Shown here one piece after another: positions 1 through 64,000 of a DNA stretch of 64,000 nt. Source of the stretch: Herbaspirillum sp. Sphag64 (GTDB taxonomy: Bacteria; Pseudomonadota; Gammaproteobacteria; Burkholderiales; Burkholderiaceae_D); the NCBI RefSeq assembly GCF_014192645.1, contig NZ_JACHYE010000001.1:124001-188000 (forward strand). The letters are read 5' to 3'. Under the pieces are notes generated by a model. That model did no database searches. It had not been told where the DNA came from and saw nothing but the letters and a program-made list of their open reading frames with translations. Numbering within the stretch: position 1 is the stretch's first letter; each line of letters begins with the position of its first letter. Made by a program: the position numbers and the translations under genes.

Positions 1-560
1 CCCCCTGGCTTGCCACGGGGGCACTATCAGCGCGGACCATCTATGCTGCCCTCCAACAGTTCGAACAAGTGCATGGGGCCAACGAAGGCAGCTACTGGCT
101 CTGGTTTGAATTGCTCTGGCGCGATTATTTCCGCTTCATTCATCTGCAATACGGCAAGCGCCTGTATCACTATCAGGGATTGCGCAGCGAGCACGCATTA
201 GCACCCAAGCCAGCCACACAGATCAAGGCACTGACACGTTGGTGTGCTGGCCAGACCGGCGAGCCGCTGGTCGATGCCGGCATGCGCGAACTGGCAGCCA
301 CCGGCTACCTCTCCAACCGATTACGCCAGATTGTCGCCAGCTACTGGATTCACGATCTCGGTGGTGACTGGCGTGCCGGTGCCGCATGGTTTGAAGCGCA
401 ACTTGTCGATTACGATGTCTACAGCAATCACGGTAACTGGCTCTACATCGCCGGACGCGGCACCGATCCACGTGGCGGACGCCGCTTCTATCCCCAAAAG
501 CAGGCACGCGAGCACGATCCGCAAGGCCACTACCAATCTCTGTGGAGCGCTACAACGTGA
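1..560 (+). CDS. DASH-type cryptochrome/photolyase, C-terminal part (5' end outside window)
   Basis: The reading frame is open from base 3 (codons from PWLATG) to TGA at 558-560, giving about 185 C-terminal residues. FAD-binding helical-domain motifs are visible: GALSARTIY, FELLWRDYFRF, LSNRLRQIVASYWIHDL, and the DASH signature NWLYIAGRGTDPRGGRRFYP. DASH cryptochromes repair cyclobutane dimers, mainly in single-stranded DNA, using FAD and an antenna pterin. The stop overlaps the GTG start of the next photolyase by 4 bases, so the two are probably co-translated. The N-terminal antenna domain is outside the window. Family assignment is firm; substrate is inferred from the family. Confidence 0.92.
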   Translation, partial: PWLATGALSARTIYAALQQFEQVHGANEGSYWLWFELLWRDYFRFIHLQYGKRLYHYQGLRSEHALAPKPATQIKALTRWCAGQTGEPLVDAGMRELAATGYLSNRLRQIVASYWIHDLGGDWRAGAAWFEAQLVDYDVYSNHGNWLYIAGRGTDPRGGRRFYPQKQAREHDPQGHYQSLWSATT

Positions 561-2113
561 GCCATGCACCAGCCAATACAATCCGTCTGATTCTGGGCGA
601 TCAGCTCAATGTGCAGCATCCGTGGTTCCTCGACGTTGACGATGACGTTGTCTACCTCCTGATGGAAATCCGGCAAGAGACTGACTATGTGCTGCATCAT
701 GCACAAAAGGTCATTGCCATCTTCGCAGCCATGCGCGACATGGCACGCCAGCTCAGCGAAGCAGGCCATCGCGTGCACTACCTGCGGATCAGCGATCCAC
801 ACAATCAGCTGGCACTGGAGGCCAATCTGACGGCTGTGCTGACGCACTACCAGGCCCGCCACTGGCAATATCAGGCACCGGATGAATGGCGGCTCGACGA
901 GCAGCTTTACCAGATGCAGCGCCCCATCGCCGCGGCGACTGGCGCAAGCGGCATGATGGTCGACAGCGCGCATTTTTACACCCAGCGGGACGAAGCGGCG
1001 AGCATTTTTGCGCAGCGCAAAAGCTGGCTGATGGAGCATTTCTATCGCCAGATGCGCGTCAAGTATCTGGTACTCATGGACAGTGATGGCAAACCAGCCG
1101 GTGGTCAATGGAACTACGATCAGGACAACCGCAAAGCCTGGAACGGCAAGCCCGGCGAACCGCTCGACCTACGCCCGCAGCACGACCATAGCGCGCTCTG
1201 GCAAGAAATTGTCGACGCTGGCGTGAAAACCTTTGGGCAGCCTCAGGAGAGCCGTTTGCGCTGGCCACTCAATCGTACCGAAGCATTGGAGCAGCTGGAG
1301 AATTTCATCACCTATGCGTTGCCACACTTCGGTGACTTTCAAGATGCGATGAGCACACAGGCGCCGCGCCTGTTCCACTCCCTGCTGTCGTTTGCGCTGA
1401 ACACTAAAATGCTCAGTCCGCAAGAAGTCGTGCAACGGGTTGAGCAGGCATGGCGTCATGGCAATGTCCCGCTGGCAGCGGCTGAAGGTTACATTCGCCA
1501 GATCCTCGGCTGGAGAGAATATGTACGCGGCGTCTACTGGCACCGCATGCCGGACTACGTCACCCAAAACCACTTCGCGCATGATGCCCCCTTGCCTGAG
1601 TGGTTCTGGACCGGGCGCACCAAGATGCGCTGTATGGCCAACGCCATCGGCGACTCACTCACCCATGCGCATGCCCATCACATCCAGCGGCTGATGGTGA
1701 TCGGTAATTTTGCCTTGCTTGCCGGACTAGATCCACAGGCGCTGCACCACTGGTATCTGGGCGTCTACATTGATGCCTTTGAATGGGTAGAGTTACCCAA
1801 CACGCTCGGCATGAGCCAGTTCGCCGATGGTGGCATGCTCGCTACCAAACCCTACGTCTCCGGCGCGGCCTATATCAATCGCATGAGCGATTACTGCAAG
1901 GGCTGCCATTACGACAAGGCACAACGCATCGGCGAACGCGCCTGTCCCTACAATGCACTGTACTGGGACTTCTTTGCACGCAACGAAGCAACACTGGCAA
2001 AAAATCCCCGCATCGGCATGGCCTATGTGACGCTGCGGAAAATGTCCGAAGAAGAGCGCGCCGCTATCGGGCAACAGGCAGCGACATGGCGGGCTGGATT
2101 GGATCGCTTGTAA
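557..2113 (+). CDS. Fe-S bacterial cryptochrome/(6-4) photolyase (PhrB/FeS-BCP family)
   Basis: About 518 aa. The N-terminal RLILGDQLN and the C-terminal cysteine pattern identify the prokaryotic (6-4) photolyase/FeS-BCP clade, which carries FAD, a ribolumazine-type antenna and a [4Fe-4S] cluster. Numbering from an alternative GTG at 542, the cluster cysteines are near residues 364, 452, 455 and 468 (RTKMRC, YCKGC, ERAC), matching the C...CxxC(12)C spacing of the family. I prefer GTG at 557: it has GGAG nine bases upstream and gives a GTGA start/stop overlap with the DASH gene, whereas 542 has no ribosome site. Likely role is (6-4) photoproduct repair or blue-light sensing. Confidence 0.9.
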   Translation: MSHAPANTIRLILGDQLNVQHPWFLDVDDDVVYLLMEIRQETDYVLHHAQKVIAIFAAMRDMARQLSEAGHRVHYLRISDPHNQLALEANLTAVLTHYQARHWQYQAPDEWRLDEQLYQMQRPIAAATGASGMMVDSAHFYTQRDEAASIFAQRKSWLMEHFYRQMRVKYLVLMDSDGKPAGGQWNYDQDNRKAWNGKPGEPLDLRPQHDHSALWQEIVDAGVKTFGQPQESRLRWPLNRTEALEQLENFITYALPHFGDFQDAMSTQAPRLFHSLLSFALNTKMLSPQEVVQRVEQAWRHGNVPLAAAEGYIRQILGWREYVRGVYWHRMPDYVTQNHFAHDAPLPEWFWTGRTKMRCMANAIGDSLTHAHAHHIQRLMVIGNFALLAGLDPQALHHWYLGVYIDAFEWVELPNTLGMSQFADGGMLATKPYVSGAAYINRMSDYCKGCHYDKAQRIGERACPYNALYWDFFARNEATLAKNPRIGMAYVTLRKMSEEERAAIGQQAATWRAGLDRL

Positions 2114-2122
2114 ATGTGCATC

Positions 2123-3094
2123 TCAGCATGAGTCAATATTTTCATGTGAAATGCCCCTGCTGGCAGCGTTGACAACTTCACGCAGCGTTGTCGTCAGCCA
2201 CGCCTGAAATGCATCAAAGTCGGCACGCTCACACAGCACCGGCTCGCGCCAGACCAGGTACCAGCTGAAATCATCCTCAATGGTGACCTCGCCGATTTGT
2301 ACCAGCCGCCCGGCTACCAGATCATCGGACGCCAGCGCTGCCCGCGCCAAGGCAATACCCTGACCGGCTGCCGCAGCCTGCAACAAGGCGCTGTCATCGT
2401 CATACACCGGCCCCTGCAACGGCTCCGGCCAGTCAAGACCGGCTGCGTTGAGCCATGGCCGCCATGGCTGCCTCGCATGCCTTAACAAGGCTGTCTGCAG
2501 CAACTCCGGCGCGCCAGTGATCGCGCTGCGAGCCAGAAACGCCGGGCTAGCTACAGGAAAAACCTCACTCGGCATCAACAGTGTCGCCTGCAGCCCCGGC
2601 CAATGTCCGGCGCCGTAGCGAATCGCGATATCGATCCCATCACGGCTATCCAGTGACGCCAACGTTGAAGTAGGCCGCACCACAATATCGAGCGCCGTGT
2701 GCAGTGCCTGAAACTCCGGCAGTCGCGGCACCAGCCAGCGCACGGCAAAGCTTGGGAGCACGCTTAAGGTCAGCGTTCTGCGTGCGGACTTGCCTGATGG
2801 CAGTGCGCTTACCTGCTGCAAACCAGCGGTGATTTGCAACAACCCTGCACGCAACTGTACAACCAATATCTGCGCCGCTTCAGTCGGTCGTATTTGCTGC
2901 CCTTCACGGACAAACAGCTTGATCCCCCCCAGATCCTCCTCCAGTCGAGCGATATGCTGAACGATCGCACCATGCGTCAGTGCCAGTTCTTCTGCCGCCC
3001 GACGATAGCTTGCATGCCGGACCGCAGCTTCAAAGGCACGCAAGGTCTGGATTGACGGAATGTGAGGGATAAGGGGAATTGCAGGCGTGAGCAT
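2123..3094 (-). CDS. LysR-family transcriptional regulator (GcvA-like)
   Basis: 323 aa from ATG at 3094 (MLTPAIPLIPHIPS). An earlier in-frame start at 3148 would add 18 residues with no family resemblance. The N-terminal winged helix (SIQTLRAFEAAVRHASYRRAAEELALTHGA) has the GcvA-subgroup style, followed by a LysR substrate-binding domain (LTLSVLPSFAVRWLVPRLPEF, GIDIAIRYG). It is convergent with the photolyase gene, 9 bp between stops. The next gene upstream starts 374 bp away on the other strand, so the target is not evident. Confidence 0.88.
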   Translation of the reverse strand: MLTPAIPLIPHIPSIQTLRAFEAAVRHASYRRAAEELALTHGAIVQHIARLEEDLGGIKLFVREGQQIRPTEAAQILVVQLRAGLLQITAGLQQVSALPSGKSARRTLTLSVLPSFAVRWLVPRLPEFQALHTALDIVVRPTSTLASLDSRDGIDIAIRYGAGHWPGLQATLLMPSEVFPVASPAFLARSAITGAPELLQTALLRHARQPWRPWLNAAGLDWPEPLQGPVYDDDSALLQAAAAGQGIALARAALASDDLVAGRLVQIGEVTIEDDFSWYLVWREPVLCERADFDAFQAWLTTTLREVVNAASRGISHENIDSC

Positions 3095-3467
3095 GATTGA
3101 CCGTTTATAGGCATCGCGTTGATTGGTCGCGCTGGTGGCGGCAGACAAACATCCTCATCCTAACGTAGAACAGCATGCCGTTAGCTATCTGTGTGACGAA
3201 CAGTCTTGATCCAGACTCTCACGGGCGTGGCTTTTATGCCATTGAGAAGAAAATTGAGTGAGGGCGATGAACAAAAGCACCGAGCTAAAAATAACGAGAG
3301 AAAGAGATAGCGCGCACCCGGCATCAAAAAACGAATGCGTTGTCTCGGACTATTTCGAATGTGAATGCTTTTTGAAATTTCGCCACGCACAGCGCAAGAA
3401 AACACCTCTAGCATCACGAGCTTTCAATGAAGTCATCACGACGGCCATCAACGGAGGAATCGTCATC
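3095..3467. other. Intergenic region between LysR and immunity genes
   Basis: About 370 bp, AT-rich toward the right. It holds the divergent promoters of the LysR gene and the lipoprotein/effector operon. The frame of the first lipoprotein is open for 70 codons upstream of its likely start but shows no signal peptide or family resemblance, so I read it as non-coding. No clear operator was seen. Confidence 0.5.
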
Positions 3468-3995
3468 ATGCGTGTGCCAATTTTTAATGCAGAAATACAT
3501 TTCAGGACCAAAAAATTATTATTGATCTTGAGCTTTACCACCTTAACCGCCTGCAACACAACTACAGCAATATCAGACGCGAACACTCAAGAAAAGCTGT
3601 ATGTACACATACCTCGAACATATGTATCGATTTCCTGTGTATCGCACGATGGCGCACCTTATATTTCCGACTTCTCTATCGAAGAGCCAATCGCCAGCGG
3701 ACCACTGGGAGGAAAATTCGCTTATGGCGCAAGCTGCGGAGGAATTATCGCAGCTGGTTATGCGCTGCCAGAAAAATGGACTCCCGGCATGAAGGTAAGA
3801 GTGCGCTGGAAGCCGGATAGCAGAGAATGGATAGAGAAAACGACGAACATCATGAAATATGACAGGGTCGGAAATATTTATGTCCATTTTTTTGAACATG
3901 ACCAAGTCAGAGTTGTGGCTGCAAATTCCAACGGCGCAAGTCCTCATCATCCTATCTTGTCAAATGTCACGTCCGCTCCAGCGGAGGAACAATAA
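3468..3995 (+). CDS. DUF3304-type lipoprotein, probable Tle1 immunity protein (copy 1)
   Basis: 175 aa from ATG 3468, which has GGAGGA ten bases upstream. The signal peptide is a basic n-region, hydrophobic LLLILSF, and lipobox LTAC. The mature domain carries VSISCVSHDGAPYISDFSIEEP, GASCGGIIAAGYALPEKW and KVRVRWKPDSREW, shared with the next gene. DUF3304 lipoproteins are commonly found next to Tle1-type phospholipase effectors, where periplasmic lipoproteins serve as immunity partners; this role is inferred from position. TAATG overlap with the second copy indicates coupling. The DNA is visibly AT-richer than the core genes. Confidence 0.8.
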   Translation: MRVPIFNAEIHFRTKKLLLILSFTTLTACNTTTAISDANTQEKLYVHIPRTYVSISCVSHDGAPYISDFSIEEPIASGPLGGKFAYGASCGGIIAAGYALPEKWTPGMKVRVRWKPDSREWIEKTTNIMKYDRVGNIYVHFFEHDQVRVVAANSNGASPHHPILSNVTSAPAEEQ

Positions 3996-4489
3996 TGATA
4001 ACTAAAAAAATATTGTTGATTTTGAGCTTTGCTACTTTAACTGCCTGCAATACAACTACACCAATATCAGATGTGAACGACGTAAAAAATCCGCATGTCT
4101 TTGTCCCTGAATCATATGTATCGATGTCTTGTATTGAACATGAAGGCGTTTCCTATATTTATGATTTTTCTATTGAAGAACCAATTGCAAGCGGGCCATT
4201 AGGCGGAAGAATGGTGCATGGATCAAGTTGTGGAGGACTGATCGCGGCTGGCTATGCCTTACCCAAGGCTTGGTTTCCAGGAATGAAAGTCAAGGTGCGC
4301 TGGAAGCCCAATGGGCGGGATTATGTAGAAAAGACGACCAACATTATGCGATACGACGCGATAGGGGATCTATACGTCCATTTTTTCAAAGATGATCAAG
4401 TCAGAGTTGTTTCGGCATTGCCTTATCCAGAAAGTAAAAATCATCCAATTCTAGAAAATGTTACTGTTCCCCCTCCGGAGGAAGAATAA
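3995..4489 (+). CDS. DUF3304-type lipoprotein, probable Tle1 immunity protein (copy 2)
   Basis: 164 aa. ATG at 3995 overlaps the preceding TAA by one base, with GCGGAGGA upstream. The N-terminus MITKKILLILSFATLTAC is a textbook lipoprotein signal. It is a tandem paralogue of the preceding protein: SIEEPIASGPLGG, CGGLIAAGYALP and MKVKVRWKPN are near identical, while the first 30 mature residues differ. The effector start lies only 2 bp downstream, giving an immunity-immunity-effector operon. Duplicated immunity genes are common beside Tle effectors; whether both are active is not visible. Confidence 0.8.
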   Translation: MITKKILLILSFATLTACNTTTPISDVNDVKNPHVFVPESYVSMSCIEHEGVSYIYDFSIEEPIASGPLGGRMVHGSSCGGLIAAGYALPKAWFPGMKVKVRWKPNGRDYVEKTTNIMRYDAIGDLYVHFFKDDQVRVVSALPYPESKNHPILENVTVPPPEEE

Positions 4490-4491
4490 TC

Positions 4492-6549
4492 ATGAGTTTA
4501 CAAATTTATTCTGCACCGCTGGCAATTTCTGATAACGCCTCACAGGAAATGTTAACAACGAAAGAGGAAGAGCGACGATTGGCTGACTTACTGAGAGAGC
4601 CTCCTATATATAAACCTAATGGCCAAAGAATGCCTTCGTGTCAATCGATGGTGAAGATTGGCCTTTTCTTTGATGGTACCAATAACAATCGAGACAGAGA
4701 CGAACCCCTCAATGGACATACCAATATTGTTAAATTATTTAAGGCGCACAAAGATGCCCGACGTTTGAACAAGCTAAAGGACATTGATTCTTATTGCTTT
4801 TATGTTCCCGGCGTTGGAACCCGTTTTCCGGAAAATCAGGAATGGAGCGAATCGCAGGATGGTAAAGCCATGGGTAAAGGTGGACAGGCTCGAATTCTAT
4901 TCGGCATCTTGCAGGTCTATAACGCTGTACATCGTGCGTTTAATGACAATCGTCCACTTTACGAACCGGATCAAATCACCGCCAAACTAAAAAGCTACAC
5001 CCGCGACGTCGAACACAACTACGACAAGGACTACCCCGAACAAGTCCGCCGCCAACAGTGGTTCACACAACTACGCGATGAACTCAACGACAGACTGCAA
5101 ACAGCCCGCGACCTGATCCGGCAACCGCACATTCCCCTCATTCGTGTCGCCGTCTTCGGCTTTTCTCGCGGTGCAATTCAGGCACGCAGTTTCTGCTATT
5201 GGCTGGATGCCGCATTAGGTGGCAAGAACACCCTGGCTGGCATGCCGATTGAAATCAATTTCCTTGGTTTGTTTGACTCCGTCGCTTCAGTCGGTCTCGC
5301 CCACTCTGCAGCAAAAACCACGCCTCTATTCTTCGCGGATGGTCACTTCAGTTGGGCAGCCGAAACGCTCAAACCATTGCCATCATTGGTCAAGCAAACC
5401 GTGCATTACATTGCCGCGCATGAGCAACGCATGAACTTCCCCGTGACACGCGTGAAGGGTCAGAATGTGGTGGAAGTACCCTACCCTGGTGTCCATTCTG
5501 ATGTCGGTGGGGGTTATTGCCCCGGCACTCAAGGCCGTGGCATGCGTATGGACCAAATGATCTGTCAGGTGCCGCTATTGCATATGCATAAGGCGGCACG
5601 TCTGGCGGGAGTGCCGTTGGTGACTTATCGACAGATGTCTTCCGATTTGCAGGCGGATTACGCGCTCAGCCCCGAATTGGCGACCAACTGGAATGCCTAT
5701 ATGCATTCAGGTGAGTTTACCGGCACGTATGAAGATCAGATTCGCGAGCATATGCGCCTTTATTACCGCTTCCGTTACCGCTGGATCGGTCGCATGGCGC
5801 AACTGCCTGCTTGCCAGCGCGCCACCCGTCAGGAACAGCAGGACATGATCAGTTACGACCGGTTATTCAAAGGCGATATGCAGCTATTGACAGAACGTGC
5901 CAACGGCGGTCGCCCGTGGCAGCGGGATGACAATAATCAGATTGTGGCGCTGCATAGGGTCGGCAATGAACATCTCGCCAATCAATTGCAGTTGCTGCGC
6001 TCCGATCTGCGCGCTACGCCCGATGATTGGGAAATGATGGTGCTGCATGAATTTGAACATCAAAACGGACGACTAAGACTGGAGGAAATCGCTTTGCTGG
6101 AGGAGCAGGTCCACGATTCGCTGGCCGGCTTTTATCTGGCTGGTTACCAGACTGCCCAAGAGAAAGCCGAGCAGCTGCGGGAATGGCAAAGCGCACCACC
6201 ATCGCCCAATGAGCACTACCGGTATCAGGCGTGGCAAAACTTCCAGAGCGCCAAGGCTGACAATCCAGCGCTGCAAGACGTGTTGGATAGCAAGGCTGCC
6301 GCCGCCAAACAGGCGCAAAGTGCGCGGGTTACAGGTCGCATGGATCAGGTAGATTTCTATCAGCGTCGCATCGTCTTCACCGACGAAGAAGCCAACCTGC
6401 TGACCCAGGATGCCCATGGCCAGCCGATCTTCCCACTACTCAAAGACAGTGATGCCAGGGAATTGCGCAGTAGCCTGATTACCACGCAAACCATGACGCT
6501 ACGCGAAGGTGGTGGTTATCTGGTGCCACGGCATGCGTTTTCGCCGTAA
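4492..6549 (+). CDS. T6SS Tle1-like phospholipase effector (DUF2235 alpha/beta hydrolase)
   Basis: 685 aa. DUF2235 hydrolase core: opening block KIGLFFDGTNNN (residues 55-66), nucleophile elbow GFSRGA with Ser225, LFDSVASVG with Asp262, and GVHSDVGGGY with His335, forming a plausible Ser-Asp-His triad. Tle1 enzymes are phospholipases delivered by type VI secretion into the periplasm of rival cells. The C-terminal third has no recognised domain. The two upstream DUF3304 lipoproteins would be immunity partners. No VgrG, PAAR, Hcp or adaptor gene is in the window, so delivery must use components encoded elsewhere. The first ~165 codons are AT-richer than the rest (break near 4985), suggesting a mosaic gene. 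Confidence 0.87.
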   Translation: MSLQIYSAPLAISDNASQEMLTTKEEERRLADLLREPPIYKPNGQRMPSCQSMVKIGLFFDGTNNNRDRDEPLNGHTNIVKLFKAHKDARRLNKLKDIDSYCFYVPGVGTRFPENQEWSESQDGKAMGKGGQARILFGILQVYNAVHRAFNDNRPLYEPDQITAKLKSYTRDVEHNYDKDYPEQVRRQQWFTQLRDELNDRLQTARDLIRQPHIPLIRVAVFGFSRGAIQARSFCYWLDAALGGKNTLAGMPIEINFLGLFDSVASVGLAHSAAKTTPLFFADGHFSWAAETLKPLPSLVKQTVHYIAAHEQRMNFPVTRVKGQNVVEVPYPGVHSDVGGGYCPGTQGRGMRMDQMICQVPLLHMHKAARLAGVPLVTYRQMSSDLQADYALSPELATNWNAYMHSGEFTGTYEDQIREHMRLYYRFRYRWIGRMAQLPACQRATRQEQQDMISYDRLFKGDMQLLTERANGGRPWQRDDNNQIVALHRVGNEHLANQLQLLRSDLRATPDDWEMMVLHEFEHQNGRLRLEEIALLEEQVHDSLAGFYLAGYQTAQEKAEQLREWQSAPPSPNEHYRYQAWQNFQSAKADNPALQDVLDSKAAAAKQAQSARVTGRMDQVDFYQRRIVFTDEEANLLTQDAHGQPIFPLLKDSDARELRSSLITTQTMTLREGGGYLVPRHAFSP

Positions 6550-6635
6550 GCCCATTGATTTGCTCTTGCGTTCGCGATGGATATGAATGCGGAGATGGAC
6601 TGTAAAAGAGGGCGACGCCTGCCAGTATTTGCCAC

Positions 6636-7055
6636 TCAGGACAGGTAAAGAACGATACGATCGGACGTCCAGATAGCAACGCCAGTGCCAAAGAAATCGG
6701 TATCTTCAGTCCAGATTGGACACTCAAGTGTCATCGCGCATGCCAATACCGGCCAGTCATCCACATCTCGCATTGCAATGCGCTGTAATGCCTGTTGGCG
6801 CATAGCCCCATAGAGTTCCATATCAAGGCAACGAACGACGCTGGCAAGACGATCTAACACCGCCATAGCCGCAGAGGGATCAATATCGCGCTTTTGCAGC
6901 AATCCCGGTAAATATTTTTTGGCATCGGCGTAGGCAACATCAGGTGCAAAGAATTGGACCGTCGTCGCATATTCCATAATGATGTCACGCACTCGCCGGC
7001 CCAATACGGCCCGAATCAGAATATTGGCATCAAGGACAACTGCCTTACCCCTCAT
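6636..7055 (-). CDS. PIN-domain toxin-like nuclease (VapC family)
   Basis: 139 aa. PIN-fold acidic residues are visible: VVLDANILIRAV near the N-terminus (Asp9), then a central RDVDDWPVLACAM and TEDTDFF near the C-terminus, as expected for Mg-dependent ribonuclease toxins. The ATG overlaps the stop of the preceding antitoxin gene by 4 bases. Likely cleaves RNA when released from the antitoxin. The RNA target cannot be inferred. It sits between the effector cassette and an orphan gene, in an accessory stretch. Confidence 0.82.
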   Translation of the reverse strand: MRGKAVVLDANILIRAVLGRRVRDIIMEYATTVQFFAPDVAYADAKKYLPGLLQKRDIDPSAAMAVLDRLASVVRCLDMELYGAMRQQALQRIAMRDVDDWPVLACAMTLECPIWTEDTDFFGTGVAIWTSDRIVLYLS

Positions 7056-7339
7056 CCTGCTTTGGCCCTCGACTTCTTGCTAGCGGCAGCTGTCTTTTTG
7101 CGTGCAGTTTTAAAATCAGTGACCACCGATTCAATATCCAGATCCTGCGCCTCAATCAACTTATCGAGGGTTCTGCTGGCTTTTTTCAGGGCGGCAATAT
7201 CAGCCTCCACTTGCCCCTGTGCAGGAATGAAATAACCAACCGTCTGACCGTGACGTGTAATCGCGACAGGCATGCCTGACGCAATGTACTCGGCCAGATC
7301 AGCACGAAACTCGCGTATGCCTACCTTTGTTGTTTCCAT
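7052..7339 (-). CDS. Phd/YefM-like antitoxin
   Basis: 95 aa from ATG 7339 (METTKVGIREF); an alternative start five codons upstream is less likely. The N-terminal half is Phd-fold: FRADLAEYIASGMPVAITRHGQTVGYFIPA pattern, the standard dimeric DNA-binding antitoxin module. The C-terminus ends in a Lys/Ala-rich tail (KTARKKTAAASKKSRAKAG), which is unusually basic. It lies first in the operon with the PIN toxin. An imperfect palindrome 11 bp upstream is a candidate autoregulatory operator. Confidence 0.82.
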   Translation of the reverse strand: METTKVGIREFRADLAEYIASGMPVAITRHGQTVGYFIPAQGQVEADIAALKKASRTLDKLIEAQDLDIESVVTDFKTARKKTAAASKKSRAKAG

Positions 7340-7349
7340 TTTTACACCC

Positions 7350-7369
7350 CACAATTATGAATCATTGTG
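7350..7369. promoter_or_regulatory. Candidate operator of the Phd/PIN operon
   Basis: CACAATTATGAATCATTGTG is an imperfect palindrome, 16 of 20 positions symmetric, with perfect CACAAT/ATTGTG ends. It lies just upstream of the antitoxin start. Antitoxins of this class repress their own operon at such sites; binding is inferred. Confidence 0.5.
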
Positions 7370-7469
7370 TACGCATTTTGCATTGAATATCCTTATTTGG
7401 CAATACCCATCAAATGTGTGGTTTTAGCGGCGATGGCACTACAGACTGAGCCCGGAGCGATGCCTTCGT

Positions 7470-7496
7470 TATCGGACTGATGGGATCAGTCTGATA
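7470..7496. repeat. Strong inverted repeat downstream of the orphan gene
   Basis: TATC-G-GACTGAT-GGG-ATCAGTC-T-GATA: 11 paired bases with one mismatch and a 3-base loop. It lies 47 bp past the stop of the orphan gene on the minus strand. No T-run follows on either side, so it is not a standard intrinsic terminator; it may stabilise a 3' end or be a protein-binding site. Confidence 0.6.
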
Positions 7497-7543
7497 GGTT
7501 CAGGACATCGACTTCCTCTATATCAATGCCAGTTCAATCAAAC

Positions 7544-7900
7544 TTACTCCGCTTCATTACACATTTCCACGTGCCGCCGCGCCTCGTCGCGCAATAAGCT
7601 GGCTGAGGCAATCGAGAGTCGCTTCAACTGGTCGGCATAGACAATGCCGATTGCTGGTGCGGCGGCTTCTCCCTCGTCGGCGTCGTCATTGGCGGCGGAT
7701 TCCAGTTCACTGGCATAAATGATTTGCAGGCAGGCGTGGATACCGGCCGAAACATCGAGCGCGGTTTCCAGAAAATTGCCATAGAGCGTGCCCTGCTGCG
7801 GCCCTTCGATCCAGTGAAAATCCTGATGCGTGGGTGCGGTGCTGGTGCTGTTTTTATCGGTGTGGGAAGTGCTTGCGAAACTGCTGTCGTGGTCGGTCAT
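7544..7900 (-). CDS. Unrecognised small acidic protein behind a structured leader
   Basis: 118 aa, start ATG 7900 with GGAGG five bases upstream. The N-terminal 30 residues are Ser/Thr/His-rich and look disordered. The rest (FLETALDVSAGIHACLQII and IGIVYADQLKRLSIASASLL) looks helical, separated by an acidic linker rich in Ala, Asp and Glu. The layout recalls small DUF3077/DUF6124-type proteins of pseudomonads, but the resemblance is too weak to name a family. No signal peptide or membrane segment. The 240-base leader holds a promoter, terminator and extensive pairing potential, suggesting tight RNA-level control. Confidence 0.7.
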   Translation of the reverse strand: MTDHDSSFASTSHTDKNSTSTAPTHQDFHWIEGPQQGTLYGNFLETALDVSAGIHACLQIIYASELESAANDDADEGEAAAPAIGIVYADQLKRLSIASASLLRDEARRHVEMCNEAE

Positions 7901-7913
7901 GGAGCCTCCGTGG

Positions 7914-7932
7914 GGTACGCAAATAAGGTACC
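7914..7932 (-). promoter_or_regulatory. Hairpin just upstream of the orphan gene ribosome site
   Basis: GGTAC (7914-7918) pairs with GTACC (7928-7932) around a 9-base loop. On the transcript it ends a few bases before the ribosome-binding GGAGG, so it could affect access. A second small stem CCTC/GAGG lies at 7941-7955. Confidence 0.4.
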
Positions 7933-7957
7933 GGCCAGCTCCTCACCAAACGAGGGT

Positions 7958-8037
7958 GGCGGGCACAAGACAGGGTTGACGAACCGGCCTTATCCCCACA
8001 ACCGGCATGCCCGAAGGCATCCCTGCCCAGGCCCGCC
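7958..8037 (-). promoter_or_regulatory. Structured RNA leader element (multi-stem)
   Basis: Read on the minus strand, this 80-base block folds from an outer stem GGCGGGC/GCCCGCC (8031-8037 with 7958-7964). Inside is a second 8-bp stem GGGCAGGG/CCCTGTCT, including two G-U pairs (8021-8028 with 7968-7975). It encloses a perfect hairpin ATGCC-TTCG-GGCAT (8007-8020) with a canonical UUCG tetraloop, and a weaker CCGG/CCGG hairpin (8002-8005 with 7984-7987). It lies between an intrinsic terminator and the orphan gene start. I cannot match it to a named RNA family. Structure is read directly; function is inferred. Confidence 0.6.
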
Positions 8038-8061
8038 GTAGGGGCGTGCAAGGACAGGACG

Positions 8062-8085
8062 AAAAAAACGCGTCTTCAAGACGCG
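8062..8085 (-). terminator. Intrinsic terminator inside the leader
   Basis: On the minus strand a near-perfect stem CGCGTC-TTGAA-GACGCG (8069-8085) is followed by seven T (8062-8068). It could end the transcript of the small membrane protein gene, 183 bases upstream, or act as an attenuator, since a good promoter lies only about 60-80 bases upstream of it. Confidence 0.8.
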
Positions 8086-8149
8086 GCCTTTCGCCGGGGA
8101 TAAGAATCAGGTCGTCAAACCAGGCCCTCTCTTTTTCGAGGACGGACTA

Positions 8150-8178
8150 AGGATACCGGTCGATAAAACAGGGGTCAA
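8150..8178 (-). promoter_or_regulatory. Sigma-70-type promoter for the leader RNA
   Basis: On the minus strand TTGACC (8173-8178) and TATCCT (8150-8155) are separated by exactly 17 bases. Transcription would start near 8142, about 60 bases before the terminator hairpin and 240 bases before the orphan gene start. Confidence 0.55.
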
Positions 8179-8267
8179 TGAAATATTGCCGAAATGCTAT
8201 TTTTTCATTGCAGCGTCCGGGCACGCCATTCACAAACCGTCCTGCGGCTTCCCATGCGTTGCCATCA

Positions 8268-8501
8268 TCAGAAGGTCAATTCCATACCGAGTGTTCTGGC
8301 AAGGCCGAAGGTGACGATCACCAGCACGATCAGCAACAGCACGAAGGCTACGGCCGCCTTGCCGGTCGCGCGTAGCACCGCGCTGCGCTCCTTCTCCTTG
8401 CCCTTTCTCCCTTGATCGTAATGCCACTTGATGGCGAAGAACATGCCGATGCCAAGCACACCAAGCTTGAATATAACGAAGACTATCGGGACCCAATCCA
8501 T
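8268..8501 (-). CDS. Small two-helix inner-membrane protein
   Basis: 77 aa from ATG 8501 (MDWVPIVFVIFK); an alternative GTG at 8534 adds 11 residues, and neither start has a strong ribosome site. Two hydrophobic segments (residues 3-22 and about 50-72) flank a basic loop KWHYDQGRKGKEKERS. No family recognised. It is divergent from a MocR regulator with a 182-bp spacer containing a large inverted repeat, so it is a candidate target of that regulator. Confidence 0.65.
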   Translation of the reverse strand: MDWVPIVFVIFKLGVLGIGMFFAIKWHYDQGRKGKEKERSAVLRATGKAAVAFVLLLIVLVIVTFGLARTLGMELTF

Positions 8502-8563
8502 GATTTTGCGGTTTTCCAGGCTATTAATTGACACAATCTATCGTGCGAAGCACTGCCTTGACA

Positions 8564-8621
8564 CCTTGCACTGGCAGCTGCATTTTTTGCTCAAACCATC
8601 CCCTCAGACTGCCATGCAAGG
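8564..8621. promoter_or_regulatory. Inverted repeat, candidate operator of MocR 1
   Basis: CCTTGCACTGGCAG (8564-8577) and CTGCCATGCAAGG (8609-8621) are inverted copies differing only by one inserted base, with 31 bp between. They lie 60-120 bp upstream of the MocR start in the divergent promoter region. MocR-family regulators typically bind spaced repeats; binding here is inferred. Confidence 0.5.
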
Positions 8622-8683
8622 ATGGTATTGCTACACGTCCTGACGCATACTACTTCAAAGCAATTTCCATACATTGAGACAAA

Positions 8684-10084
8684 ATGTCCCAGTCAAAACG
8701 CATACAAGATAAAAATGTGCCCATCTGGTTGCCGCGATTGTCCATGCAGGGTGGACCGCGCTTTTTGCAGATTGCGGAGGCCTTGCAGGCAGCAGTGGCA
8801 GAAGGATCCCTGAAACCGGGTGACCGTCTACCTCCACAGCGCGAGTTGGCAGCGCAGCTGGACGTCGACCTGACGACGATCACACGTGCCTACGATGAAG
8901 CCAGACGCCGCAACCTGCTGGAGGGCCGCGGCGCGCGGGGTACTTATGTTGCGGCACCGAAAGTCGAATTGACCTCGCTCCTCGACCTGAGCATGAACAC
9001 CCCACCGCCGCCAGAGGGCGTGGACTTCGACGACATGTTGCAACAAGGTTTGTCTCAGGTATTGATGCGGGCAGACAATGCATTGCTGATGACTTACCAC
9101 CTGGCCGGGGGAAGTGACGCCGACCGTCAGGCTGGTGCCCAATGGCTGGCACCAATGTTTGGACATCTGGATTCTCAACAGCTTGTTGTCTGCCCAGGTG
9201 CGCAAGCGGCAATCGCCGCATTAATCCTTGCGCTGACGGAGCCTGGCGATGTCATCCTGACAGAACCAATGAGTTATCCCGGCTTGCGTACTGCGGCGAC
9301 GCAATTCGGCAGACATCTCGTTGCGGTAGAAGCGGACAAGCATGGCATGATGCCGGAACTGCTTGAGCAAGCGTGCCGCCAGCACAAGCCCAAGCTGATC
9401 TACCTCAATCCGACATTACAGAACCCGACCTCCATCACCATGCCGGAACACCGGCGCAAGGCGCTCGCCAGCATCGCCAAGCATCACAATGTCCGCATTG
9501 TCGAGGACGATCCCTACTGGCTCCTTGCCGATGCCCCACCGCCGCCAATTGCCACGTTTGCGCCGGAGCAGGTGTACTACATTGCCACCTTGTCGAAATG
9601 CCTGACGCCCGGCTTGCGTGTCGCCTTCGTGCTGCTACGTGACCCGGATGAACGCGAACGTTTCCTGGTCGCGCTACGATCCTTTGCGCTGATGGTCGCG
9701 CCTCTGAGCGCCGCACTGGCCACACAGTGGATCGTCGACGGCTCGGCTGGCAGATTGATGGAAGGCGTACGCACCGAGGCGCGCCTGCGCCACTGGATGG
9801 CGCGGGATATTTTAGCGGGGCGTTACAGCGGCGCTGGAGACGGCCTGCATGTCTGGCTCGAATTGCCGACCTATTGGAGCCCCTCGCAGCTTGCGCGTGC
9901 CGCCGACAGCGAGGGGATTGCCGTTACGCCCGCGGAGGCTTTCGCCACCGGTAGCGGATCAGTGAATGCCATTCGAATTTCTTTGGGTAACATCAAGGAC
10001 CGTGAACGCTTACGGGCGGGCCTTCAAAGGCTGTCTGATCTGCTGGCGCGGCGGCCTGAGTCTTATAGTGCTGCTGTGGTTTGA
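8684..10084 (+). CDS. MocR-family regulator (GntR HTH plus aminotransferase-like domain), copy 1
   Basis: 466 aa. N-terminal GntR winged helix, about residues 20-90 (GSLKPGDRLPPQRELAAQLDVD, TITRAYDEA), then a fold-type I aminotransferase-like domain with the PLP lysine region ATLSKCLTPGLRVAFV and the aspartate block EDDPYW. MocR proteins sense PLP or PLP-adducts and regulate adjacent genes. Divergent from a small membrane protein. The ligand is unknown. Confidence 0.9.
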   Translation: MSQSKRIQDKNVPIWLPRLSMQGGPRFLQIAEALQAAVAEGSLKPGDRLPPQRELAAQLDVDLTTITRAYDEARRRNLLEGRGARGTYVAAPKVELTSLLDLSMNTPPPPEGVDFDDMLQQGLSQVLMRADNALLMTYHLAGGSDADRQAGAQWLAPMFGHLDSQQLVVCPGAQAAIAALILALTEPGDVILTEPMSYPGLRTAATQFGRHLVAVEADKHGMMPELLEQACRQHKPKLIYLNPTLQNPTSITMPEHRRKALASIAKHHNVRIVEDDPYWLLADAPPPPIATFAPEQVYYIATLSKCLTPGLRVAFVLLRDPDERERFLVALRSFALMVAPLSAALATQWIVDGSAGRLMEGVRTEARLRHWMARDILAGRYSGAGDGLHVWLELPTYWSPSQLARAADSEGIAVTPAEAFATGSGSVNAIRISLGNIKDRERLRAGLQRLSDLLARRPESYSAAVV

Positions 10085-10388
10085 TTGGAAGTATCCGACA
10101 GGTCAACGCCAAAAGAGGCATGACCGATACAAGTAAGACAATGTTGGCGACTCACCCTCATCTCCACAACCGGCTATCTTCGAATTTGACGAACAGTTCA
10201 TTAGGTAGATCGAAAATTCACAACTTGTAATGACTTAAATAGCTAACGATCAATCGAATTTACGAAAAAATGGAGTATTTTTCTGCAACGTTAATAATTA
10301 CCCATTAAATTGATAAGTGACGAAGCTTTTTTTGCCGCAAAAACCAAAAAATATTATCGAATCAACTTAATACACCGAGAGATTCAAG
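10085..10388. other. AT-rich intergenic region
   Basis: 304 bp between MocR 1 and the zinc-ribbon gene. The right half is strongly AT-rich and probably contains the promoter of the next gene. No terminator, repeat or credible ORF was found. A 17-base stretch near 10152-10168 resembles part of the 7989-8006 element with a single mismatch in its core, which may be chance. Confidence 0.4.
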
Positions 10389-10934
10389 ATGAATCAAAAA
10401 ACCCTACGCACACAAAATAAATGTGGTGAATGTGGATATACTTGGTTTCCCCGAGGAAAAGATCTTTCTTTGGTCTGCCCAAAATGCAAAAGTTCTAAGG
10501 TTGGATTTGTTAGATCTGGTGTCATTGGTGCCGCCATTATTTTTGGCATTCTATTTTTTGTAGTAGCTCATAATCATTCCCCTAATGCAGTCGCCGATAC
10601 AGCTACCCCAGCTTCGATAAGGGCTGAAGAAGGCTCAAGTCACTCAGATCAAATAGAAAAACAACCCCAACTATCTCCATCATCAGAAAGCACACCCGTT
10701 TTTTCGCCTCCATCCTCAGCTTCGTCGCCGTCAACAGAGGCTACAGCAAGGGAAACACAACCGGAAAAAATGTCAGAAAGCATGTCTGATCGACTCCAAT
10801 TTCCTGAGATGAAAATATTTTCTGATCAAGAAATTTCTCAAATGGAAGACGCTAAACAATATCATGGCGATGATCCGATTATAAGAAAGCGGCTAGGATT
10901 ACCGTCAAGGGAGACGCGGCAATTATTGCCATAA
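10389..10934 (+). CDS. Zinc-ribbon single-pass membrane protein of unknown function
   Basis: 181 aa. A zinc ribbon (CGEC at 12-15, CPKC at 30-33) is followed by one transmembrane helix (about residues 43-61), a long Ser/Pro/Glu-rich linker, and a conserved-looking tail (SQMEDAKQYHGDDPIIRKRLGL). The ribbon would sit in the cytoplasm and the low-complexity part outside, assuming normal topology. Codon use is AT-richer than neighbours, suggesting acquisition. It is upstream of a tRNA pair, a common insertion location, but no integrase or att duplication was seen. Function unknown. Confidence 0.7.
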   Translation: MNQKTLRTQNKCGECGYTWFPRGKDLSLVCPKCKSSKVGFVRSGVIGAAIIFGILFFVVAHNHSPNAVADTATPASIRAEEGSSHSDQIEKQPQLSPSSESTPVFSPPSSASSPSTEATARETQPEKMSESMSDRLQFPEMKIFSDQEISQMEDAKQYHGDDPIIRKRLGLPSRETRQLLP

Positions 10935-11004
10935 GGCGCGAAATTCGAATTCGCTGTACATCTACCCGAGAATTAATAATACGAATATATTGGAAGAGCC
11001 TTGC

Positions 11005-11111
11005 CTACGTTGCGCAGGCCGCCGAATCGCTTGCAAGCGAATCCCTTCGAGCCCCGCCGAGAGCCACGCAGGTGGCTCCCTCCACTCCACAGTGAGATGC
11101 CCTTCGGACAT
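11005..11111. repeat. Hairpin-rich intergenic element (REP-like)
   Basis: Three closely spaced inverted repeats: palindrome TCGCTTGCAAGCGA (11027-11040); GAGCCAC-GCAG-GTGGCTC (11061-11078); and ATGCCCTTCGGACAT (11097-11111, one mismatch). Between the zinc-ribbon gene and tRNA-Asp. The style resembles REP sequences, but a second copy was not found in this window. Confidence 0.45.
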
Positions 11112-11129
11112 TTAGTAAGGACGAACAAA

Positions 11130-11157
11130 AACGCCCGCTTATTGCTAAGCAGGCGTT
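11130..11157 (-). terminator. Terminator of the tRNA-Val/tRNA-Asp transcript
   Basis: On the minus strand the stem ACGCCTGCTT/AAGCGGGCGT (one mismatch) is followed by TTTTTG. It sits 7 bp beyond the tRNA-Asp 3' end. Confidence 0.75.
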
Positions 11158-11163
11158 TGTGTT

Positions 11164-11240
11164 TGGCGGAGCGGACGGGGCTCGAACCCGCGACCCCCGG
11201 CGTGACAGGCCGGTATTCTAACCAACTGAACTACCACTCC
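11164..11240 (-). tRNA. tRNA-Asp (GTC)
   Basis: 77 bases on the minus strand, beginning GGAGTGGTAGTTCAG and ending with encoded CCA. The anticodon loop CCTGTCACG gives GTC; the T-arm is GGGTTCGAGCCCC. Acceptor stem GGAGTGG/CCGCTCC pairs. Co-transcribed with tRNA-Val, 24 bp upstream. Confidence 0.97.
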
Positions 11241-11264
11241 TAAAATCGGTCCCGTTTGAATTAT

Positions 11265-11340
11265 TGGTGGGTGCTGAGAGGCTCGAACTCCCGACCCGCG
11301 CCTTGTAAGGGCGCTGCTCTACCAACTGAGCTAAGCACCC
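11265..11340 (-). tRNA. tRNA-Val (TAC)
   Basis: 76 bases on the minus strand, beginning GGGTGCTTAGCTCAG and ending ACCA with encoded CCA. The anticodon loop CCTTACAAG gives TAC. Acceptor stem GGGTGCT/AGCACCC pairs perfectly. First gene of the tRNA pair. Confidence 0.97.
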
Positions 11341-11387
11341 GCACCTTAACCCAAACAGTCTTCGTTGGTCGACAACGAAAGACCGCT

Positions 11388-11416
11388 AGTATAGTCAGCT
11401 TTACGCACCTTGGCAA
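11388..11416 (-). promoter_or_regulatory. tRNA promoter
   Basis: On the minus strand TTGCCA (11411-11416) and TATACT (11388-11393) have a 17-base spacer, followed about 40 bp on by tRNA-Val. It lies between the ndh stop and the tRNA. Confidence 0.7.
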
Positions 11417-11442
11417 GCACTCTTTTAAAACTTGTAAAATAT

Positions 11443-12726
<1,284 letters not shown>

Positions 12727-12852
12727 GACTCTCCTTCTGATGCGTCGATTGAACTGCGTTGTTTAAGTCTACGTGAGAAGCGTAACGCGATCTGAAAATT
12801 TCAACAATCGGCTTGCTGAATCCGCGTGCCGGTTTATCTGGCTACACATAAA

Positions 12853-12886
12853 AAAATCCCCGCAGACCGGAGCCTGCGGGGATTTT
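12853..12886 (-). terminator. pnp terminator
   Basis: AAAATCCCCGCAG (12853-12865...) and CTGCGGGGATTTT form a 13-bp stem around an 8-base loop; on the minus strand a T-run follows. It ends the rpsO-pnp transcript, about 50 bp past the pnp stop. Confidence 0.9.
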
Positions 12887-12933
12887 CAAGATGCCGTGGA
12901 GATGCCCTTTAACAGGCCGCTCCGCCTTGCAAC

Positions 12934-15072
12934 TTATTGTGCTTCTTGCGGTGCAGCTGCTTCTGGCGCTTCGTCAGCTTGCGCTGCCTTCATCGACAGT
13001 TTCAGACGGCCGCGGTCGTCGGTTTCCAGAACCTTGACGCGGACTTGCTGACCTTCCTTCAGGTAATCAGCAACAGCGTTGACGCGCTCGTTGGCGATCT
13101 GGCTGATGTGCAGCAGACCATCCTTGCCTGGCAATACCTGAACGATGGCACCGAAGTCCAGCAACTTCAGAACAGTACCTTCGTAGACCTTGCCGACTTC
13201 GACGGAAGCGGTCAGTTCTTCGATACGGCGCTTGGCTTCCTGACCAGCAGCAGCATCCACGGAGGCGATAGTAACCACGCCTTCGTCACTGATGTCGATC
13301 TGGGTGCCGGTTTCTTCGGTCAGCGCGCGAATGACAGCACCGCCCTTGCCGATCACGTCACGGATCTTCTCTGGGTTGATCTTGATGGTGATCAGGCGTG
13401 GTGCGAAGTCAGACAGTTCTGCCTTGCCTGCTGGCACGGCTTCCTGCATCTTGGCCAGAATATGGACGCGGCCTTCCTTGGCTTGCTCCAGCGCGACCTG
13501 CATGATTTCCTTGGTGATGCCCTGGATCTTGATATCCATTTGCAGAGCGGTAATGCCATTAGCAGTACCGGCCACCTTGAAGTCCATGTCGCCGAGGTGA
13601 TCTTCGTCGCCGAGGATGTCGGTCAGGACGGCAAATTTATTGCCTTCCTTGATCAGGCCCATAGCGATACCTGCCACGTGCGATTGCATTGGCACACCAG
13701 CGTCCATCAGTGCCAGACAGCCGCCGCACACCGATGCCATCGAGGAGGAACCGTTCGATTCAGTGATTTCAGAAACCAGACGCACCGAGTAGCTGAACTC
13801 TTCGGCTGGTGGCAAGGCGGCAACCAGTGCGCGCTTGGCCAGACGGCCGTGACCGATTTCACGACGCTTCGGGGTACCAACACGGCCGGTTTCGCCAGTG
13901 GCGAACGGTGGCATGTTGTAGTGGAGCATGAAGCGGTCGGAGTATTCACCCATCAGGGCGTCGATCTTTTGCTCGTCACGGGCAGTGCCCAGTGTGGCGA
14001 TGACCAGTGCCTGGGTTTCGCCACGGGTAAACAGTGCGGAACCATGGGTACGTGGCAACACGCCGGTACGGATGGTGATTGGACGCACGGTACGGGTGTC
14101 GCGGCCGTCGATACGTGGCTCGCCGTCGAGGATCTGCGAACGCACGATCTTGGCTTCCAGGTCAAACAGGATGCCACCAACTTCGGCGCTGTCAGCGGCC
14201 GAGGTGCCGGCTGCTGCTGCGTCTGCTGCCAGTGCGGCATTGACTTCGGCAGTCACGGTCTTGAGCTTTTCGGTACGGGCTTGCTTGTCCTTGGTCTGAT
14301 AGGCTTCGCGCAGCTTGGCATCCGCCAGTTCTGTGACGCGTGCGATCAGTGGCTCGTTCTTGGCAGGCGCTGTCCATTGGACTTCTGGCTTGCCGCCGTC
14401 ACGTACCAGTTCGTGGATGGCGTTGATGACTGCCTTCGATTGTTCGTGACCGAATACCACGGCGCCGAGCATGATTTCTTCGGACAGTTGCTTTGCTTCG
14501 GATTCGACCATCAGCACGGCGGTTTCGGTACCGGCAACGACCAGGTCCAGTTGCGAGGACTTGAGTTGGGTGGTGGTCGGGTTGAGCACGTACTGACCGT
14601 CGATATAACCGACGCGGGCAGCACCAACAGGACCATTGAAAGGGATACCGGCGATCGACAGTGCAGCCGAGGAACCGATCATGGCGGCGATGTCGGGGTC
14701 GATCTCAGGATTGACCGACAACACGTGCACGATGACTTGCACTTCGTTGAGGTAGCCTTCTGGGAACAGCGGGCGAATCGGACGATCGATCAGGCGCGAT
14801 GTCAGGGTTTCTTTTTCGGAGGGCTTGCCTTCACGTTTGAAGAAGCCGCCTGGGATACGACCAGCAGCGTAGGTCTTCTCGATGTAGTCGACCGTCAACG
14901 GGAAGAAGTCCTGACCTGGCTTGGCATCCTTACGTGCCACGACGGTCGCCAACACGACGGTGTCTTCGATCGAGACAACCACCGCACCAGAAGCCTGGCG
15001 AGCGATTTCGCCAGTTTCCAGCGTGACTTGATGCTGTCCGTACTGGAAGGTTTTAGTAACTTTATTAAACAC
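12934..15072 (-). CDS. pnp: Polyribonucleotide nucleotidyltransferase (PNPase)
   Basis: 712 aa, GTG start with GAAAGGAAA upstream. Two RNase PH domains ([42 protein letters not shown]), then KH ([20 protein letters not shown]) and S1 ([20 protein letters not shown]) domains in the usual order and full length. It degrades RNA phosphorolytically and is part of the degradosome. It follows rpsO, the classical arrangement. Confidence 0.98.
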
Positions 15073-15183
15073 GGTATTTCCTTTCTATATTGAGCATTCA
15101 CCCGGCATCACCTTGTGATTACTCTTTTTTGCCGACAGATTTTCAGGCGCTGTCGTTCACCTCACCACAGATGGCTGCAGCCG

Positions 15184-15204
15184 AAAAAAACCTCGCCTGC
15201 GGGG
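15184..15204 (-). terminator. Possible second terminator/processing hairpin in the pnp leader
   Basis: On the minus strand CCCCGC-AG-GCGAGG (one mismatch, very short loop) is followed by seven T. It lies between the rpsO terminator and the pnp start. It may limit read-through into pnp; the short loop makes it weak. Confidence 0.35.
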
Positions 15205-15303
15205 CCATCTTACGAATCGATTACCAACCTCTACAATTGCGTTCCGTTACGGCAATCGACAACCGCATCAAAAACAGAATGACAAAACGGAATCACAAAA
15301 AAC

Positions 15304-15338
15304 AAAATGCCCACGTCAGAAACTGACGCAGGCATTTT
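15304..15338 (-). terminator. rpsO terminator
   Basis: AAAATGCC-GCGTCAG and CTGACG-GGGCATTTT form a long stem with a short loop on the minus strand, followed by GTTTTTTG. It lies 41 bp past the rpsO stop, allowing partial read-through into pnp as in other bacteria. Confidence 0.85.
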
Positions 15339-15378
15339 GGCTATGAACCCTGAACCGGAATGGATCGCGGGAACAAAA

Positions 15379-15648
15379 TTACTTACGCAGACCGAGTTTT
15401 TCGATCAGTGCGCGGTAACGGTCGGAGTCCTTGCCCTTCAGGTAGGACAACAGGCTCTTACGACGGTTAACCATCTTGATCAGACCACGACGTGAGTGGT
15501 GATCCTTGCTGTGTTCTTTGAAGTGACCGTTCAGGTCGTTGATGCGTGCTGTGAGCAGCGCAACTTGAACTTCTGGGGAGCCGGTGTCGTTTTGACCACG
15601 AGCGTTATCAGTGATAATGGCAGCCTTGGCTGCTTTTTCGATCGACAT
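15379..15648 (-). CDS. rpsO: 30S ribosomal protein S15
   Basis: 89 aa from ATG 15648 ([12 protein letters not shown]), matching family length; an in-frame ATG at 15663 would add five residues. Carries the S15 signatures [31 protein letters not shown] and LLSYLKGKD. Binds 16S rRNA in the platform. Precedes pnp. Confidence 0.98.
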
Positions 15649-15747
15649 GCTAATACCTTTCACAAGCGGTTTGCGGAGACACCAGTGCGGCTACCCTACA
15701 GACCGTGAATAAAAATAAATCCTGGCCAACATGACCAAGAGGCGGCA

Positions 15748-15776
15748 GTATAGCCCAAAAGCCAAACGGATTCAAA
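15748..15776 (-). promoter_or_regulatory. rpsO promoter
   Basis: On the minus strand TTGAAT (15771-15776) and TATACT (15748-15753) are separated by 17 bases, about 100 bp upstream of the rpsO start. Confidence 0.6.
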
Positions 15777-15835
15777 TACTTACGAGAAAAGTCTTACAAT
15801 TTCACTATCCCCCAAGCCTTTCGGAGATGGCAATC

Positions 15836-16339
15836 ATGCAACACCGCTCACTTTTAACGATGGTCACCCTGCTCTGTCTGCTTGGCTTGGGTGGCTGTGC
15901 CACCTGGTTCAAGCCACCGGTCACACCGGGAGAGCCGGAGCAGTCTGTGATTGCGCGGCTGGGGCAACCTGCGGTCAGCATTCCTGACGGCAATACGCAC
16001 TTACTGAATTATCCTGGCGGTTCATTTGGGCAATATGCCTATATGGCGCGTATCGGCCCGGATGGCTTACTGATTTCCTATACGCAAGTCTGGACGTTGC
16101 AGAATTTTCAGGCAATCAAGATCGGTCAGGACAGCAAGGATGACGTGCTGCGTCGCGTTGGACTGCCTACCGAGGTGAAACGTTATGCGCGCATTCCGTA
16201 TGAAGCCTGGAATTATGGCTTCAAGGAAAGCGGTGTCTGGAACTCTCAAATGAGCGTGTACTTTGATGATCAGGGAATCGTCAATAATGTGCAGGGCGGA
16301 CCTGATCCGCGATTTGAAAACGGTGATCGTCGCTTCTAG
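15836..16339 (+). CDS. BamE/SmpA-domain outer-membrane lipoprotein
   Basis: 167 aa from ATG 15836, with CGGAG nine bases upstream. An ATG at 15827 is also possible. Signal peptide MVTLLCLLGLGG with lipobox LGGC. Mature part resembles the SmpA/OmlA fold in two repeats: EPEQSVIARLGQPAV and IKIGQDSKDDVLRRVGLPTEVKRY, each a short helix plus turn of the BamE type. Probably envelope-associated; not necessarily BamE itself. A bidirectional terminator follows. Confidence 0.75.
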   Translation: MQHRSLLTMVTLLCLLGLGGCATWFKPPVTPGEPEQSVIARLGQPAVSIPDGNTHLLNYPGGSFGQYAYMARIGPDGLLISYTQVWTLQNFQAIKIGQDSKDDVLRRVGLPTEVKRYARIPYEAWNYGFKESGVWNSQMSVYFDDQGIVNNVQGGPDPRFENGDRRF

Positions 16340-16355
16340 GCAACTGGATACACGA

Positions 16356-16391
16356 TAAAAAGCCGCGCTGGCCATTGGCTGCGCGGCTTTT
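16356..16391. terminator. Bidirectional terminator
   Basis: AAAAAGCCGCGC and GCGCGGCTTTTTT form a 12-bp stem around a 12-base loop, with T-runs in both directions. It serves the lipoprotein gene (+) and the permease operon (-). Confidence 0.9.
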
Positions 16392-16417
16392 TTATTGCGC
16401 CCATCCGACTGACGCGA

Positions 16418-17776
16418 TCAGACCACGGTTGACAGTAACAGTGTCAGCGACAAGGCTACTACCGAGATAATGGTTTCGCAGACGGTCCAGGTTTTGAAGG
16501 TTTGCGGTACGGTCATGTTGAAATATTCCTTGACCAGCCAGAAGCCACCGTCATTGACGTGCGAGAACACCAGTGAACCAGCGCCGGTAGCCAACACCAT
16601 CAGTTCCGGGCGCACGCCGCCACCGGCCACGGCAACAATCGGTGCCACGATACCGCAGGCGGTCGTCATGGCGACAGTGGCCGAACCGGTTGCCACACGA
16701 ATCAGCGCTGCCACGACCCAACCCAGCAACAACGGCGACAGATGCGCGTCCGACGCCATGCTGACGATCACCTTGGAGACGCCACCATCCATCAGGATGC
16801 GGCCAAAACCGGCACCAGCGCCAACGACCAGCGTAATGTTGGCGGTTGGTCCCAGGCACTCATTGGTGAACTTGAGGATGGCTTCACGACCAAAGCCGCG
16901 CTGTTTGCCAAAGGTGTAAAAGCTCACCAGCGTGGCAATCAGCAAGGCAATCACGGAGTTACCGATCAGGCGCAGAAAATCATTGGCGAACGTCTTGGGT
17001 GTGAAGAACAGATCTGCCCAGCTACCGATCAACATCAGGGCGACTGGCAACAGGATCGTGAACAGGGTAATGCCAAAGCCGGGCAATTCCTTCTTGCCGC
17101 TTTTGCCCTGATCGACAAATTGCGCGATCAGTGGATTATCCGGATTCGGTATCACGACCTTGGCGATCAGTTTGCCAAACACCGGGCCTGCAATGATAGC
17201 GGTAGGAATACCGACGATCAGCGCATACATGATGGTGCGACCGATGTCGGCGTTGTAAGCGGTAACAGCCAGCAGCGCTGCGGGATGCGGCGGAATCAGA
17301 CCATGCACCACCGACAGCCCGGCCACCATTGGAATACCAACCTGCACCATGGAGGTACCGGTACGGCGAGCGACAGTAAAGGCAATCGGGATCAGCAACA
17401 CGAAACCGACTTCGAAGAACACCGGCAAACCGACGATGAAGGCGACCGTCATCATGGCCCAGTGAACGTTCTTTTCACCGAAGAAGGCAATCATGGTCTG
17501 GGCGATGCGCTCGGCGCCACCCGATTCGGCCATCATCTTGCCCAGCATAGTTCCCAAGCCGACCACCAGCGCAATATGACCGAGTGTATTGCCGACGCCG
17601 GTTTCAAATGCCTTGACGATGGTGCCCATGGGCATGCCAATCGACAGGCCCAGTACCAGCGATACCAGAATCAATACGATGAACGGATTAATCTTGAACT
17701 TCGCGATCATGACGATCAGCGCAATCACGGCAACCAGCGCGTAGACCAGTAGCGCACTTCCCTGAACAACTTCCAT
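16418..17776 (-). CDS. GntP-family gluconate/sugar-acid permease
   Basis: 452 aa with about 12-14 hydrophobic segments. Family motifs: GLGTMLGKMMAESGGAERIA, FFEVGFVLLIP and LIPPHPAALLAV, all typical of GntP proton symporters for gluconate and related sugar acids. Third gene of a minus-strand operon with ridA and a D-aminoacylase-like gene. In this context the substrate may be an (N-acyl) aminosugar acid such as glucosaminate; that is inference. Confidence 0.9.
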   Translation of the reverse strand: MEVVQGSALLVYALVAVIALIVMIAKFKINPFIVLILVSLVLGLSIGMPMGTIVKAFETGVGNTLGHIALVVGLGTMLGKMMAESGGAERIAQTMIAFFGEKNVHWAMMTVAFIVGLPVFFEVGFVLLIPIAFTVARRTGTSMVQVGIPMVAGLSVVHGLIPPHPAALLAVTAYNADIGRTIMYALIVGIPTAIIAGPVFGKLIAKVVIPNPDNPLIAQFVDQGKSGKKELPGFGITLFTILLPVALMLIGSWADLFFTPKTFANDFLRLIGNSVIALLIATLVSFYTFGKQRGFGREAILKFTNECLGPTANITLVVGAGAGFGRILMDGGVSKVIVSMASDAHLSPLLLGWVVAALIRVATGSATVAMTTACGIVAPIVAVAGGGVRPELMVLATGAGSLVFSHVNDGGFWLVKEYFNMTVPQTFKTWTVCETIISVVALSLTLLLSTVV

Positions 17777-17819
17777 TTTTATCTCCTCCCACCCTTGCGT
17801 TGAATTGTTCGATTAACGA

Positions 17820-18206
17820 TTACCGGCGCTTGAATGCCACGCAGTCGACTTCGACCTTGCAATCGACCACCATGCTGGACTGAACACAGGCACGTGCAGG
17901 TGGATTAGCGCCGAAATATTCCTTGAACACCTTGTTGAAGGACTGGAAGTCGCGCGTATCGTCGAGCCAGACACCACAGCGGACAACGTCTTCAGGACCG
18001 TAACCAGCTTCAGCCAGGATCGCCAGTACATTCTTGATGGTCTGATGCGATTGCGCGACGATACCGCCATCAATCACTTCGCCATCGACCATGGCGACCT
18101 GTCCTGAGACATACAGCCAGCCATCGGCTTCGACCGCCCGGGCAAAGGGCAGATGCTGACCACCGGTGCCGGTACCACCAGCGACGCCGTAACGTTTGAT
18201 ACTCAT
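17820..18206 (-). CDS. RidA-family enamine/imine deaminase
   Basis: 128 aa from ATG 18206 (MSIKRYG), GAGGGAGT upstream. Carries YVSGQVAMVDGEV, AEAGYGPEDVVRCGVWL and ARACVQSSMVVDCKVEVDCVAF, the RidA/YjgF trimer fold with the conserved Arg near the C-terminus. RidA hydrolyses reactive enamines released by PLP ammonia-lyases, which fits the PLP ammonia-lyase encoded on the other arm. Located between the permease and deacylase genes. Confidence 0.88.
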   Translation of the reverse strand: MSIKRYGVAGGTGTGGQHLPFARAVEADGWLYVSGQVAMVDGEVIDGGIVAQSHQTIKNVLAILAEAGYGPEDVVRCGVWLDDTRDFQSFNKVFKEYFGANPPARACVQSSMVVDCKVEVDCVAFKRR

Positions 18207-18240
18207 TGTTGACTCCCTCACAAAATTAAAAAACCATCCA

Positions 18241-19767
18241 TTACGGATTCGATGACGAACTTGATGACGAATTTACGGGTGGCCGTTGCCGCGCCAGGAA
18301 GCGGCCAGCACGTTCGCCAGTCGCTTTTTTCTGTGCGCCCTGATACGCGCAGACGCCATTGACCCAGACTGCCTCGATACCATGCGCGGGCTGCATCGGA
18401 TCGGTGAAGGTAGCCGCATCGCGCACAGTATCCGGGTCAAACAGGACCAGATCAGCCCAATAGCCCTGACGTACCAGCCCGCGCTCGTGCAGACCAAAAC
18501 GTTGCGCCGACAAACCGGTCATCTTGTGCACAGCGACTGCCAGTGAGAACAATTGCTGCTCGCGGCTGTAATAGCCGAGTACGCGCGGGAACGCGCCCCA
18601 CAGACGGGGATGTGGCAGCGGATCGTTCGGCAAGCCATCCGAGCCAATTACGGTCGCCGGGTGGCGAAGAATGCGATTGACATCGTCATCGGCCATGCAG
18701 TGATACACTGCGCCAGCTGGCATCAGGCGACGCGCTGCCTCGTGCATGTCGACTTGCCAGTCAGCCGCAATCGTGGCCAGCAATTTGCCGCCCTGCTCCG
18801 GATGTGGCTCGGACCAGGTCACCTGAATGTCGTAATCATCGGTGACTTGCTTGGGGTCCAGCGTGGAGGAGCTGGCGGTATAGGGATAGCAGTCACAGCC
18901 GACATGCTGATGGCGCTCGGCCAGTTCCAGCGCGGCCAGTACTTCCTTGCTGCGGCCCCAGTTGTCGACACCGGCACACTTCAAATGTGAGATCACCACC
19001 GGTACGCGGGCATGTTTGCCGATGCGGAAGGCTTCTTCCATGGCGTCCAGAATATCGGCAAATTCACTACGCAAATGGGTCGCATACATTCCACCATGCG
19101 CTGCCAGTGGCTCAGCCAGTGCCAGCACTTCTTCGGTGGGCGCATTGATCGCGTTGGCGTAGGCCAGTCCAGTGCTCAGCCCCAGTGCGCCATGGGTGAG
19201 TGCTTCTTCGAGCTGGCTGCGCATGGCGGCGATTTCGGTACTCGTCGCCGCGCGGTCAAGACGATCCATGTGATTGCTGCGCAGCGCTGTGTGGCCAACC
19301 AGTGCTGCAACATTGACTGCTGGCTGCGCGGCATCGATGGCAGCGACGTAACTGGCAAATGAAGGGTAATGAAAGGCGCTGGATTGCCCCAACAGATTCA
19401 TCGGATCGGGTGGATCCCCCTTGAGCGTGACCGGCGCAGCACTGATACCACAGTTGCCGACCACGACCGTGGTAACGCCTTGCGACAGCTTGGGGAACAT
19501 CTCCGGCATGCGAATCACATTGGTGTCGTCATGCGTGTGGACGTCGATGAAGCCCGGGCTCAGCACTTTGCCTGTGCCATCAATCACCTGTGCTGCCTGC
19601 CAGCCATCCAGGCTGCCCGGTGCGCTGATGGCAGCAATGCGACCAGCGCGCAGAGCAACATCGGCGGCAACCGGCTCTGCGCCGCTGCCGTCGATCACCA
19701 GGGCGTGTTGAATCAAGGTGTCACAGCGCTGGGCTGTGGTGGTCTGGTCTTGGAGGGTGGTACTCAT
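18241..19767 (-). CDS. N-acyl-D-amino-acid deacylase (D-aminoacylase family)
   Basis: 508 aa amidohydrolase-fold protein. Metal-site motif GFIDVHTHDD, then TVVVGNCGISAAP, VPVVISHLKCAG, and ATVIGSDGLPNDPLPHPR, as in D-aminoacylases, which use Zn to remove acyl groups from N-acyl-D-amino acids. The C-terminus ends in a serine run. Only 1 bp separates it from the RpiR gene stop upstream, so they form one operon. In this cluster the substrate could be an N-acyl-aminosugar acid, whose C2 amine has D-amino acid geometry; that is inference. Confidence 0.88.
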   Translation of the reverse strand: MSTTLQDQTTTAQRCDTLIQHALVIDGSGAEPVAADVALRAGRIAAISAPGSLDGWQAAQVIDGTGKVLSPGFIDVHTHDDTNVIRMPEMFPKLSQGVTTVVVGNCGISAAPVTLKGDPPDPMNLLGQSSAFHYPSFASYVAAIDAAQPAVNVAALVGHTALRSNHMDRLDRAATSTEIAAMRSQLEEALTHGALGLSTGLAYANAINAPTEEVLALAEPLAAHGGMYATHLRSEFADILDAMEEAFRIGKHARVPVVISHLKCAGVDNWGRSKEVLAALELAERHQHVGCDCYPYTASSSTLDPKQVTDDYDIQVTWSEPHPEQGGKLLATIAADWQVDMHEAARRLMPAGAVYHCMADDDVNRILRHPATVIGSDGLPNDPLPHPRLWGAFPRVLGYYSREQQLFSLAVAVHKMTGLSAQRFGLHERGLVRQGYWADLVLFDPDTVRDAATFTDPMQPAHGIEAVWVNGVCAYQGAQKKATGERAGRFLARQRPPVNSSSSSSSNP

Positions 19768-19768
19768 G

Positions 19769-20659
19769 TCAGTCTCCCAAAGGCTGGCGATCGCCGCCGC
19801 CGCGATGCATATCGAGTGCGTACTTGAGCCGGCGCAACTGCTCCTGACTGCGATCCTTCTGCAGCAGCGCCAGCTCCAGTACCAGCATGTCGAGGGTCAT
19901 CATCATTGCGTAGCGTGATGAGGATGGTTTGAAAATAAAATCGGTTTCCAGCGACTTGATCGGCAACAACACATCGACCATCCCCGCCAGCGGCGAGCCG
20001 AGCGCGGTGATGGCGATCATTTTGACGCCGTATTCTCGGGCAACCTCACAGTTGGTGAGAAGTTCGGGCACGTTGCCTGTGGTTGAGAAGACCAGCAAGA
20101 CATCGTTCTTGTCGAGCGTAGCAGCTACCATGCGCTGCAACAGCGCATCGTGATAGCTGGCCACCGGTCGACCCAGTCGCACCAGCCGGTAGCGCGCCTC
20201 GTCGGACATCATGGTGGAGCCACCACCCATCCCAAACGCGTAGATCATGCGTGCATCGCGCAGTAATTGCGCAGCTTGTAGCAAGGCGTCGGGATTGAGC
20301 AAGGCGCGGTTGACTTCCAGCACGGCGTGAATATCGTCATAGATGACGTCGGCCAGCTCGCGTGGCCGCTCCACCGCTGCTGCGGCGGGCATCTTGCCGC
20401 CGTCAAAGAAGCGCTGCCCGACAGCAACTGCCTGTGCCAGCATGAATTTGAATTCGCGCACATCGCGGCAGCCCATGGCTTTGGCAAAGCGGGTCACGCT
20501 GGCCAGACTGACACCGGCCTTGCTGGCCAGCTCACCAATGCTGGCACTAGCGGCAAAGGATAAATCGCTGAGGATCGACTCGGCCACCTTTTGCTCGGCC
20601 AGACGTAATTGTCCGCTGCGCTCGGTGATGCGTGAAATGATGTCAAAAGCCTGCGCCAT
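19769..20659 (-). CDS. MurR/RpiR-family transcriptional regulator
   Basis: 296 aa from ATG 20659 (MAQAFDIISRI). N-terminal HTH_6 (SIGELASKAGVSLASVTRFAKAMGCRDVREFK) and C-terminal SIS domain (IYAFGMGGGSTMMSDEARYRL, VLLVFSTTGNVPELL), which in this family binds phosphorylated sugars. It is first in the minus-strand arm and divergent from the ammonia-lyase gene, so it likely controls both arms. A sugar-phosphate effector such as KDPG would fit the KDG kinase in the cluster (inference). Confidence 0.92.
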   Translation of the reverse strand: MAQAFDIISRITERSGQLRLAEQKVAESILSDLSFAASASIGELASKAGVSLASVTRFAKAMGCRDVREFKFMLAQAVAVGQRFFDGGKMPAAAAVERPRELADVIYDDIHAVLEVNRALLNPDALLQAAQLLRDARMIYAFGMGGGSTMMSDEARYRLVRLGRPVASYHDALLQRMVAATLDKNDVLLVFSTTGNVPELLTNCEVAREYGVKMIAITALGSPLAGMVDVLLPIKSLETDFIFKPSSSRYAMMMTLDMLVLELALLQKDRSQEQLRRLKYALDMHRGGGDRQPLGD

Positions 20660-20718
20660 GATGTTGCCAGAGTGAAGCCCACGTGATGCCAACGGCAATC
20701 TAGCATCAGAGGAGCGGC

Positions 20719-20733
20719 TGAAAAAATATTTCA
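20719..20733. promoter_or_regulatory. Candidate RpiR operator
   Basis: TGAAA-N5-TTTCA dyad in the 155-bp divergent promoter region. The symmetry and A/T-rich half-sites are like known RpiR/HexR-type sites. A second dyad, TTACTA (20741-20746) and TAGTAA (20761-20766), lies beside it. Confidence 0.5.
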
Positions 20734-20814
20734 ATGTTACTTACTAACACACTTCCAACATAGTAAATTCAGCACTATCATTACGTCAAATCAAATTTTT
20801 GAGGAAATATCAAA

Positions 20815-22110
20815 GTGGCTGATACAAACTACCAAAACACCGATTTGCACGCTTTCGTCAGCCCCCTCAACAAGGGTATTGGCGAACTTGCCCACCCTGT
20901 CACCGCTGCCGAAGTCGCCGCGCAGGGCTGGAATCTGCTGCGTGAGGATCTGAGCCTGCCGAGCGCCGTTCTCTACGAGGACCGCCTTGCTCATAATCTG
21001 CAATGGATGCAGCGCTTTGTTACCGAATATGGTGTGAAGCTGGCACCGCATGGCAAAACCACGATGTCGCCCAAGCTGTTTGCCCGGCAACTGGCAGGCG
21101 GCGCATGGGGGATCACGCTGGCAACAGCCCATCAGACACAGGCAGCCTATGCCCATGGCGTGCGCCGCGTAATCATGGCCAATCAACTGGTCGGCAAGCA
21201 AAACATGCGGATCATTGCGGAGCTGTTGCGTGATCCTGACTTCACGTTTTATTGCCTGGTGGACTCGGCGGATCTGGTCGATCAGTTGGGCAGTTTCTTT
21301 GCGCAGCGAGGCCAGACTATTCAGGTATTGCTGGAGCTAGGTGCTGCCGGTGGCCGCACCGGTGTGCGTAATCAGGAACAGCAACAGGCAGTGCTGGAGG
21401 CGGTGCAACGCTGGCCCGGCAGTGTCGCGCTGGCTGGTGTGGAAGTCTACGAAGGCGTACTCAAGGAAGAGGCCGATATCCGTCTGTTCCTGCAAACTGC
21501 CGTTGCTTGTTTGCAGCAGCTACAGAGGCAAGGCCATCTGCAGCATTGCGATGCACAGCACCCGGCAATTCTCACCGGTGCCGGTTCGGCTTGGTTTGAT
21601 GTGGTGGCCGAAGAATTTGCTGGTGCCAAGATTGGTGCCCCGCTGGAGGTGGTGCTGCGTCCCGGCTGCTATCTGACGCATGACGTTGGCATTTACCGCG
21701 CCGCCCAACAACAGATTCAATCGCGCAATCCGGTCGCCCAGAAGATGCGCAGCGAATTGCTGCCGGCATTGCAACTGTGGGCCTATGTGCAATCGATCCC
21801 GGAGCATGACAAGGCGATTGTTGCACTCGGCAAGCGCGATGCAGCGTTCGATGCCGGTCTGCCAAGCCCGGCCGCGCGCCTGCGCCCGGGTAGCGATGCG
21901 GCCTTGTTGCCGACACCAGCCCATTGGGAAATCACAGGCATGATGGATCAGCATGCCTATCTGAAAATTGCTGCCGGTGACGATATACGGGTTGGCGACA
22001 TGATCGCTTTCGATATTTCCCACCCCTGCCTGACCTTCGACAAGTGGCGTTGTCTGCCGGTGCTCGATACGCAGTTCAATGTGATTGATCTGGTACAGAC
22101 CTACTTCTAA
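20815..22110 (+). CDS. PLP-dependent D-amino acid ammonia-lyase (DSD1/D-threonine aldolase-like; possible D-glucosaminate dehydratase)
   Basis: 431 aa, GTG start with GAGGAAA upstream. N-terminal alanine-racemase-type barrel with the PLP lysine in KLAPHGKTTMSPKLF, and C-terminal D-serine dehydratase-like domain. Motifs LELGAAGGRTGVR and ILTGAGSAWFDVV. Fold-type III enzymes of this group deaminate D-serine-like compounds or act on D-glucosaminate, forming 2-keto-3-deoxygluconate and ammonia. The KDG kinase gene directly downstream favours the latter. First gene of the plus arm. Confidence 0.85.
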   Translation: MADTNYQNTDLHAFVSPLNKGIGELAHPVTAAEVAAQGWNLLREDLSLPSAVLYEDRLAHNLQWMQRFVTEYGVKLAPHGKTTMSPKLFARQLAGGAWGITLATAHQTQAAYAHGVRRVIMANQLVGKQNMRIIAELLRDPDFTFYCLVDSADLVDQLGSFFAQRGQTIQVLLELGAAGGRTGVRNQEQQQAVLEAVQRWPGSVALAGVEVYEGVLKEEADIRLFLQTAVACLQQLQRQGHLQHCDAQHPAILTGAGSAWFDVVAEEFAGAKIGAPLEVVLRPGCYLTHDVGIYRAAQQQIQSRNPVAQKMRSELLPALQLWAYVQSIPEHDKAIVALGKRDAAFDAGLPSPAARLRPGSDAALLPTPAHWEITGMMDQHAYLKIAAGDDIRVGDMIAFDISHPCLTFDKWRCLPVLDTQFNVIDLVQTYF

Positions 22111-22129
22111 ACCACCGACCGGACGCATC

Positions 22130-23059
22130 ATGAAGAACAAGAAAATCCTCGCCTTTGGCGAAGCCATGCTGGAGTTCAACCAGCGTGTGGATGATCCACG
22201 TTATTACCTGGAAGGCTTCGGTGGCGACACCTCCAACTTTGCGATTGCGGCGGCACGTCAGGGTGCCGATAGCGGCTATATTACTGCCATCGGCGATGAT
22301 CTTGGCGGCCAGCGACTACAGGCACTGTGGGTCGCAGAAGGTGTCGATACGCATGGAGTAACGGTGCAGCCCGGCAACATGACGGGTGTGTATTTTGTTA
22401 CCCACGACGCTGCCGGGCATCATTTCAATTATCTGCGTCAGGGTTCTGCTGCGAGTCGTTATACGCCAGCGCAATTACCACTGGACATGATTGCCGAGGC
22501 GGCTGTGCTGCATCTGTCCGGCATCAGCCTGGCCATCAGCGAGAGTGCCTGCGACAGCGCACTGACGGCGATGGCGCACGCCAGGCAACATGGCACATTG
22601 ACCTCGCTCGATACCAATTTACGTCTGCGTCTGTGGCCGCTGGAGCGGGCGCGCATCAAGATGGCGGAAGCCTTTGCAATGTGCGATATCTGCCTGCCGA
22701 GCTGGGATGACATCAGCACCCTGACCGGGCTCGATGACCGTGATGCGATCATCGACAAATTGCTCGAGTATGGTGTCAAGCTGGTGGCATTCAAACTCGG
22801 TCAGGAGGGTTGCTATATCGCTACACCGAACGAGCGCCGTCTGGTGGCTCCCTACCCGGTTGAGGCAATCGATGCGACTGGCGCCGGAGACTGTTTTGGT
22901 GGTGCCTTTATCGCCCGTCTGGTTGCCGGGGCAGATCCTTTCGAGGCGGCCCGCTACGCCAATGTGGCAGCCGCACTATCAACTACCGGCTATGGTGCGG
23001 TGGCGCCAGTTCCAGATGCAGCAACGGTGCAGGCACTGCTGTCCGGCAGCACAGCCTGA
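22130..23059 (+). CDS. kdgK: PfkB-family sugar kinase, probable 2-keto-3-deoxygluconate kinase
   Basis: 309 aa from ATG 22130, 19 bp after the ammonia-lyase stop. PfkB motifs: N-terminal GGDTSNFAIAAARQGADSGYITAIGDDLGG block and C-terminal DATGAGDCFGGAFIARL with the catalytic Asp. Closest in style to KdgK, which makes 2-keto-3-deoxy-6-phosphogluconate for the Entner-Doudoroff aldolase. The symbol rests on resemblance and context; another sugar-acid substrate is possible. Confidence 0.8.
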   Translation: MKNKKILAFGEAMLEFNQRVDDPRYYLEGFGGDTSNFAIAAARQGADSGYITAIGDDLGGQRLQALWVAEGVDTHGVTVQPGNMTGVYFVTHDAAGHHFNYLRQGSAASRYTPAQLPLDMIAEAAVLHLSGISLAISESACDSALTAMAHARQHGTLTSLDTNLRLRLWPLERARIKMAEAFAMCDICLPSWDDISTLTGLDDRDAIIDKLLEYGVKLVAFKLGQEGCYIATPNERRLVAPYPVEAIDATGAGDCFGGAFIARLVAGADPFEAARYANVAAALSTTGYGAVAPVPDAATVQALLSGSTA

Positions 23060-23077
23060 TAACCGTGCTGCCAAGAG

Positions 23078-24418
23078 TTATTGTGGACGCTGCGCAGTGA
23101 CCAGCATGCCGGCCACCGGTCGGCGAATTTCTTCACGCAGCACGGTATCGACGATATTGACCGCCACCAGACCTGCTTGCGCCAGTGTTGAGGCGACATA
23201 ATCTTTGGCATGCCGGTAACGACCACTGGCATGCAAGTGAAATCCCTCTGCGATTGCCTGAGTATCTGATTCGACGGCTTCGATCGTAAAAATCAGATAG
23301 CCACCCGGGCGCAAGGCGTTGCTAGCAGCCACCACCACCGCACGTAGATCGCCAAAGTAGATCACGGTATCGGCCGCCAGGATGATGTCAAAGGCTGCAG
23401 ACTTGGTGGTCATGTAGGCGCAGATTTCCTGCTTGACCAATTGATCGTAACCACCATGAACCCGTGCCTGCTCCAGCATCTTGGCCGATAGATCAACGCC
23501 AATCAGTGAGCGTGCATAGTCAGCCACCTTGGGCGCACACAGGCCGGTTCCACAACCCAGATCGAGAATATCGTACTGTCTGGCCGCAGTCGCAATGGCG
23601 CGCAAGCCTTCACGCATGAGATCCGGACCGCGATAGCCGAGATTGTCGTTCAGCGTGGCATTGAAGGTCTCTGCATAGCGATCAAAGTAATGTTCGATAT
23701 AGGAGTTGGAAGCGCGCTCGGGGACCTCGGTCTGCGAGCAGGCCGCGTACATGTGGGTGGCGATTGGATTGTCAGGCTCTTCTTCCATCCACAGCCGGTA
23801 GATCGCTGCGGCTTCCTGCAGACGCCCCAGAAAATAAAAGGAAATGCCTAGCATCTCCTTGGATTTTCCTTCCAGTGGCGGCAAGACGAAGGCGCGGCAT
23901 TGATAACCGGCACTGGTGAGCTTGTCGCCCTGCGCTTCATAAATATTACCGAGATGGATCAGCGCTGGCGCAAATTCAGGGTCCAGTTTCACGGCCTGTT
24001 CAAATGCGGTGATGGCGGCACCCTGCTCATGACATTGCAGCTGCGCTGCGCCTAGGTTGTTCCAGATCTGAGAATCATGCGGATTCAACTGCAGCGCATC
24101 GATATAAGCCTGACTGGCCTGTTCGAACTGCCCTAGCGAGAACAAAACATTGCCCAGATCGTTGTACCAGGCCGGATTGTCAGGCTGCAGCGCGCAGGAC
24201 TGCTGGATATGGGCAATGCCAGCGTTGCTGTCACCCTGCTGATGCAGGCCGATGCCAAGAAAGTGCAGTGCAATGGGCTGGGCCGGCTCTTGCGCCAGGA
24301 CCAATCGATAAATATCAATCGCCTGCGCGATCTGGCCACTGGCGTGCAGACCAACTGCACGATCCAGTAACTGGAGAAAATTGGATTCGGCTGCACCGGC
24401 TGAAGGGGAAGACTGCAT
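23078..24418 (-). CDS. TPR-repeat SAM-dependent methyltransferase
   Basis: 446 aa. About five or six TPR units fill the N-terminal 230 residues (AIDIYRLVLAQEP, NDLGNVLFSLGQFEQASQAY, AITAFEQAVKLDP). A class I methyltransferase follows with motif I ILDLGCGTGLCAPKV and GVDLSAKMLEQAR. The substrate is unknown; this architecture occurs in proteins that modify envelope or protein targets. Convergent with kdgK, 18 bp between stops. Confidence 0.85.
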   Translation of the reverse strand: MQSSPSAGAAESNFLQLLDRAVGLHASGQIAQAIDIYRLVLAQEPAQPIALHFLGIGLHQQGDSNAGIAHIQQSCALQPDNPAWYNDLGNVLFSLGQFEQASQAYIDALQLNPHDSQIWNNLGAAQLQCHEQGAAITAFEQAVKLDPEFAPALIHLGNIYEAQGDKLTSAGYQCRAFVLPPLEGKSKEMLGISFYFLGRLQEAAAIYRLWMEEEPDNPIATHMYAACSQTEVPERASNSYIEHYFDRYAETFNATLNDNLGYRGPDLMREGLRAIATAARQYDILDLGCGTGLCAPKVADYARSLIGVDLSAKMLEQARVHGGYDQLVKQEICAYMTTKSAAFDIILAADTVIYFGDLRAVVVAASNALRPGGYLIFTIEAVESDTQAIAEGFHLHASGRYRHAKDYVASTLAQAGLVAVNIVDTVLREEIRRPVAGMLVTAQRPQ

Positions 24419-24653
24419 GCAAGTTTCCTGTTGTTGTAATGAGAGGCCAGCCAGTTAAAACGCGCGGACTCGCATTACCCGAAACAGGGCATGCATGAAC
24501 ACCGCAAATCCATTTCCATCAAATTATTTTCAATAAAAATTAGAAAATAGTCTTAAATTTAATAGAAATTTATTGAAGTGATAGTAACACTTGCGGATGA
24601 AAACGGCTCGACTCTTGGCAACCGGAAATCCTGATCAGTGTGCCATGACATCG

Positions 24654-26180
24654 TCAGGTGGATTTTTTCAAATTTGTCACCAGCATGCCCAAGCGACGAA
24701 TTGCCTGATCCAGCTCGCGCGTGAAGGGCTTGCCACAGGAAAGTCGCACATAATGGTCAAACCGGTGCGAATTGGAAAAGATGATCCCGGGCGACAAGCC
24801 GATGCCCTCCTCCAGCGCTGCCTTGAACAAGGCCTTGGAGCAAAGTCCATCAGGAAGCTCGATCCACAGCCCTATGCCACCGCGCGGCAGATTGAGACGA
24901 GTCTGTTGCGGGAAGTAAGCGGCAATGGCCTCGGACATTTGCTCCCGTTGCTGCTTGAGGGTAGCGCGTAGTCGCCTCAAATGTCGGTCGTACGCTGGCG
25001 ACGCCATGTAATTGGCGGCGGTAATCTGGGTCCACTCTTCGCTGGCACGCATATGGGCAAATTTCAGCATCTTGACCCGCTCATGCCACTTGCCACTGCT
25101 GATCCAGCCCAGCCGCATGCCCGGCGCCAAGACCTTGTTGAGCGACACACAATGGATCACATTGCCGCTTCGGTCCCAGGCCTTGGCTGCTGCTGGTGGG
25201 ACCTCGGTATCAGTCAGTTCGCTGTAGGCATCATCCTCGATCAGCGCAACGTGATGTTGCTCACACACCTCGACCAGACGCTGCTTGTGCACATCCGACA
25301 TGATGCAGCCCAGTGGATTCTGCAAGGTTGGTACCACCACCACCGCCTTGATATTGGCGTGGGTCTGGAAGGCCAGTTGCAGCGCTTCAATGGAAATACC
25401 AGCCTGCGGACTGGTTGGGATTTCCAGTGCGCGCATGCCGAGGCTTTCCAGGGTCTGCAACAGGCCAAAATAGGTTGGTGACTCGACCGCGATGGTATCC
25501 CCGGCATTGGCAACCGCGCGCAGGGCCAGATTGAGCGCTTCAATACAACCATGCGTAACGACCACTTCGTCAGCACTGATACGCACGCCGTTATCCAGCG
25601 CACGACGGGCGACGACCTGCCTGAATTGCGGATTACCGTTGGTCGGCATGACGCTGGTGAGCAGCAAGGGATTATCGCGCAAGGCGCGCATGGCAGCAGT
25701 CTTAAGCGCATCAGCGGCGTACAGCTCGGGGGCGCAGGTCATTCCACTGAGATCAATGGCCGGCGGCTTTTGCTGACGCCGCGAGATGAATTCAGAAACC
25801 TGTTCGTGAATACCGACGAATTGCGCTGAATCCAGTGGTCGCGAGAAATTTGGCTCATCCATCGGTCGCAGACTCGCGCGTCTGGGCTGGCGCACGAAGT
25901 AACCGGAACGCGGGCGCGCTTCCAGCCAGCCACCGGTCTCGAGATGACGCAGACTTTGCAAGGCAGTCGACAAACTCACCTGATGCAGTCGCATCAGCTC
26001 GCGTACTGACGGCATACGCGCGCCAGGTGCCAACGTTCCAGCATGAATAGCCGACAGATAGTGCTCGGCCAGACGGCGATAGATCAATGATTCACTAGAC
26101 GGCAATGCCAGCGCTGATGACGATAACGATGTCGGACTGCTGTCAGCGGGCGTATAGATGGGGGGCGTTGAGTGTTCCAT
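24654..26180 (-). CDS. MocR-family regulator, copy 2
   Basis: 508 aa. GntR winged helix about residues 30-100 (IYRRLAEHYLSAIHAGTLAP, MPSVRELMRLHQVSLSTALQ), then an aminotransferase-like domain with VVVPTLQNPLG, EDDAYSE and the PLP lysine SLNKVLAPGMRLGWI. Divergent from a DUF2917-like gene with 175 bp between, in which an exact 14-bp inverted repeat lies. Likely represses or activates itself and that gene. Confidence 0.92.
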   Translation of the reverse strand: MEHSTPPIYTPADSSPTSLSSSALALPSSESLIYRRLAEHYLSAIHAGTLAPGARMPSVRELMRLHQVSLSTALQSLRHLETGGWLEARPRSGYFVRQPRRASLRPMDEPNFSRPLDSAQFVGIHEQVSEFISRRQQKPPAIDLSGMTCAPELYAADALKTAAMRALRDNPLLLTSVMPTNGNPQFRQVVARRALDNGVRISADEVVVTHGCIEALNLALRAVANAGDTIAVESPTYFGLLQTLESLGMRALEIPTSPQAGISIEALQLAFQTHANIKAVVVVPTLQNPLGCIMSDVHKQRLVEVCEQHHVALIEDDAYSELTDTEVPPAAAKAWDRSGNVIHCVSLNKVLAPGMRLGWISSGKWHERVKMLKFAHMRASEEWTQITAANYMASPAYDRHLRRLRATLKQQREQMSEAIAAYFPQQTRLNLPRGGIGLWIELPDGLCSKALFKAALEEGIGLSPGIIFSNSHRFDHYVRLSCGKPFTRELDQAIRRLGMLVTNLKKST

Positions 26181-26207
26181 GGAGTGATCTTCGCGCAGTA
26201 GGCATAG

Positions 26208-26303
26208 GCAAAACAGATACAGAATTCACGAATTTATACGATAACAGATTCATAAAAATACCACTGTTTCGATGCACATCAACGATGGTTGTATCTGTTT
26301 TGC
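26208..26303. promoter_or_regulatory. Operator array between MocR 2 and the DUF2917-like gene
   Basis: GCAAAACAGATACA (26208-26221) and its exact inverse TGTATCTGTTTTGC (26290-26303) are 68 bp apart. A third half-site AACAGATTCA (26243-26252) is a direct copy of AACAGATACA (26212-26221), 31 bp on, about three helical turns. Outer TAGGC/GCCTA extend the symmetry. Two direct plus one inverted site is the pattern described for several MocR regulators such as PdxR. Confidence 0.65.
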
Positions 26304-26355
26304 TCAACCTGCTCTGCCTAGACTATCCCTACCTCAACACAACAGGGAACCTCTC

Positions 26356-26715
26356 ATGCGCCCAACCACTGACTCCCCTTCGACTCCCGCCCGACTCCGG
26401 CTCCGTAGCGGTCAGACTTATCGCTTGTGGACCGGTCGTGATGCCATGATCATGGTCATTTCCGGGCGCGTTCGCCTGCAATCGGTTGCGCGCTGGAATC
26501 CGAGCTGGCTACCAATCTGGCAAACCACCCTGCAGGCGGAAGAACATTGTCAGCTGATCGAGTGCGGTTGGCTGCACATAGCGGCCGAACAGGACTGCGA
26601 ACTACTCTACTATGCGCCACCCCGTGCAGGAATGGTGTCGCTGGCCCTGCTGGGCCGCCTAGCGGCGGGTCCGCTGCGCAGAGCATGGCGCGTCTGGCAG
26701 ATGCGACAGTCCTGA
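26356..26715 (+). CDS. DUF2917-like small protein
   Basis: 119 aa from ATG 26356. Looks all-beta and cupin-like: RLRSGQTYRLWTGRDAMIMV, SGRVRLQS, LQAEEHCQLIECGWLHIAAEQ. DUF2917 genes often lie beside MocR regulators in Burkholderiales, as here, but the family call is from memory and pattern only. No signal peptide. Function unknown. Confidence 0.65.
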   Translation: MRPTTDSPSTPARLRLRSGQTYRLWTGRDAMIMVISGRVRLQSVARWNPSWLPIWQTTLQAEEHCQLIECGWLHIAAEQDCELLYYAPPRAGMVSLALLGRLAAGPLRRAWRVWQMRQS

Positions 26716-26810
26716 GCGGAATCACGACAAATTTGGCGCGCGCGGCGCTCAGACAGGAAGCGAGACCCAGAATCGGTTTACACTTACGGGTCTCCTTTTT
26801 AACCTTGATC

Positions 26811-28310
26811 ATGCAGAATCAAAGCCACCACGCAGGCGCAACCGGTACGCGCAATCCCGACTTGCTCGGAATCGATATGTTTGAATTAGCGCCAGCATCC
26901 ATGTGGCTGGAGGATTACAGCGGTTTGAAGCAATTGCTTGAACAATGGCGCGCACAGGGTGTGAGCGACTTGCGTGCGTTTTTGCTGGAAGATCTCGCCC
27001 GGGTGCATGCTTGCACCATGGAAATCCGTGTCATCAAAGTCAACCAAAAGACACTCGAACTGTTTGAGGCAGACAGCCAGGAACATCTGGAGGCCAATCT
27101 TGGCAAGGTGTTCCGGGATGACATGCTGGATCAGCACATCGATGAGCTACAGCAGATGTGGAACGGCAACACGGCGTTTTCCAGCAGGACCGTCAATTAC
27201 ACCTTGTCTGGCAAACGTATCGATATTCAGCTCAATGCCCGTATCCTACCGGGATACGAGGATACCTGGTCACGCGTGTTACTGACTATCGAGGACGTCA
27301 CTTCCCGTGAATCAGCCCTGCGCAAGCTCGAAGCCAGCGAAAACTATGCACGCGGCCTGTTTGAATACTCTCCGATCTCGCTATGGGTCGAAGATTTCAG
27401 CCACGTCAAAAATCTGTTCGACGATCTGCGCAAGATTGGCATTACCGACTTCCGCACCTTTACCGACGTCCATCCGGAGTTTGTGGAGCGCTGCATGCAG
27501 GAGATTCGCGTCATTGATGTGAATCAGCAAACACTGACGATGTTTGCGGCAGAGAGTAAACAGAACCTGCTATCACGGCTGGGGGAAGTGTTTCGTGACG
27601 ATATGCGTCCGCATTTCAGTGCACAGCTGGGTGAACTGTGGCAGGGCAATCTGTTCCATCAGCGCGAGGTGGTCAACTACGCTCTGTCGGGCGATCAATT
27701 GCATGTGCATTTGCAGTTTTCCGTGTTTCCCGGCCACGAGCATGACTGGAGTCTGGTGCTGGTTGCGCTGACCGACATCACGGCCCGCAAAAAAGCGGAA
27801 GCGTATCTGGAGTTTCTCGGCAAGCACGACGAACTGACCAAGCTGCATAACCGCGCTTTCATGGTCGATGAAATGAACCGACTCGAACGCAAAGGGCCAT
27901 TCCCGGTCAGCGTCATTATGGCCGATCTCAATGGCCTCAAGGAAGTCAATGACCAGCTCGGTCATGCCGCTGGCGATGCCTTGCTGCGCAGAGTTGGCGA
28001 AGTGCTCGGCAAGGCGATTGACAAACCGGCCCATGCGGCGCGTATTGGTGGTGACGAATTTGCCATCCTGCTGCCAGCGACCGATGAGCGTGTTGCCGTT
28101 GCCATCATGGAAAACATCCGTAGCCTGATCGATATCAACAACCAGTATTACTCTGGAACACCACTAAACTTGTCGATGGGTTGCTCTACCTGCTACGCGG
28201 GGCAGCGCCTGGAAAGTGCGGTACAGCTGGCCGATGCGCAGATGTATGAAGACAAACGTGCCTTCTACGCGGCGATCCCCACGCACGAGCGTCGCCAGCC
28301 GCAGGGATGA
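26811..28310 (+). CDS. PAS-PAS-GGDEF diguanylate cyclase
   Basis: 499 aa from ATG 26811. Two similar PAS-like sensor modules (about residues 20-160 and 180-310; ELAPASMWLEDYSGLKQL and EYSPISLWVEDFSHVKNL are internal copies), then a GGDEF domain with intact RIGGDEFAILL and ADLNGLKEVNDQLGHAAGD. Synthesises cyclic di-GMP. No transmembrane segment, so a cytosolic sensor. Stop overlaps the next start (ATGA). An RxxD inhibitory site is not obvious. Confidence 0.92.
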   Translation: MQNQSHHAGATGTRNPDLLGIDMFELAPASMWLEDYSGLKQLLEQWRAQGVSDLRAFLLEDLARVHACTMEIRVIKVNQKTLELFEADSQEHLEANLGKVFRDDMLDQHIDELQQMWNGNTAFSSRTVNYTLSGKRIDIQLNARILPGYEDTWSRVLLTIEDVTSRESALRKLEASENYARGLFEYSPISLWVEDFSHVKNLFDDLRKIGITDFRTFTDVHPEFVERCMQEIRVIDVNQQTLTMFAAESKQNLLSRLGEVFRDDMRPHFSAQLGELWQGNLFHQREVVNYALSGDQLHVHLQFSVFPGHEHDWSLVLVALTDITARKKAEAYLEFLGKHDELTKLHNRAFMVDEMNRLERKGPFPVSVIMADLNGLKEVNDQLGHAAGDALLRRVGEVLGKAIDKPAHAARIGGDEFAILLPATDERVAVAIMENIRSLIDINNQYYSGTPLNLSMGCSTCYAGQRLESAVQLADAQMYEDKRAFYAAIPTHERRQPQG

Positions 28311-29017
28311 GTGAAACGCCCTTTTCGCTGGTAGTTGGCGAAGAAACCTTAATCGGCGACCTGCTCGGTGATAGCGCTACGGTACAGGTCTTGCTGTTGC
28401 ATGGCGCCGGCTCAGGGAACCGGCTGCGCCAGCGGCGCTTGCGGGAATTATTGCTGCAACAAGGTGTGAGCAGTGCCGCCTTTGACTTTTCCGGGCACGG
28501 TGAAAGCAGTGCCAATGCACCCGGTTCGCTGGAAAAACGTCTGCTGCAGGCGAGCGCTGTGCTTCACCATATCAATCATCAACAACAGTTGCATACCGTT
28601 GTGGGCACCAGCATGAGCGGCGAAATTGCCATTCGGCTGGCATATGCCCACCCGGGACAAATTCAACATCTGGTATTGATGGTGGGGGCCATCTATGCCG
28701 GCGATGCATTCAGCCTGCCATTTGGGCCTGATTTTTCGGCAGCGATTCGCCGGCCACAAAGCTGGCGTTCAGCCGAGACACTAGAAATGATCGCGCACTT
28801 TCGGGGTGCACTGACCTTGATCCGTGCGCTGGAAGATAGTGTGATTCCATTTGAGATTGCCGATTTGCTGGCACAAGCAGCAGGCCGGGCCAGTAGCGTA
28901 CGCGTGATGGATCTGCCCGGTGTCGATCATCGTATCAGTGAGCGGATCGCAAACGATGACGCCCTTCGGGCGCATATCGCCGATGTCATTATGCAGCGCG
29001 AAGTGAGAGCAGATTAG
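28307..29017 (+). CDS. Alpha/beta hydrolase coupled to the diguanylate cyclase gene
   Basis: 236 aa, ATG overlapping the previous stop by 4 bases. Hydrolase motifs VLLLHGAGSGNRLR, FDFSGHGESS and nucleophile GTSMSGEIA; terminal LPGVDHRIS supplies the His. Substrate unknown. Co-translation with a cyclic-di-GMP enzyme is worth noting but may be chance. Confidence 0.8.
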   Translation: MSETPFSLVVGEETLIGDLLGDSATVQVLLLHGAGSGNRLRQRRLRELLLQQGVSSAAFDFSGHGESSANAPGSLEKRLLQASAVLHHINHQQQLHTVVGTSMSGEIAIRLAYAHPGQIQHLVLMVGAIYAGDAFSLPFGPDFSAAIRRPQSWRSAETLEMIAHFRGALTLIRALEDSVIPFEIADLLAQAAGRASSVRVMDLPGVDHRISERIANDDALRAHIADVIMQREVRAD

Positions 29018-29025
29018 CGAGCGTA

Positions 29026-29535
29026 TCAAGCCTTGGTGGCAATTCCAACGCCACTGCCCGCTGTAACGTGCGATACCGCAACGGCACCACCAGTTCCTGC
29101 CCCCGCACCGCTGAAGTGTACTTGCAACTCTTCGGGAATAGCTACAGGCGCGCTTCGGCTTGGCGTCAGTGCACCCGTGTTGTCATAAAAATCATCACTG
29201 ATGTGCATCCCCGGGAATGCAGGTGCAGCGGACTGACCTGGCAATAATGGTATGACCGCGGCGGTAGTCGACGAGCCAGTATCAGAGCGGACTTTCTCAG
29301 CAGGGGAAGCACTGGGAACTGCAGTCTGAGACAGCTCGCTCAATAGTCCGGAGGCGCTGTAAGTCACGCCACCACGCGGCTCACCGGTCAGATTGACCAC
29401 CACCGAGCGGGTATCGGACAAGGCAACCAGAGCATTAAGCGAGCCTGGGCCATCGCCAACGTCAACGACCGGCGTCGCATTGCCATTGACCGCGGGGACA
29501 ATGGCAGTAACCGAATTGTTGATTCCGATAGCCAT
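29026..29535 (-). CDS. Unrecognised low-complexity protein
   Basis: 169 aa, rich in Ala, Gly, Ser, Val and Pro. MAIGINNSVTAIVPAVNGN at the start and a Gly/Ala/Val-rich end. No signal peptide, membrane helix or known motif. Position between the hydrolase and pssA; convergent with the former. Codon use looks ordinary. Likely a lineage-specific protein. Confidence 0.55.
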   Translation of the reverse strand: MAIGINNSVTAIVPAVNGNATPVVDVGDGPGSLNALVALSDTRSVVVNLTGEPRGGVTYSASGLLSELSQTAVPSASPAEKVRSDTGSSTTAAVIPLLPGQSAAPAFPGMHISDDFYDNTGALTPSRSAPVAIPEELQVHFSGAGAGTGGAVAVSHVTAGSGVGIATKA

Positions 29536-29728
29536 GACAGCCCTGGACCTTTCAAGCTAACCAGCGAGGAACCTGACTTGTAGATTAGCAGCAACGGTGA
29601 TGATTTCCGATGCCAGTCTGACAAGTTCATTTCACGCAGACAATACAAGAGAAAATATAGCAAAAAATCGCACAATATGCCGCTGCGAGAAAGCCACATC
29701 GCACCGCAGCAACGTTTTAATCAAGCAA

Positions 29729-30601
29729 CTATTTTTCTTCGTATTCGGTTTGCACAATACTGACAGGTTTGCCTTTGATCTTACGCCAGGCATAAACGAT
29801 GTAGCCGGAGAGGCCATAGAGCACAAACAGTCCGAACAGGACCTTGGACGGGTCGCTGGAGATGGCAACCAGCGCAACGACGACTAGCAATGCCGCGATA
29901 AAAGGCACCGGCTTGCGGAAGTTGACATCCTTGAAACTATAGAACGGTACATTGGTCACCATGGTGACGCCTGCATACAGGGTAATGATCCAGGATGCCC
30001 AACTCAGATCGGTACCAGCAAAGCGCAGATCATCCATGAGCCACACAAATCCAGCCACCAGCGCTGCTGCTGCAGGGCTTGGCAAGCCCTGGAAGTATCG
30101 TTTGTCGACCACTGCGATATTGGTATTGAAACGCGCCAGCCGCAGTGCCCCGCCTGCACAATAGACAAATGCTGCCAGCCAGCCCAGTTTGCCCATCCCA
30201 CGCAGAGACCACTCATAGACCACCAGCGCCGGTGCTGCGCCAAACGACACCATATCGGACAGGCTGTCGTACTGCGCTCCGAATTCACTCTGCGTATTGG
30301 TCATGCGCGCCACCCGGCCATCCAGACTATCCAGCACCATTGCGACGAAAATAGCGATGGAGGCGTGATCGAACTTCAGGTTCATTGCCATGACGATGGC
30401 GTAAAAACCGCAAAACAGGGCCGCAGTCGTAAACGCGTTCGGTAGCAGGTAAATGCCACGCGAGCGACGTGGGCGACCTACCACAATCTCGTCAATATCA
30501 TCGACCTCATCAAGATGCCCCGGATAAGCCGGAGACTTGGGGCCACGCAAGGTTTTAGGGAAAGCGATTGCCTTGTTTTTACGTCTGCGAAAAGTTGCCA
30601 T
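29729..30601 (-). CDS. pssA: CDP-diacylglycerol--serine O-phosphatidyltransferase
   Basis: 290 aa with about eight hydrophobic segments. The CDP-alcohol phosphatidyltransferase motif is complete: DGRVARMTNTQSEFGAQYDS plus LSD (D-G-x2-A-R-x8-G-x3-D-x3-D). N-terminal basic cytoplasmic tail. Makes phosphatidylserine for phosphatidylethanolamine synthesis. It follows psd in the same orientation with 30 bp between them. Confidence 0.95.
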   Translation of the reverse strand: MATFRRRKNKAIAFPKTLRGPKSPAYPGHLDEVDDIDEIVVGRPRRSRGIYLLPNAFTTAALFCGFYAIVMAMNLKFDHASIAIFVAMVLDSLDGRVARMTNTQSEFGAQYDSLSDMVSFGAAPALVVYEWSLRGMGKLGWLAAFVYCAGGALRLARFNTNIAVVDKRYFQGLPSPAAAALVAGFVWLMDDLRFAGTDLSWASWIITLYAGVTMVTNVPFYSFKDVNFRKPVPFIAALLVVVALVAISSDPSKVLFGLFVLYGLSGYIVYAWRKIKGKPVSIVQTEYEEK

Positions 30602-30631
30602 GGGAAGTCCGTCTCAGTGATGCTGGCGTGC

Positions 30632-31273
30632 TCAGAATTCAGCCAGGATAGTTTCTGTCGCCGATACCTTCTCACCGACACTGACCTTAGGAGTTGCGGT
30701 CAGCGGCAAATACACGTCCACGCGTGAACCGAAACGAATGAAGCCATAACGCTGACCACGCGCCAGCACATCACCAGCCTTGACATAGCACAGGATACGG
30801 CGCGCAATCAGACCGGCAACCTGCACGCACGTAACGCTCTGACCATTGGCAGCGGTAATGGCCAATGCATTGCGCTCGTTCTCCAGCGAAGCCTTGTCGA
30901 GATCGGCATTGACGAATTTGCCGGGAAAATACTGCACCGTTTCAATCTTGCCGTCGACCGGTGCACGGTTAGAGTGGACATTGAATACGTTCATGAACAC
31001 ACTGATCTTGAGCGCTTCACGATTGGTGTAGGGATCATGCGCCTTGGCCACGACGACGATGCGACCATCTGCCGGAGACAGAACAGCGTTTGGATTTTGT
31101 GGAATGGTACGTGGTGGATCACGGAAAAACTGCAGTACAAACAAGGCGATGATCCAGAAAGGAATCGACCAAGCACCGCCTATCAGTGTGACGACGATGG
31201 CGACAACGATAGCGATGCTCAGAAAAGGCCAACCTTCGCGGGCAATAATGGGATGAGGATAATGATTGTTCAA
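30632..31273 (-). CDS. psd: Phosphatidylserine decarboxylase proenzyme (short type)
   Basis: 213 aa. N-terminal hydrophobic pair ([30 protein letters not shown]), then [21 protein letters not shown] and the self-cleavage region [10 protein letters not shown], whose Gly-Ser gives the pyruvoyl cofactor. Converts phosphatidylserine to phosphatidylethanolamine. Forms a pathway pair with pssA. Confidence 0.95.
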
Positions 31274-31574
31274 CGTTGCTCCGATAGTCGACGAGAGGTT
31301 GCAAAGGGTTCAATTGAGGTCAATTGGCTTCAACTGCATTCAAATGGCTAAAGCGTGCATATTCTAGACGAGCGCCCGACAAATGTAACGTGCGGCGCTT
31401 GCCGTCAACGGACTTTTAGCGGACCAAGAATCCGGACAGGGAACAAGCCGGCAACGGCGGTCCGCTTGTTCCACACAGAGGCGAGAAAGTGCAGGTTTTA
31501 TTGAGAATCAGCTTATAACAGCTTATTTTTGACCAGCCAGCATTTTAGCGCGAACCCCTTCGCAAGTCATACCC
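31274..31574. other. Intergenic region with a perfect-arm inverted repeat
   Basis: 301 bp between psd and the SIMPL gene, both on the minus strand. At 31440-31472, GGAACAAGC and GCTTGTTCC form a perfect 9-bp stem, extended by GG/CC across a bulge. No T-run on either side. No ORF of interest. Confidence 0.5.
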
Positions 31575-32324
31575 TTACTTGATGCGCAATCTTGCGACCA
31601 GGCGCATGCTCAAAGTCGACTCGCCCGGCTCGAAGCTAGGCTCGGCAACAGCCTCTGGTACTGCAGCAGCACGCATCATCATCGCTTTGGGGGCGGCGAC
31701 AAAGTTGCCGGAACCTTCAAAATCGAGTGTATCGACGGAAATGTCGGCGGGATTACGGCCCATGGTGCGTGCAATCGACACAATCCTCTCATTGAGGTTG
31801 CGATAAGTGGCATCAATGAGAGCATCATCAAGCTTTTTGCTGCTGGCTGGCGTCAACCCAAAATCCAGGCCATTGAGCGCCATCACACTCTGTGCTGCGG
31901 CGACGGTTTTTGGCAAGCCTTGAAGATTGGTGGTGGTAACTTCGAGCGTCTGACCGACGCGCCAGCCAACGATGGCACGTGGCTTATTGCTATTGTTGTT
32001 ATTGTGTTGGGCATCATCAGCGTAGACCGCATAGGTAAAGTAGCCTCGGGTTCTCAACTGCGCCTGAGGGTCTTGTCGTTTGACAATATCGATCCCCTGC
32101 TTCATTTTCTGATTGACGCGAGAGGCGGCGGTCGCCTGATCCTTATCCTGCTCCTGCACTGTCAGCGTGACATGTGCCTGATCGTTGGGCAGCGTGATTT
32201 CAGCGTTGGCAGGCACCACCAATTGAGCGCCGCTGGTCTGGATTGATTGCGCGTTGGCAGCGAAGCTGGAACAGAGTAATGCACAGCTGATCAAGAAGGC
32301 AGGAAGACTACGAATTGGCGTCAT
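31575..32324 (-). CDS. SIMPL-domain (DUF541) periplasmic protein
   Basis: 249 aa from ATG 32324 with CTGGAGAG upstream. Cleavable signal peptide (LPAFLISCALLCSSFAANAQS). The SIMPL pattern is seen in ITLPNDQAHVTLTVQEQDKD, VGWRVGQTLEVTTTNLQGLP and GLDFGLTPASSKKLDDALI. Similar proteins (BP26, YggE) form periplasmic oligomers and are linked to oxidative stress; the exact function is unclear. Confidence 0.85.
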   Translation of the reverse strand: MTPIRSLPAFLISCALLCSSFAANAQSIQTSGAQLVVPANAEITLPNDQAHVTLTVQEQDKDQATAASRVNQKMKQGIDIVKRQDPQAQLRTRGYFTYAVYADDAQHNNNNSNKPRAIVGWRVGQTLEVTTTNLQGLPKTVAAAQSVMALNGLDFGLTPASSKKLDDALIDATYRNLNERIVSIARTMGRNPADISVDTLDFEGSGNFVAAPKAMMMRAAAVPEAVAEPSFEPGESTLSMRLVARLRIK

Positions 32325-32463
32325 GAAACTCTCCAGAAATAAATATTGCATCAGATAATAGGATCCTCTACTCGCGAGCCTTTAACGAGTTTGCAATTTT
32401 TGACGCGATGACGACAGATTTGGTTCGAAATTGGAGTCGTTTGCCTGGTAACAAGCACTAAAT

Positions 32464-32489
32464 AAAAAGGACGCTTACGCGTCCTTTTT
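32464..32489 (-). terminator. ilvC terminator
   Basis: AAAAAGGACGC-TTAC-GCGTCCTTTTT is a perfect stem-loop with T-runs both ways. A second stem (GGGCACGCA/TGCGTGTCC, 32494-32516) lies between it and the ilvC stop. Confidence 0.88.
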
Positions 32490-32551
32490 AGTCAGGGCAC
32501 GCATACTTGCGTGTCCTGTCATGATGCTACCGATGGCGAAGATAGTTGGTC

Positions 32552-33643
<1,092 letters not shown>

Positions 33644-34135
33644 TCAGATCTTCAGAATCCGTTCGCCGCGACCAATACCGGAGCCGCCGGTACGAACGGT
33701 TTCAAGAATGGCTGCACGGTCGATCGAATCGATGAACGCGTCCAGCTTGCCCTTGTTGCCAGTCAATTCGATGGTGTAGGTCTTTTCGGTGACATCAATG
33801 ATACGGCCACGGAAAATATCCGCGGTCCGCTTCATCTCTTCACGCTCCTTGCCAACGGCACGTACCTTGATCAACATCAGTTCACGCTCAATGTGAGCGC
33901 CTTCGGTCAGATCCACCACCTTCACCACCTCGATGAGGCGATTCAAATGCTTGGTGATTTGCTCAATCACATCATCAGAGCCACTGGTCACGATGGTCAT
34001 GCGTGACAGGGTTGCATCTTCAGTCGGTGCAACGGTCAGTGTTTCAATGTTGTAGCCGCGGGCGGAGAACAGCCCTACCACGCGTGACAGCGCACCGGCT
34101 TCATTTTCCAGCAATACAGAAACGATATGGCGCAT
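33644..34135 (-). CDS. ilvN: Acetolactate synthase small (regulatory) subunit
   Basis: 163 aa with an N-terminal ACT domain (VLLENEAGALSRVVGLFSARGYNIE), the valine-feedback module, and the usual C-terminal part. Also called ilvH. Two bp after the large-subunit stop, so tightly coupled. 75 bp before ilvC. Confidence 0.96.
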   Translation of the reverse strand: MRHIVSVLLENEAGALSRVVGLFSARGYNIETLTVAPTEDATLSRMTIVTSGSDDVIEQITKHLNRLIEVVKVVDLTEGAHIERELMLIKVRAVGKEREEMKRTADIFRGRIIDVTEKTYTIELTGNKGKLDAFIDSIDRAAILETVRTGGSGIGRGERILKI

Positions 34136-34137
34136 GA

Positions 34138-35856
34138 TTACAGATCCTCCGAACCCAAGAGCATTTCAGTCAAACCCTTACCCGCCTTGACCATCGGCCA
34201 GACGTTTTCAGTTTGATCTGTAATGAAGTTCATGAAGACCAGCTTGTCTTTCATGCCGAAAGCATCACGCAAGGCACCATCAACATCGCCCGGCTTTTCG
34301 ATCTTCATGCCAACGTGGCCAAAGGACTCAGCCAGTTTGGTGAAGTCAGGCAAGGAATCCATATAGGACTCCGAGTAGCGCGAGCCATAATCAATCTGCT
34401 GCCATTGACGCACCATACCCAGGAAGCGATTGTTGAGCAGAATGATCTTGGGCGTCAGGTGGTACTGTTTGCAAGTTGCCAGTTCCTGGATGCACATCTG
34501 GATCGATGCTTCGCCTGTGATACAGGCAACGGTGGCATCAGGATTGGCCTTTTGCACACCCATCGCGTATGGCAAGCCCACACCCATGGTGCCGAGACCA
34601 CCGGAATTGATCCAGCGCCGTGGCTTGTCGAAACCATAGTATTGTGCAGCCCACATCTGATGCTGACCGACGTCAGAAGTAATGAAGGCATCGCCCTTGG
34701 TGATGTCCCAGACCTTCTGGATCACTGATTGCGGCTTGATGAATTCGTCGGAGGTCGCAAACTTCAGGCAGTCGCGCTCGCGCCATTGATTGATCTGCTT
34801 CCACCAGTTGTCTAGCGCAGCGGCGTTCGGCTTGGTTTCGGTCACATCGAGTTGGGCCAGTAATTCCTGCAGCACGTCCTTGACGTTGCCGACGATCGGA
34901 ATATCGACCTTGACGCGCTTGGAAATCGACGATGGATCGATATCAATGTGAATGATCTTGCGCGCATGCGACGCAAAGTGCTTGGGATTACCAATCACGC
35001 GGTCATCGAAACGGGCACCGATAGCGATCAGCACGTCACTGTGCTGCATGGCCATATTGGCTTCATAGGTACCATGCATGCCAGGCATGCCGACAAATTT
35101 GTCACTGGTGGAACGGTAACCACCAAGTCCCATCAGTGTGTTGGTGCATGGGAAGCCCAGACGATCAACCAGCTTGTTCAGTTCTGGCGCCGCATTGGCC
35201 AGAATGATGCCACCGCCTGTATAGATCATCGGACGCTCTGCACTCAGCAACAGTTGCAGCGCTTTGCGGATCTGGCCAGAGTGGCCCTTGTCGACCGGCT
35301 TGTAGGAACGCATTTCCACGGCTTTCGGATACGAGAAAGCACAGGTATGCATGGAAATGTCTTTGGGAATATCCACCAGTACTGGGCCTGGACGGCCGGT
35401 AGTGGCGATGTAGAAAGCCTTCTTCATCGTCTCGGCCAGGTCTTTGACATCCTTGACCAGGAAATTGTGTTTCACACATGGTCGAGTAATACCGACGGTG
35501 TCACATTCCTGGAAAGCGTCCTGACCAATGGCGGTCGACGGTACCTGGCCCGAAATCACAATCATCGGAATCGAGTCCATGTACGCCGTGGCCAGACCGG
35601 TTACCGCATTGGTAACACCAGGGCCGGAGGTGACGATACAGACGCCGACTTTTTCCGAGCTGCGCGAATACGCATCGGCTGCATGCACTGCAGCCTGCTC
35701 ATGACGGACCAGAATATGTTGGAATTTATCTTGCTTGAAGATAGCGTCGTAAATATATAAGACGGCGCCACCAGGATAGCCGAAGACGTGTTCAACACCC
35801 TCTTCAGCCAGGCAACGGACGAGAATCTCCGCGCCGGTGAGAATTTCTGCACTCAT
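34138..35856 (-). CDS. ilvB: Acetolactate synthase large (catalytic) subunit
   Basis: 572 aa, thiamine-diphosphate enzyme. Catalytic glutamate region VLVRHEQAAVHAADAYSR, FAD-type middle domain, and ThDP motif region ITGEASIQM...LNNRFLGMVRQW. The usual GDGS-like start of the ThDP motif reads ITGEASI here, a known variant style. Condenses pyruvate for branched-chain amino acids. A 526-bp leader lies upstream. Confidence 0.96.
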   Translation of the reverse strand: MSAEILTGAEILVRCLAEEGVEHVFGYPGGAVLYIYDAIFKQDKFQHILVRHEQAAVHAADAYSRSSEKVGVCIVTSGPGVTNAVTGLATAYMDSIPMIVISGQVPSTAIGQDAFQECDTVGITRPCVKHNFLVKDVKDLAETMKKAFYIATTGRPGPVLVDIPKDISMHTCAFSYPKAVEMRSYKPVDKGHSGQIRKALQLLLSAERPMIYTGGGIILANAAPELNKLVDRLGFPCTNTLMGLGGYRSTSDKFVGMPGMHGTYEANMAMQHSDVLIAIGARFDDRVIGNPKHFASHARKIIHIDIDPSSISKRVKVDIPIVGNVKDVLQELLAQLDVTETKPNAAALDNWWKQINQWRERDCLKFATSDEFIKPQSVIQKVWDITKGDAFITSDVGQHQMWAAQYYGFDKPRRWINSGGLGTMGVGLPYAMGVQKANPDATVACITGEASIQMCIQELATCKQYHLTPKIILLNNRFLGMVRQWQQIDYGSRYSESYMDSLPDFTKLAESFGHVGMKIEKPGDVDGALRDAFGMKDKLVFMNFITDQTENVWPMVKAGKGLTEMLLGSEDL

Positions 35857-36382
35857 TACTACTTCCTTTCAAGGTCCATTGGAGATTGATCGGATGTTCT
35901 CTCCTGCCGAAACTGCCCCGATTGACTTGCTTGCTCTGGCATCCCTTCCTTGTGCGGTCACGTCATTTCTGCCCCTCAACCGTAGTGAGGATCAAAATGG
36001 CGCTCAACGCGACTCGTTCAGCCTTGCTACAAGACAACCTTAACAATCTCTCGCGCTTGTGGCGCGGGTTAGAACAAACAAGCTTTAAATAAAGCGCACT
36101 TTCAGTCAGTTACCGCATTATGGGTGGCAACAACGAAAGCTTGGCAACTTCATGTTAATGAAGCGGATTGACACGTTAATGCGTCGTGTCATTTTGGTCA
36201 AGCAAAATTCATGACATCGTCAGGAAATAAGCCTTATTCTCGCCAGTTTTCGACAAACACCACCACAAACTTTGGCTTTTTTGCTAGCATGCGCTCTTGT
36301 TACAAATCCCTACATCGCCACGATGTTGCGGAAATGCTTTTGATTCATCTATTCCCGGCTCGCCTCCAAACAGCCGTACTGC
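35857..36382. other. Long divergent intergenic region, ilvB leader and sigma-factor promoter
   Basis: 526 bp. The ilvB side is long enough for a regulatory leader: a hairpin CCTCA/TGAGG and a GCGC/GCGC stem are visible, but there is no leader peptide rich in Ile, Val or Leu and no terminator before ilvB. A 27-codon frame ending at the ilvB start (MPEQASQSG...) is not convincing. Confidence 0.45.
36169..36191. promoter_or_regulatory. Inverted repeat in the ilvB/sigma-factor divergent region
   Basis: TGACACG-N9-CGTGTCA, perfect 7-bp arms. A minus-strand TTGACC-N17-TAACGT promoter-like pair overlaps it and could drive ilvB. Candidate regulator-binding site, e.g. LysR or Lrp; binding protein unknown. 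Confidence 0.45.
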
Positions 36383-36952
36383 ATGGCAACTGACAAAGAA
36401 CTCTCCGATTTTCTCGAAAATGTCGAACGCCGCGCCTTCAAACAGGCCGTCTATGCGGTACGCAAGGATGAGGCTGCGCTCGATATTGTTCAAGATGCAA
36501 TGATCAAGCTGGCCGAGAAATACGGTGACAAGCCGGCCGACGAGTTGCCACTTCTGTTTCAGCGCATCCTGCAAAATACAATTCACGATTTTTTTCGTCG
36601 GGAAAAGGTAAGAACCACCTGGGTCAGCCTTTTTTCCAGCATGGGACGCGACAATTCCTCGCAGGAAGACTTTGACTTGCTGGAAAGCTACGAGTCCGAA
36701 ATTGGATCCGAGGCTGCAGAGTCCAGCGCAGACAAGGTAGAACGTGAACAAACCCTGGCCCTGATCGACGCCGAAGTACAAAAACTGCCGACCCGTCAAC
36801 GGGAAGCTTTCCTCATGCGTTATTGGCAGGACATGGATGTCGCAGAGACAGCCGCTGCCATGGGATGCTCCGAAGGCAGCGTAAAGACGCACTGCTCTCG
36901 TGCAACGCATGCTCTGGCGCAAGCGCTCAGAGCGAAAGGAATCAGTTTATGA
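36383..36952 (+). CDS. Sigma-70 family (ECF-like) RNA polymerase sigma factor
   Basis: 189 aa. Region 2 (RAFKQAVYAVRKDEAALDIVQDAMIKLAE) and region 4 (VQKLPTRQREAFLMRYWQDMDVAETAAAMGCS, HTH) are present, with an acidic spacer. The next gene overlaps by ATGA and encodes a single-pass DUF3619 protein, in the position of an anti-sigma factor. The cluster sigma-DUF3619-DUF3106-RDD is conserved in Burkholderiales as I recall it. Confidence 0.9.
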   Translation: MATDKELSDFLENVERRAFKQAVYAVRKDEAALDIVQDAMIKLAEKYGDKPADELPLLFQRILQNTIHDFFRREKVRTTWVSLFSSMGRDNSSQEDFDLLESYESEIGSEAAESSADKVEREQTLALIDAEVQKLPTRQREAFLMRYWQDMDVAETAAAMGCSEGSVKTHCSRATHALAQALRAKGISL

Positions 36953-37356
36953 ACAAGGAATTGGAATTTGCCTACCGGGTTAAGCGTGCTTTGGACGCCA
37001 ACCTGGAAAATCTGCCTGAATCGACCACTCAAAGTCTGACTGAAGCGCGTCGGGTCGCCTTGGCACGCAAAAAAAACCCGACCACGCCGATACGCGCCGT
37101 CGCACCGCATTTTGTACTGGCCGGCAACACCGGAGGTACGCTGTCGCCTGCGCCATGGTCGTGGTTGGGTCGCCTGGGTGTCGCCATCCCATTGCTCGCC
37201 GGCGTCTTGCTTTTTGCCGGGCTATATCAATACGAACACCAGCAACGCATCAGCGATCTGGCAGAAATTGATGCAGGTGTGTTGTCAGACGAATTACCAC
37301 TCTCGGCCTATCTGGACCACGGTTTTGACGCCTTCCTGGCGCAGCAAGGCGAGTAG
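36949..37356 (+). CDS. DUF3619 single-pass membrane protein, possible anti-sigma factor
   Basis: 135 aa from ATG 36949, overlapping the sigma-factor stop. N-terminal cytoplasmic part (ELEFAYRVKRALDANLENLP), one transmembrane helix (about 78-95; LGVAIPLLAGVLLFAGLYQY), short periplasmic tail with ISDLAEIDAGVLSDELPLSAYLD. Partner to the sigma factor by position; function inferred. Confidence 0.82.
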   Translation: MNKELEFAYRVKRALDANLENLPESTTQSLTEARRVALARKKNPTTPIRAVAPHFVLAGNTGGTLSPAPWSWLGRLGVAIPLLAGVLLFAGLYQYEHQQRISDLAEIDAGVLSDELPLSAYLDHGFDAFLAQQGE

Positions 37357-37359
37357 TCA

Positions 37360-37998
37360 ATGGGGTTCATCCTGACTTTTTTGCGCAATGCCTCGCGCCG
37401 GAGCGTTTGCCTGTGCGTTGCTACGCTGAGCATGCTGGTTGCACTTGTCAGTGTCACTAGCTGGGCGCAAGGACCCGCAGCGTCAGCGCATTCCACAACT
37501 CCATCCAAAGCAGCGGCAAAAAAGCCGGAGAGCAAGCCAACCTGGAATGAGCTAACACCATCGCAGCAGCAGGCACTGGCTCCACTGGCAAACGAATGGA
37601 ACAAGATGGAGTCCGGCCGCAAGGAAAAATGGCTGGTCATCGGCAATAAATTCGCCAGCATGACACCGGAGCAACAGTCTCGCCTGCAAGAACGCATGCG
37701 GGAATGGATCAAGCTGACGCCAGCACAGCGTCGTGCCATTCGCGAAAGTTATGCACGCGCCAAGAAGCTCAATGCCGAGAAAAAATCGGCACAGTGGCTG
37801 CAATATCAACAACTTTCAGACGAACAGAAAAAGAAACTCGCTGAGAGCAAGCCGCCCAAGCATGTGGCGAGCATTCCGACAGCCCGTCCCAAGGCACCTT
37901 TGAAGGCATCATTGCCGCCTGAAGCGCTGGAACAACCCCTGAGCACCAATCCAGGCACACCAGCAGCGCCAGTGACAATACCGACCGAAACCAAATAG
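37360..37998 (+). CDS. DUF3106 secreted protein
   Basis: 212 aa, signal peptide to about residue 36 (VATLSMLVALVSVTSWAQG). DUF3106 pattern repeats: WNELTPSQQQALAPLANEWNKM, EQQSRLQERMREWIKLTPAQRRAIRESY, and QLSDEQKKKL. Helical and charged, akin to periplasmic CpxP/Spy-like or scaffolding proteins; the resemblance is only in pattern. C-terminus Pro-rich. Three bp after DUF3619. Confidence 0.83.
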   Translation: MGFILTFLRNASRRSVCLCVATLSMLVALVSVTSWAQGPAASAHSTTPSKAAAKKPESKPTWNELTPSQQQALAPLANEWNKMESGRKEKWLVIGNKFASMTPEQQSRLQERMREWIKLTPAQRRAIRESYARAKKLNAEKKSAQWLQYQQLSDEQKKKLAESKPPKHVASIPTARPKAPLKASLPPEALEQPLSTNPGTPAAPVTIPTETK

Positions 37999-38027
37999 CG
38001 GAAGCTGCCAACCGACGCCTTTACCAC

Positions 38028-38062
38028 AACGCTCTGCCCGCACCTGCCGGCAGAGCGTTTTT
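38028..38062 (+). terminator. Terminator after DUF3106
   Basis: AACGCTCTGCC and GGCAGAGCGTT form an 11-bp stem, followed by TTT. It separates the RDD gene from the sigma-factor operon. Confidence 0.75.
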
Positions 38063-38136
38063 ACTTCGCTGTGCAGCGAATGCATCAGGTATCATGCGGC
38101 GACATTCCATTGACTCCATCGCGTGTTGAGTTCGCC

Positions 38137-38694
38137 ATGACCAGTTCCCGCACATCTCCTGCCAGTCTCAGTAACAACGTGCCGTCTGTGCAGTCTTTCC
38201 CGGGGCCAGCGCCTACATTGATGCGTCGCTTTTGTAGCACGGTGTATGAATCGACATTGCTATTTGGCGTCTTGTTCATCGCCGCCTGGCTGTTTTCTAC
38301 ACTGTTGCAGCAACGCCATGCGCTCTACCTGCGTCATGCACTTGAGAGTTGGTTGTTTGTGATTCTGGGCGTGTATTTCATCTGGTTCTGGTGCCATGGC
38401 GGCCAGACGCTGGCTATGAAGACCTGGCGCATTCGATTGCTACACAAGGATGGCAACCCGGTCACTGCCGGCCGGGCGCTGCTGCGCTTTCTGCTGAGCT
38501 GGCTCTGGTGCTTGCCCGGACTGGCATTGGCGTGGGCACTGCACGCCCAAGGGTGGACGCTGGTGACTATTCCGCTCGCCAACGTCGTTGTCTGGGCAGC
38601 ACTGACCTTCACCGATCCACAGCGCCAGTTCCTGCACGACCGACTTGCCGGCACCCGGCTGGTTGACCTGGAACGCGGGAAAAGGGAACAATAA
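38137..38694 (+). CDS. RDD-family membrane protein
   Basis: 185 aa from ATG 38137. RDD domain: hydrophobic helices LLFGVLFIAAWLFSTLL, LFVILGVYFIWFWCHGGQT, and the pair after VTAGRALLRFLLSWLWCLPG. The ending DRLAGTRLVD is the typical RDD tail. Transport role suspected for the family but not established. Confidence 0.85.
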   Translation: MTSSRTSPASLSNNVPSVQSFPGPAPTLMRRFCSTVYESTLLFGVLFIAAWLFSTLLQQRHALYLRHALESWLFVILGVYFIWFWCHGGQTLAMKTWRIRLLHKDGNPVTAGRALLRFLLSWLWCLPGLALAWALHAQGWTLVTIPLANVVVWAALTFTDPQRQFLHDRLAGTRLVDLERGKREQ

Positions 38695-38815
38695 AGCCTG
38701 CTTTGGCGTCCATGCCATGCGCAGGTCACACAAGGCTGCTAAGTTGAACGGCTAACTGGCTGACACCAACACCTGCGCAGCCACCAATCCCCCCCCTATC
38801 AGAGAGGCCCAACGC

Positions 38816-39802
38816 ATGATCGCTCGCATTGCCAGAACCTTGCTGCTGATTCAATTTGGCATTGCCTTTGTCTGCGCCGTCGCACTGGTCAGACTGCACA
38901 TTACCGGCGTAGTGCTCGCCATCATTGCAGGACTACTACTGGTAGCCCTGCTGCGTGCCTCAATTACCGCCAACAGCTTCATGCTGACCTGGCCCAATCG
39001 TGCCAAATCCCCCCATACACCTGAACTGACCTGGCCTGGTATTTTTCGACTATTTGCAGGTGAATTCTGCGCCACCATGTTGTGCTCCTCCTGGGGCATG
39101 CCGTTCCAGCGTTTCGACAAGCGCATTCACACCGATACCACTGCCCTGCCGGTCTTGCTGATTCACGGTTATGGCTGCAACAGCGGTTACTGGCACTGGA
39201 TGAGCGAGGCACTCGATGAAGCACATATCACCCATTATGCGGTGGATATGGAGCCCGTCTTCGGCAGCATTGATGGCTATGCCCCACTGGTGCACGAGGC
39301 AGTACAACGACTGTTGCTGGAAAGCGGCCAGGACAAGATCATCATCGTCGCCCACAGCATGGGTGGGCTCGCTGCACGCGCCTATCTGCGCGACCATGGC
39401 CATGCCAACATCGCCCGCGCCATCACACTGGGCACACCACATCACGGCACCACGATTGCCAACTTCGGGATCGGTATCAACTGCGGAGAAATGAACTGGC
39501 TTGGCCGGGCCGAAGAAGGCAGTAGCAGCGAATGGCTGCAAAAACTTGCGGCCACCGAGAATGCGGATACCCGTGGCATGATTCTGTCGCTGTATTCGCA
39601 TCACGATAATATCGTCTCACCGCAGATATCCTCGCACCTTCCGGGTGCTGAGAACGTTGCGGTCAGCGGTATTGGTCATGTGGCACTGGCGCTGGATTCG
39701 CGCATCCAGGTGCGCGTGATTGAAGAAATCTACCGCGCCAGCAAGAAGGTATTCCAGCCTGTGCCACCAACCGCTACATCAACGCCAGCTCTGCTTCAGT
39801 AA
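38816..39802 (+). CDS. Membrane-anchored lipase/esterase-like alpha/beta hydrolase
   Basis: 328 aa. Two N-terminal hydrophobic helices (residues 5-25 and 30-48), then LLIHGYGCNSGYWHWM oxyanion region and nucleophile AHSMGGLAARAYL; GTPHHGT follows, and GIGHVAL supplies the His. Triacylglycerol lipase/PGAP1-like fold. Its 3' end overlaps the convergent DUF455 gene by 29 bp. Confidence 0.85.
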   Translation: MIARIARTLLLIQFGIAFVCAVALVRLHITGVVLAIIAGLLLVALLRASITANSFMLTWPNRAKSPHTPELTWPGIFRLFAGEFCATMLCSSWGMPFQRFDKRIHTDTTALPVLLIHGYGCNSGYWHWMSEALDEAHITHYAVDMEPVFGSIDGYAPLVHEAVQRLLLESGQDKIIIVAHSMGGLAARAYLRDHGHANIARAITLGTPHHGTTIANFGIGINCGEMNWLGRAEEGSSSEWLQKLAATENADTRGMILSLYSHHDNIVSPQISSHLPGAENVAVSGIGHVALALDSRIQVRVIEEIYRASKKVFQPVPPTATSTPALLQ

Positions 39803-40628
39803 ATCCAGCCGCGCGACGTGCTGGCAGATTGAAAGGTCCACGCAAGACTGGCGCCTTGAATTGCTGCGTCAGCATTGCAAAGGTCACAATCGGATCGAGC
39901 TGGCGCTGCGCGCACAACCAGCCATACCAGCGGTTACCGATGGCAACATGACCAATTTCATCACGCAGGATGATGTCAAGAATCGCTGCCGCTGCGTGGT
40001 CACCGGCCTGTGCCAGCTTGTTGCGCACCGGCGGTGCAGCGTCCAGCCCACGTGCCTCCATCGTGCGGGGCACCAGGGCAATCCGGGCCAGAATATCGCC
40101 ACTGGTTTTCTCGGCCATTTCCCACAAGCTATTGTGGGCAGGGAATGCACCATAGACAAAGCCCAACGTCTGCAGATGGCCATCCAGTAATGAAAAGTGA
40201 TACGCCTCTTCTGCCGCCACCTGTAGCCAGTCTGCATAATATGCTCGCGGCATGTCGGGAAAGCGCCAGATGGCATCCAGCGCCAGATTAATGGCATTGA
40301 ATTCAATATGCGCCAAGGCATGGATCAAGGCCGCGCGGCCTTCGTCAGTGCGCATGGAGCGCGAAGTTACCTGCCCTGGCGCCACCAGCTCCGGCCGTGC
40401 CGGACGACCGGGAACCGGAGCTTCGGCACACAGAATGGCAGAGATCTCTAGCGCAACCTGACCAGCTTGCCAGGATTGCCTCAATTGGGTAACACCAGCG
40501 ACCTTGGTTGTGCAATCGGTTTGAATCAACCAGTGCAAGGCTGCGCGACGCAGCTCACACAGGGACATTTGATTGCCAAAATGATCAGAATTGCCAGCAG
40601 GTAAATCAAGGGGCAGTGAAGAATTCAT
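39774..40628 (-). CDS. DUF455 ferritin-like protein
   Basis: 284 aa from ATG 40628 (MNSSLPLD); other in-frame starts are at 40676 and 40571. Ferritin-like four-helix pattern with E/H ligands: ALIHALAHIEFNAINLALD, AAEEAYHFSLLDGHL, LRDEIGHVAIGNRWY. Likely di-metal; related to MiaE-type or stress proteins. Convergent with the lipase gene. Confidence 0.85.
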   Translation of the reverse strand: MNSSLPLDLPAGNSDHFGNQMSLCELRRAALHWLIQTDCTTKVAGVTQLRQSWQAGQVALEISAILCAEAPVPGRPARPELVAPGQVTSRSMRTDEGRAALIHALAHIEFNAINLALDAIWRFPDMPRAYYADWLQVAAEEAYHFSLLDGHLQTLGFVYGAFPAHNSLWEMAEKTSGDILARIALVPRTMEARGLDAAPPVRNKLAQAGDHAAAAILDIILRDEIGHVAIGNRWYGWLCAQRQLDPIVTFAMLTQQFKAPVLRGPFNLPARRAAGFTEAELALM

Positions 40629-40772
40629 GGAAGCAGCGGTAAAATCACAGGTTGACACCACGCAGTGCGTCCCCATATGGACGGCTACGTTGTCTTATAG
40701 CGCAGATTGTAACGCGTCAGATGATACTGACTTGCCACGCTGCTATCGAAAAAACGAGGAGACAATTTTATT

Positions 40773-41297
40773 ATGGCTATTTACCGACTTGAGCAAGACA
40801 CCCCTGAAATCGCCGAAACGGCCTATGTTGCGGAGTCCGCTGTGGTGGTCGGCAAAGTCAAACTGGAGGAACACGCCAGCGTCTGGTTCAACGTCAGCAT
40901 TCGGGGCGACAACGAATTGATTCACATCGGTGAAAACAGCAATGTCCAGGAAGGTGCCGTGTTGCATACGGATATCGGCTACCCCATGCAGATCGGCAAC
41001 AATGTCACGATCGGTCATCTAGCCATGGTGCATGGCTGCACGATCGGCGACGGCAGCCTGATCGGGATCAAGGCTGTCGTGCTCAACGGTGCAAAGATCG
41101 GCAAAAACTGTCTGGTTGGGGCCGGCGCACTGGTAACTGAAGGCAAGGAATACCCTGACAATTCACTGATCATCGGTGCGCCAGCCAAAGTCGCACGCAC
41201 CCTGACCGACGAAGATATCGCGCGTATGCAGGCAGGCACCGCCAGCTATGTACAACGCGCCCAATTGTTTAAAACCAGTCTCAAACGCATCGCCTGA
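40773..41297 (+). CDS. Gamma-carbonic-anhydrase family protein (YrdA/PaaY-like)
   Basis: 174 aa left-handed beta-helix hexapeptide protein. Metal ligands His in GAVLHTDI, IGHLAMVHGC; SIRGDNE near residue 47. Trimeric, Zn- or Fe-dependent. Activity in this subgroup is often unproven. Followed 70 bp later by hslO. Confidence 0.88.
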   Translation: MAIYRLEQDTPEIAETAYVAESAVVVGKVKLEEHASVWFNVSIRGDNELIHIGENSNVQEGAVLHTDIGYPMQIGNNVTIGHLAMVHGCTIGDGSLIGIKAVVLNGAKIGKNCLVGAGALVTEGKEYPDNSLIIGAPAKVARTLTDEDIARMQAGTASYVQRAQLFKTSLKRIA

Positions 41298-41367
41298 CGC
41301 GTCATCGAAATACGGGCAATTTGCTGCGCACCGGTATTATCCGGCGCACAGCACACAGAAAGACATA

Positions 41368-42300
41368 ATGAAAGATACGCTGCAAAAATTCATGGTGGAA
41401 AACGCACCGGTTCGCGGAGAACTGGTGGAGCTGACCGACACCTGGCGCCATGTACTGGCCCGTCGCGCTTACCCGAAGGCAGTCCAGACCCTGCTGGGCG
41501 AAATGATGTCGGCCGCGGCGCTGCTATCGGCCAACCTGAAATTCAATGGCATGATCATCATGCAGATTCATGGTGATGGCCCGGTCAAACTGCTGGTCGT
41601 GGAATGTGACTCTGATCTGCGCCTGCGCGCCACCGCCAAAATCGGTGAGGATGCCGTCATCAGTGACGATGCCGCGCTGACCCAACTGGTCAACGCCAAT
41701 GGTCAGGGACGCTTCGTGATCACATTGGATCCGCAAGACAAATTGCCTGGCCAGCAAGCTTACCAGGGCATTGTTCCCCTCGATGGTGATAACGTCGCCA
41801 GCGTGATCGAGAACTACATGCTGCGCTCTGAGCAACTCGATACCCGACTATGGCTGGCAGCTGATGACAAAGTCTCACGCGGCGTGCTGCTACAGAAGTT
41901 GCCTAACGTCGGTGGCAAGGACATCGCCAACATCAGCCCCGAAGAGGAGCTGGACACCTGGAACCGGCTTGCCATGCTTGGCAACACGCTACGTACGGAA
42001 GAAATGCTCAGCACCGATATCGATACGTTGATGCATCGCCTGTTCTGGGAAGAAACAATCCGCGTTTTTGAACCGCAGCAACCGCAGTTCCACTGTTCCT
42101 GCTCGCGCGAAAAAGTCGGCAACATGCTTAAGATGCTGGGCGAAGAAGAAATCGCCGAAGCGCTGTCAGCCCAGGACAAGCTGGCCATTGATTGCGACTT
42201 CTGCGGTCAGCACTACGAGTTTGATGCCGTCGACTGCGCCCAGTTGTTTACTGCCGACAGCCCCGCTGACGTCGTACCGCAAACCGATACCCGTCATTGA
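41368..42300 (+). CDS. hslO: Hsp33 redox-regulated chaperone
   Basis: 310 aa from ATG 41368 (MKDTLQKFMVENAPVRG). The zinc-switch cysteines are visible as FHCSCSREKV and CDFCGQHYEF. Holdase activated by oxidation and heat. Upstream in-frame codons to 41248 overlap the previous gene and are not used. Confidence 0.96.
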   Translation: MKDTLQKFMVENAPVRGELVELTDTWRHVLARRAYPKAVQTLLGEMMSAAALLSANLKFNGMIIMQIHGDGPVKLLVVECDSDLRLRATAKIGEDAVISDDAALTQLVNANGQGRFVITLDPQDKLPGQQAYQGIVPLDGDNVASVIENYMLRSEQLDTRLWLAADDKVSRGVLLQKLPNVGGKDIANISPEEELDTWNRLAMLGNTLRTEEMLSTDIDTLMHRLFWEETIRVFEPQQPQFHCSCSREKVGNMLKMLGEEEIAEALSAQDKLAIDCDFCGQHYEFDAVDCAQLFTADSPADVVPQTDTRH

Positions 42301-42336
42301 TTGACGACCCTGCCTGCTGGGCGCCGCTACTGATTT

Positions 42337-43056
42337 TTATGATTGCGGCACCAGCAAGGCCAGTTGCTCAGCTTCCAGGTAACACCACTCGCCCTCTTCC
42401 AGCGCCAGTGCATCCAGTTGCAAGCCGCCAATGGCAATGCGGCGCAATGCACTGCAATGATTGCCGGCCGCTGCCAGCATCCGCTTGACCTGATGATATT
42501 TGCCCTGCTCCAGAACAATCTCCAGCACATACTCTTCCAGCTTGCGGCAGCTCACGGCAGCCAGTGGCGCTGTCTCATCATGCAACTGTACGCCGGCGAG
42601 CAATTGCGCGATCAAGGCATCCGTGACTGGTTCATGCGTCGTAGCCGCATAGACCTTCGGTACGTGGCGCTTCGGTGAGGACTGTGCATGAATGAACGCA
42701 CCATCATCGGACATCAGCAGCAAGCCTGTCGTGTCATGGTCGAGCCGACCGACCGGCTGTACATCACGCCAGCTGAATTGCTCGGGCAAAATCGTCAGGA
42801 TTCCCGGATGGTGACTGGGCTTGCGTGAACATTCGATATTGGCTGGCTTGTTGATGGCGATGTAGACGTGCTCGTAGTAGGTCCATTCTTCCTCAAACAG
42901 GGTAAACACCAGACCTTCGGTATTGATCACGGCGCGGTAATCATCGACCACTTCACCATGGATGGCTACCTCGCCATCCTCAATCAAGGAACGACAATAT
43001 TTGCGCGACCCAAAACCCTGCGACTGCAGGATACGATCCAGACTCAACTTGCTCAT
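42337..43056 (-). CDS. rsuA: 16S rRNA pseudouridine(516) synthase
   Basis: 239 aa. N-terminal S4 domain (LDRILQSQGFGSRKYCRSLIEDG) and catalytic PVGRLDHDTTGLLLMSDDG with the essential Asp. VPKVYAATTHEPV and GKYHQVKRMLAAAGN complete the RsuA pattern. Overlaps trmJ stop by 4 bases. Confidence 0.9.
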   Translation of the reverse strand: MSKLSLDRILQSQGFGSRKYCRSLIEDGEVAIHGEVVDDYRAVINTEGLVFTLFEEEWTYYEHVYIAINKPANIECSRKPSHHPGILTILPEQFSWRDVQPVGRLDHDTTGLLLMSDDGAFIHAQSSPKRHVPKVYAATTHEPVTDALIAQLLAGVQLHDETAPLAAVSCRKLEEYVLEIVLEQGKYHQVKRMLAAAGNHCSALRRIAIGGLQLDALALEEGEWCYLEAEQLALLVPQS

Positions 43057-43877
43057 GACTTCGGTTTTCCTTCTTGTTTTTTCTCTGATTGTTTTTCTTG
43101 CTTTGGACTCAATATCTGGCGTGCAATACCGCGCAGAATATTCACTTCTTCCGTTTCCAGCTGCGTGCGCGCAAACAACCGACGCAGACGCGGCATCAAC
43201 TTTCGCGGGCTATCAGGATTGAGAAACTCAATCGCTATCAAGGCCTCTTCCAGATGCGCAAACATGCCTTCGATATCCGTCAACGCCGCCATCTCGCCAT
43301 GAAAACCAATAACACCCTCAGGCTGCCGTGCCACGCCTGTAGCAGCCGCTTCGCTCGCCTCCAGCGCCGCCATCCGACATTCGTAGGCCAGCACCTGAAC
43401 CGCTTGTGCCAGATTAAGCGATGAGTAGTCTGGATTGGCCGGAATATTGATCAGTACATTGCACTGTTGCACCACCTCATTGGGCAGCCCGAAACGTTCA
43501 TTGCCAAAAATCAGGGCAGCATGGAGCGCTTCATCGGCCTGTAGCTGCGTAGCCAGTTGTCGTGGTGTCACCACCGGCGGAGAAAACTCGCGCAGGCGCG
43601 CACTCACCGCAGCGGCAAAATTACAGCCCTGCAATGCCTCGTCGACCGAGCTGACGATCCGTGCTGCTGCCAGGACATCCTGCGCACCACTGGCAAAAGC
43701 GATCGCTGCCTCCGCCTGCAAAGCGTCGGGAAAGCGCGGATTGACCAGCACCAGCTCCCCAAAGCCCATGTTTTTGATGGCGCGTGCAGCCGCGCCGATA
43801 TTGCCCGGACTGCTGGTTTCTACCAACACAAAACGCAGGCGTCTGAAAACAGAATGATCGATTTTTGGCATGTTCAT
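43053..43877 (-). CDS. trmJ: tRNA (cytidine/uridine-2'-O-)-methyltransferase TrmJ
   Basis: 274 aa SPOUT-fold. FVLVETSSPGNIGAAARAIKNMG, ALIFGNERFGLPNEVVQQC and LNLAQAVQVLAYE are SpoU motifs; C-terminal extension matches TrmJ. Methylates position 32 of tRNAs. Start may be 43877 or 43871: the 5' end carries a tandem ATGAACATGC repeat, giving several ATGs. Confidence 0.9.
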   Translation of the reverse strand: MNMPKIDHSVFRRLRFVLVETSSPGNIGAAARAIKNMGFGELVLVNPRFPDALQAEAAIAFASGAQDVLAAARIVSSVDEALQGCNFAAAVSARLREFSPPVVTPRQLATQLQADEALHAALIFGNERFGLPNEVVQQCNVLINIPANPDYSSLNLAQAVQVLAYECRMAALEASEAAATGVARQPEGVIGFHGEMAALTDIEGMFAHLEEALIAIEFLNPDSPRKLMPRLRRLFARTQLETEEVNILRGIARQILSPKQEKQSEKKQEGKPKS

Positions 43878-44074
43878 GCATGTTCATTTAAAATAGCGCG
43901 ATTCGCACGTCCCGAAACACCTTGTCAGGCAGCAATGTTGAAGCTGACCTTGGCATCCTGGCAAGCTTGCCAGAGTATTTTCAGACGCTGCACCGCTCAT
44001 TAATTTCATTGTTGTGCACTTCTCGTGCGGCCTAAAAGCCGGCGCGAGGACGCCATTTTAACGGAACCTTCAGG

Positions 44075-44872
44075 ATGCTTATCCCTCCCATGCTCAATAC
44101 GGCGATCAAGGCAGCCCGCCGCGCCGCCGCCGTCATCAACCGCGCGTCCTTTGACGTGTCCTTGCTCAAGGTCACCAAGAAGCAGCACAACGACTTCGTC
44201 ACCGAAGTCGACCAGGCCGCTGAAGAAGCGATCATCGAGATCCTCAAGTCAGCTTATCCTGACCACGCGATCCTGGCCGAAGAGTCTGGCGCCTCCGCCA
44301 ATCTGCACGACGAAAATGACAACGTCTGGATCATCGATCCACTCGACGGCACGACCAATTTCATCCACGGTTTCCCGCAATACTGTGTCTCCATCGCCCT
44401 ACAACAACGCGGTCAGATCACGCAAGCGGTCGTCTACGATCCAACCCGCAATGACCTGTTTACCGCCTCCAAGGGCGCTGGTGCCTACCTGAACGAGAAA
44501 CGCATTCGTGTGAGCAAGCGCGACAAGATCGCTGATGCCCTGATCGGTACTGGTTTCCCGTTCCGTGATATGGCCGGTATGGATGAATACCTGAAGATGT
44601 TCCGCATCATGACCGAAAATTCGGCCGGCCTGCGTCGTCCCGGTGCAGCAGCACTAGATCTGGCCTATGTTGCTGCCGGTCGTCTCGATGGCTTCTTCGA
44701 AAAAGGTCTGAAGCCTTGGGATATCGCTGCAGGCTCGCTGCTGGTGAGCGAAGCCGGTGGTATTGTCGGCTCCTTCAAGGGCGAGTCCGATTATCTCTAC
44801 AAGGGTGATGTTCTAGCAGGCAATCCGAAGATCTTCTCGCAGCAGGTCAATCTGCTGTCGGAGTTTGCCTGA
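44075..44872 (+). CDS. suhB: Inositol monophosphatase family protein SuhB
   Basis: 265 aa, with an alternative start at 44090 ([12 protein letters not shown]) more like the family. Metal-site motifs [33 protein letters not shown] and [17 protein letters not shown] are complete. SuhB also aids rRNA antitermination with Nus factors. Confidence 0.95.
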
Positions 44873-44904
44873 TCTGCAATCAGACCGAAAACCTGAACCG
44901 AGCC

Positions 44905-45663
44905 ATGCCCTTTGCCATCAGTGCCGGACGGCGCATTCACTACGAAGTCAACGGTGACGGCCCAGACCTGCTGCTGCATCATGGCTTCACCAGCGGCTCG
45001 CAGGCCTGGCGTTTCTTTGGTTTCACCGAAGTATTGCAACGTCATTACCGCGTCATCGTGCCCGATGCACTCGGGCATGGTTTGAGCGACAAACCGCATG
45101 ACAGTGCAGCCTACACTCAACAGCAACGCGCAGCAGATGTGGTTGCCGTGTTGGATGATCTGCAGGTGGAGAAGGTACACTTTTGCGGTTATTCGCTTGG
45201 TGGCTGGGTAGGATATGGTCTGGCACAACATGCCCGTGAGCGCCTACGCTCACTGATTCTGGGTGCCGCCCACCCTTATGCTGACAACAGCTGGGATGCC
45301 TTCAAAGGCATCGATGGCAGTGATCCGGCAGCCTTCATCACCGCATTTGAAAGCGTACTCAACGAACGTATTGCCGAAGAAGTGCGCATGCTGATCCGCG
45401 CCAACGACCTGCAAGCACTGGCCGCAGCAGCTCAACAACCACGGCTAGACATGGCTGACGTGCTGCCATTAATCGACATGCCCTGCCTGATGTTCTGCGG
45501 TGATGCCGATGCCCGGCATGCCGCGGTAGAAAGCGCGACCGCACAATTGGCGCAAGGCCAATTCGTCTCCCTACCCGGGGTTACGCACTTTGGCGGGCTG
45601 ATGCAGAGCAAGCTGGTATTACCTCCCGTGCTCGAATTTCTGGCGGCACAGCGCCCGGATTGA
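44905..45663 (+). CDS. Alpha/beta hydrolase
   Basis: 252 aa. [30 protein letters not shown], nucleophile [12 protein letters not shown] and terminal PGVTHFGGL. Substrate unknown. 32 bp after suhB, so possibly co-transcribed. Confidence 0.85.
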
Positions 45664-45850
45664 ATGCCAGCCAGCAGTGTTACAAAACACTACGCCACCA
45701 AAATCTGCCATTCGCCCCGCCACACCTGCTATACTGCGCCCCGTGCGGCACATTCTCCAGTCAAAGTCCGCTGTCCTCCCGACGTTTCAATCCCGTTTGC
45801 CTGCGACTGGCGCCCTTTGCGGCGACAGGCCGATATTATTCAAATCCACT

Positions 45851-47320
45851 ATGTCATTCTCTGCTCTCGGTCTTTCCGAGGAAATCGTTCGTGCCGTTAC
45901 CGAACAAGGCTATACCACTCCTACTCCTATCCAGCTGCAAGCCGTACCTGCCGTTCTCGGTGGCGGAGACCTGCTGGCCGGTGCACAAACCGGCACCGGT
46001 AAAACTGCTGGCTTTACGTTGCCATTGCTGCAACGCCTGTCTTCCGTTGAACGCGTCAAAATCAATGGCCATGTGCCTATCCGCGCACTGATCCTGACTC
46101 CGACCCGCGAACTGGCGGCACAGGTCGAAGAAAGCGTACGCGCCTATAGCAAATATCTGAACCTGACCTCTGCCTGCATCTTCGGTGGTGTCGGAATCAA
46201 TCCGCAGATTCGCCTGCTCAAGCAAGGTGTCGATATTCTGGTGGCAACACCGGGCCGTCTGCTGGACCACATGCAGCAAAATACCGTTGACCTGCGCAAT
46301 ATTCAGATTCTGGTGCTGGACGAAGCTGATCGCATGCTCGACATGGGCTTTATCCGCGACATCCGCAAGGTATTGGCAGTATTGCCAAAGAAACGCCAGA
46401 ACTTGTTATTCTCGGCGACTTTTTCGGATGAGATCAAAGCGCTGGCCGATGGCCTGCTCAATTCCCCTGCGATGATCGAAGTTGCCCGTCGCAACTCAAC
46501 CGTGGAAGTCATCGGTCAAAAGATCCACCCGGTGGATCGCGACAAGAAGCATCCATTGCTGGCGCATCTGATGCAAACCAATGACTGGCATCAAGTCCTG
46601 GTATTTACCCGTACCAAGCACGGTGCCAACAAGCTGGTGGAACAACTGGAAAAAGATGGCATTAGCGCCATGGCAATCCACGGCAACAAGAGCCAGGCCG
46701 CACGTACGCGCGCACTGAGCGAATTCAAGGATGGCAAGCTGCGCGCCCTGATCGCCACCGATATCGCCGCACGTGGTATCGATATCGACCAGTTGCCACA
46801 CGTGGTCAACTACGATCTGCCGAACGTCCCGGAAGATTATGTCCACCGTATCGGCCGTACCGGTCGTGCCGGAGCAACCGGCTCCGCTGTATCACTGGTG
46901 TGTATCGACGAGCGCGACATGCTGCATGACATCGAACGCTTCATCAAGCGCGAGATTCCAGTGGAAGTGATCGAGGGTTTTGAACCCGATCCGAAGGCAA
47001 AGCCACAACCGATCCAGTTACGTAGCGGTGGCGGCGGTCATGGCAATCGTCAGCGTCAAGGTGGCGGCGGTGGGCGCGGCGGCAATGCCGGAAATGGTGG
47101 CAACGCCGGTGGCCAGCCGCGCGCACAACAACCGAGAAAGCCTGCCGGAACACAAGGTCAAGGTCAGGGGCAAGGACAATCGGCCAAGCCACGTCAAGGT
47201 GGCCAAGGTGGTCCTGGCGGATCTGGCCGCCCACAAGGTCCGGCTGGTGCCAGCCAAAGCCGTGGCCCAGCTGCGCGCCCATCGGCCCTGACCCATCGCT
47301 CAGGTGGTCGCGGTCGATAA
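45851..47320 (+). CDS. rhlE: DEAD-box RNA helicase (RhlE-like)
   Basis: 489 aa from ATG 45851. Motifs Q ([14 protein letters not shown]), I (AQTGTGKT), Ia (PTRELA), II (LDEADRML), III (SAT), VI (HRIGRTGR) are present. The C-terminal 110 residues are low-complexity, Gly/Gln/Arg-rich, RGG-like. 187 bp of leader precede it. Works in RNA decay or ribosome assembly. Confidence 0.92.
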
Positions 47321-47365
47321 GCTACCGTCTTGATCACGTCTACAAGCCAACACGAAAGGGGAACC

Positions 47366-47854
47366 GTGATTCACGTTATCAAAGCTGATCTGAATAATCC
47401 ACAACATGGCGCGGCGATCCTTGCCATGCTTGATGCCTATGCCAGCGACCCGATGGGCGGTGGTGAGGGCATTTCCCCTTTCGTGCGCAACAACCTGATC
47501 GCGGAACTGCGCAAGCGTCCTACGATTCATGTGTTGCTGGCCTTTGAGGGAGAACAGGTTGCGGGCTTTGCCAATTGCATCGAAGGCTTTTCAAGCTTTG
47601 CGTGTAAATCACTGCTCAATATTCACGACTTCGCGGTCGCACCTTCATTCCGCGGTCGTGGTGTTGGCAAGCTGTTGATGCAAGCGGTAGAAGGCTGTGC
47701 GCGCGAGCTCGACTGCTGCAAGATCACGCTGGAAGTCCTGGGGGGCAATAAGGTGGCACGTTCGCTGTACAAGTCTTGCGGCTTTATCGATTACGAACTC
47801 GACCCTGCTGCTGGCAAGGCGATGTTCATGCATCGCCAGCTTTCACCCGCGTAA
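47366..47854 (+). CDS. GNAT-family acetyltransferase
   Basis: 162 aa from GTG 47366, with AAAGGGG upstream. Coenzyme A site in HDFAVAPSFRGRGVGKLLM and the end KVARSLYKSCGFIDYEL. Substrate unknown. Confidence 0.85.
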   Translation: MIHVIKADLNNPQHGAAILAMLDAYASDPMGGGEGISPFVRNNLIAELRKRPTIHVLLAFEGEQVAGFANCIEGFSSFACKSLLNIHDFAVAPSFRGRGVGKLLMQAVEGCARELDCCKITLEVLGGNKVARSLYKSCGFIDYELDPAAGKAMFMHRQLSPA

Positions 47855-47953
47855 CAACTGAACAGCGCATATCGACATGCAGAAATGATCCTTAATTTTT
47901 GCATCTCGTAATGCTATCTTCTGAGGCCAGCTTCCTTCTTGTCTGGCCTTTCC

Positions 47954-48946
47954 ATGTCCCTCCTGACTTTCTTCAAACTTCCCATGCAGTTTCTGGTATC
48001 ACGGATACCACGGTTGTCACTATTGTTGCTGCCGTTATGTCTGATCATGACCAATGCCGACGCCGCTATTCTTTATCCCAAGGAATTTCGCATCGGCTAC
48101 CAGAAAGGTAATAGCCTGGTCATCCTCAAAGCCAGTGGTGTATTGGAAAAGGTCTTGGCACCCTATGGCGTGAACGTGAAATGGTTTGAGTTCCCGTTCG
48201 GTCCGCCGATGATTGAGGCACTTAATGCTGGCGACATTGATTTTGGTTACGTCGGCTCGACCCCTCCCGTACTGGCGCAGGCCGGTGGCGCTCCTGAAAT
48301 CCGCTATGTCGGATATACCGGTGCCTATCAGGACAACTATGCCATCGTTGTGCCACAAGGCTCAAACGCGCATAGTCTGCGGGATCTGCAAGGAAAGAAA
48401 ATTGCGGTGGCCAAAGGCTCAGCCGGCCAGTATCTGTTGCTCAAGGCGTTTGAACAGGAAGGCTTAAAAACGGATGAAGTCAATGTCGCCTATCTCCAAT
48501 ATAGTGAAGCTCGCTCAGCCTTTGAACGTGGCGACGTAGCGGCTTGGGTCCTGCCTGATCCAAGGCTGGCCGATATCGAACAAAGTATTGGTGCACGTCC
48601 GCTGATCACGGCCAGCAAGTTACCGCTGCAATATAGTTTTTATGTCGCACCGGTAAAATTTGCCAGTGCTTACCCGACACTCTTGCGCATCACGCTAGAA
48701 CTACTCAACGACACAGAACAACGTGCCAAAGAGCACATCGATGAGACTGCTGGCTTCCTTGAAAAAGATACCCGGGTAGCGCAAAAAATCTGGCAATTGG
48801 CATTGCGACGACAAGCCTGGGGCGTATTCTATCCACTCACCCCAGCCATCATCGACGCGCAGCAAGATGTTGCCAACACCTTCTGGCGCTACAAACTGAT
48901 TCCCAAAGCGGTACAGGTCAGGGATGCCACAGTGTCCGTCAAATAA
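47954..48946 (+). CDS. SsuA-like ABC transporter substrate-binding protein (orphan)
   Basis: 330 aa from ATG 47954; ATG 47984 is an alternative. Signal peptide SLLLLPLCLIMTNADA. SsuA/NMT1-like binding fold: FRIGYQKGNSLVILKASGVLEK, GDIDFGYVGSTPPVLAQ, YAIVVPQGS. The family imports aliphatic sulfonates. No permease or ATPase of the Ssu type is adjacent; the neighbouring ABC genes are OpuC type. Confidence 0.85.
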   Translation: MSLLTFFKLPMQFLVSRIPRLSLLLLPLCLIMTNADAAILYPKEFRIGYQKGNSLVILKASGVLEKVLAPYGVNVKWFEFPFGPPMIEALNAGDIDFGYVGSTPPVLAQAGGAPEIRYVGYTGAYQDNYAIVVPQGSNAHSLRDLQGKKIAVAKGSAGQYLLLKAFEQEGLKTDEVNVAYLQYSEARSAFERGDVAAWVLPDPRLADIEQSIGARPLITASKLPLQYSFYVAPVKFASAYPTLLRITLELLNDTEQRAKEHIDETAGFLEKDTRVAQKIWQLALRRQAWGVFYPLTPAIIDAQQDVANTFWRYKLIPKAVQVRDATVSVK

Positions 48947-48962
48947 CGAGTTACCCTGACAA

Positions 48963-50120
48963 TCAGGCCGCCATCCGCAAGCCACGCGATTTACCTGAAC
49001 TCAGATAGTCGGCAATGGAGTCCTGCGTGACTTCGCCGAGATAGCCGCCCTCGGCATCAATCACCGGCATCCAGCTAGTACTGTGCTGATACATCCGCGA
49101 GAGCACCACGCGTAGATTTTCGTCCGGCGCAGCGTTGAGGACGAACGGGCGAATCAATCCGTCACCGATGACCTGCTGGTCCTGACCACTTTCTTTGCTG
49201 CGCACGCGCAGGTCGCGGCGGCTGACGTAACCCAGCGCCCGATTGTCTGCATCAGTGATAGTCAGGTAACGCGCATCCTGCTCTTCCATCAGACCAATCG
49301 CTTGCTGCAACGACAGTGTCGGTGTGGCCGTCAACGGCGTAGTGGCGGCATCACCGGCGCGCACCAGCAGCAAGCGCTTGAGGGTATGATCCTGCCCCAG
49401 AAAGGCACTGACGAACTCATCCTGCGGACGCGCCAGCAAGGCGTCTGGATGATCAAGCTGTACCAGCTTGCCAGCACGGAAGATGGCAACCTGATCGCCC
49501 AGCTTGATGGCCTCATCAATATCATGACTGACCATGATGACGGTCTTGTTGAGCTGACGCTGCATCTGGAAGAACTCATTCTGAATGGCTTCACGATTGA
49601 TCGGGTCGACCGCACCAAACGGCTCATCCATGAGCAGTACCGGTGCATCAGCAGCAAGGGCGCGGATCACGCCGATTCGCTGCTGCTGTCCACCAGATAA
49701 TTCACGCGGATAACGCTTGAGATAGTGTTTGGGATCCAGCGCCACCATGGCCATGAGCTCGGTGGCACGTTCGCGGCAGCGCTTTTTGTCCCAGCCCAGC
49801 AGGCGCGGCACGATGGTGATGTTTTCCTCAATGGTCATGTTGGGAAACAGGCCGACCTGCTGAATCACATAGCCAATGTGGCGACGCAAGCTGACTTCAT
49901 CGATGCCCGCTGTGTCTTCACCATTGAGCAGAACCCGCCCGGACGTTGGCGTGATGAGACGGTTGATCATCTTCAGCGTGGTGGTTTTGCCGCAGCCGGA
50001 AGGCCCAAGAAATACGCAGATCTGGCCTTGCTCGACTTTAAGGCTGACGCTGTCGACTGCCTTGACGGGCTTGTCGTTCTTGCGGGTATAGGTTTTGCTC
50101 AGTTGATCGAGTTCTATCAT
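48963..50120 (-). CDS. Osmoprotectant ABC transporter ATP-binding protein (OpuCA/YehX-like)
   Basis: 385 aa. Walker A GPSGCGKTT, signature LSGGQQQRIGV, Walker B VLLMDEPFGAVDP, and a C-terminal CBS pair (LQQAIGLMEEQDARYLTITD; VVLSRMYQHSTSWMPVIDAEGGYLGEV) that senses ionic strength in OpuA/OpuC systems. Last gene of the operon, overlapping the permease by 4 bp. Confidence 0.93.
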   Translation of the reverse strand: MIELDQLSKTYTRKNDKPVKAVDSVSLKVEQGQICVFLGPSGCGKTTTLKMINRLITPTSGRVLLNGEDTAGIDEVSLRRHIGYVIQQVGLFPNMTIEENITIVPRLLGWDKKRCRERATELMAMVALDPKHYLKRYPRELSGGQQQRIGVIRALAADAPVLLMDEPFGAVDPINREAIQNEFFQMQRQLNKTVIMVSHDIDEAIKLGDQVAIFRAGKLVQLDHPDALLARPQDEFVSAFLGQDHTLKRLLLVRAGDAATTPLTATPTLSLQQAIGLMEEQDARYLTITDADNRALGYVSRRDLRVRSKESGQDQQVIGDGLIRPFVLNAAPDENLRVVLSRMYQHSTSWMPVIDAEGGYLGEVTQDSIADYLSSGKSRGLRMAA

Positions 50121-50767
50121 TTTTGCAGTCCTTTCGGTGTCAAAAGTCGTTGCAGGGCCTGCAGCGACAAGTCGGCAACAATCGCCAATACACTGATGAG
50201 CACAGCGCCTACCACCAGTTTTTGCAGGTTGCTCTGACTGATCGCATGCAGAATCAGCACACCCAGCCCACCTGCCCCGATCACGGCAGCAATCGCCATG
50301 ACGCCAATATTCATGACAACCGCGCTGCGCACACCACCCAGAATCACCGGGGTCGCCAACGGCAGATCAACCATGCGCAAGCGCTGCCAGAAGGTCATGC
50401 CAATCCCGATGCCAGCCTCCTGAATGCCGCTGTCGATGTTGTCCAGTGCCAGATAGGTGTTACGCACAATCGGCAACAGCGAATAGAGAAACACTGCGGT
50501 GATCGCTGGCAAGGGACCAATGCCAACTCCAAATTGCGAAAACAACGGAATCATCAGACCAAACAAAGCGATCGATGGCAGCGTCAGAACAACTGTTGCC
50601 AGACCCAGTACCGGCGTGGCCAGCCAGCGATGGCGGGTGATCAGGATTCCCAGCGGAACACCCACTACAATGGCCAGACTGACAGCAATACCGACCAGCT
50701 TCAGATGTTGCAGCGTCAGTTGAAGAATGTTTGGCCAATCCTGAGCCAGATAGTGCATCAGACTCAT
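50117..50767 (-). CDS. Osmoprotectant ABC permease (OpuCB/YehY-like)
   Basis: 216 aa with about six hydrophobic segments. BPD_transp_1 loop EAGIGIGMTFWQRLRMVDLPLA binds the ATPase. ATGA overlap with both neighbours. Glycine betaine/choline-type specificity from family. Confidence 0.92.
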   Translation of the reverse strand: MSLMHYLAQDWPNILQLTLQHLKLVGIAVSLAIVVGVPLGILITRHRWLATPVLGLATVVLTLPSIALFGLMIPLFSQFGVGIGPLPAITAVFLYSLLPIVRNTYLALDNIDSGIQEAGIGIGMTFWQRLRMVDLPLATPVILGGVRSAVVMNIGVMAIAAVIGAGGLGVLILHAISQSNLQKLVVGAVLISVLAIVADLSLQALQRLLTPKGLQK

Positions 50768-51843
50768 GGCGTACTCCCATTGGCTTGATTACTGTCATTG
50801 CCGATGACTGGTGCACCTTTAGGTGCAGGTGCAGGTGCAGGTGCAGGTTCAGCTACAGGTGCCGGAACGACTGCCTCGGAAGGCACTGCCGGCACAACTG
50901 GTTCAGCGGGTGCTATTGGTGCATCGGGCTTACCGGTGGTGTCGGACAACAAGCCCTGTTGCTGCAGAAAATCGTGCGCCACCTGGCTGATCGGTTCCTG
51001 ATCAATGTCGACCCGCTTGTTGAGCTCGCTCATTTTTTTGGTATCGATAACCGCCGACAAGGCATTGAGCTGATCGGCCAGTTGCGGATGCTGTGCCAGC
51101 ACATCGGCACGCACGACCGGTGTCGCCTTGTAAGGAGCGAAGTAACCGAGATCGTCTTCCAGTAGCGTCAAGTCAAAACCCTGGATGCGGCCATCCGACG
51201 AATAAGTCAGCCCGGCCAGCAATTGCCGGTTACGTAATGCGGTATAGACCAGTCCCGGATCCATCTGCTTGATTTCGCTACGCTTGAGCTTGAAGCCATA
51301 CAACTGCTGCATCGGCAACAGTCCATCTGGACGCGAGCCGAATTCAAAATCAACACCCACACCCGGCCATGGCCCCGCAGCCTGTCGCTGACGGATCAAG
51401 CGTCCCAGATCACTCAGCGTGTGGACGTTGTTGGCCTTTGCCACCTTGCGCGGCATGGCGAAGGCATAAGTATTGTTGAGTGCTGACTCATTGAGCCAGA
51501 CCAGGCCGATTCGGGCATCGAGTGCTTTGACGCGGGCATAGGCTTCGGCAGCATCGAGCTTGTCTTCAACGTGGTTATAGACGATCAGAGAAGTGCCGGT
51601 ATATTCCCAGACGATATCGAGCTGTCGACTTTCCAGTGCGCTACGCATGAGCGTTGAACCCAGTCCATTTTTGAGCTGTACTTCATAGCCCTGCGCCTGC
51701 AGATATTGTGCCGTCATGGTCGAGATCAGCAATTGTTCGGTGAAGTTCTTGCCGCCAATGACTAGCGGCGTTGCCACAGCATGTGTGATCGACAGCCCGG
51801 TTAACCCACACAGCATGAGTAGCGAAGAGAGTATTTTTTTCAT
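50764..51843 (-). CDS. Osmoprotectant-binding protein with a C-terminal Ala/Pro tail (OpuCC/YehZ-like)
   Basis: 359 aa. Signal peptide MLCGLTGLSITHAVA, then OpuAC domain: LVIGGKNFTEQLLISTMTAQYL, LDIVWEYTGTSLIVYNHVED, ALDARIGLVWLNESALNNTYA. After the domain (about residue 300) a 50-residue tail rich in Ala, Pro and Val, encoded in part by a tandem hexamer repeat, is unusual for the family. Confidence 0.9.
   Translation of the reverse strand: MKKILSSLLMLCGLTGLSITHAVATPLVIGGKNFTEQLLISTMTAQYLQAQGYEVQLKNGLGSTLMRSALESRQLDIVWEYTGTSLIVYNHVEDKLDAAEAYARVKALDARIGLVWLNESALNNTYAFAMPRKVAKANNVHTLSDLGRLIRQRQAAGPWPGVGVDFEFGSRPDGLLPMQQLYGFKLKRSEIKQMDPGLVYTALRNRQLLAGLTYSSDGRIQGFDLTLLEDDLGYFAPYKATPVVRADVLAQHPQLADQLNALSAVIDTKKMSELNKRVDIDQEPISQVAHDFLQQQGLLSDTTGKPDAPIAPAEPVVPAVPSEAVVPAPVAEPAPAPAPAPKGAPVIGNDSNQANGSTP
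50821..50862 (-). repeat. Tandem hexamer repeat in the binding-protein tail
   Basis: On the plus strand AGGTGC occurs four times in tandem, with degenerate units after and one more copy. It encodes a PAPAPAPA stretch. Such repeats can change length by slippage in multiples of two residues. Confidence 0.8.
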
Positions 51844-51860
51844 ATTGGTCCTTTCCTTGA

Positions 51861-52574
51861 TCAGCGCAAACCACGGCGCGACAGATACCAGTTACTCAGC
51901 AAGTTCACCAGCGCATCCAGTGCCAGCGCCAGCAGTGCCGTAGCGGCTGCGCCGACCAGAAGCTGGCCATGATTGTTCAGATAGATGCCGGGGAAAATGA
52001 GGCCGCCCAGACTTTCACCACCGATGAGCATCGACAGCGGTGCCGTACCGACGTTGATCACCAGCGCAGTTCGAATGCCCCCCACGATGATGGGCAACGC
52101 ATTCGGCAACTCAACGCGCAGCAACACTTGATAGGGTTTCATGCCAATCCCCTTGGCGGCTTCGCGTAGGGAGACCGGGACTGCCCGCAAACCTTCGAAA
52201 GTATTGCGCACGATAGGCAGCAGCGAGGCCAGCCATAACGCGATGATGGACGGCCAGTTACCGATACCGAAGGCGGCCAGTGCGAGTGCCAGTACGGCAA
52301 TCGAGGGGATAGTGTTACCGATGTTGAAGATCTGGATCAGCGACTCCGCGACCCGCGCCAGTGCTGGACGACTCAGTGCGATACCCGCCGGAATACCTAC
52401 CAGCAACGCCAGCAGCATCGACCAAAGGACAAGCTCAAGATGGCGAGTAGCGTAGTAGATAAGGTCACTGCGATAGTGCGTGATCACATCCAGGCCGATC
52501 CAGTGAATCAGGCCAGCGATGACGAGAACGAAAATGGCTCCGCCACCAATGACGTTGCGCAAACATTGCGTCAT
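51861..52574 (-). CDS. Osmoprotectant ABC permease (OpuCD/YehW-like)
   Basis: 237 aa from ATG 52574, which has GGGAG six bases upstream; an ATG at 52595 is less well placed. Six hydrophobic segments; coupling loop EAAKGIGMKPYQVLLRVELPNALP. First gene of the four-gene operon, 17 bp before the binding-protein gene. The order permease-binding protein-permease-ATPase is a YehWZYX-like variant. Confidence 0.9.
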   Translation of the reverse strand: MTQCLRNVIGGGAIFVLVIAGLIHWIGLDVITHYRSDLIYYATRHLELVLWSMLLALLVGIPAGIALSRPALARVAESLIQIFNIGNTIPSIAVLALALAAFGIGNWPSIIALWLASLLPIVRNTFEGLRAVPVSLREAAKGIGMKPYQVLLRVELPNALPIIVGGIRTALVINVGTAPLSMLIGGESLGGLIFPGIYLNNHGQLLVGAAATALLALALDALVNLLSNWYLSRRGLR

Positions 52575-53099
52575 GGTTACTCCCTGTTGCGCCATCGGGG
52601 ACGATTTCTATCAGCGCAGAAAATCGCAGCCTGAATGGCAAATTGAACGATTTGTAGTGGTTCGCTTGCTCACGTGGAGCAACATCGGACTTGACGATGT
52701 AAAACAGAACCGGCTACCGCACGAGGCGGCATTGAAATCAATACGCGATGACACTGCGATCGACGATGGTTGCATTCCAAACTCGTATCGAAAATCAACG
52801 AGCCGAAAAACGTGACAACCCGCAGGCGGGTCAGGAATTACTTTGATAGTTGAAAAAAAGTTGTCTTTGAGACAGACAACAGTATAAACCTGTCGCTTAA
52901 TAAAGTCTAGCTATGTAAATTTAGCTATTGATAACCGTGCGATCTTAAGAGGAGTGAAATTGGCGACAGAAGCAGAAAATACGGGGATCTTGCAATATTT
53001 CCAATAGGAAATTATAGATATAAAATCTATAAATTAAGCGAAGAAAATCGACCAGAATCAGCCCCAAAATAGCCGTCTCCTGCCACCAATTTCAAAAAC
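52575..53099. other. Intergenic region upstream of the osmoprotectant operon
   Basis: About 520 bp, left half ordinary, right half strongly AT-rich. It contains ACCCGC-AG-GCGGGT (52818-52831) and GTTGTC/GACAAC (52860-52880) dyads. Short in-frame ORFs have no recognisable product. Probably the osmo-regulated promoter and the 3' end of the DHA2 gene. Confidence 0.45.
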
Positions 53100-54527
53100 T
53101 TATCCCCGCGCCAGTTCCGCACCAGCATTGCGAGGCAAGCGGCTGGTCACGGGCACTGAGGCCACTGAAAACAATCCGATCACAAGAAACGCCGGCCAGA
53201 AATCCGCTTCAACAATGTGTGGGTGGCCCTGCAAATGATTCGAAATTTGTAATACCAGACCGGCAATGGTCACACCCATGCCCAGTGATAATTGCTGCAC
53301 CACACTCGCCAAACTGGTAGCGCGACCGGCATCGCGGCTGCTGATGTCGGCATAAGCAATCGAATTGAGACAAGTAAATTGCAGCGAGGGGAAAAAGCCA
53401 CCCAGCAACACCACCGCCATCATCATCAGATACGGCGTACCGGAAGTGAACAGACCGTAAGACGCAATCGCCATCCCCGCCAGCACTGCATTGAACATCA
53501 GTACCTTACGAAAGCCATAGCGTCGCAACACCGTCGACGCCAAGGCTTTCATGAACATCGCACCAAACGCCGACGCACAGGTAACGGTACCGGCCTCAAA
53601 CGGATTGAGTCCAAGTCCCTCTTGCAGATACAGTGGCAGCAGAAACGGCACCGCCCCCAGACCGACCCGAAACAACGAGCCGCCGAGCACGCTGGCGCGC
53701 AGGGTCGGGATCTTCAGAAGGCGCAAATCAAGCAAGGGATGCTCGCTGCGCAGCGCATGACGGAAGTACAGCAGCAGCGCCAGCACACCAACGACACACA
53801 TCACCGGCGGCAGCCAGGATGCCAGTAAATCCGTTCCCAGCAATGAAAAACCGAGCATCGCGAGACCACCACCACAGGCGGTCAGGATAAAACCCTGGAT
53901 ATCCAGCGGGGGCGCATCCGGCTCACGGAAATTTTCGATGAAGCGACCGGCCAGATACAAGCCCAGCAGACAGACGGGGACGTTGATCAGGAAAATCCAG
54001 CGCCAATGAAAATAGGTCGTGATAAAGCCACCCAGCGGCGGTCCGATCACCGGCCCCATCAGCGAAGGCAAAGTCAGGTAACTGATCGCACGCACCAGTT
54101 CCGATTTGGATACCGAACGCGCAATGATGATACGACCAACCGGTACCATCATGGCACCACCGATACCTTGCAATAAGCGCGCTGCGACGAAGGTGAATAG
54201 CGAATTCGATAGCGCACAGAGGATAGAACCGGTCAGGAATGTGACCATCGCTGAGCGAAAAATGGTACGTGCGCCAACCTTGTCTGCTACCCATCCGGAA
54301 ATCGGGATGAATACACCCAGACTGACCACATAGGATGTCAGTGCCAGCTTGAGTGTGATCGGGTCTTGCCCGAGATCCCGAGCCAATGCTGGCAAGGAAG
54401 TCGCAATGACGGTGCCATCCATGTTTTCCATGAACAAGGCACAGCCGACGATGAGCGGAACGATCAATGAGGGAGACAAAAAGGGGCCCCTGGAAGGGCT
54501 GGCAGGTGATTCTTGCTGTCGCGGCAT
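53100..54527 (-). CDS. DHA2-family MFS drug exporter
   Basis: 475 aa with about 14 hydrophobic segments. N-terminal MDGTVIATSLPALARDLG (DHA2 motif D1), GWVADKVGARTIF (motif A) and GPVIGPPLGGFI (motif C) point to a proton-drug antiporter. No TetR/MarR regulator is adjacent. Confidence 0.9.
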   Translation of the reverse strand: MPRQQESPASPSRGPFLSPSLIVPLIVGCALFMENMDGTVIATSLPALARDLGQDPITLKLALTSYVVSLGVFIPISGWVADKVGARTIFRSAMVTFLTGSILCALSNSLFTFVAARLLQGIGGAMMVPVGRIIIARSVSKSELVRAISYLTLPSLMGPVIGPPLGGFITTYFHWRWIFLINVPVCLLGLYLAGRFIENFREPDAPPLDIQGFILTACGGGLAMLGFSLLGTDLLASWLPPVMCVVGVLALLLYFRHALRSEHPLLDLRLLKIPTLRASVLGGSLFRVGLGAVPFLLPLYLQEGLGLNPFEAGTVTCASAFGAMFMKALASTVLRRYGFRKVLMFNAVLAGMAIASYGLFTSGTPYLMMMAVVLLGGFFPSLQFTCLNSIAYADISSRDAGRATSLASVVQQLSLGMGVTIAGLVLQISNHLQGHPHIVEADFWPAFLVIGLFSVASVPVTSRLPRNAGAELARG

Positions 54528-54715
54528 GATGGCGGGTGACAGATTTTGTTGGCTGATTCAGTAAGCCTTCTAGTTTACACCACTTGAAAAACACCTGCCG
54601 AAGGGAAATAAACTGGCGCACTCCGAACTCATACTCGCAAGCAATAATCGCAGCAGTGCATAATGCGAACGGTCACCTTTTCATTAATTATTGTTTCAGT
54701 CATCAGGAACTCGCC

Positions 54716-55132
54716 ATGACAACTTACGTCACGAATACACACAGCAAGGTCATCGGCTATTTGCTGTGGCTTTTTGGTTTCCTCGGTGCGCACCGTTTCT
54801 ATTACGGCAAACCAATCACCGGCACGATCTGGTTTTTTACGCTCGGCTTGCTTGGCATTGGCTGGCTGGTTGACCTGTTCCTGATCCCCACGATGGACCG
54901 CGAGGCAGCTATCCGTTTTACCAGCGGTACGATCAATTATTCCATTGCATGGGTGTTGCTGACCTTCCTCGGTATCTTTGGCATACACCGCATGTATATT
55001 GGCAAATGGCTTACTGGCCTTCTCTATCTGGTCACGGGCGGCTTGCTTGGCCTCGGTGTGCTGTACGATTTCTGGACACTCAACTCCCAGGTCTCGGAAG
55101 TCAATCTGAGTGATCGCAAAATAGCCTTCTAA
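54716..55132 (+). CDS. TM2-domain membrane protein with duplicated TM2 unit
   Basis: 138 aa from ATG 54716. Two TM2 units: FGFLGAHRFYYGKPITGTIWF and LGIFGIHRMYIGKWLTGLLYL, each followed by a hydrophobic helix and D-F-W/L-T end. TM2 proteins are widespread and of unknown function. Duplication within one chain is visible. Confidence 0.83.
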   Translation: MTTYVTNTHSKVIGYLLWLFGFLGAHRFYYGKPITGTIWFFTLGLLGIGWLVDLFLIPTMDREAAIRFTSGTINYSIAWVLLTFLGIFGIHRMYIGKWLTGLLYLVTGGLLGLGVLYDFWTLNSQVSEVNLSDRKIAF

Positions 55133-55143
55133 GCTTGTAGCCC

Positions 55144-55986
55144 TCAGTCTTCACGCACCCGCATGAATACCGCAAAGCGTGGAATGCCACTAGCATTGAT
55201 GCCACGATAGCGGTAGGTCACGCGGCTACCCACTGCCGGCGGGTGCCGACGCTGCGTATCCGATAAACCACTGCCGAGCTTGAAGCGCAATCCTTCAGGC
55301 GTTTCGACCAGCAAGGCACCGACCATGTCACGGTACTTACCCTTGCCGGCGGTGTAGCCAATGACAATCGCTTCGCTATCCTCGAACGGCTTGAACTTGA
55401 GCAGGTCGTCATTGCGTTCGGCTCGATACAGCGAGCTACCACGGTGCAACATGACACCCTCACCGCCCTCTGCAACCACCTTTTCCATGTAAGCCTGCAA
55501 GACAGCGTGGCTGCTAATCCTTTGCTGGGAAACGGCAATGACCCAGGGCAGACCGATACTAGGCACGAGTACCTGCAATGCTGGCAGGCGCTGGTCAAAG
55601 TTCCCGCCGTGCAGCGGCAGATCAAAGACCATGAAGCGCATTGCGCGCCAGGCCTGATCATTCGGTTGCGTCGTGCGTACCGTTGAGACGGCAATCGCGA
55701 ACTTGCCGCGACCGGCCCACAATTCACCATCGAGCGCCTGTGTCGGCCAGCCCGCGATAAACCATGCCGGTACCGCAATCAATTCACCGCCACGCGTATA
55801 CAGATGCTGCCCATCCCAATAGGCACGCACGCCATCATATTTCTCGCTGACCCAATAATCGCTGAGCACGATTCCTGGTCGATAGACATTGGCCAGCATG
55901 ACTGGTGCCTGTGCCATCACTGGAAGCGATACCAGCAGGACAGCAAGACTAAAAAGGTAAGAGATGATTGATCGTGCAGCTAACAT
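55144..55986 (-). CDS. Periplasmic ATP-dependent DNA ligase (Lig E type)
   Basis: 280 aa. Signal peptide SLAVLLVSLPVMAQA, then nucleotidyltransferase motif I SEKYDGVRAYWDG with the catalytic Lys, motif III-like RFMVFDLPLH, motif IV GGEGVMLHRG and motif V LLKFKP, followed by an OB fold. Length and leader match Lig E ligases, thought to act on extracellular or incoming DNA in the periplasm. Confidence 0.9.
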   Translation of the reverse strand: MLAARSIISYLFSLAVLLVSLPVMAQAPVMLANVYRPGIVLSDYWVSEKYDGVRAYWDGQHLYTRGGELIAVPAWFIAGWPTQALDGELWAGRGKFAIAVSTVRTTQPNDQAWRAMRFMVFDLPLHGGNFDQRLPALQVLVPSIGLPWVIAVSQQRISSHAVLQAYMEKVVAEGGEGVMLHRGSSLYRAERNDDLLKFKPFEDSEAIVIGYTAGKGKYRDMVGALLVETPEGLRFKLGSGLSDTQRRHPPAVGSRVTYRYRGINASGIPRFAVFMRVRED

Positions 55987-56049
55987 GAGGGTTCCTGGTC
56001 GGTTACCCCTCCCCTTTACTGACGGCTGGCGCTGATCAGAAACAGCTCT

Positions 56050-57366
56050 TCAGACTGGCTCGACGTCGCTCTTTTCCGACTTGAAGCGTGTGACCAGCAA
56101 TTGGTTGATTTTGTTGCCTTCAATATCGACAACCTCGAATTTGTAGTCTGAAAAGAGGACAAAATCGGTCTTCTTGGGAATCCGCCGCAGCATGTACATG
56201 ATGAATCCAGCCAGCGTCTCATAACCCAGAGGATTGGGATAGTCGTCAATACTGAGCGCATTCATCACTTCGGCCAGCGGCGTCAGACCATCCATGAGCC
56301 AGGAGTTTTCGTCACGCCGCACGATTTGCTGCTCTTCGGCTGGCAGACTCAACAAATTCCCCATGAGTACGTTGGTCACATCGGTGATGCTGATGATGCC
56401 GACCACCAGTGCATATTCGTTGACGACCACGGCCAGATCCTGGTCGAACGCCTTCATCCGTTCCAGTACTTCCCACAGATTGAGACTGTCTGGTATCGAC
56501 AGCGGGACGTGTACCAGCGCTTTGTCATGCAGGGAAAAATTCTCCCCTTTGAGCAGACGCTTGAGGACATCCTTGCTGTCGATATAGCCAAGTACATCAT
56601 CGATATTATTGCCGCAGACCAGAAACCGCGAATGCGGATGACCGATGATTTTCTGGCGCAGGATTTCTTCGGTATCAGTCACCAGAAAATAGACAATGCT
56701 CTCGCGCTGCGTCATGGCCGAAGGCACATAACGGTTTTCCAGCTCCAGCACATTGCCGATCAGATGATGCTCCTGATGTAGCAAAGCGCCGGCCTCAGCA
56801 CCCGCATCCACCATTGCATGGATCTCATTGGGTGTGATCACGTCATGGCGCATTTGAGGCAAGCCAAACAAGGTGAAGAACATCTTGGTCAAGCCGTTGA
56901 ATAGCAGGATCAGGGGCTTGAGCAAGGTTTCCACCATCAGCATCGGGCCCACCAGCGTGAGCGCCGCTCTCTCCGGCGCCAGCATCGCGAGCCGCTTGGG
57001 CATCAGATCAGCAAACAGAATGAAGAATGCAGTCACCAGCAGGAAAGAGATCGAAAAACTGAGGTTATCCAGCCATGGTCCCTGATAAATTCTGCCGATA
57101 CCATCGACCAAATGTGGCGTCAATGCAGGCTCACCGATAACGCCGCCGAGAATGGCGACGGCGTTCAGACCGATCTGTACCACCGTGAAGAAGTTGCCAG
57201 GCTGTGCTTGCAGATCGAGTACACGTTGAGCATTGGGCTCGCCGTCTCTGACCAGCATTTCTAGGCGTATCTTGCGCGAAGCCGCCAGAGAAATTTCAGC
57301 GCAGGAAAAAAAGGCGCTGATCAGCACGAGCAAGAGGATCAACAAAAAACTGGCGAAAAAACTCAT
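56050..57366 (-). CDS. CNNM/CorC-type membrane protein (hemolysin family)
   Basis: 438 aa. DUF21 membrane domain (FASFLLILLLVLISAFFSCAEISL), then CBS pair (REDSIVYF...FLVCGNNIDDVLGYIDSKDVL) and CorC_HlyC transporter-associated domain at the C-terminus (TLAGFIMYMLRRIPKKTDF). Thought to move Mg or Na; often annotated hemolysin. Confidence 0.9.
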   Translation of the reverse strand: MSFFASFLLILLLVLISAFFSCAEISLAASRKIRLEMLVRDGEPNAQRVLDLQAQPGNFFTVVQIGLNAVAILGGVIGEPALTPHLVDGIGRIYQGPWLDNLSFSISFLLVTAFFILFADLMPKRLAMLAPERAALTLVGPMLMVETLLKPLILLFNGLTKMFFTLFGLPQMRHDVITPNEIHAMVDAGAEAGALLHQEHHLIGNVLELENRYVPSAMTQRESIVYFLVTDTEEILRQKIIGHPHSRFLVCGNNIDDVLGYIDSKDVLKRLLKGENFSLHDKALVHVPLSIPDSLNLWEVLERMKAFDQDLAVVVNEYALVVGIISITDVTNVLMGNLLSLPAEEQQIVRRDENSWLMDGLTPLAEVMNALSIDDYPNPLGYETLAGFIMYMLRRIPKKTDFVLFSDYKFEVVDIEGNKINQLLVTRFKSEKSDVEPV

Positions 57367-57452
57367 TTTTTTGCTCTCTAGTCATCGTTATGGGCCTATT
57401 TTCGCCTGCCTCCCAGGGCCAGCGCAACTGCTGGCTTTGCGCCGCTATGTAA

Positions 57453-58121
57453 TCAGCGCAGCAACTGATACGGACCACCGCGCTCCAGTGCACGTTGATA
57501 GGCGGGGCGATCATGAATCGCTTCGAGGAATTTCAGCAGGTTAGGATAGTGGCTATCAAGGCCACCGCGCGAATGAGCGGCCTCCAGCGGAAAACTCATC
57601 TGGATATCTGCCGCCGTAAGGGCATCTCCTGCAAACCACCGACTGCGCGCCAGTTCGGCTTCCAGAAAATGCAGGTGTGCCGTGAGTTGCGGGTTCAAGC
57701 GCTGCGCAATAAAGCCGCCACAGATCATCCGGGCAATCGGCCGAATCAATGCCGGCACTGCAGCCGGAATACGACCGAAGATCAGCTTCATCACCAGCAA
57801 AGGCATCGCCGAGCCTTCCGCATAATGCAACCAGTAGCGATAGCGCAGCCGCTCTGGCGTACCGACGGCTGGAATGAATTTCCCCTCACCATAGCGTTCG
57901 ACCAGGTATTCGATAATCGCGCCCGATTCGGCAATGATCTGCTCGCCATCGGTGATGACCGGTGACTTGCCCAGCGGATGCACCTCACGCAGCGCTTGCG
58001 GCGCCAGCATGGTCTTGGGGTCTCGTTGATAGTGCTTGATCTCATATTCCAGGCCCAGCTCTTCCAGCAGCCACAACACACGTTGCGAGCGGGAGTTGTT
58101 CAGGTGATGCACGGTGATCAT
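57453..58121 (-). CDS. Glutathione S-transferase
   Basis: 222 aa from ATG 58121 (MITVHHLNNSRSQRV). N-terminal thioredoxin-like domain with SRSQRVLWLLEELGLEYEI and GKSPVITDGEQIIAESGAI; C-terminal helical domain with ALTAADIQM. Divergent from MocR 3; a candidate target of that regulator. Confidence 0.9.
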   Translation of the reverse strand: MITVHHLNNSRSQRVLWLLEELGLEYEIKHYQRDPKTMLAPQALREVHPLGKSPVITDGEQIIAESGAIIEYLVERYGEGKFIPAVGTPERLRYRYWLHYAEGSAMPLLVMKLIFGRIPAAVPALIRPIARMICGGFIAQRLNPQLTAHLHFLEAELARSRWFAGDALTAADIQMSFPLEAAHSRGGLDSHYPNLLKFLEAIHDRPAYQRALERGGPYQLLR

Positions 58122-58160
58122 CGTCAATCCTTTCTGTAGAATGCGCGGTAACACAGCACC

Positions 58161-58221
58161 GCGGCATGTTAATTTTGTTCAGTCAGTTTTGTTTAGTCAG
58201 TTAATCAATCAAACATGCCGC
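58161..58221. promoter_or_regulatory. Inverted repeat enclosing a tandem direct repeat, between GST and MocR 3
   Basis: GCGGCATGTT (58161-58170) and AACATGCCGC (58212-58221) are exact inverted copies. Between them, TTTTGTTCAGTCAG (58173-58186) and TTTTGTTTAGTCAG (58187-58200) are adjacent 14-bp direct repeats differing at one base. Candidate operator of MocR 3. Confidence 0.6.
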
Positions 58222-58247
58222 TACTCTAACAGTAGAAATCAAAAAGC

Positions 58248-59717
58248 ATGCCATCCTCATCGCGTCCGGATAACGACCAGCAAGTGCTACCGCTCTACCG
58301 GCGCTTCGCCGACGAACTGGAGGCATCGATCAGCGCCGGCGTATTGCAACCCGGAGAGCGCATCAGTTCGGTGCGTATCGCTAGCCAGCAGCATCGGCTC
58401 AGCGTGACGACCGTGGTGCGTGCCTACGCGTTGCTAGAGAGTCGTGGCATCATCGAGAGCCATCCGCAATCGGGCTATTTCGTGCGTAAGACAGCGCCAG
58501 TCACCACGACACCGACTACCACAAGCATCCTGCCTACCACCCATCCGGCGGCACAGGAACCACATGAGGTCGATGTCAGCCGCCTGGTCCTGGCCACGCT
58601 CAAGGCAATTCAACAGGATGGCACCGTACCATTAGGCTCTCCCTATCCGAATCCTGCCCTGTTCCCGGCCCGGCGTATCGGCCAGATGGTGAGCAGAATC
58701 ACGCGTAGCAGCGATAGCTTGAGCGTGCTCAATGATCTGCCGCCAGGCTATCCGGAATTGTTGCGACAAATCGCTCGACGTTATCTGGAGTCCGGTCTGA
58801 TCATTGACCCGGACGACATCATCATCACCGTCGGTGCCACCGAAGCGATCAATCTCTGCCTGCAGGCAGTGGCACAACCGGGCGACACTATTGCGGTGGA
58901 AACACCGACTTTTTACGCGATCCTGCATGCGATTGAACGCATGGGCATGCGGGTGGTGGAAATCCCGACCGATCCGGTCACGGGGATTGATCTGGATGCG
59001 CTTGAAGCGGTGCTGGCCACACAGAAAATTGCGGCCTGCATGGTGATGCCGAATTTTCAGAATCCGCTCGGCTCCATGATGCCCGACAGCCACAAGCAGC
59101 GTTTGGTGGAACTGGCCCATGAGCATGGCATGCCGCTGATCGAGGATGCGGTCTATGGAGAATTGTTTTTTGGCAATGCCCATCCCAGCTCGCTCAAAAC
59201 TTATGACCGCGATGGTCTGGTGCTCCATTGCTCTTCGTTTTCCAAGAGCCTGACTTCGGCCTATCGGGTTGGCTGGGCCATGCCGGGACGCTATCGCGAT
59301 CAGGTCGAAAAACTCAAATTTCTCAATACGCTTGCCAGCCCGACGATTCCGCAGCGCGCGATTGCCGAATACCTGACGCAAGGCGGCTATGAACGGCATC
59401 TGCGACGCGTACGCCGTAGCCTGCTGCAACAGCGTGACCTGATGCGCCATTTTGTGCAGCGCTTTTTCCCGGCCGGAACCAAAGTATCTGCGCCGGCTGG
59501 TGGCTACGTATTGTGGGTAGAGTTGCCACCGGAGGTGGAGGCAATGGAGTTGTACCGGCGCTGTCTGGTGCTGGGCATCACGATTGCACCGGGCCGGATT
59601 TTTTCAGTCAATAACCGCTACAGCCATTTCATCCGCCTCAATTACAGCTATCCGTGGACGGCCGAGATCGAGAAAGCGCTCAGGACCATTGCCAAGGTGG
59701 TTACGGCTTTGCTCTGA
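58248..59717 (+). CDS. MocR-family regulator, copy 3
   Basis: 489 aa. GntR helix (LPLYRRFADELEASISAGVLQPGERISSVR), then an aminotransferase-like domain with VMPNFQNPLGSMMPD, EDAVYGE and PLP lysine FSKSLTSAYRVGW. Divergent from GST. Third gene of the family in 50 kb. Confidence 0.92.
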   Translation: MPSSSRPDNDQQVLPLYRRFADELEASISAGVLQPGERISSVRIASQQHRLSVTTVVRAYALLESRGIIESHPQSGYFVRKTAPVTTTPTTTSILPTTHPAAQEPHEVDVSRLVLATLKAIQQDGTVPLGSPYPNPALFPARRIGQMVSRITRSSDSLSVLNDLPPGYPELLRQIARRYLESGLIIDPDDIIITVGATEAINLCLQAVAQPGDTIAVETPTFYAILHAIERMGMRVVEIPTDPVTGIDLDALEAVLATQKIAACMVMPNFQNPLGSMMPDSHKQRLVELAHEHGMPLIEDAVYGELFFGNAHPSSLKTYDRDGLVLHCSSFSKSLTSAYRVGWAMPGRYRDQVEKLKFLNTLASPTIPQRAIAEYLTQGGYERHLRRVRRSLLQQRDLMRHFVQRFFPAGTKVSAPAGGYVLWVELPPEVEAMELYRRCLVLGITIAPGRIFSVNNRYSHFIRLNYSYPWTAEIEKALRTIAKVVTALL

Positions 59718-59751
59718 AGCATGACATCGAAGCGAGGAAAGCGGCGTGAGC

Positions 59752-60000
59752 TCAACCACGCAACTGCAAGCCGGCGGCCGTCAGACAGGCACTTCCAGTG
59801 CCATCCTCGCGCAACTCAACGGTGACGATACCGGCCTCTTCCAGTGCTGTCAGAAAGCGCCGCAAGGTACTCATGCGCAGATCGCTGCGCTTGGAGAGGC
59901 GAGCCAATGACAGCGGTGCCTGGTTCTGATGATGGTCAGCAAACAACACATCAAGGATGCGCACCAGCTCGTCGGGCAATTGTTCCTGCGACTCCTCCAT
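59752..60000 (-). CDS. Small helix-turn-helix protein linked to the molybdoenzyme gene
   Basis: 82 aa from ATG 60000 (MEESQEQLPDEL). Winged-helix-like pattern: SLARLSKRSDLRMSTLRRFLTALEEAGIVTVELRE. Starts 11 bp after the molybdoenzyme stop, same operon. Probably a regulator; no family firmly recognised. Confidence 0.7.
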   Translation of the reverse strand: MEESQEQLPDELVRILDVLFADHHQNQAPLSLARLSKRSDLRMSTLRRFLTALEEAGIVTVELREDGTGSACLTAAGLQLRG

Positions 60001-60011
60001 CACACGCCTCC

Positions 60012-62348
60012 TCAGGCCGCCTTGGCATGCTGTACTGCCGAGCGCGACAACAATACCGGAATCGATTTTGAAGTCGGCGTGCGCGCCTTGTCGGCAAAGC
60101 TTTCCAGAGGTACCAGCGGGTTGGTTTCCGGATAGTAGCTGGCGATACAACCACGTGGAATGTCATATTCAACCAGTAGGAAACCGTCAGCCCGGCGCTC
60201 AATACCATCATCCCAGACACTGACCAGATCGACCCATTCACCATCCTTGAAACCGAGCAGCTCCAGGTCCTGCTTGTGAATGAAAACCACCCGACGTTGT
60301 CCAAAGACGCCGCGATAGCGGTCATCCAGTCCGTAAATAGTGGTGTTGTACTGATCATGTGAACGGGTTGTCATGAGTGTCATCAGACGCTCACCATAAC
60401 GCCGACGGGCGCGGTGAATCGGCGTGTCCTTTGGAATCTCATGAACGATGAAATTGGCCTTGCCGCTACCCGTCTTCCAGACCCGATCACGGGATGCGAC
60501 ACCAAGGTGAAAACCACCTTTGTTGGTGATGCGCTGGTTATAGTCCTTGAAGGCGTCGTAGACCTTTTCGATGGCGTCGCGAATCCGTGCGTAATCGTCG
60601 GCATACCAGAGCCAGTCGATTGGCTTGCCGTTCTGGCGGTCTTTCATGGTAGCAGCGGCGATGTGCGCCACGATAGAAGTCTCGGACATGCAGTCCGCAG
60701 ATGCCGGCTTGTTGATGCCATAAGACACGTGCACCATGCTCATCGAGTCTTCCACGGTAACGCCCTGCGGGCCACTGGCCTGCATGTCGATTTCGGTACG
60801 ACCCAGCGTCGGCAGAATCAGCGCATCCTTGCCATGCACCAGATGACTGCGATTGAGCTTGGTCGTGATGTGGACCGTCAGATTGCAGGAACGCATCGCA
60901 TCAAAGGTGCGCGGTGTATCCGGTGTAGCCATTGCAAAATTACCGCCAAGGCCGATGAATACCTTGGTACGACCAGCCAGCATGGCTTGCACCGAGCCGA
61001 CAGTATCGTTGCCATGCTCACGCGGCGCCTTGAATTCAAAGACCTGTTCCAGCCGATCCAGGAAGGCATCGGTCGGCTTTTCGTCGATACCGACGGTGCG
61101 GTCACCCTGCACATTCGAATGGCCTCGCACCGGGCACAAGCCTGCGCCGGGGCGGCCAATATTGCCGCGCAACATCATCATGTTCGACAACAGCTGAATC
61201 GCACCGACCGCGTGCTTGTGCTGGGTCAGTCCCATGCCCCAGGTGGCGATCACGGCCTTGCCCTTGACGTAGACCTGACTGAGCCTCTCGATATCTTCCC
61301 GCGAGACGCCGGATTCCTGGATGATGTCGTCCCAGCTCTCCGCGCGAACATCGGCTGCAAAGGCCTCAAAACCTGCAGTATGCTCGGCAATGAAGGCCGT
61401 ATCGATGACACGTTCGGTGCCCTTGAGCTGGGCTTCGTCATCCAGCTCGATGGTGCGCTTGATGACGCCCTTGATCAGCGCCAGATCGCCACCCAGCGTG
61501 GGATGAATGAACATCGAGCTGATCTGGGTGCTGCCCATGGTCAGCATTTCCATCTTGCTTTGCGGATCGGCAAAACGCTCCAGACCCCGCTCCTTGAGCG
61601 GATTGATAGCGACAATAGTGGCACCACGCTTGGAAGCATGGCGCAGCTCACCCATCATCCGTGGGTGGTTGGTCGCAGGGTTCTGTCCGAACAGCAGCAT
61701 GGTGTCGCACAGGTCAAAATCATCCAGCAACACGGTCCCCTTGCCGATACCGACGGTTTCCGGCAAGCCGACACTGGTCGGCTCATGGCACATGTTGGAG
61801 CAATCGGGGAAATTATTGGTGCCGTACTGGCGTACGAACAGCTGGAACAGGAAAGCCGCTTCGTTGCTGGCGCGGCCCGACACATAGAAGTCAGCCATGT
61901 TGGGGTCAGGCAAGGCATTAAGATGCTTACCAATCAATGCGAAGGCTTCTGACCAGGCAATCGGTACATACTTGTCACTGGCAGCATCGTAGACCATCGG
62001 CTCAGTGAGCCGGCCATGATCTTCCAGTTCAAAATCAGACTGTTGCATCAACTCTGCAACCGTGTGTGCCGCAAAGAAATCCCGCGTGACACGCTTGGTA
62101 GTGGCCTCTGCAGCCACTGCCTTGACGCCGTTTTCGCAGAATTCAAAAGTGGAGGTATGTTCACGATCGGGCCAAGCACAACCTGGGCAATCGAAGCCAT
62201 CAGGCTGGTTCTGTGACAGCAGAGTGCGCAAGCCCTTGCCATCGGCCACATGTGCCCGTACCAGATTCAATGCGACATATTTAAGCGCACCCCAGCCACC
62301 TGCGGGCTGGTTATAGGTTTCGATTTTTGCTTTGCCTGTCTTTGCCAT
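60012..62348 (-). CDS. YdeP/FdhF-family molybdopterin oxidoreductase
   Basis: 778 aa from ATG 62348 (MAKTGKAKIETY); an ATG at 62378 is also possible. Family motifs DCPGCAWPDREHTSTFEFCENG near the N-terminus, then CSNMCHEPTSVGLPETVGIGKG and FGQNPATNHPR in the molybdopterin domain, and MTTRSHDQYNTTIYGLDDRYRG near the C-terminus. Formate-dehydrogenase-like alpha subunit. E. coli YdeP is linked to acid resistance; the reaction is unknown. No fdhD adjacent. Confidence 0.88.
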   Translation of the reverse strand: MAKTGKAKIETYNQPAGGWGALKYVALNLVRAHVADGKGLRTLLSQNQPDGFDCPGCAWPDREHTSTFEFCENGVKAVAAEATTKRVTRDFFAAHTVAELMQQSDFELEDHGRLTEPMVYDAASDKYVPIAWSEAFALIGKHLNALPDPNMADFYVSGRASNEAAFLFQLFVRQYGTNNFPDCSNMCHEPTSVGLPETVGIGKGTVLLDDFDLCDTMLLFGQNPATNHPRMMGELRHASKRGATIVAINPLKERGLERFADPQSKMEMLTMGSTQISSMFIHPTLGGDLALIKGVIKRTIELDDEAQLKGTERVIDTAFIAEHTAGFEAFAADVRAESWDDIIQESGVSREDIERLSQVYVKGKAVIATWGMGLTQHKHAVGAIQLLSNMMMLRGNIGRPGAGLCPVRGHSNVQGDRTVGIDEKPTDAFLDRLEQVFEFKAPREHGNDTVGSVQAMLAGRTKVFIGLGGNFAMATPDTPRTFDAMRSCNLTVHITTKLNRSHLVHGKDALILPTLGRTEIDMQASGPQGVTVEDSMSMVHVSYGINKPASADCMSETSIVAHIAAATMKDRQNGKPIDWLWYADDYARIRDAIEKVYDAFKDYNQRITNKGGFHLGVASRDRVWKTGSGKANFIVHEIPKDTPIHRARRRYGERLMTLMTTRSHDQYNTTIYGLDDRYRGVFGQRRVVFIHKQDLELLGFKDGEWVDLVSVWDDGIERRADGFLLVEYDIPRGCIASYYPETNPLVPLESFADKARTPTSKSIPVLLSRSAVQHAKAA

Positions 62349-62463
62349 GATCGGTCTACCCATACAATTTCGGATCATTGCAGTCTACGCCGAGTACAGC
62401 GCTTGTGAAGATACAGTCGGATGCGGGAAATTGAAGCACAGCAAGCCAATCAGGGCGTGAATA

Positions 62464-62952
62464 CTAGTCTTCCAGCGACAAGGCCAGCGTTTCCTTGATT
62501 TCTTCCATCACTACATAACTCTTGGACTGCGCCGCGCCGGGCAATTGCAGCAGGATATCGCCGAGCAGTTTGCGGTATTCCGCCATGCCGCGAATGCGTG
62601 CCTTGATCAGATAATCAAAGTCTCCTGACACCAGGTGACACTCCTGCACCTCGGGGATCCGCAAGACCTCGCGCCGGAATTGTTCAAACATGTTGCCGGA
62701 CTTGTGATTAAGCGTGATTTCAACAAATACCAGCAAGGTCGCCCCCATTGCCTCCGGGTTCACGCGCGCATAGTAGCCGGTGATCACGCCATCGCGCTCC
62801 ATACGTTTGACGCGTTCGATACAGGGCGTAATCGACAGCCCGACCTGCTCCCCCAGATCCTTCATCGAGATCCGCCCATCCTTTTGCAGTGCGGCCAGGA
62901 TACGACGATCCAGCTTATCCAGAGTCCGCACTAAAATTTGCTGCGTTCTCAT
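62464..62952 (-). CDS. Lrp/AsnC-family regulator, probable controller of dadA
   Basis: 162 aa. HTH (LDRRILAALQKDGRISMKDLGEQVGLS) and AsnC sensor domain (YYARVNPEAMGATLLVFVEI, EVQECHLVSGDFDYLIKARI). Close in style to BkdR/Lrp. Divergent from dadA, the standard place for its regulator. Confidence 0.9.
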   Translation of the reverse strand: MRTQQILVRTLDKLDRRILAALQKDGRISMKDLGEQVGLSITPCIERVKRMERDGVITGYYARVNPEAMGATLLVFVEITLNHKSGNMFEQFRREVLRIPEVQECHLVSGDFDYLIKARIRGMAEYRKLLGDILLQLPGAAQSKSYVVMEEIKETLALSLED

Positions 62953-62968
62953 TATTTATTCCTTTCTA

Positions 62969-63001
62969 AAACGTTTAAAACGAAAACATATACTAGGTAT
63001 A
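62969..63001. promoter_or_regulatory. Candidate Lrp-site dyads upstream of dadA
   Basis: AAACGTTT (62969-62976) and TATAC-TAG-GTATA (62989-63001) lie in the 105-bp divergent spacer. The AT-rich dyads are of the kind bound by Lrp-type regulators. Inferred. Confidence 0.4.
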
Positions 63002-63057
63002 ACTGCATATCATAGTTTTATCTCCTAATAAATTAAAGCTCTCTCAGGGAATTGACC

Positions 63058-64000
63058 ATGCGTGTTGTTATTTTGGGCAGTGGCGTCATTGGCGTCACCA
63101 CTGCTTACTATCTGGCCAAAGCAGGCCATCAGGTAACTGTGCTGGACCGTCAGGAAGGTCCCGCATTGGAAACCAGTTTTGCCAATGCCGGCCAGATCTC
63201 GCCGGGCTATGCCTCACCTTGGGCTGCTCCAGGGATTCCGTTGAAGGCCCTGAAATGGATGTTTGAGGAGCATGCCCCGCTGGCTATCCGTCCGGACGGC
63301 ACGCTGGGCCAGTTGCGCTGGATGTGGCAAATGCTGCGTAACTGCAATGCCGAGCGCTACGCGGAAAACAAGGAACGCATGGTGCGCCTTGCAGAATATA
63401 GCCGCGACTGTCTGCGTCATCTGCGCGCTGCCACCGGCATCGAATACGAAGGCCGTCAGCAAGGCACGCTACAACTATTCCGTACCCAGGAGCAATTTGA
63501 TGGCGCGGCCAAGGATATCGCCGTGCTGAAGCAGACCGGCGTACCGTTCCGTCTCCTCAATCGCGACCAGTTGGCAGAAGCCGAGCCTGCACTGGCCGCC
63601 TCCGGTAACAAACTGACCGGCGGCTTGCTGCTGCCCAATGACGAGACCGGTGACTGCCAACTGTTCACCAGCCGCTTGGCCAAGATGGCAGAAGAACTGG
63701 GCGTGCGTTTCCGCTATGGAGTCGACATCAGCGCAGTGGCGATCGCCGGCGGTGAAATTGATGGTGTCGTCTGTGGCAAGGAACTGGTCAAGGCAGATCG
63801 CTACGTCGTGGCAATGGGTGCCTATTCGACCAATCTGCTGCGCGGCATCGTCGATATCCCGGTGTACCCGCTCAAGGGCTACTCGATCACAGTACCGATT
63901 CGTCATGCCGAGGCAGCACCAGTTTCAACTGTGCTGGATGAAACCTACAAGATTGCGGTGACCCGTTTTGATGACCGCATCCGCGTTGGCGGTATGGCAG
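63058..64000 (+). CDS. dadA: D-amino acid dehydrogenase (3' end outside window)
   Basis: 314 codons visible from ATG 63058, with CAGGGA upstream. N-terminal FAD site [22 protein letters not shown], then [22 protein letters not shown], the DadA signature. Oxidises D-alanine and other D-amino acids, passing electrons to the quinone pool. The C-terminal quarter is outside. Probably induced through the divergent Lrp. Confidence 0.95.

Follow-up and report, generated by a model that had tools for sequence, protein, structure and literature searches.

The locus analysed here lies on the minus strand of a 64,000-nucleotide stretch of the Herbaspirillum sp. Sphag64 genome (hereafter the window) and consists of a leader, a structured RNA and a small gene. 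It begins with a predicted sigma-70-like promoter, TTGACC-N17-TATCCT (8150-8178), followed by a first leader hairpin, GTCCTC..GAGGGC (8124-8143), which was recognized by fold prediction and by a sub-cut-off alignment to isrK, whose 5' hairpin it resembles. Next there are two short segments, TTGACGA (8112-8118) and CTTATCCCC (8096-8104), an intrinsic terminator (8062-8085) made up of a stem (8085-8069) and a T-run, and the structured RNA itself (7952-8043), which carries the complementary segments GGGGATAAG (7989-7997) and TCGTCAA (7976-7982). A spacer (7901-7951) with GGAGG at 7905-7909 then leads to a gene encoding a protein of 118 amino acids (7544-7900), taken from the ORF list and found by protein-family searches to belong to an orphan paralogous family. 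Promoter, terminator, local fold and long-range arms all lie at the minus-strand places where an initial annotation of this sequence had put them. Pattern scans returned one promoter against 0.7 expected by chance and one terminator against 1.2 expected; the terminator is also seen in fold predictions, and both elements recur at paralogous loci.

Among the neighbouring genes, an ORF of 88 aa that includes a hydrophobic stretch lies immediately 5' of the promoter (8268-8534, minus strand); Pfam gave no match for it. A toxin-antitoxin-like pair, Phd/YefM-like (sub-cut-off) and PIN_2, is located directly 3' of the 118-aa gene (6636-7354, minus strand). A gene for a Tle1-like T6SS phospholipase effector (4492-6549, plus strand) is also found near the module, and paralogues of this gene occur near 3 of the 24 such modules in the genome (also L025 and L028).

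The structured element, which the initial annotation counted as part of a leader RNA, belongs to the C4 antisense RNA family. Window positions 7952-8043 matched the covariance model of Rfam family RF01695 with 62.8 bits (gathering cut-off 45) over the full model (positions 1-87 of 87), and the C4 fold of this copy has a predicted energy of -46.3 kcal/mol (z -1.99). The local fold noticed earlier is this C4 fold, and the statement that no named family has such a layout must be given up, since the layout is that of phage P1. In P1 the C4 RNA is excised by RNase P, c4 of the P1/P7 type being processed to about 77 nt, and a defining feature of it is a target at the ribosome-binding site. As a positive control, the P1 genome (NC_005856) gave a single C4 match of 68.8 bits; its annotation has the order a1, b1, C4, a2, b2, icd, with a1 and b1 marked as putative, and in P1 too b1 and C4 are separated by a terminator-like hairpin. 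The layout of the window is that of P1, minus a clear second target. Neither isrK (RF01394; 34.6 bits, cut-off 50) nor c4-a1b1 (RF03163; 20.9 bits, cut-off 46.7) could be assigned by score to the window leader.

The genome carrying the window (4.58 Mb, 40 contigs) contains 24 C4 matches, all above the cut-off and distributed over 13 contigs, whereas none was found in 14 control genomes. At 22 of the 24 loci, C4 is followed within 450 bases, on the same strand, by a gene of the orphan family (L016, one of the 22, runs into a contig end); other small ORFs stand behind C4 at L013 and L022. The stretch of similarity between loci typically starts just 5' of the promoter and stops near the gene end, although it is longer in some cases. 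By eye, and before any pairing test, the copies were divided into group A (14 copies) and group B (10 copies, including that of the window). The pattern TTGACC-N17-TAT(T/C)CT is present 130-137 bases before C4 in all ten group B copies and in 13 of the 24 copies overall, and a terminator-like hairpin is found within 80 bases before C4 at 23 of the 24 loci, compared with 23 of 240 shuffled 80-mers.

Following the P1 nomenclature, we call the 5' target a1 and its partner in the C4 junction a', and the 3' target b1 and its partner in the apical loop b', both arms being placed by the RF01695 alignment, inverted repeats and covariation. A complementary a/b target, as expected of a C4 RNA, lies nearby in the same predicted transcript, with 7/7 pairs for a1/a' and 9/9 for b1/b'. 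By length alone these arms are unexceptional, as the same 601 bases hold 19 inverted repeats, some of them longer and one more a perfect 9-mer; the evidence for their reality is covariation. Across 15 sequences of group B, ten of them from the window genome, two from the related genome G001 and three from G004, 236 of 240 cells are paired at the 16 long-range pairs and 79 cells are double-changed. All seven a1/a' positions are paired in 15/15 sequences, with double changes at four of the seven, and b1/b' shows double changes at eight of nine positions; the value of 6/9 for G4_L047 is a register slip of the alignment script, and G1_L048 has one true mismatch. The compensatory changes that the initial annotation had set beforehand as the test of the pairing were therefore found, at 12 of the 16 positions. 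An independent pair counter applied to the whole structure gave 91.4% paired cells, against 35-42% for slid partners, and a covariation of 0.272, against 0.125 after shuffling.

To compare copies, each C4 was scored against all 24 upstream regions for a bipartite match, a' then b', with G-U pairs allowed. Its own leader was strictly best for 24/24 C4s, and none of 20000 permutations reached the observed sum (z 16.8). This test with located arms supersedes, for the window genome, a cruder one in which arms had been cut at fixed places and in which, ties allowed, the cognate was best in 12/24 cases for the loop arm upstream and in 7/24 downstream; among two genomes of another genus, the corresponding values were 5/26 for the loop arm upstream in G110 and 3/23 for the loop arm downstream in G150, and all twelve permutation tests of this kind gave 0/20000. 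A search of the whole genome for the exact bipartite site of the window copy found it nowhere but in the leader and, read on the other strand, in C4; no single other trans target showed this pattern at zero mismatches, the scope of that search. Each C4 is apparently tuned to its own leader. The initial annotation is thus borne out as regards the leader, the terminator, the RNA structure and the antisense-type long-range pairing, which is conserved. Its alternative of a mobile inverted repeat is not supported: the conserved entity is an RNA module that has a direction, and its arm pairs carry 24 different codes.

The two groups differ at the ribosome-binding site. In group A there is a cognate target at this site, strictly best in 13 of the 14 copies, whereas in group B the cognate was strictly best downstream in none of the ten, and 17457 of 20000 permutations were at least as good. 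The mean score of the cognate leader is 42.5 in group B and 37.6 in group A. Absence of the ribosome-site target is thus not accompanied by a weaker match to the leader, and a role of the leader pairing solely as a decoy for the second site is unlikely; that group B retains this pairing without a clear partner at the ribosome site makes it likely that the pairing is functional in itself. The spacer of the window copy holds no convincing a2/b2 target. It does contain a candidate relic, TTGGTGA followed by CTTAT and CCCC 7 bases apart, and its downstream score of 33, the highest in group B, is borderline, lying roughly at the 95% level for non-cognate pairs and just passing the threshold of 32 used elsewhere; a residual b2 is thus possible. 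With automatic arm location, the window genome has 13 copies with both targets, nine leader-only, one ribosome-site only and one with neither, in a count where the arms of L032 are mis-located, the leader of L026 falls under the threshold and the window copy is included under both (33 vs 32). The protein tree does not place the leader-only copies in one clade, and they need not go back to one loss.

C4 modules of this kind extend beyond the window genome. In a sample of 61 genomes, comprising the window genome and its relatives, 15 contain C4, the next highest numbers being eight in G004 and four in G001; 24 copies from relatives were classified as both (8), leader-only (4), ribosome-site only (10) and neither (2). 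C4 is found in 63 of 294 genomes of the GTDB family, and the protein family in 34 of 294; in a sample of the phylum the numbers are 62 and 2 of 398, respectively, with ten or more C4s in eight genomes including that of the window. Full searches of the two genomes of another genus identified 26 C4s and 22 family proteins in G110 and 23 C4s and 20 family proteins in G150, one C4 in each being under the cut-off. A family protein is encoded just downstream of 19/26 and 17/23 of these C4s, respectively, and a terminator-like hairpin precedes 18/26 and 18/23. Pairing is biased to the cognate in both genomes (0/20000 permutations on all four arms in the fixed-arm test), and automatic location gave both targets, leader-only, ribosome-site only and neither for 12, 5, 4 and 5 copies of G110 (n=26) and for 14, 4, 2 and 2 copies of G150 (n=22, one not extracted). 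G110 also has tandem C4s about 280-700 bases apart (L146/L167, L161, L162, L165). In several modules of G110 and G150 (L145-L190) the C4 target appears over the start of a short ORF before the family gene, an arrangement that looks like translational coupling as in orf45-anrP.

Searches with the 118-aa family gave no credible match, the best hits, each to single members, having E 0.011 in Pfam and E 0.023 in PHROGs; PADLOC, PDB sequences and NCBIfam (two members tried) returned none. An AlphaFold model made without an alignment is weak (pLDDT 65.5), with two helices and a disordered N-terminus. Some members lack C4: C9:158040 and C3:39956 retain leader and terminator, while C11:93448 and, in G004, C85:86959 are without the terminator and most of C4 and give no C4 match. 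Members in which the leader is kept and C4, or the terminator and most of C4, is missing comprise the loci L191, L080, L193 and L195. C4-less members are as expected if loss of the regulator is tolerated or sometimes favoured.

A second protein family is linked to C4 in genome G607, one of the eight genomes with ten or more C4s and presumably a Pseudomonas since PrrF, a marker of that genus, is found at one of its loci. G607 has 22 matches to DUF6124 (L348-L369), 19 of them above the cut-off, and at 18 of the 20 DUF6124 loci scanned (of 22) C4 is located just upstream on the same strand; the cut-off of c4-a1b1 is passed at 4 of these 20. Among 17 of the 19 C4s (two not being extracted), the cognate was best for the downstream target in 15 and for the upstream target in 10. 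The seven proteins tested from those encoded behind C4 in G607 comprise three DUF6124 above and one below the cut-off, one DUF3077 and two with no match. A homology of the orphan family to DUF6124/DUF3077 was rejected by a negative profile comparison (probability 0.2%).

The initial annotation had seen in the locus two folds that partly exclude each other, as in an attenuator. There is hardly any such exclusion on the C4 side, as one arm lies in the apical loop and the other in a junction that is unpaired in the family consensus. A classical cis attenuator is unlikely, because the antisense arm, 3' of the terminator, is present only in the read-through RNA, so that its target is either another transcript or one whose termination has already been decided. 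We consider it probable that the locus is instead a C4-type antisense module with the layout of P1 immunity, one of 24 chromosomal copies with their own codes, which exerts negative feedback in trans on the read-through of its own leader. In this scheme, whose transcription, processing, trans action and sign of effect we infer, a single promoter would give rise to a short leader RNA with targets a1/b1, mostly ending at the terminator, and to a read-through RNA running through C4 into the small gene. Being 3' of the terminator, C4 would be made only by read-through and would have no effect on termination of its own molecule. Once cut out of the read-through RNA, it would prefer its own leader to the others, using a' and b' to pair with a1/b1, and by acting on nascent leaders in trans it would limit read-through; this would be a negative feedback whose identity differs from copy to copy. 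In ten copies, that of the window included, the ribosome-site target would have been lost or decayed, leaving the leader as the only matched site.

We postulate this trans-acting restraint of read-through because group B keeps its leader pairing without a clear ribosome-site partner, and in parallel with the CI RNA of phage P4, which together with seqA/seqC represents an antisense RNA processed from a transcript whose termination it enforces (PMC4825925). For a P4 CI/seqA-type effect of leader binding on termination, the energy model gave no switch in the window copy, whose modelled terminator is stable in both states (folded fraction 1.00 with a1/b1 free and 1.00 with them blocked); over group B the mean folded terminator rose from 0.74 to 0.97, with sites mis-picked in 3/10 copies (L017, L021, L029).

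The short leader RNA could alternatively be an anti-C4 sponge: by titrating C4 it would switch on the downstream gene, much as IsrK does, and the leader pairing would then serve derepression. Such a role would suit the isrK-like leader and the 14 group A copies, which keep both targets, and there is a precedent in Salmonella, where IsrK, the short RNA of a similar locus, activates anrP in trans instead of repressing it (PMC4825925). We regard it as unlikely for the window, since group B has no matched ribosome site left for a sponge to relieve and has nevertheless kept the pairing. A quite doubtful possibility is that the window C4 still blocks translation of the 118-aa gene in the P1 fashion, using an a2/b2 in the spacer that has degenerated or been rewired. 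The candidate motifs in the spacer agree with it, as does the paralogue L011, which keeps ACTTCAC beside a predicted hairpin, but group B as a class has no cognate preference downstream and the window C4 loop has no evident anti-Shine-Dalgarno segment.

That the locus might be a decaying prophage relic without present function is very improbable. It is true that C4-like sequences are common on viral contigs, with at least 120 stretches matching the C4 pattern, and that several family members in the genome are without C4 or terminator. Among 77 of 80 viral loci retrieved by this pattern, 50 have both targets, nine leader only, eight downstream only and 10 neither, and 33 have a terminator-like hairpin before C4. 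Against a relic, selection on the pairing is implied by the 24 loci, whose codes are distinct and co-vary; among the 25 commonest of 159 matched neighbour families, phage integrase accounts for 3 of 133 neighbouring proteins, and regulators, transporters and enzymes prevail; and the protein family was not found on viral contigs (0 of 63 candidate stretches).

A broader reading, plausible but somewhat short of an even chance, is that in several proteobacterial lineages C4 modules are the control cassette normally used by small-protein families with many dispersed copies (the orphan family; DUF6124, perhaps DUF3077), with private codes that would allow dozens of circuits with little cross-talk, some of them being purely trans leader attenuators without a ribosome-site target. 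If so, C4 modules would be more than leftovers of phage immunity, and DUF6124 and the orphan family, whose functions are unassigned, would gain a shared control logic. The 24 paralogous antisense/target pairs of one genome are a collection of natural RNA regulators that seem to be orthogonal, from which the specificity code of C4 could be learned and insulated RNA switches could be built, and the leader-only copies make it testable whether C4-a1/b1 pairing alone has an effect.

Among known systems, the P4 CI RNA is likened here by description alone, not by sequence (PMC4825925). The IsrK/STnc1160/anrP locus of Gifsy-1 (RF01394) is similar in having a short leader RNA that extends to a terminator and a read-through RNA that yields a leader-complementary RNA (PMC4825925), and differs in that the window is under the isrK cut-off and its tested neighbouring genes match other families. 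The c4-a1b1 leader (RF03163; PMC2864571) is alike in position and role as a target leader and differs by its score in the window. Closest is C4 of P1/P7, which shares with the window the fold, the UUCG hairpin, the a' and b' arms and the order promoter - a1 b1 - terminator-like hairpin - C4 - small gene; in the window copy, however, a clear a2/b2 at the ribosome-binding site is missing, and the gene behind C4 is not icd/ant by family search, the icd-ant antirepressor operon being replaced by the orphan gene followed by the Phd/YefM-like and PIN genes, in a module that is chromosomal and 24-fold. C4 RNAs have been described in Proteobacteria and phages by Weinberg et al. (PMC2864571), and A. 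baumannii AB5075 expresses 21 similar C4-type RNAs, the Group 1 sRNAs, which have a variable recognition loop and are apparently processed at an RNase P-type site (PMC5320573); chromosomal C4 is therefore not new. A private code, a leader-only form and a C4 link to these gene families were not found in the portions of the literature searched. The family itself being known, what is new here is the 24-copy C4 set, its copy-specific leader code, the leader-only form and the link to gene families: in the portions of the A. baumannii report consulted, neither neighbouring cognate targets nor a linked gene family are ascribed to Group 1 (PMC5320573), whereas each copy described here has its own leader target and the gene family is mostly shared.
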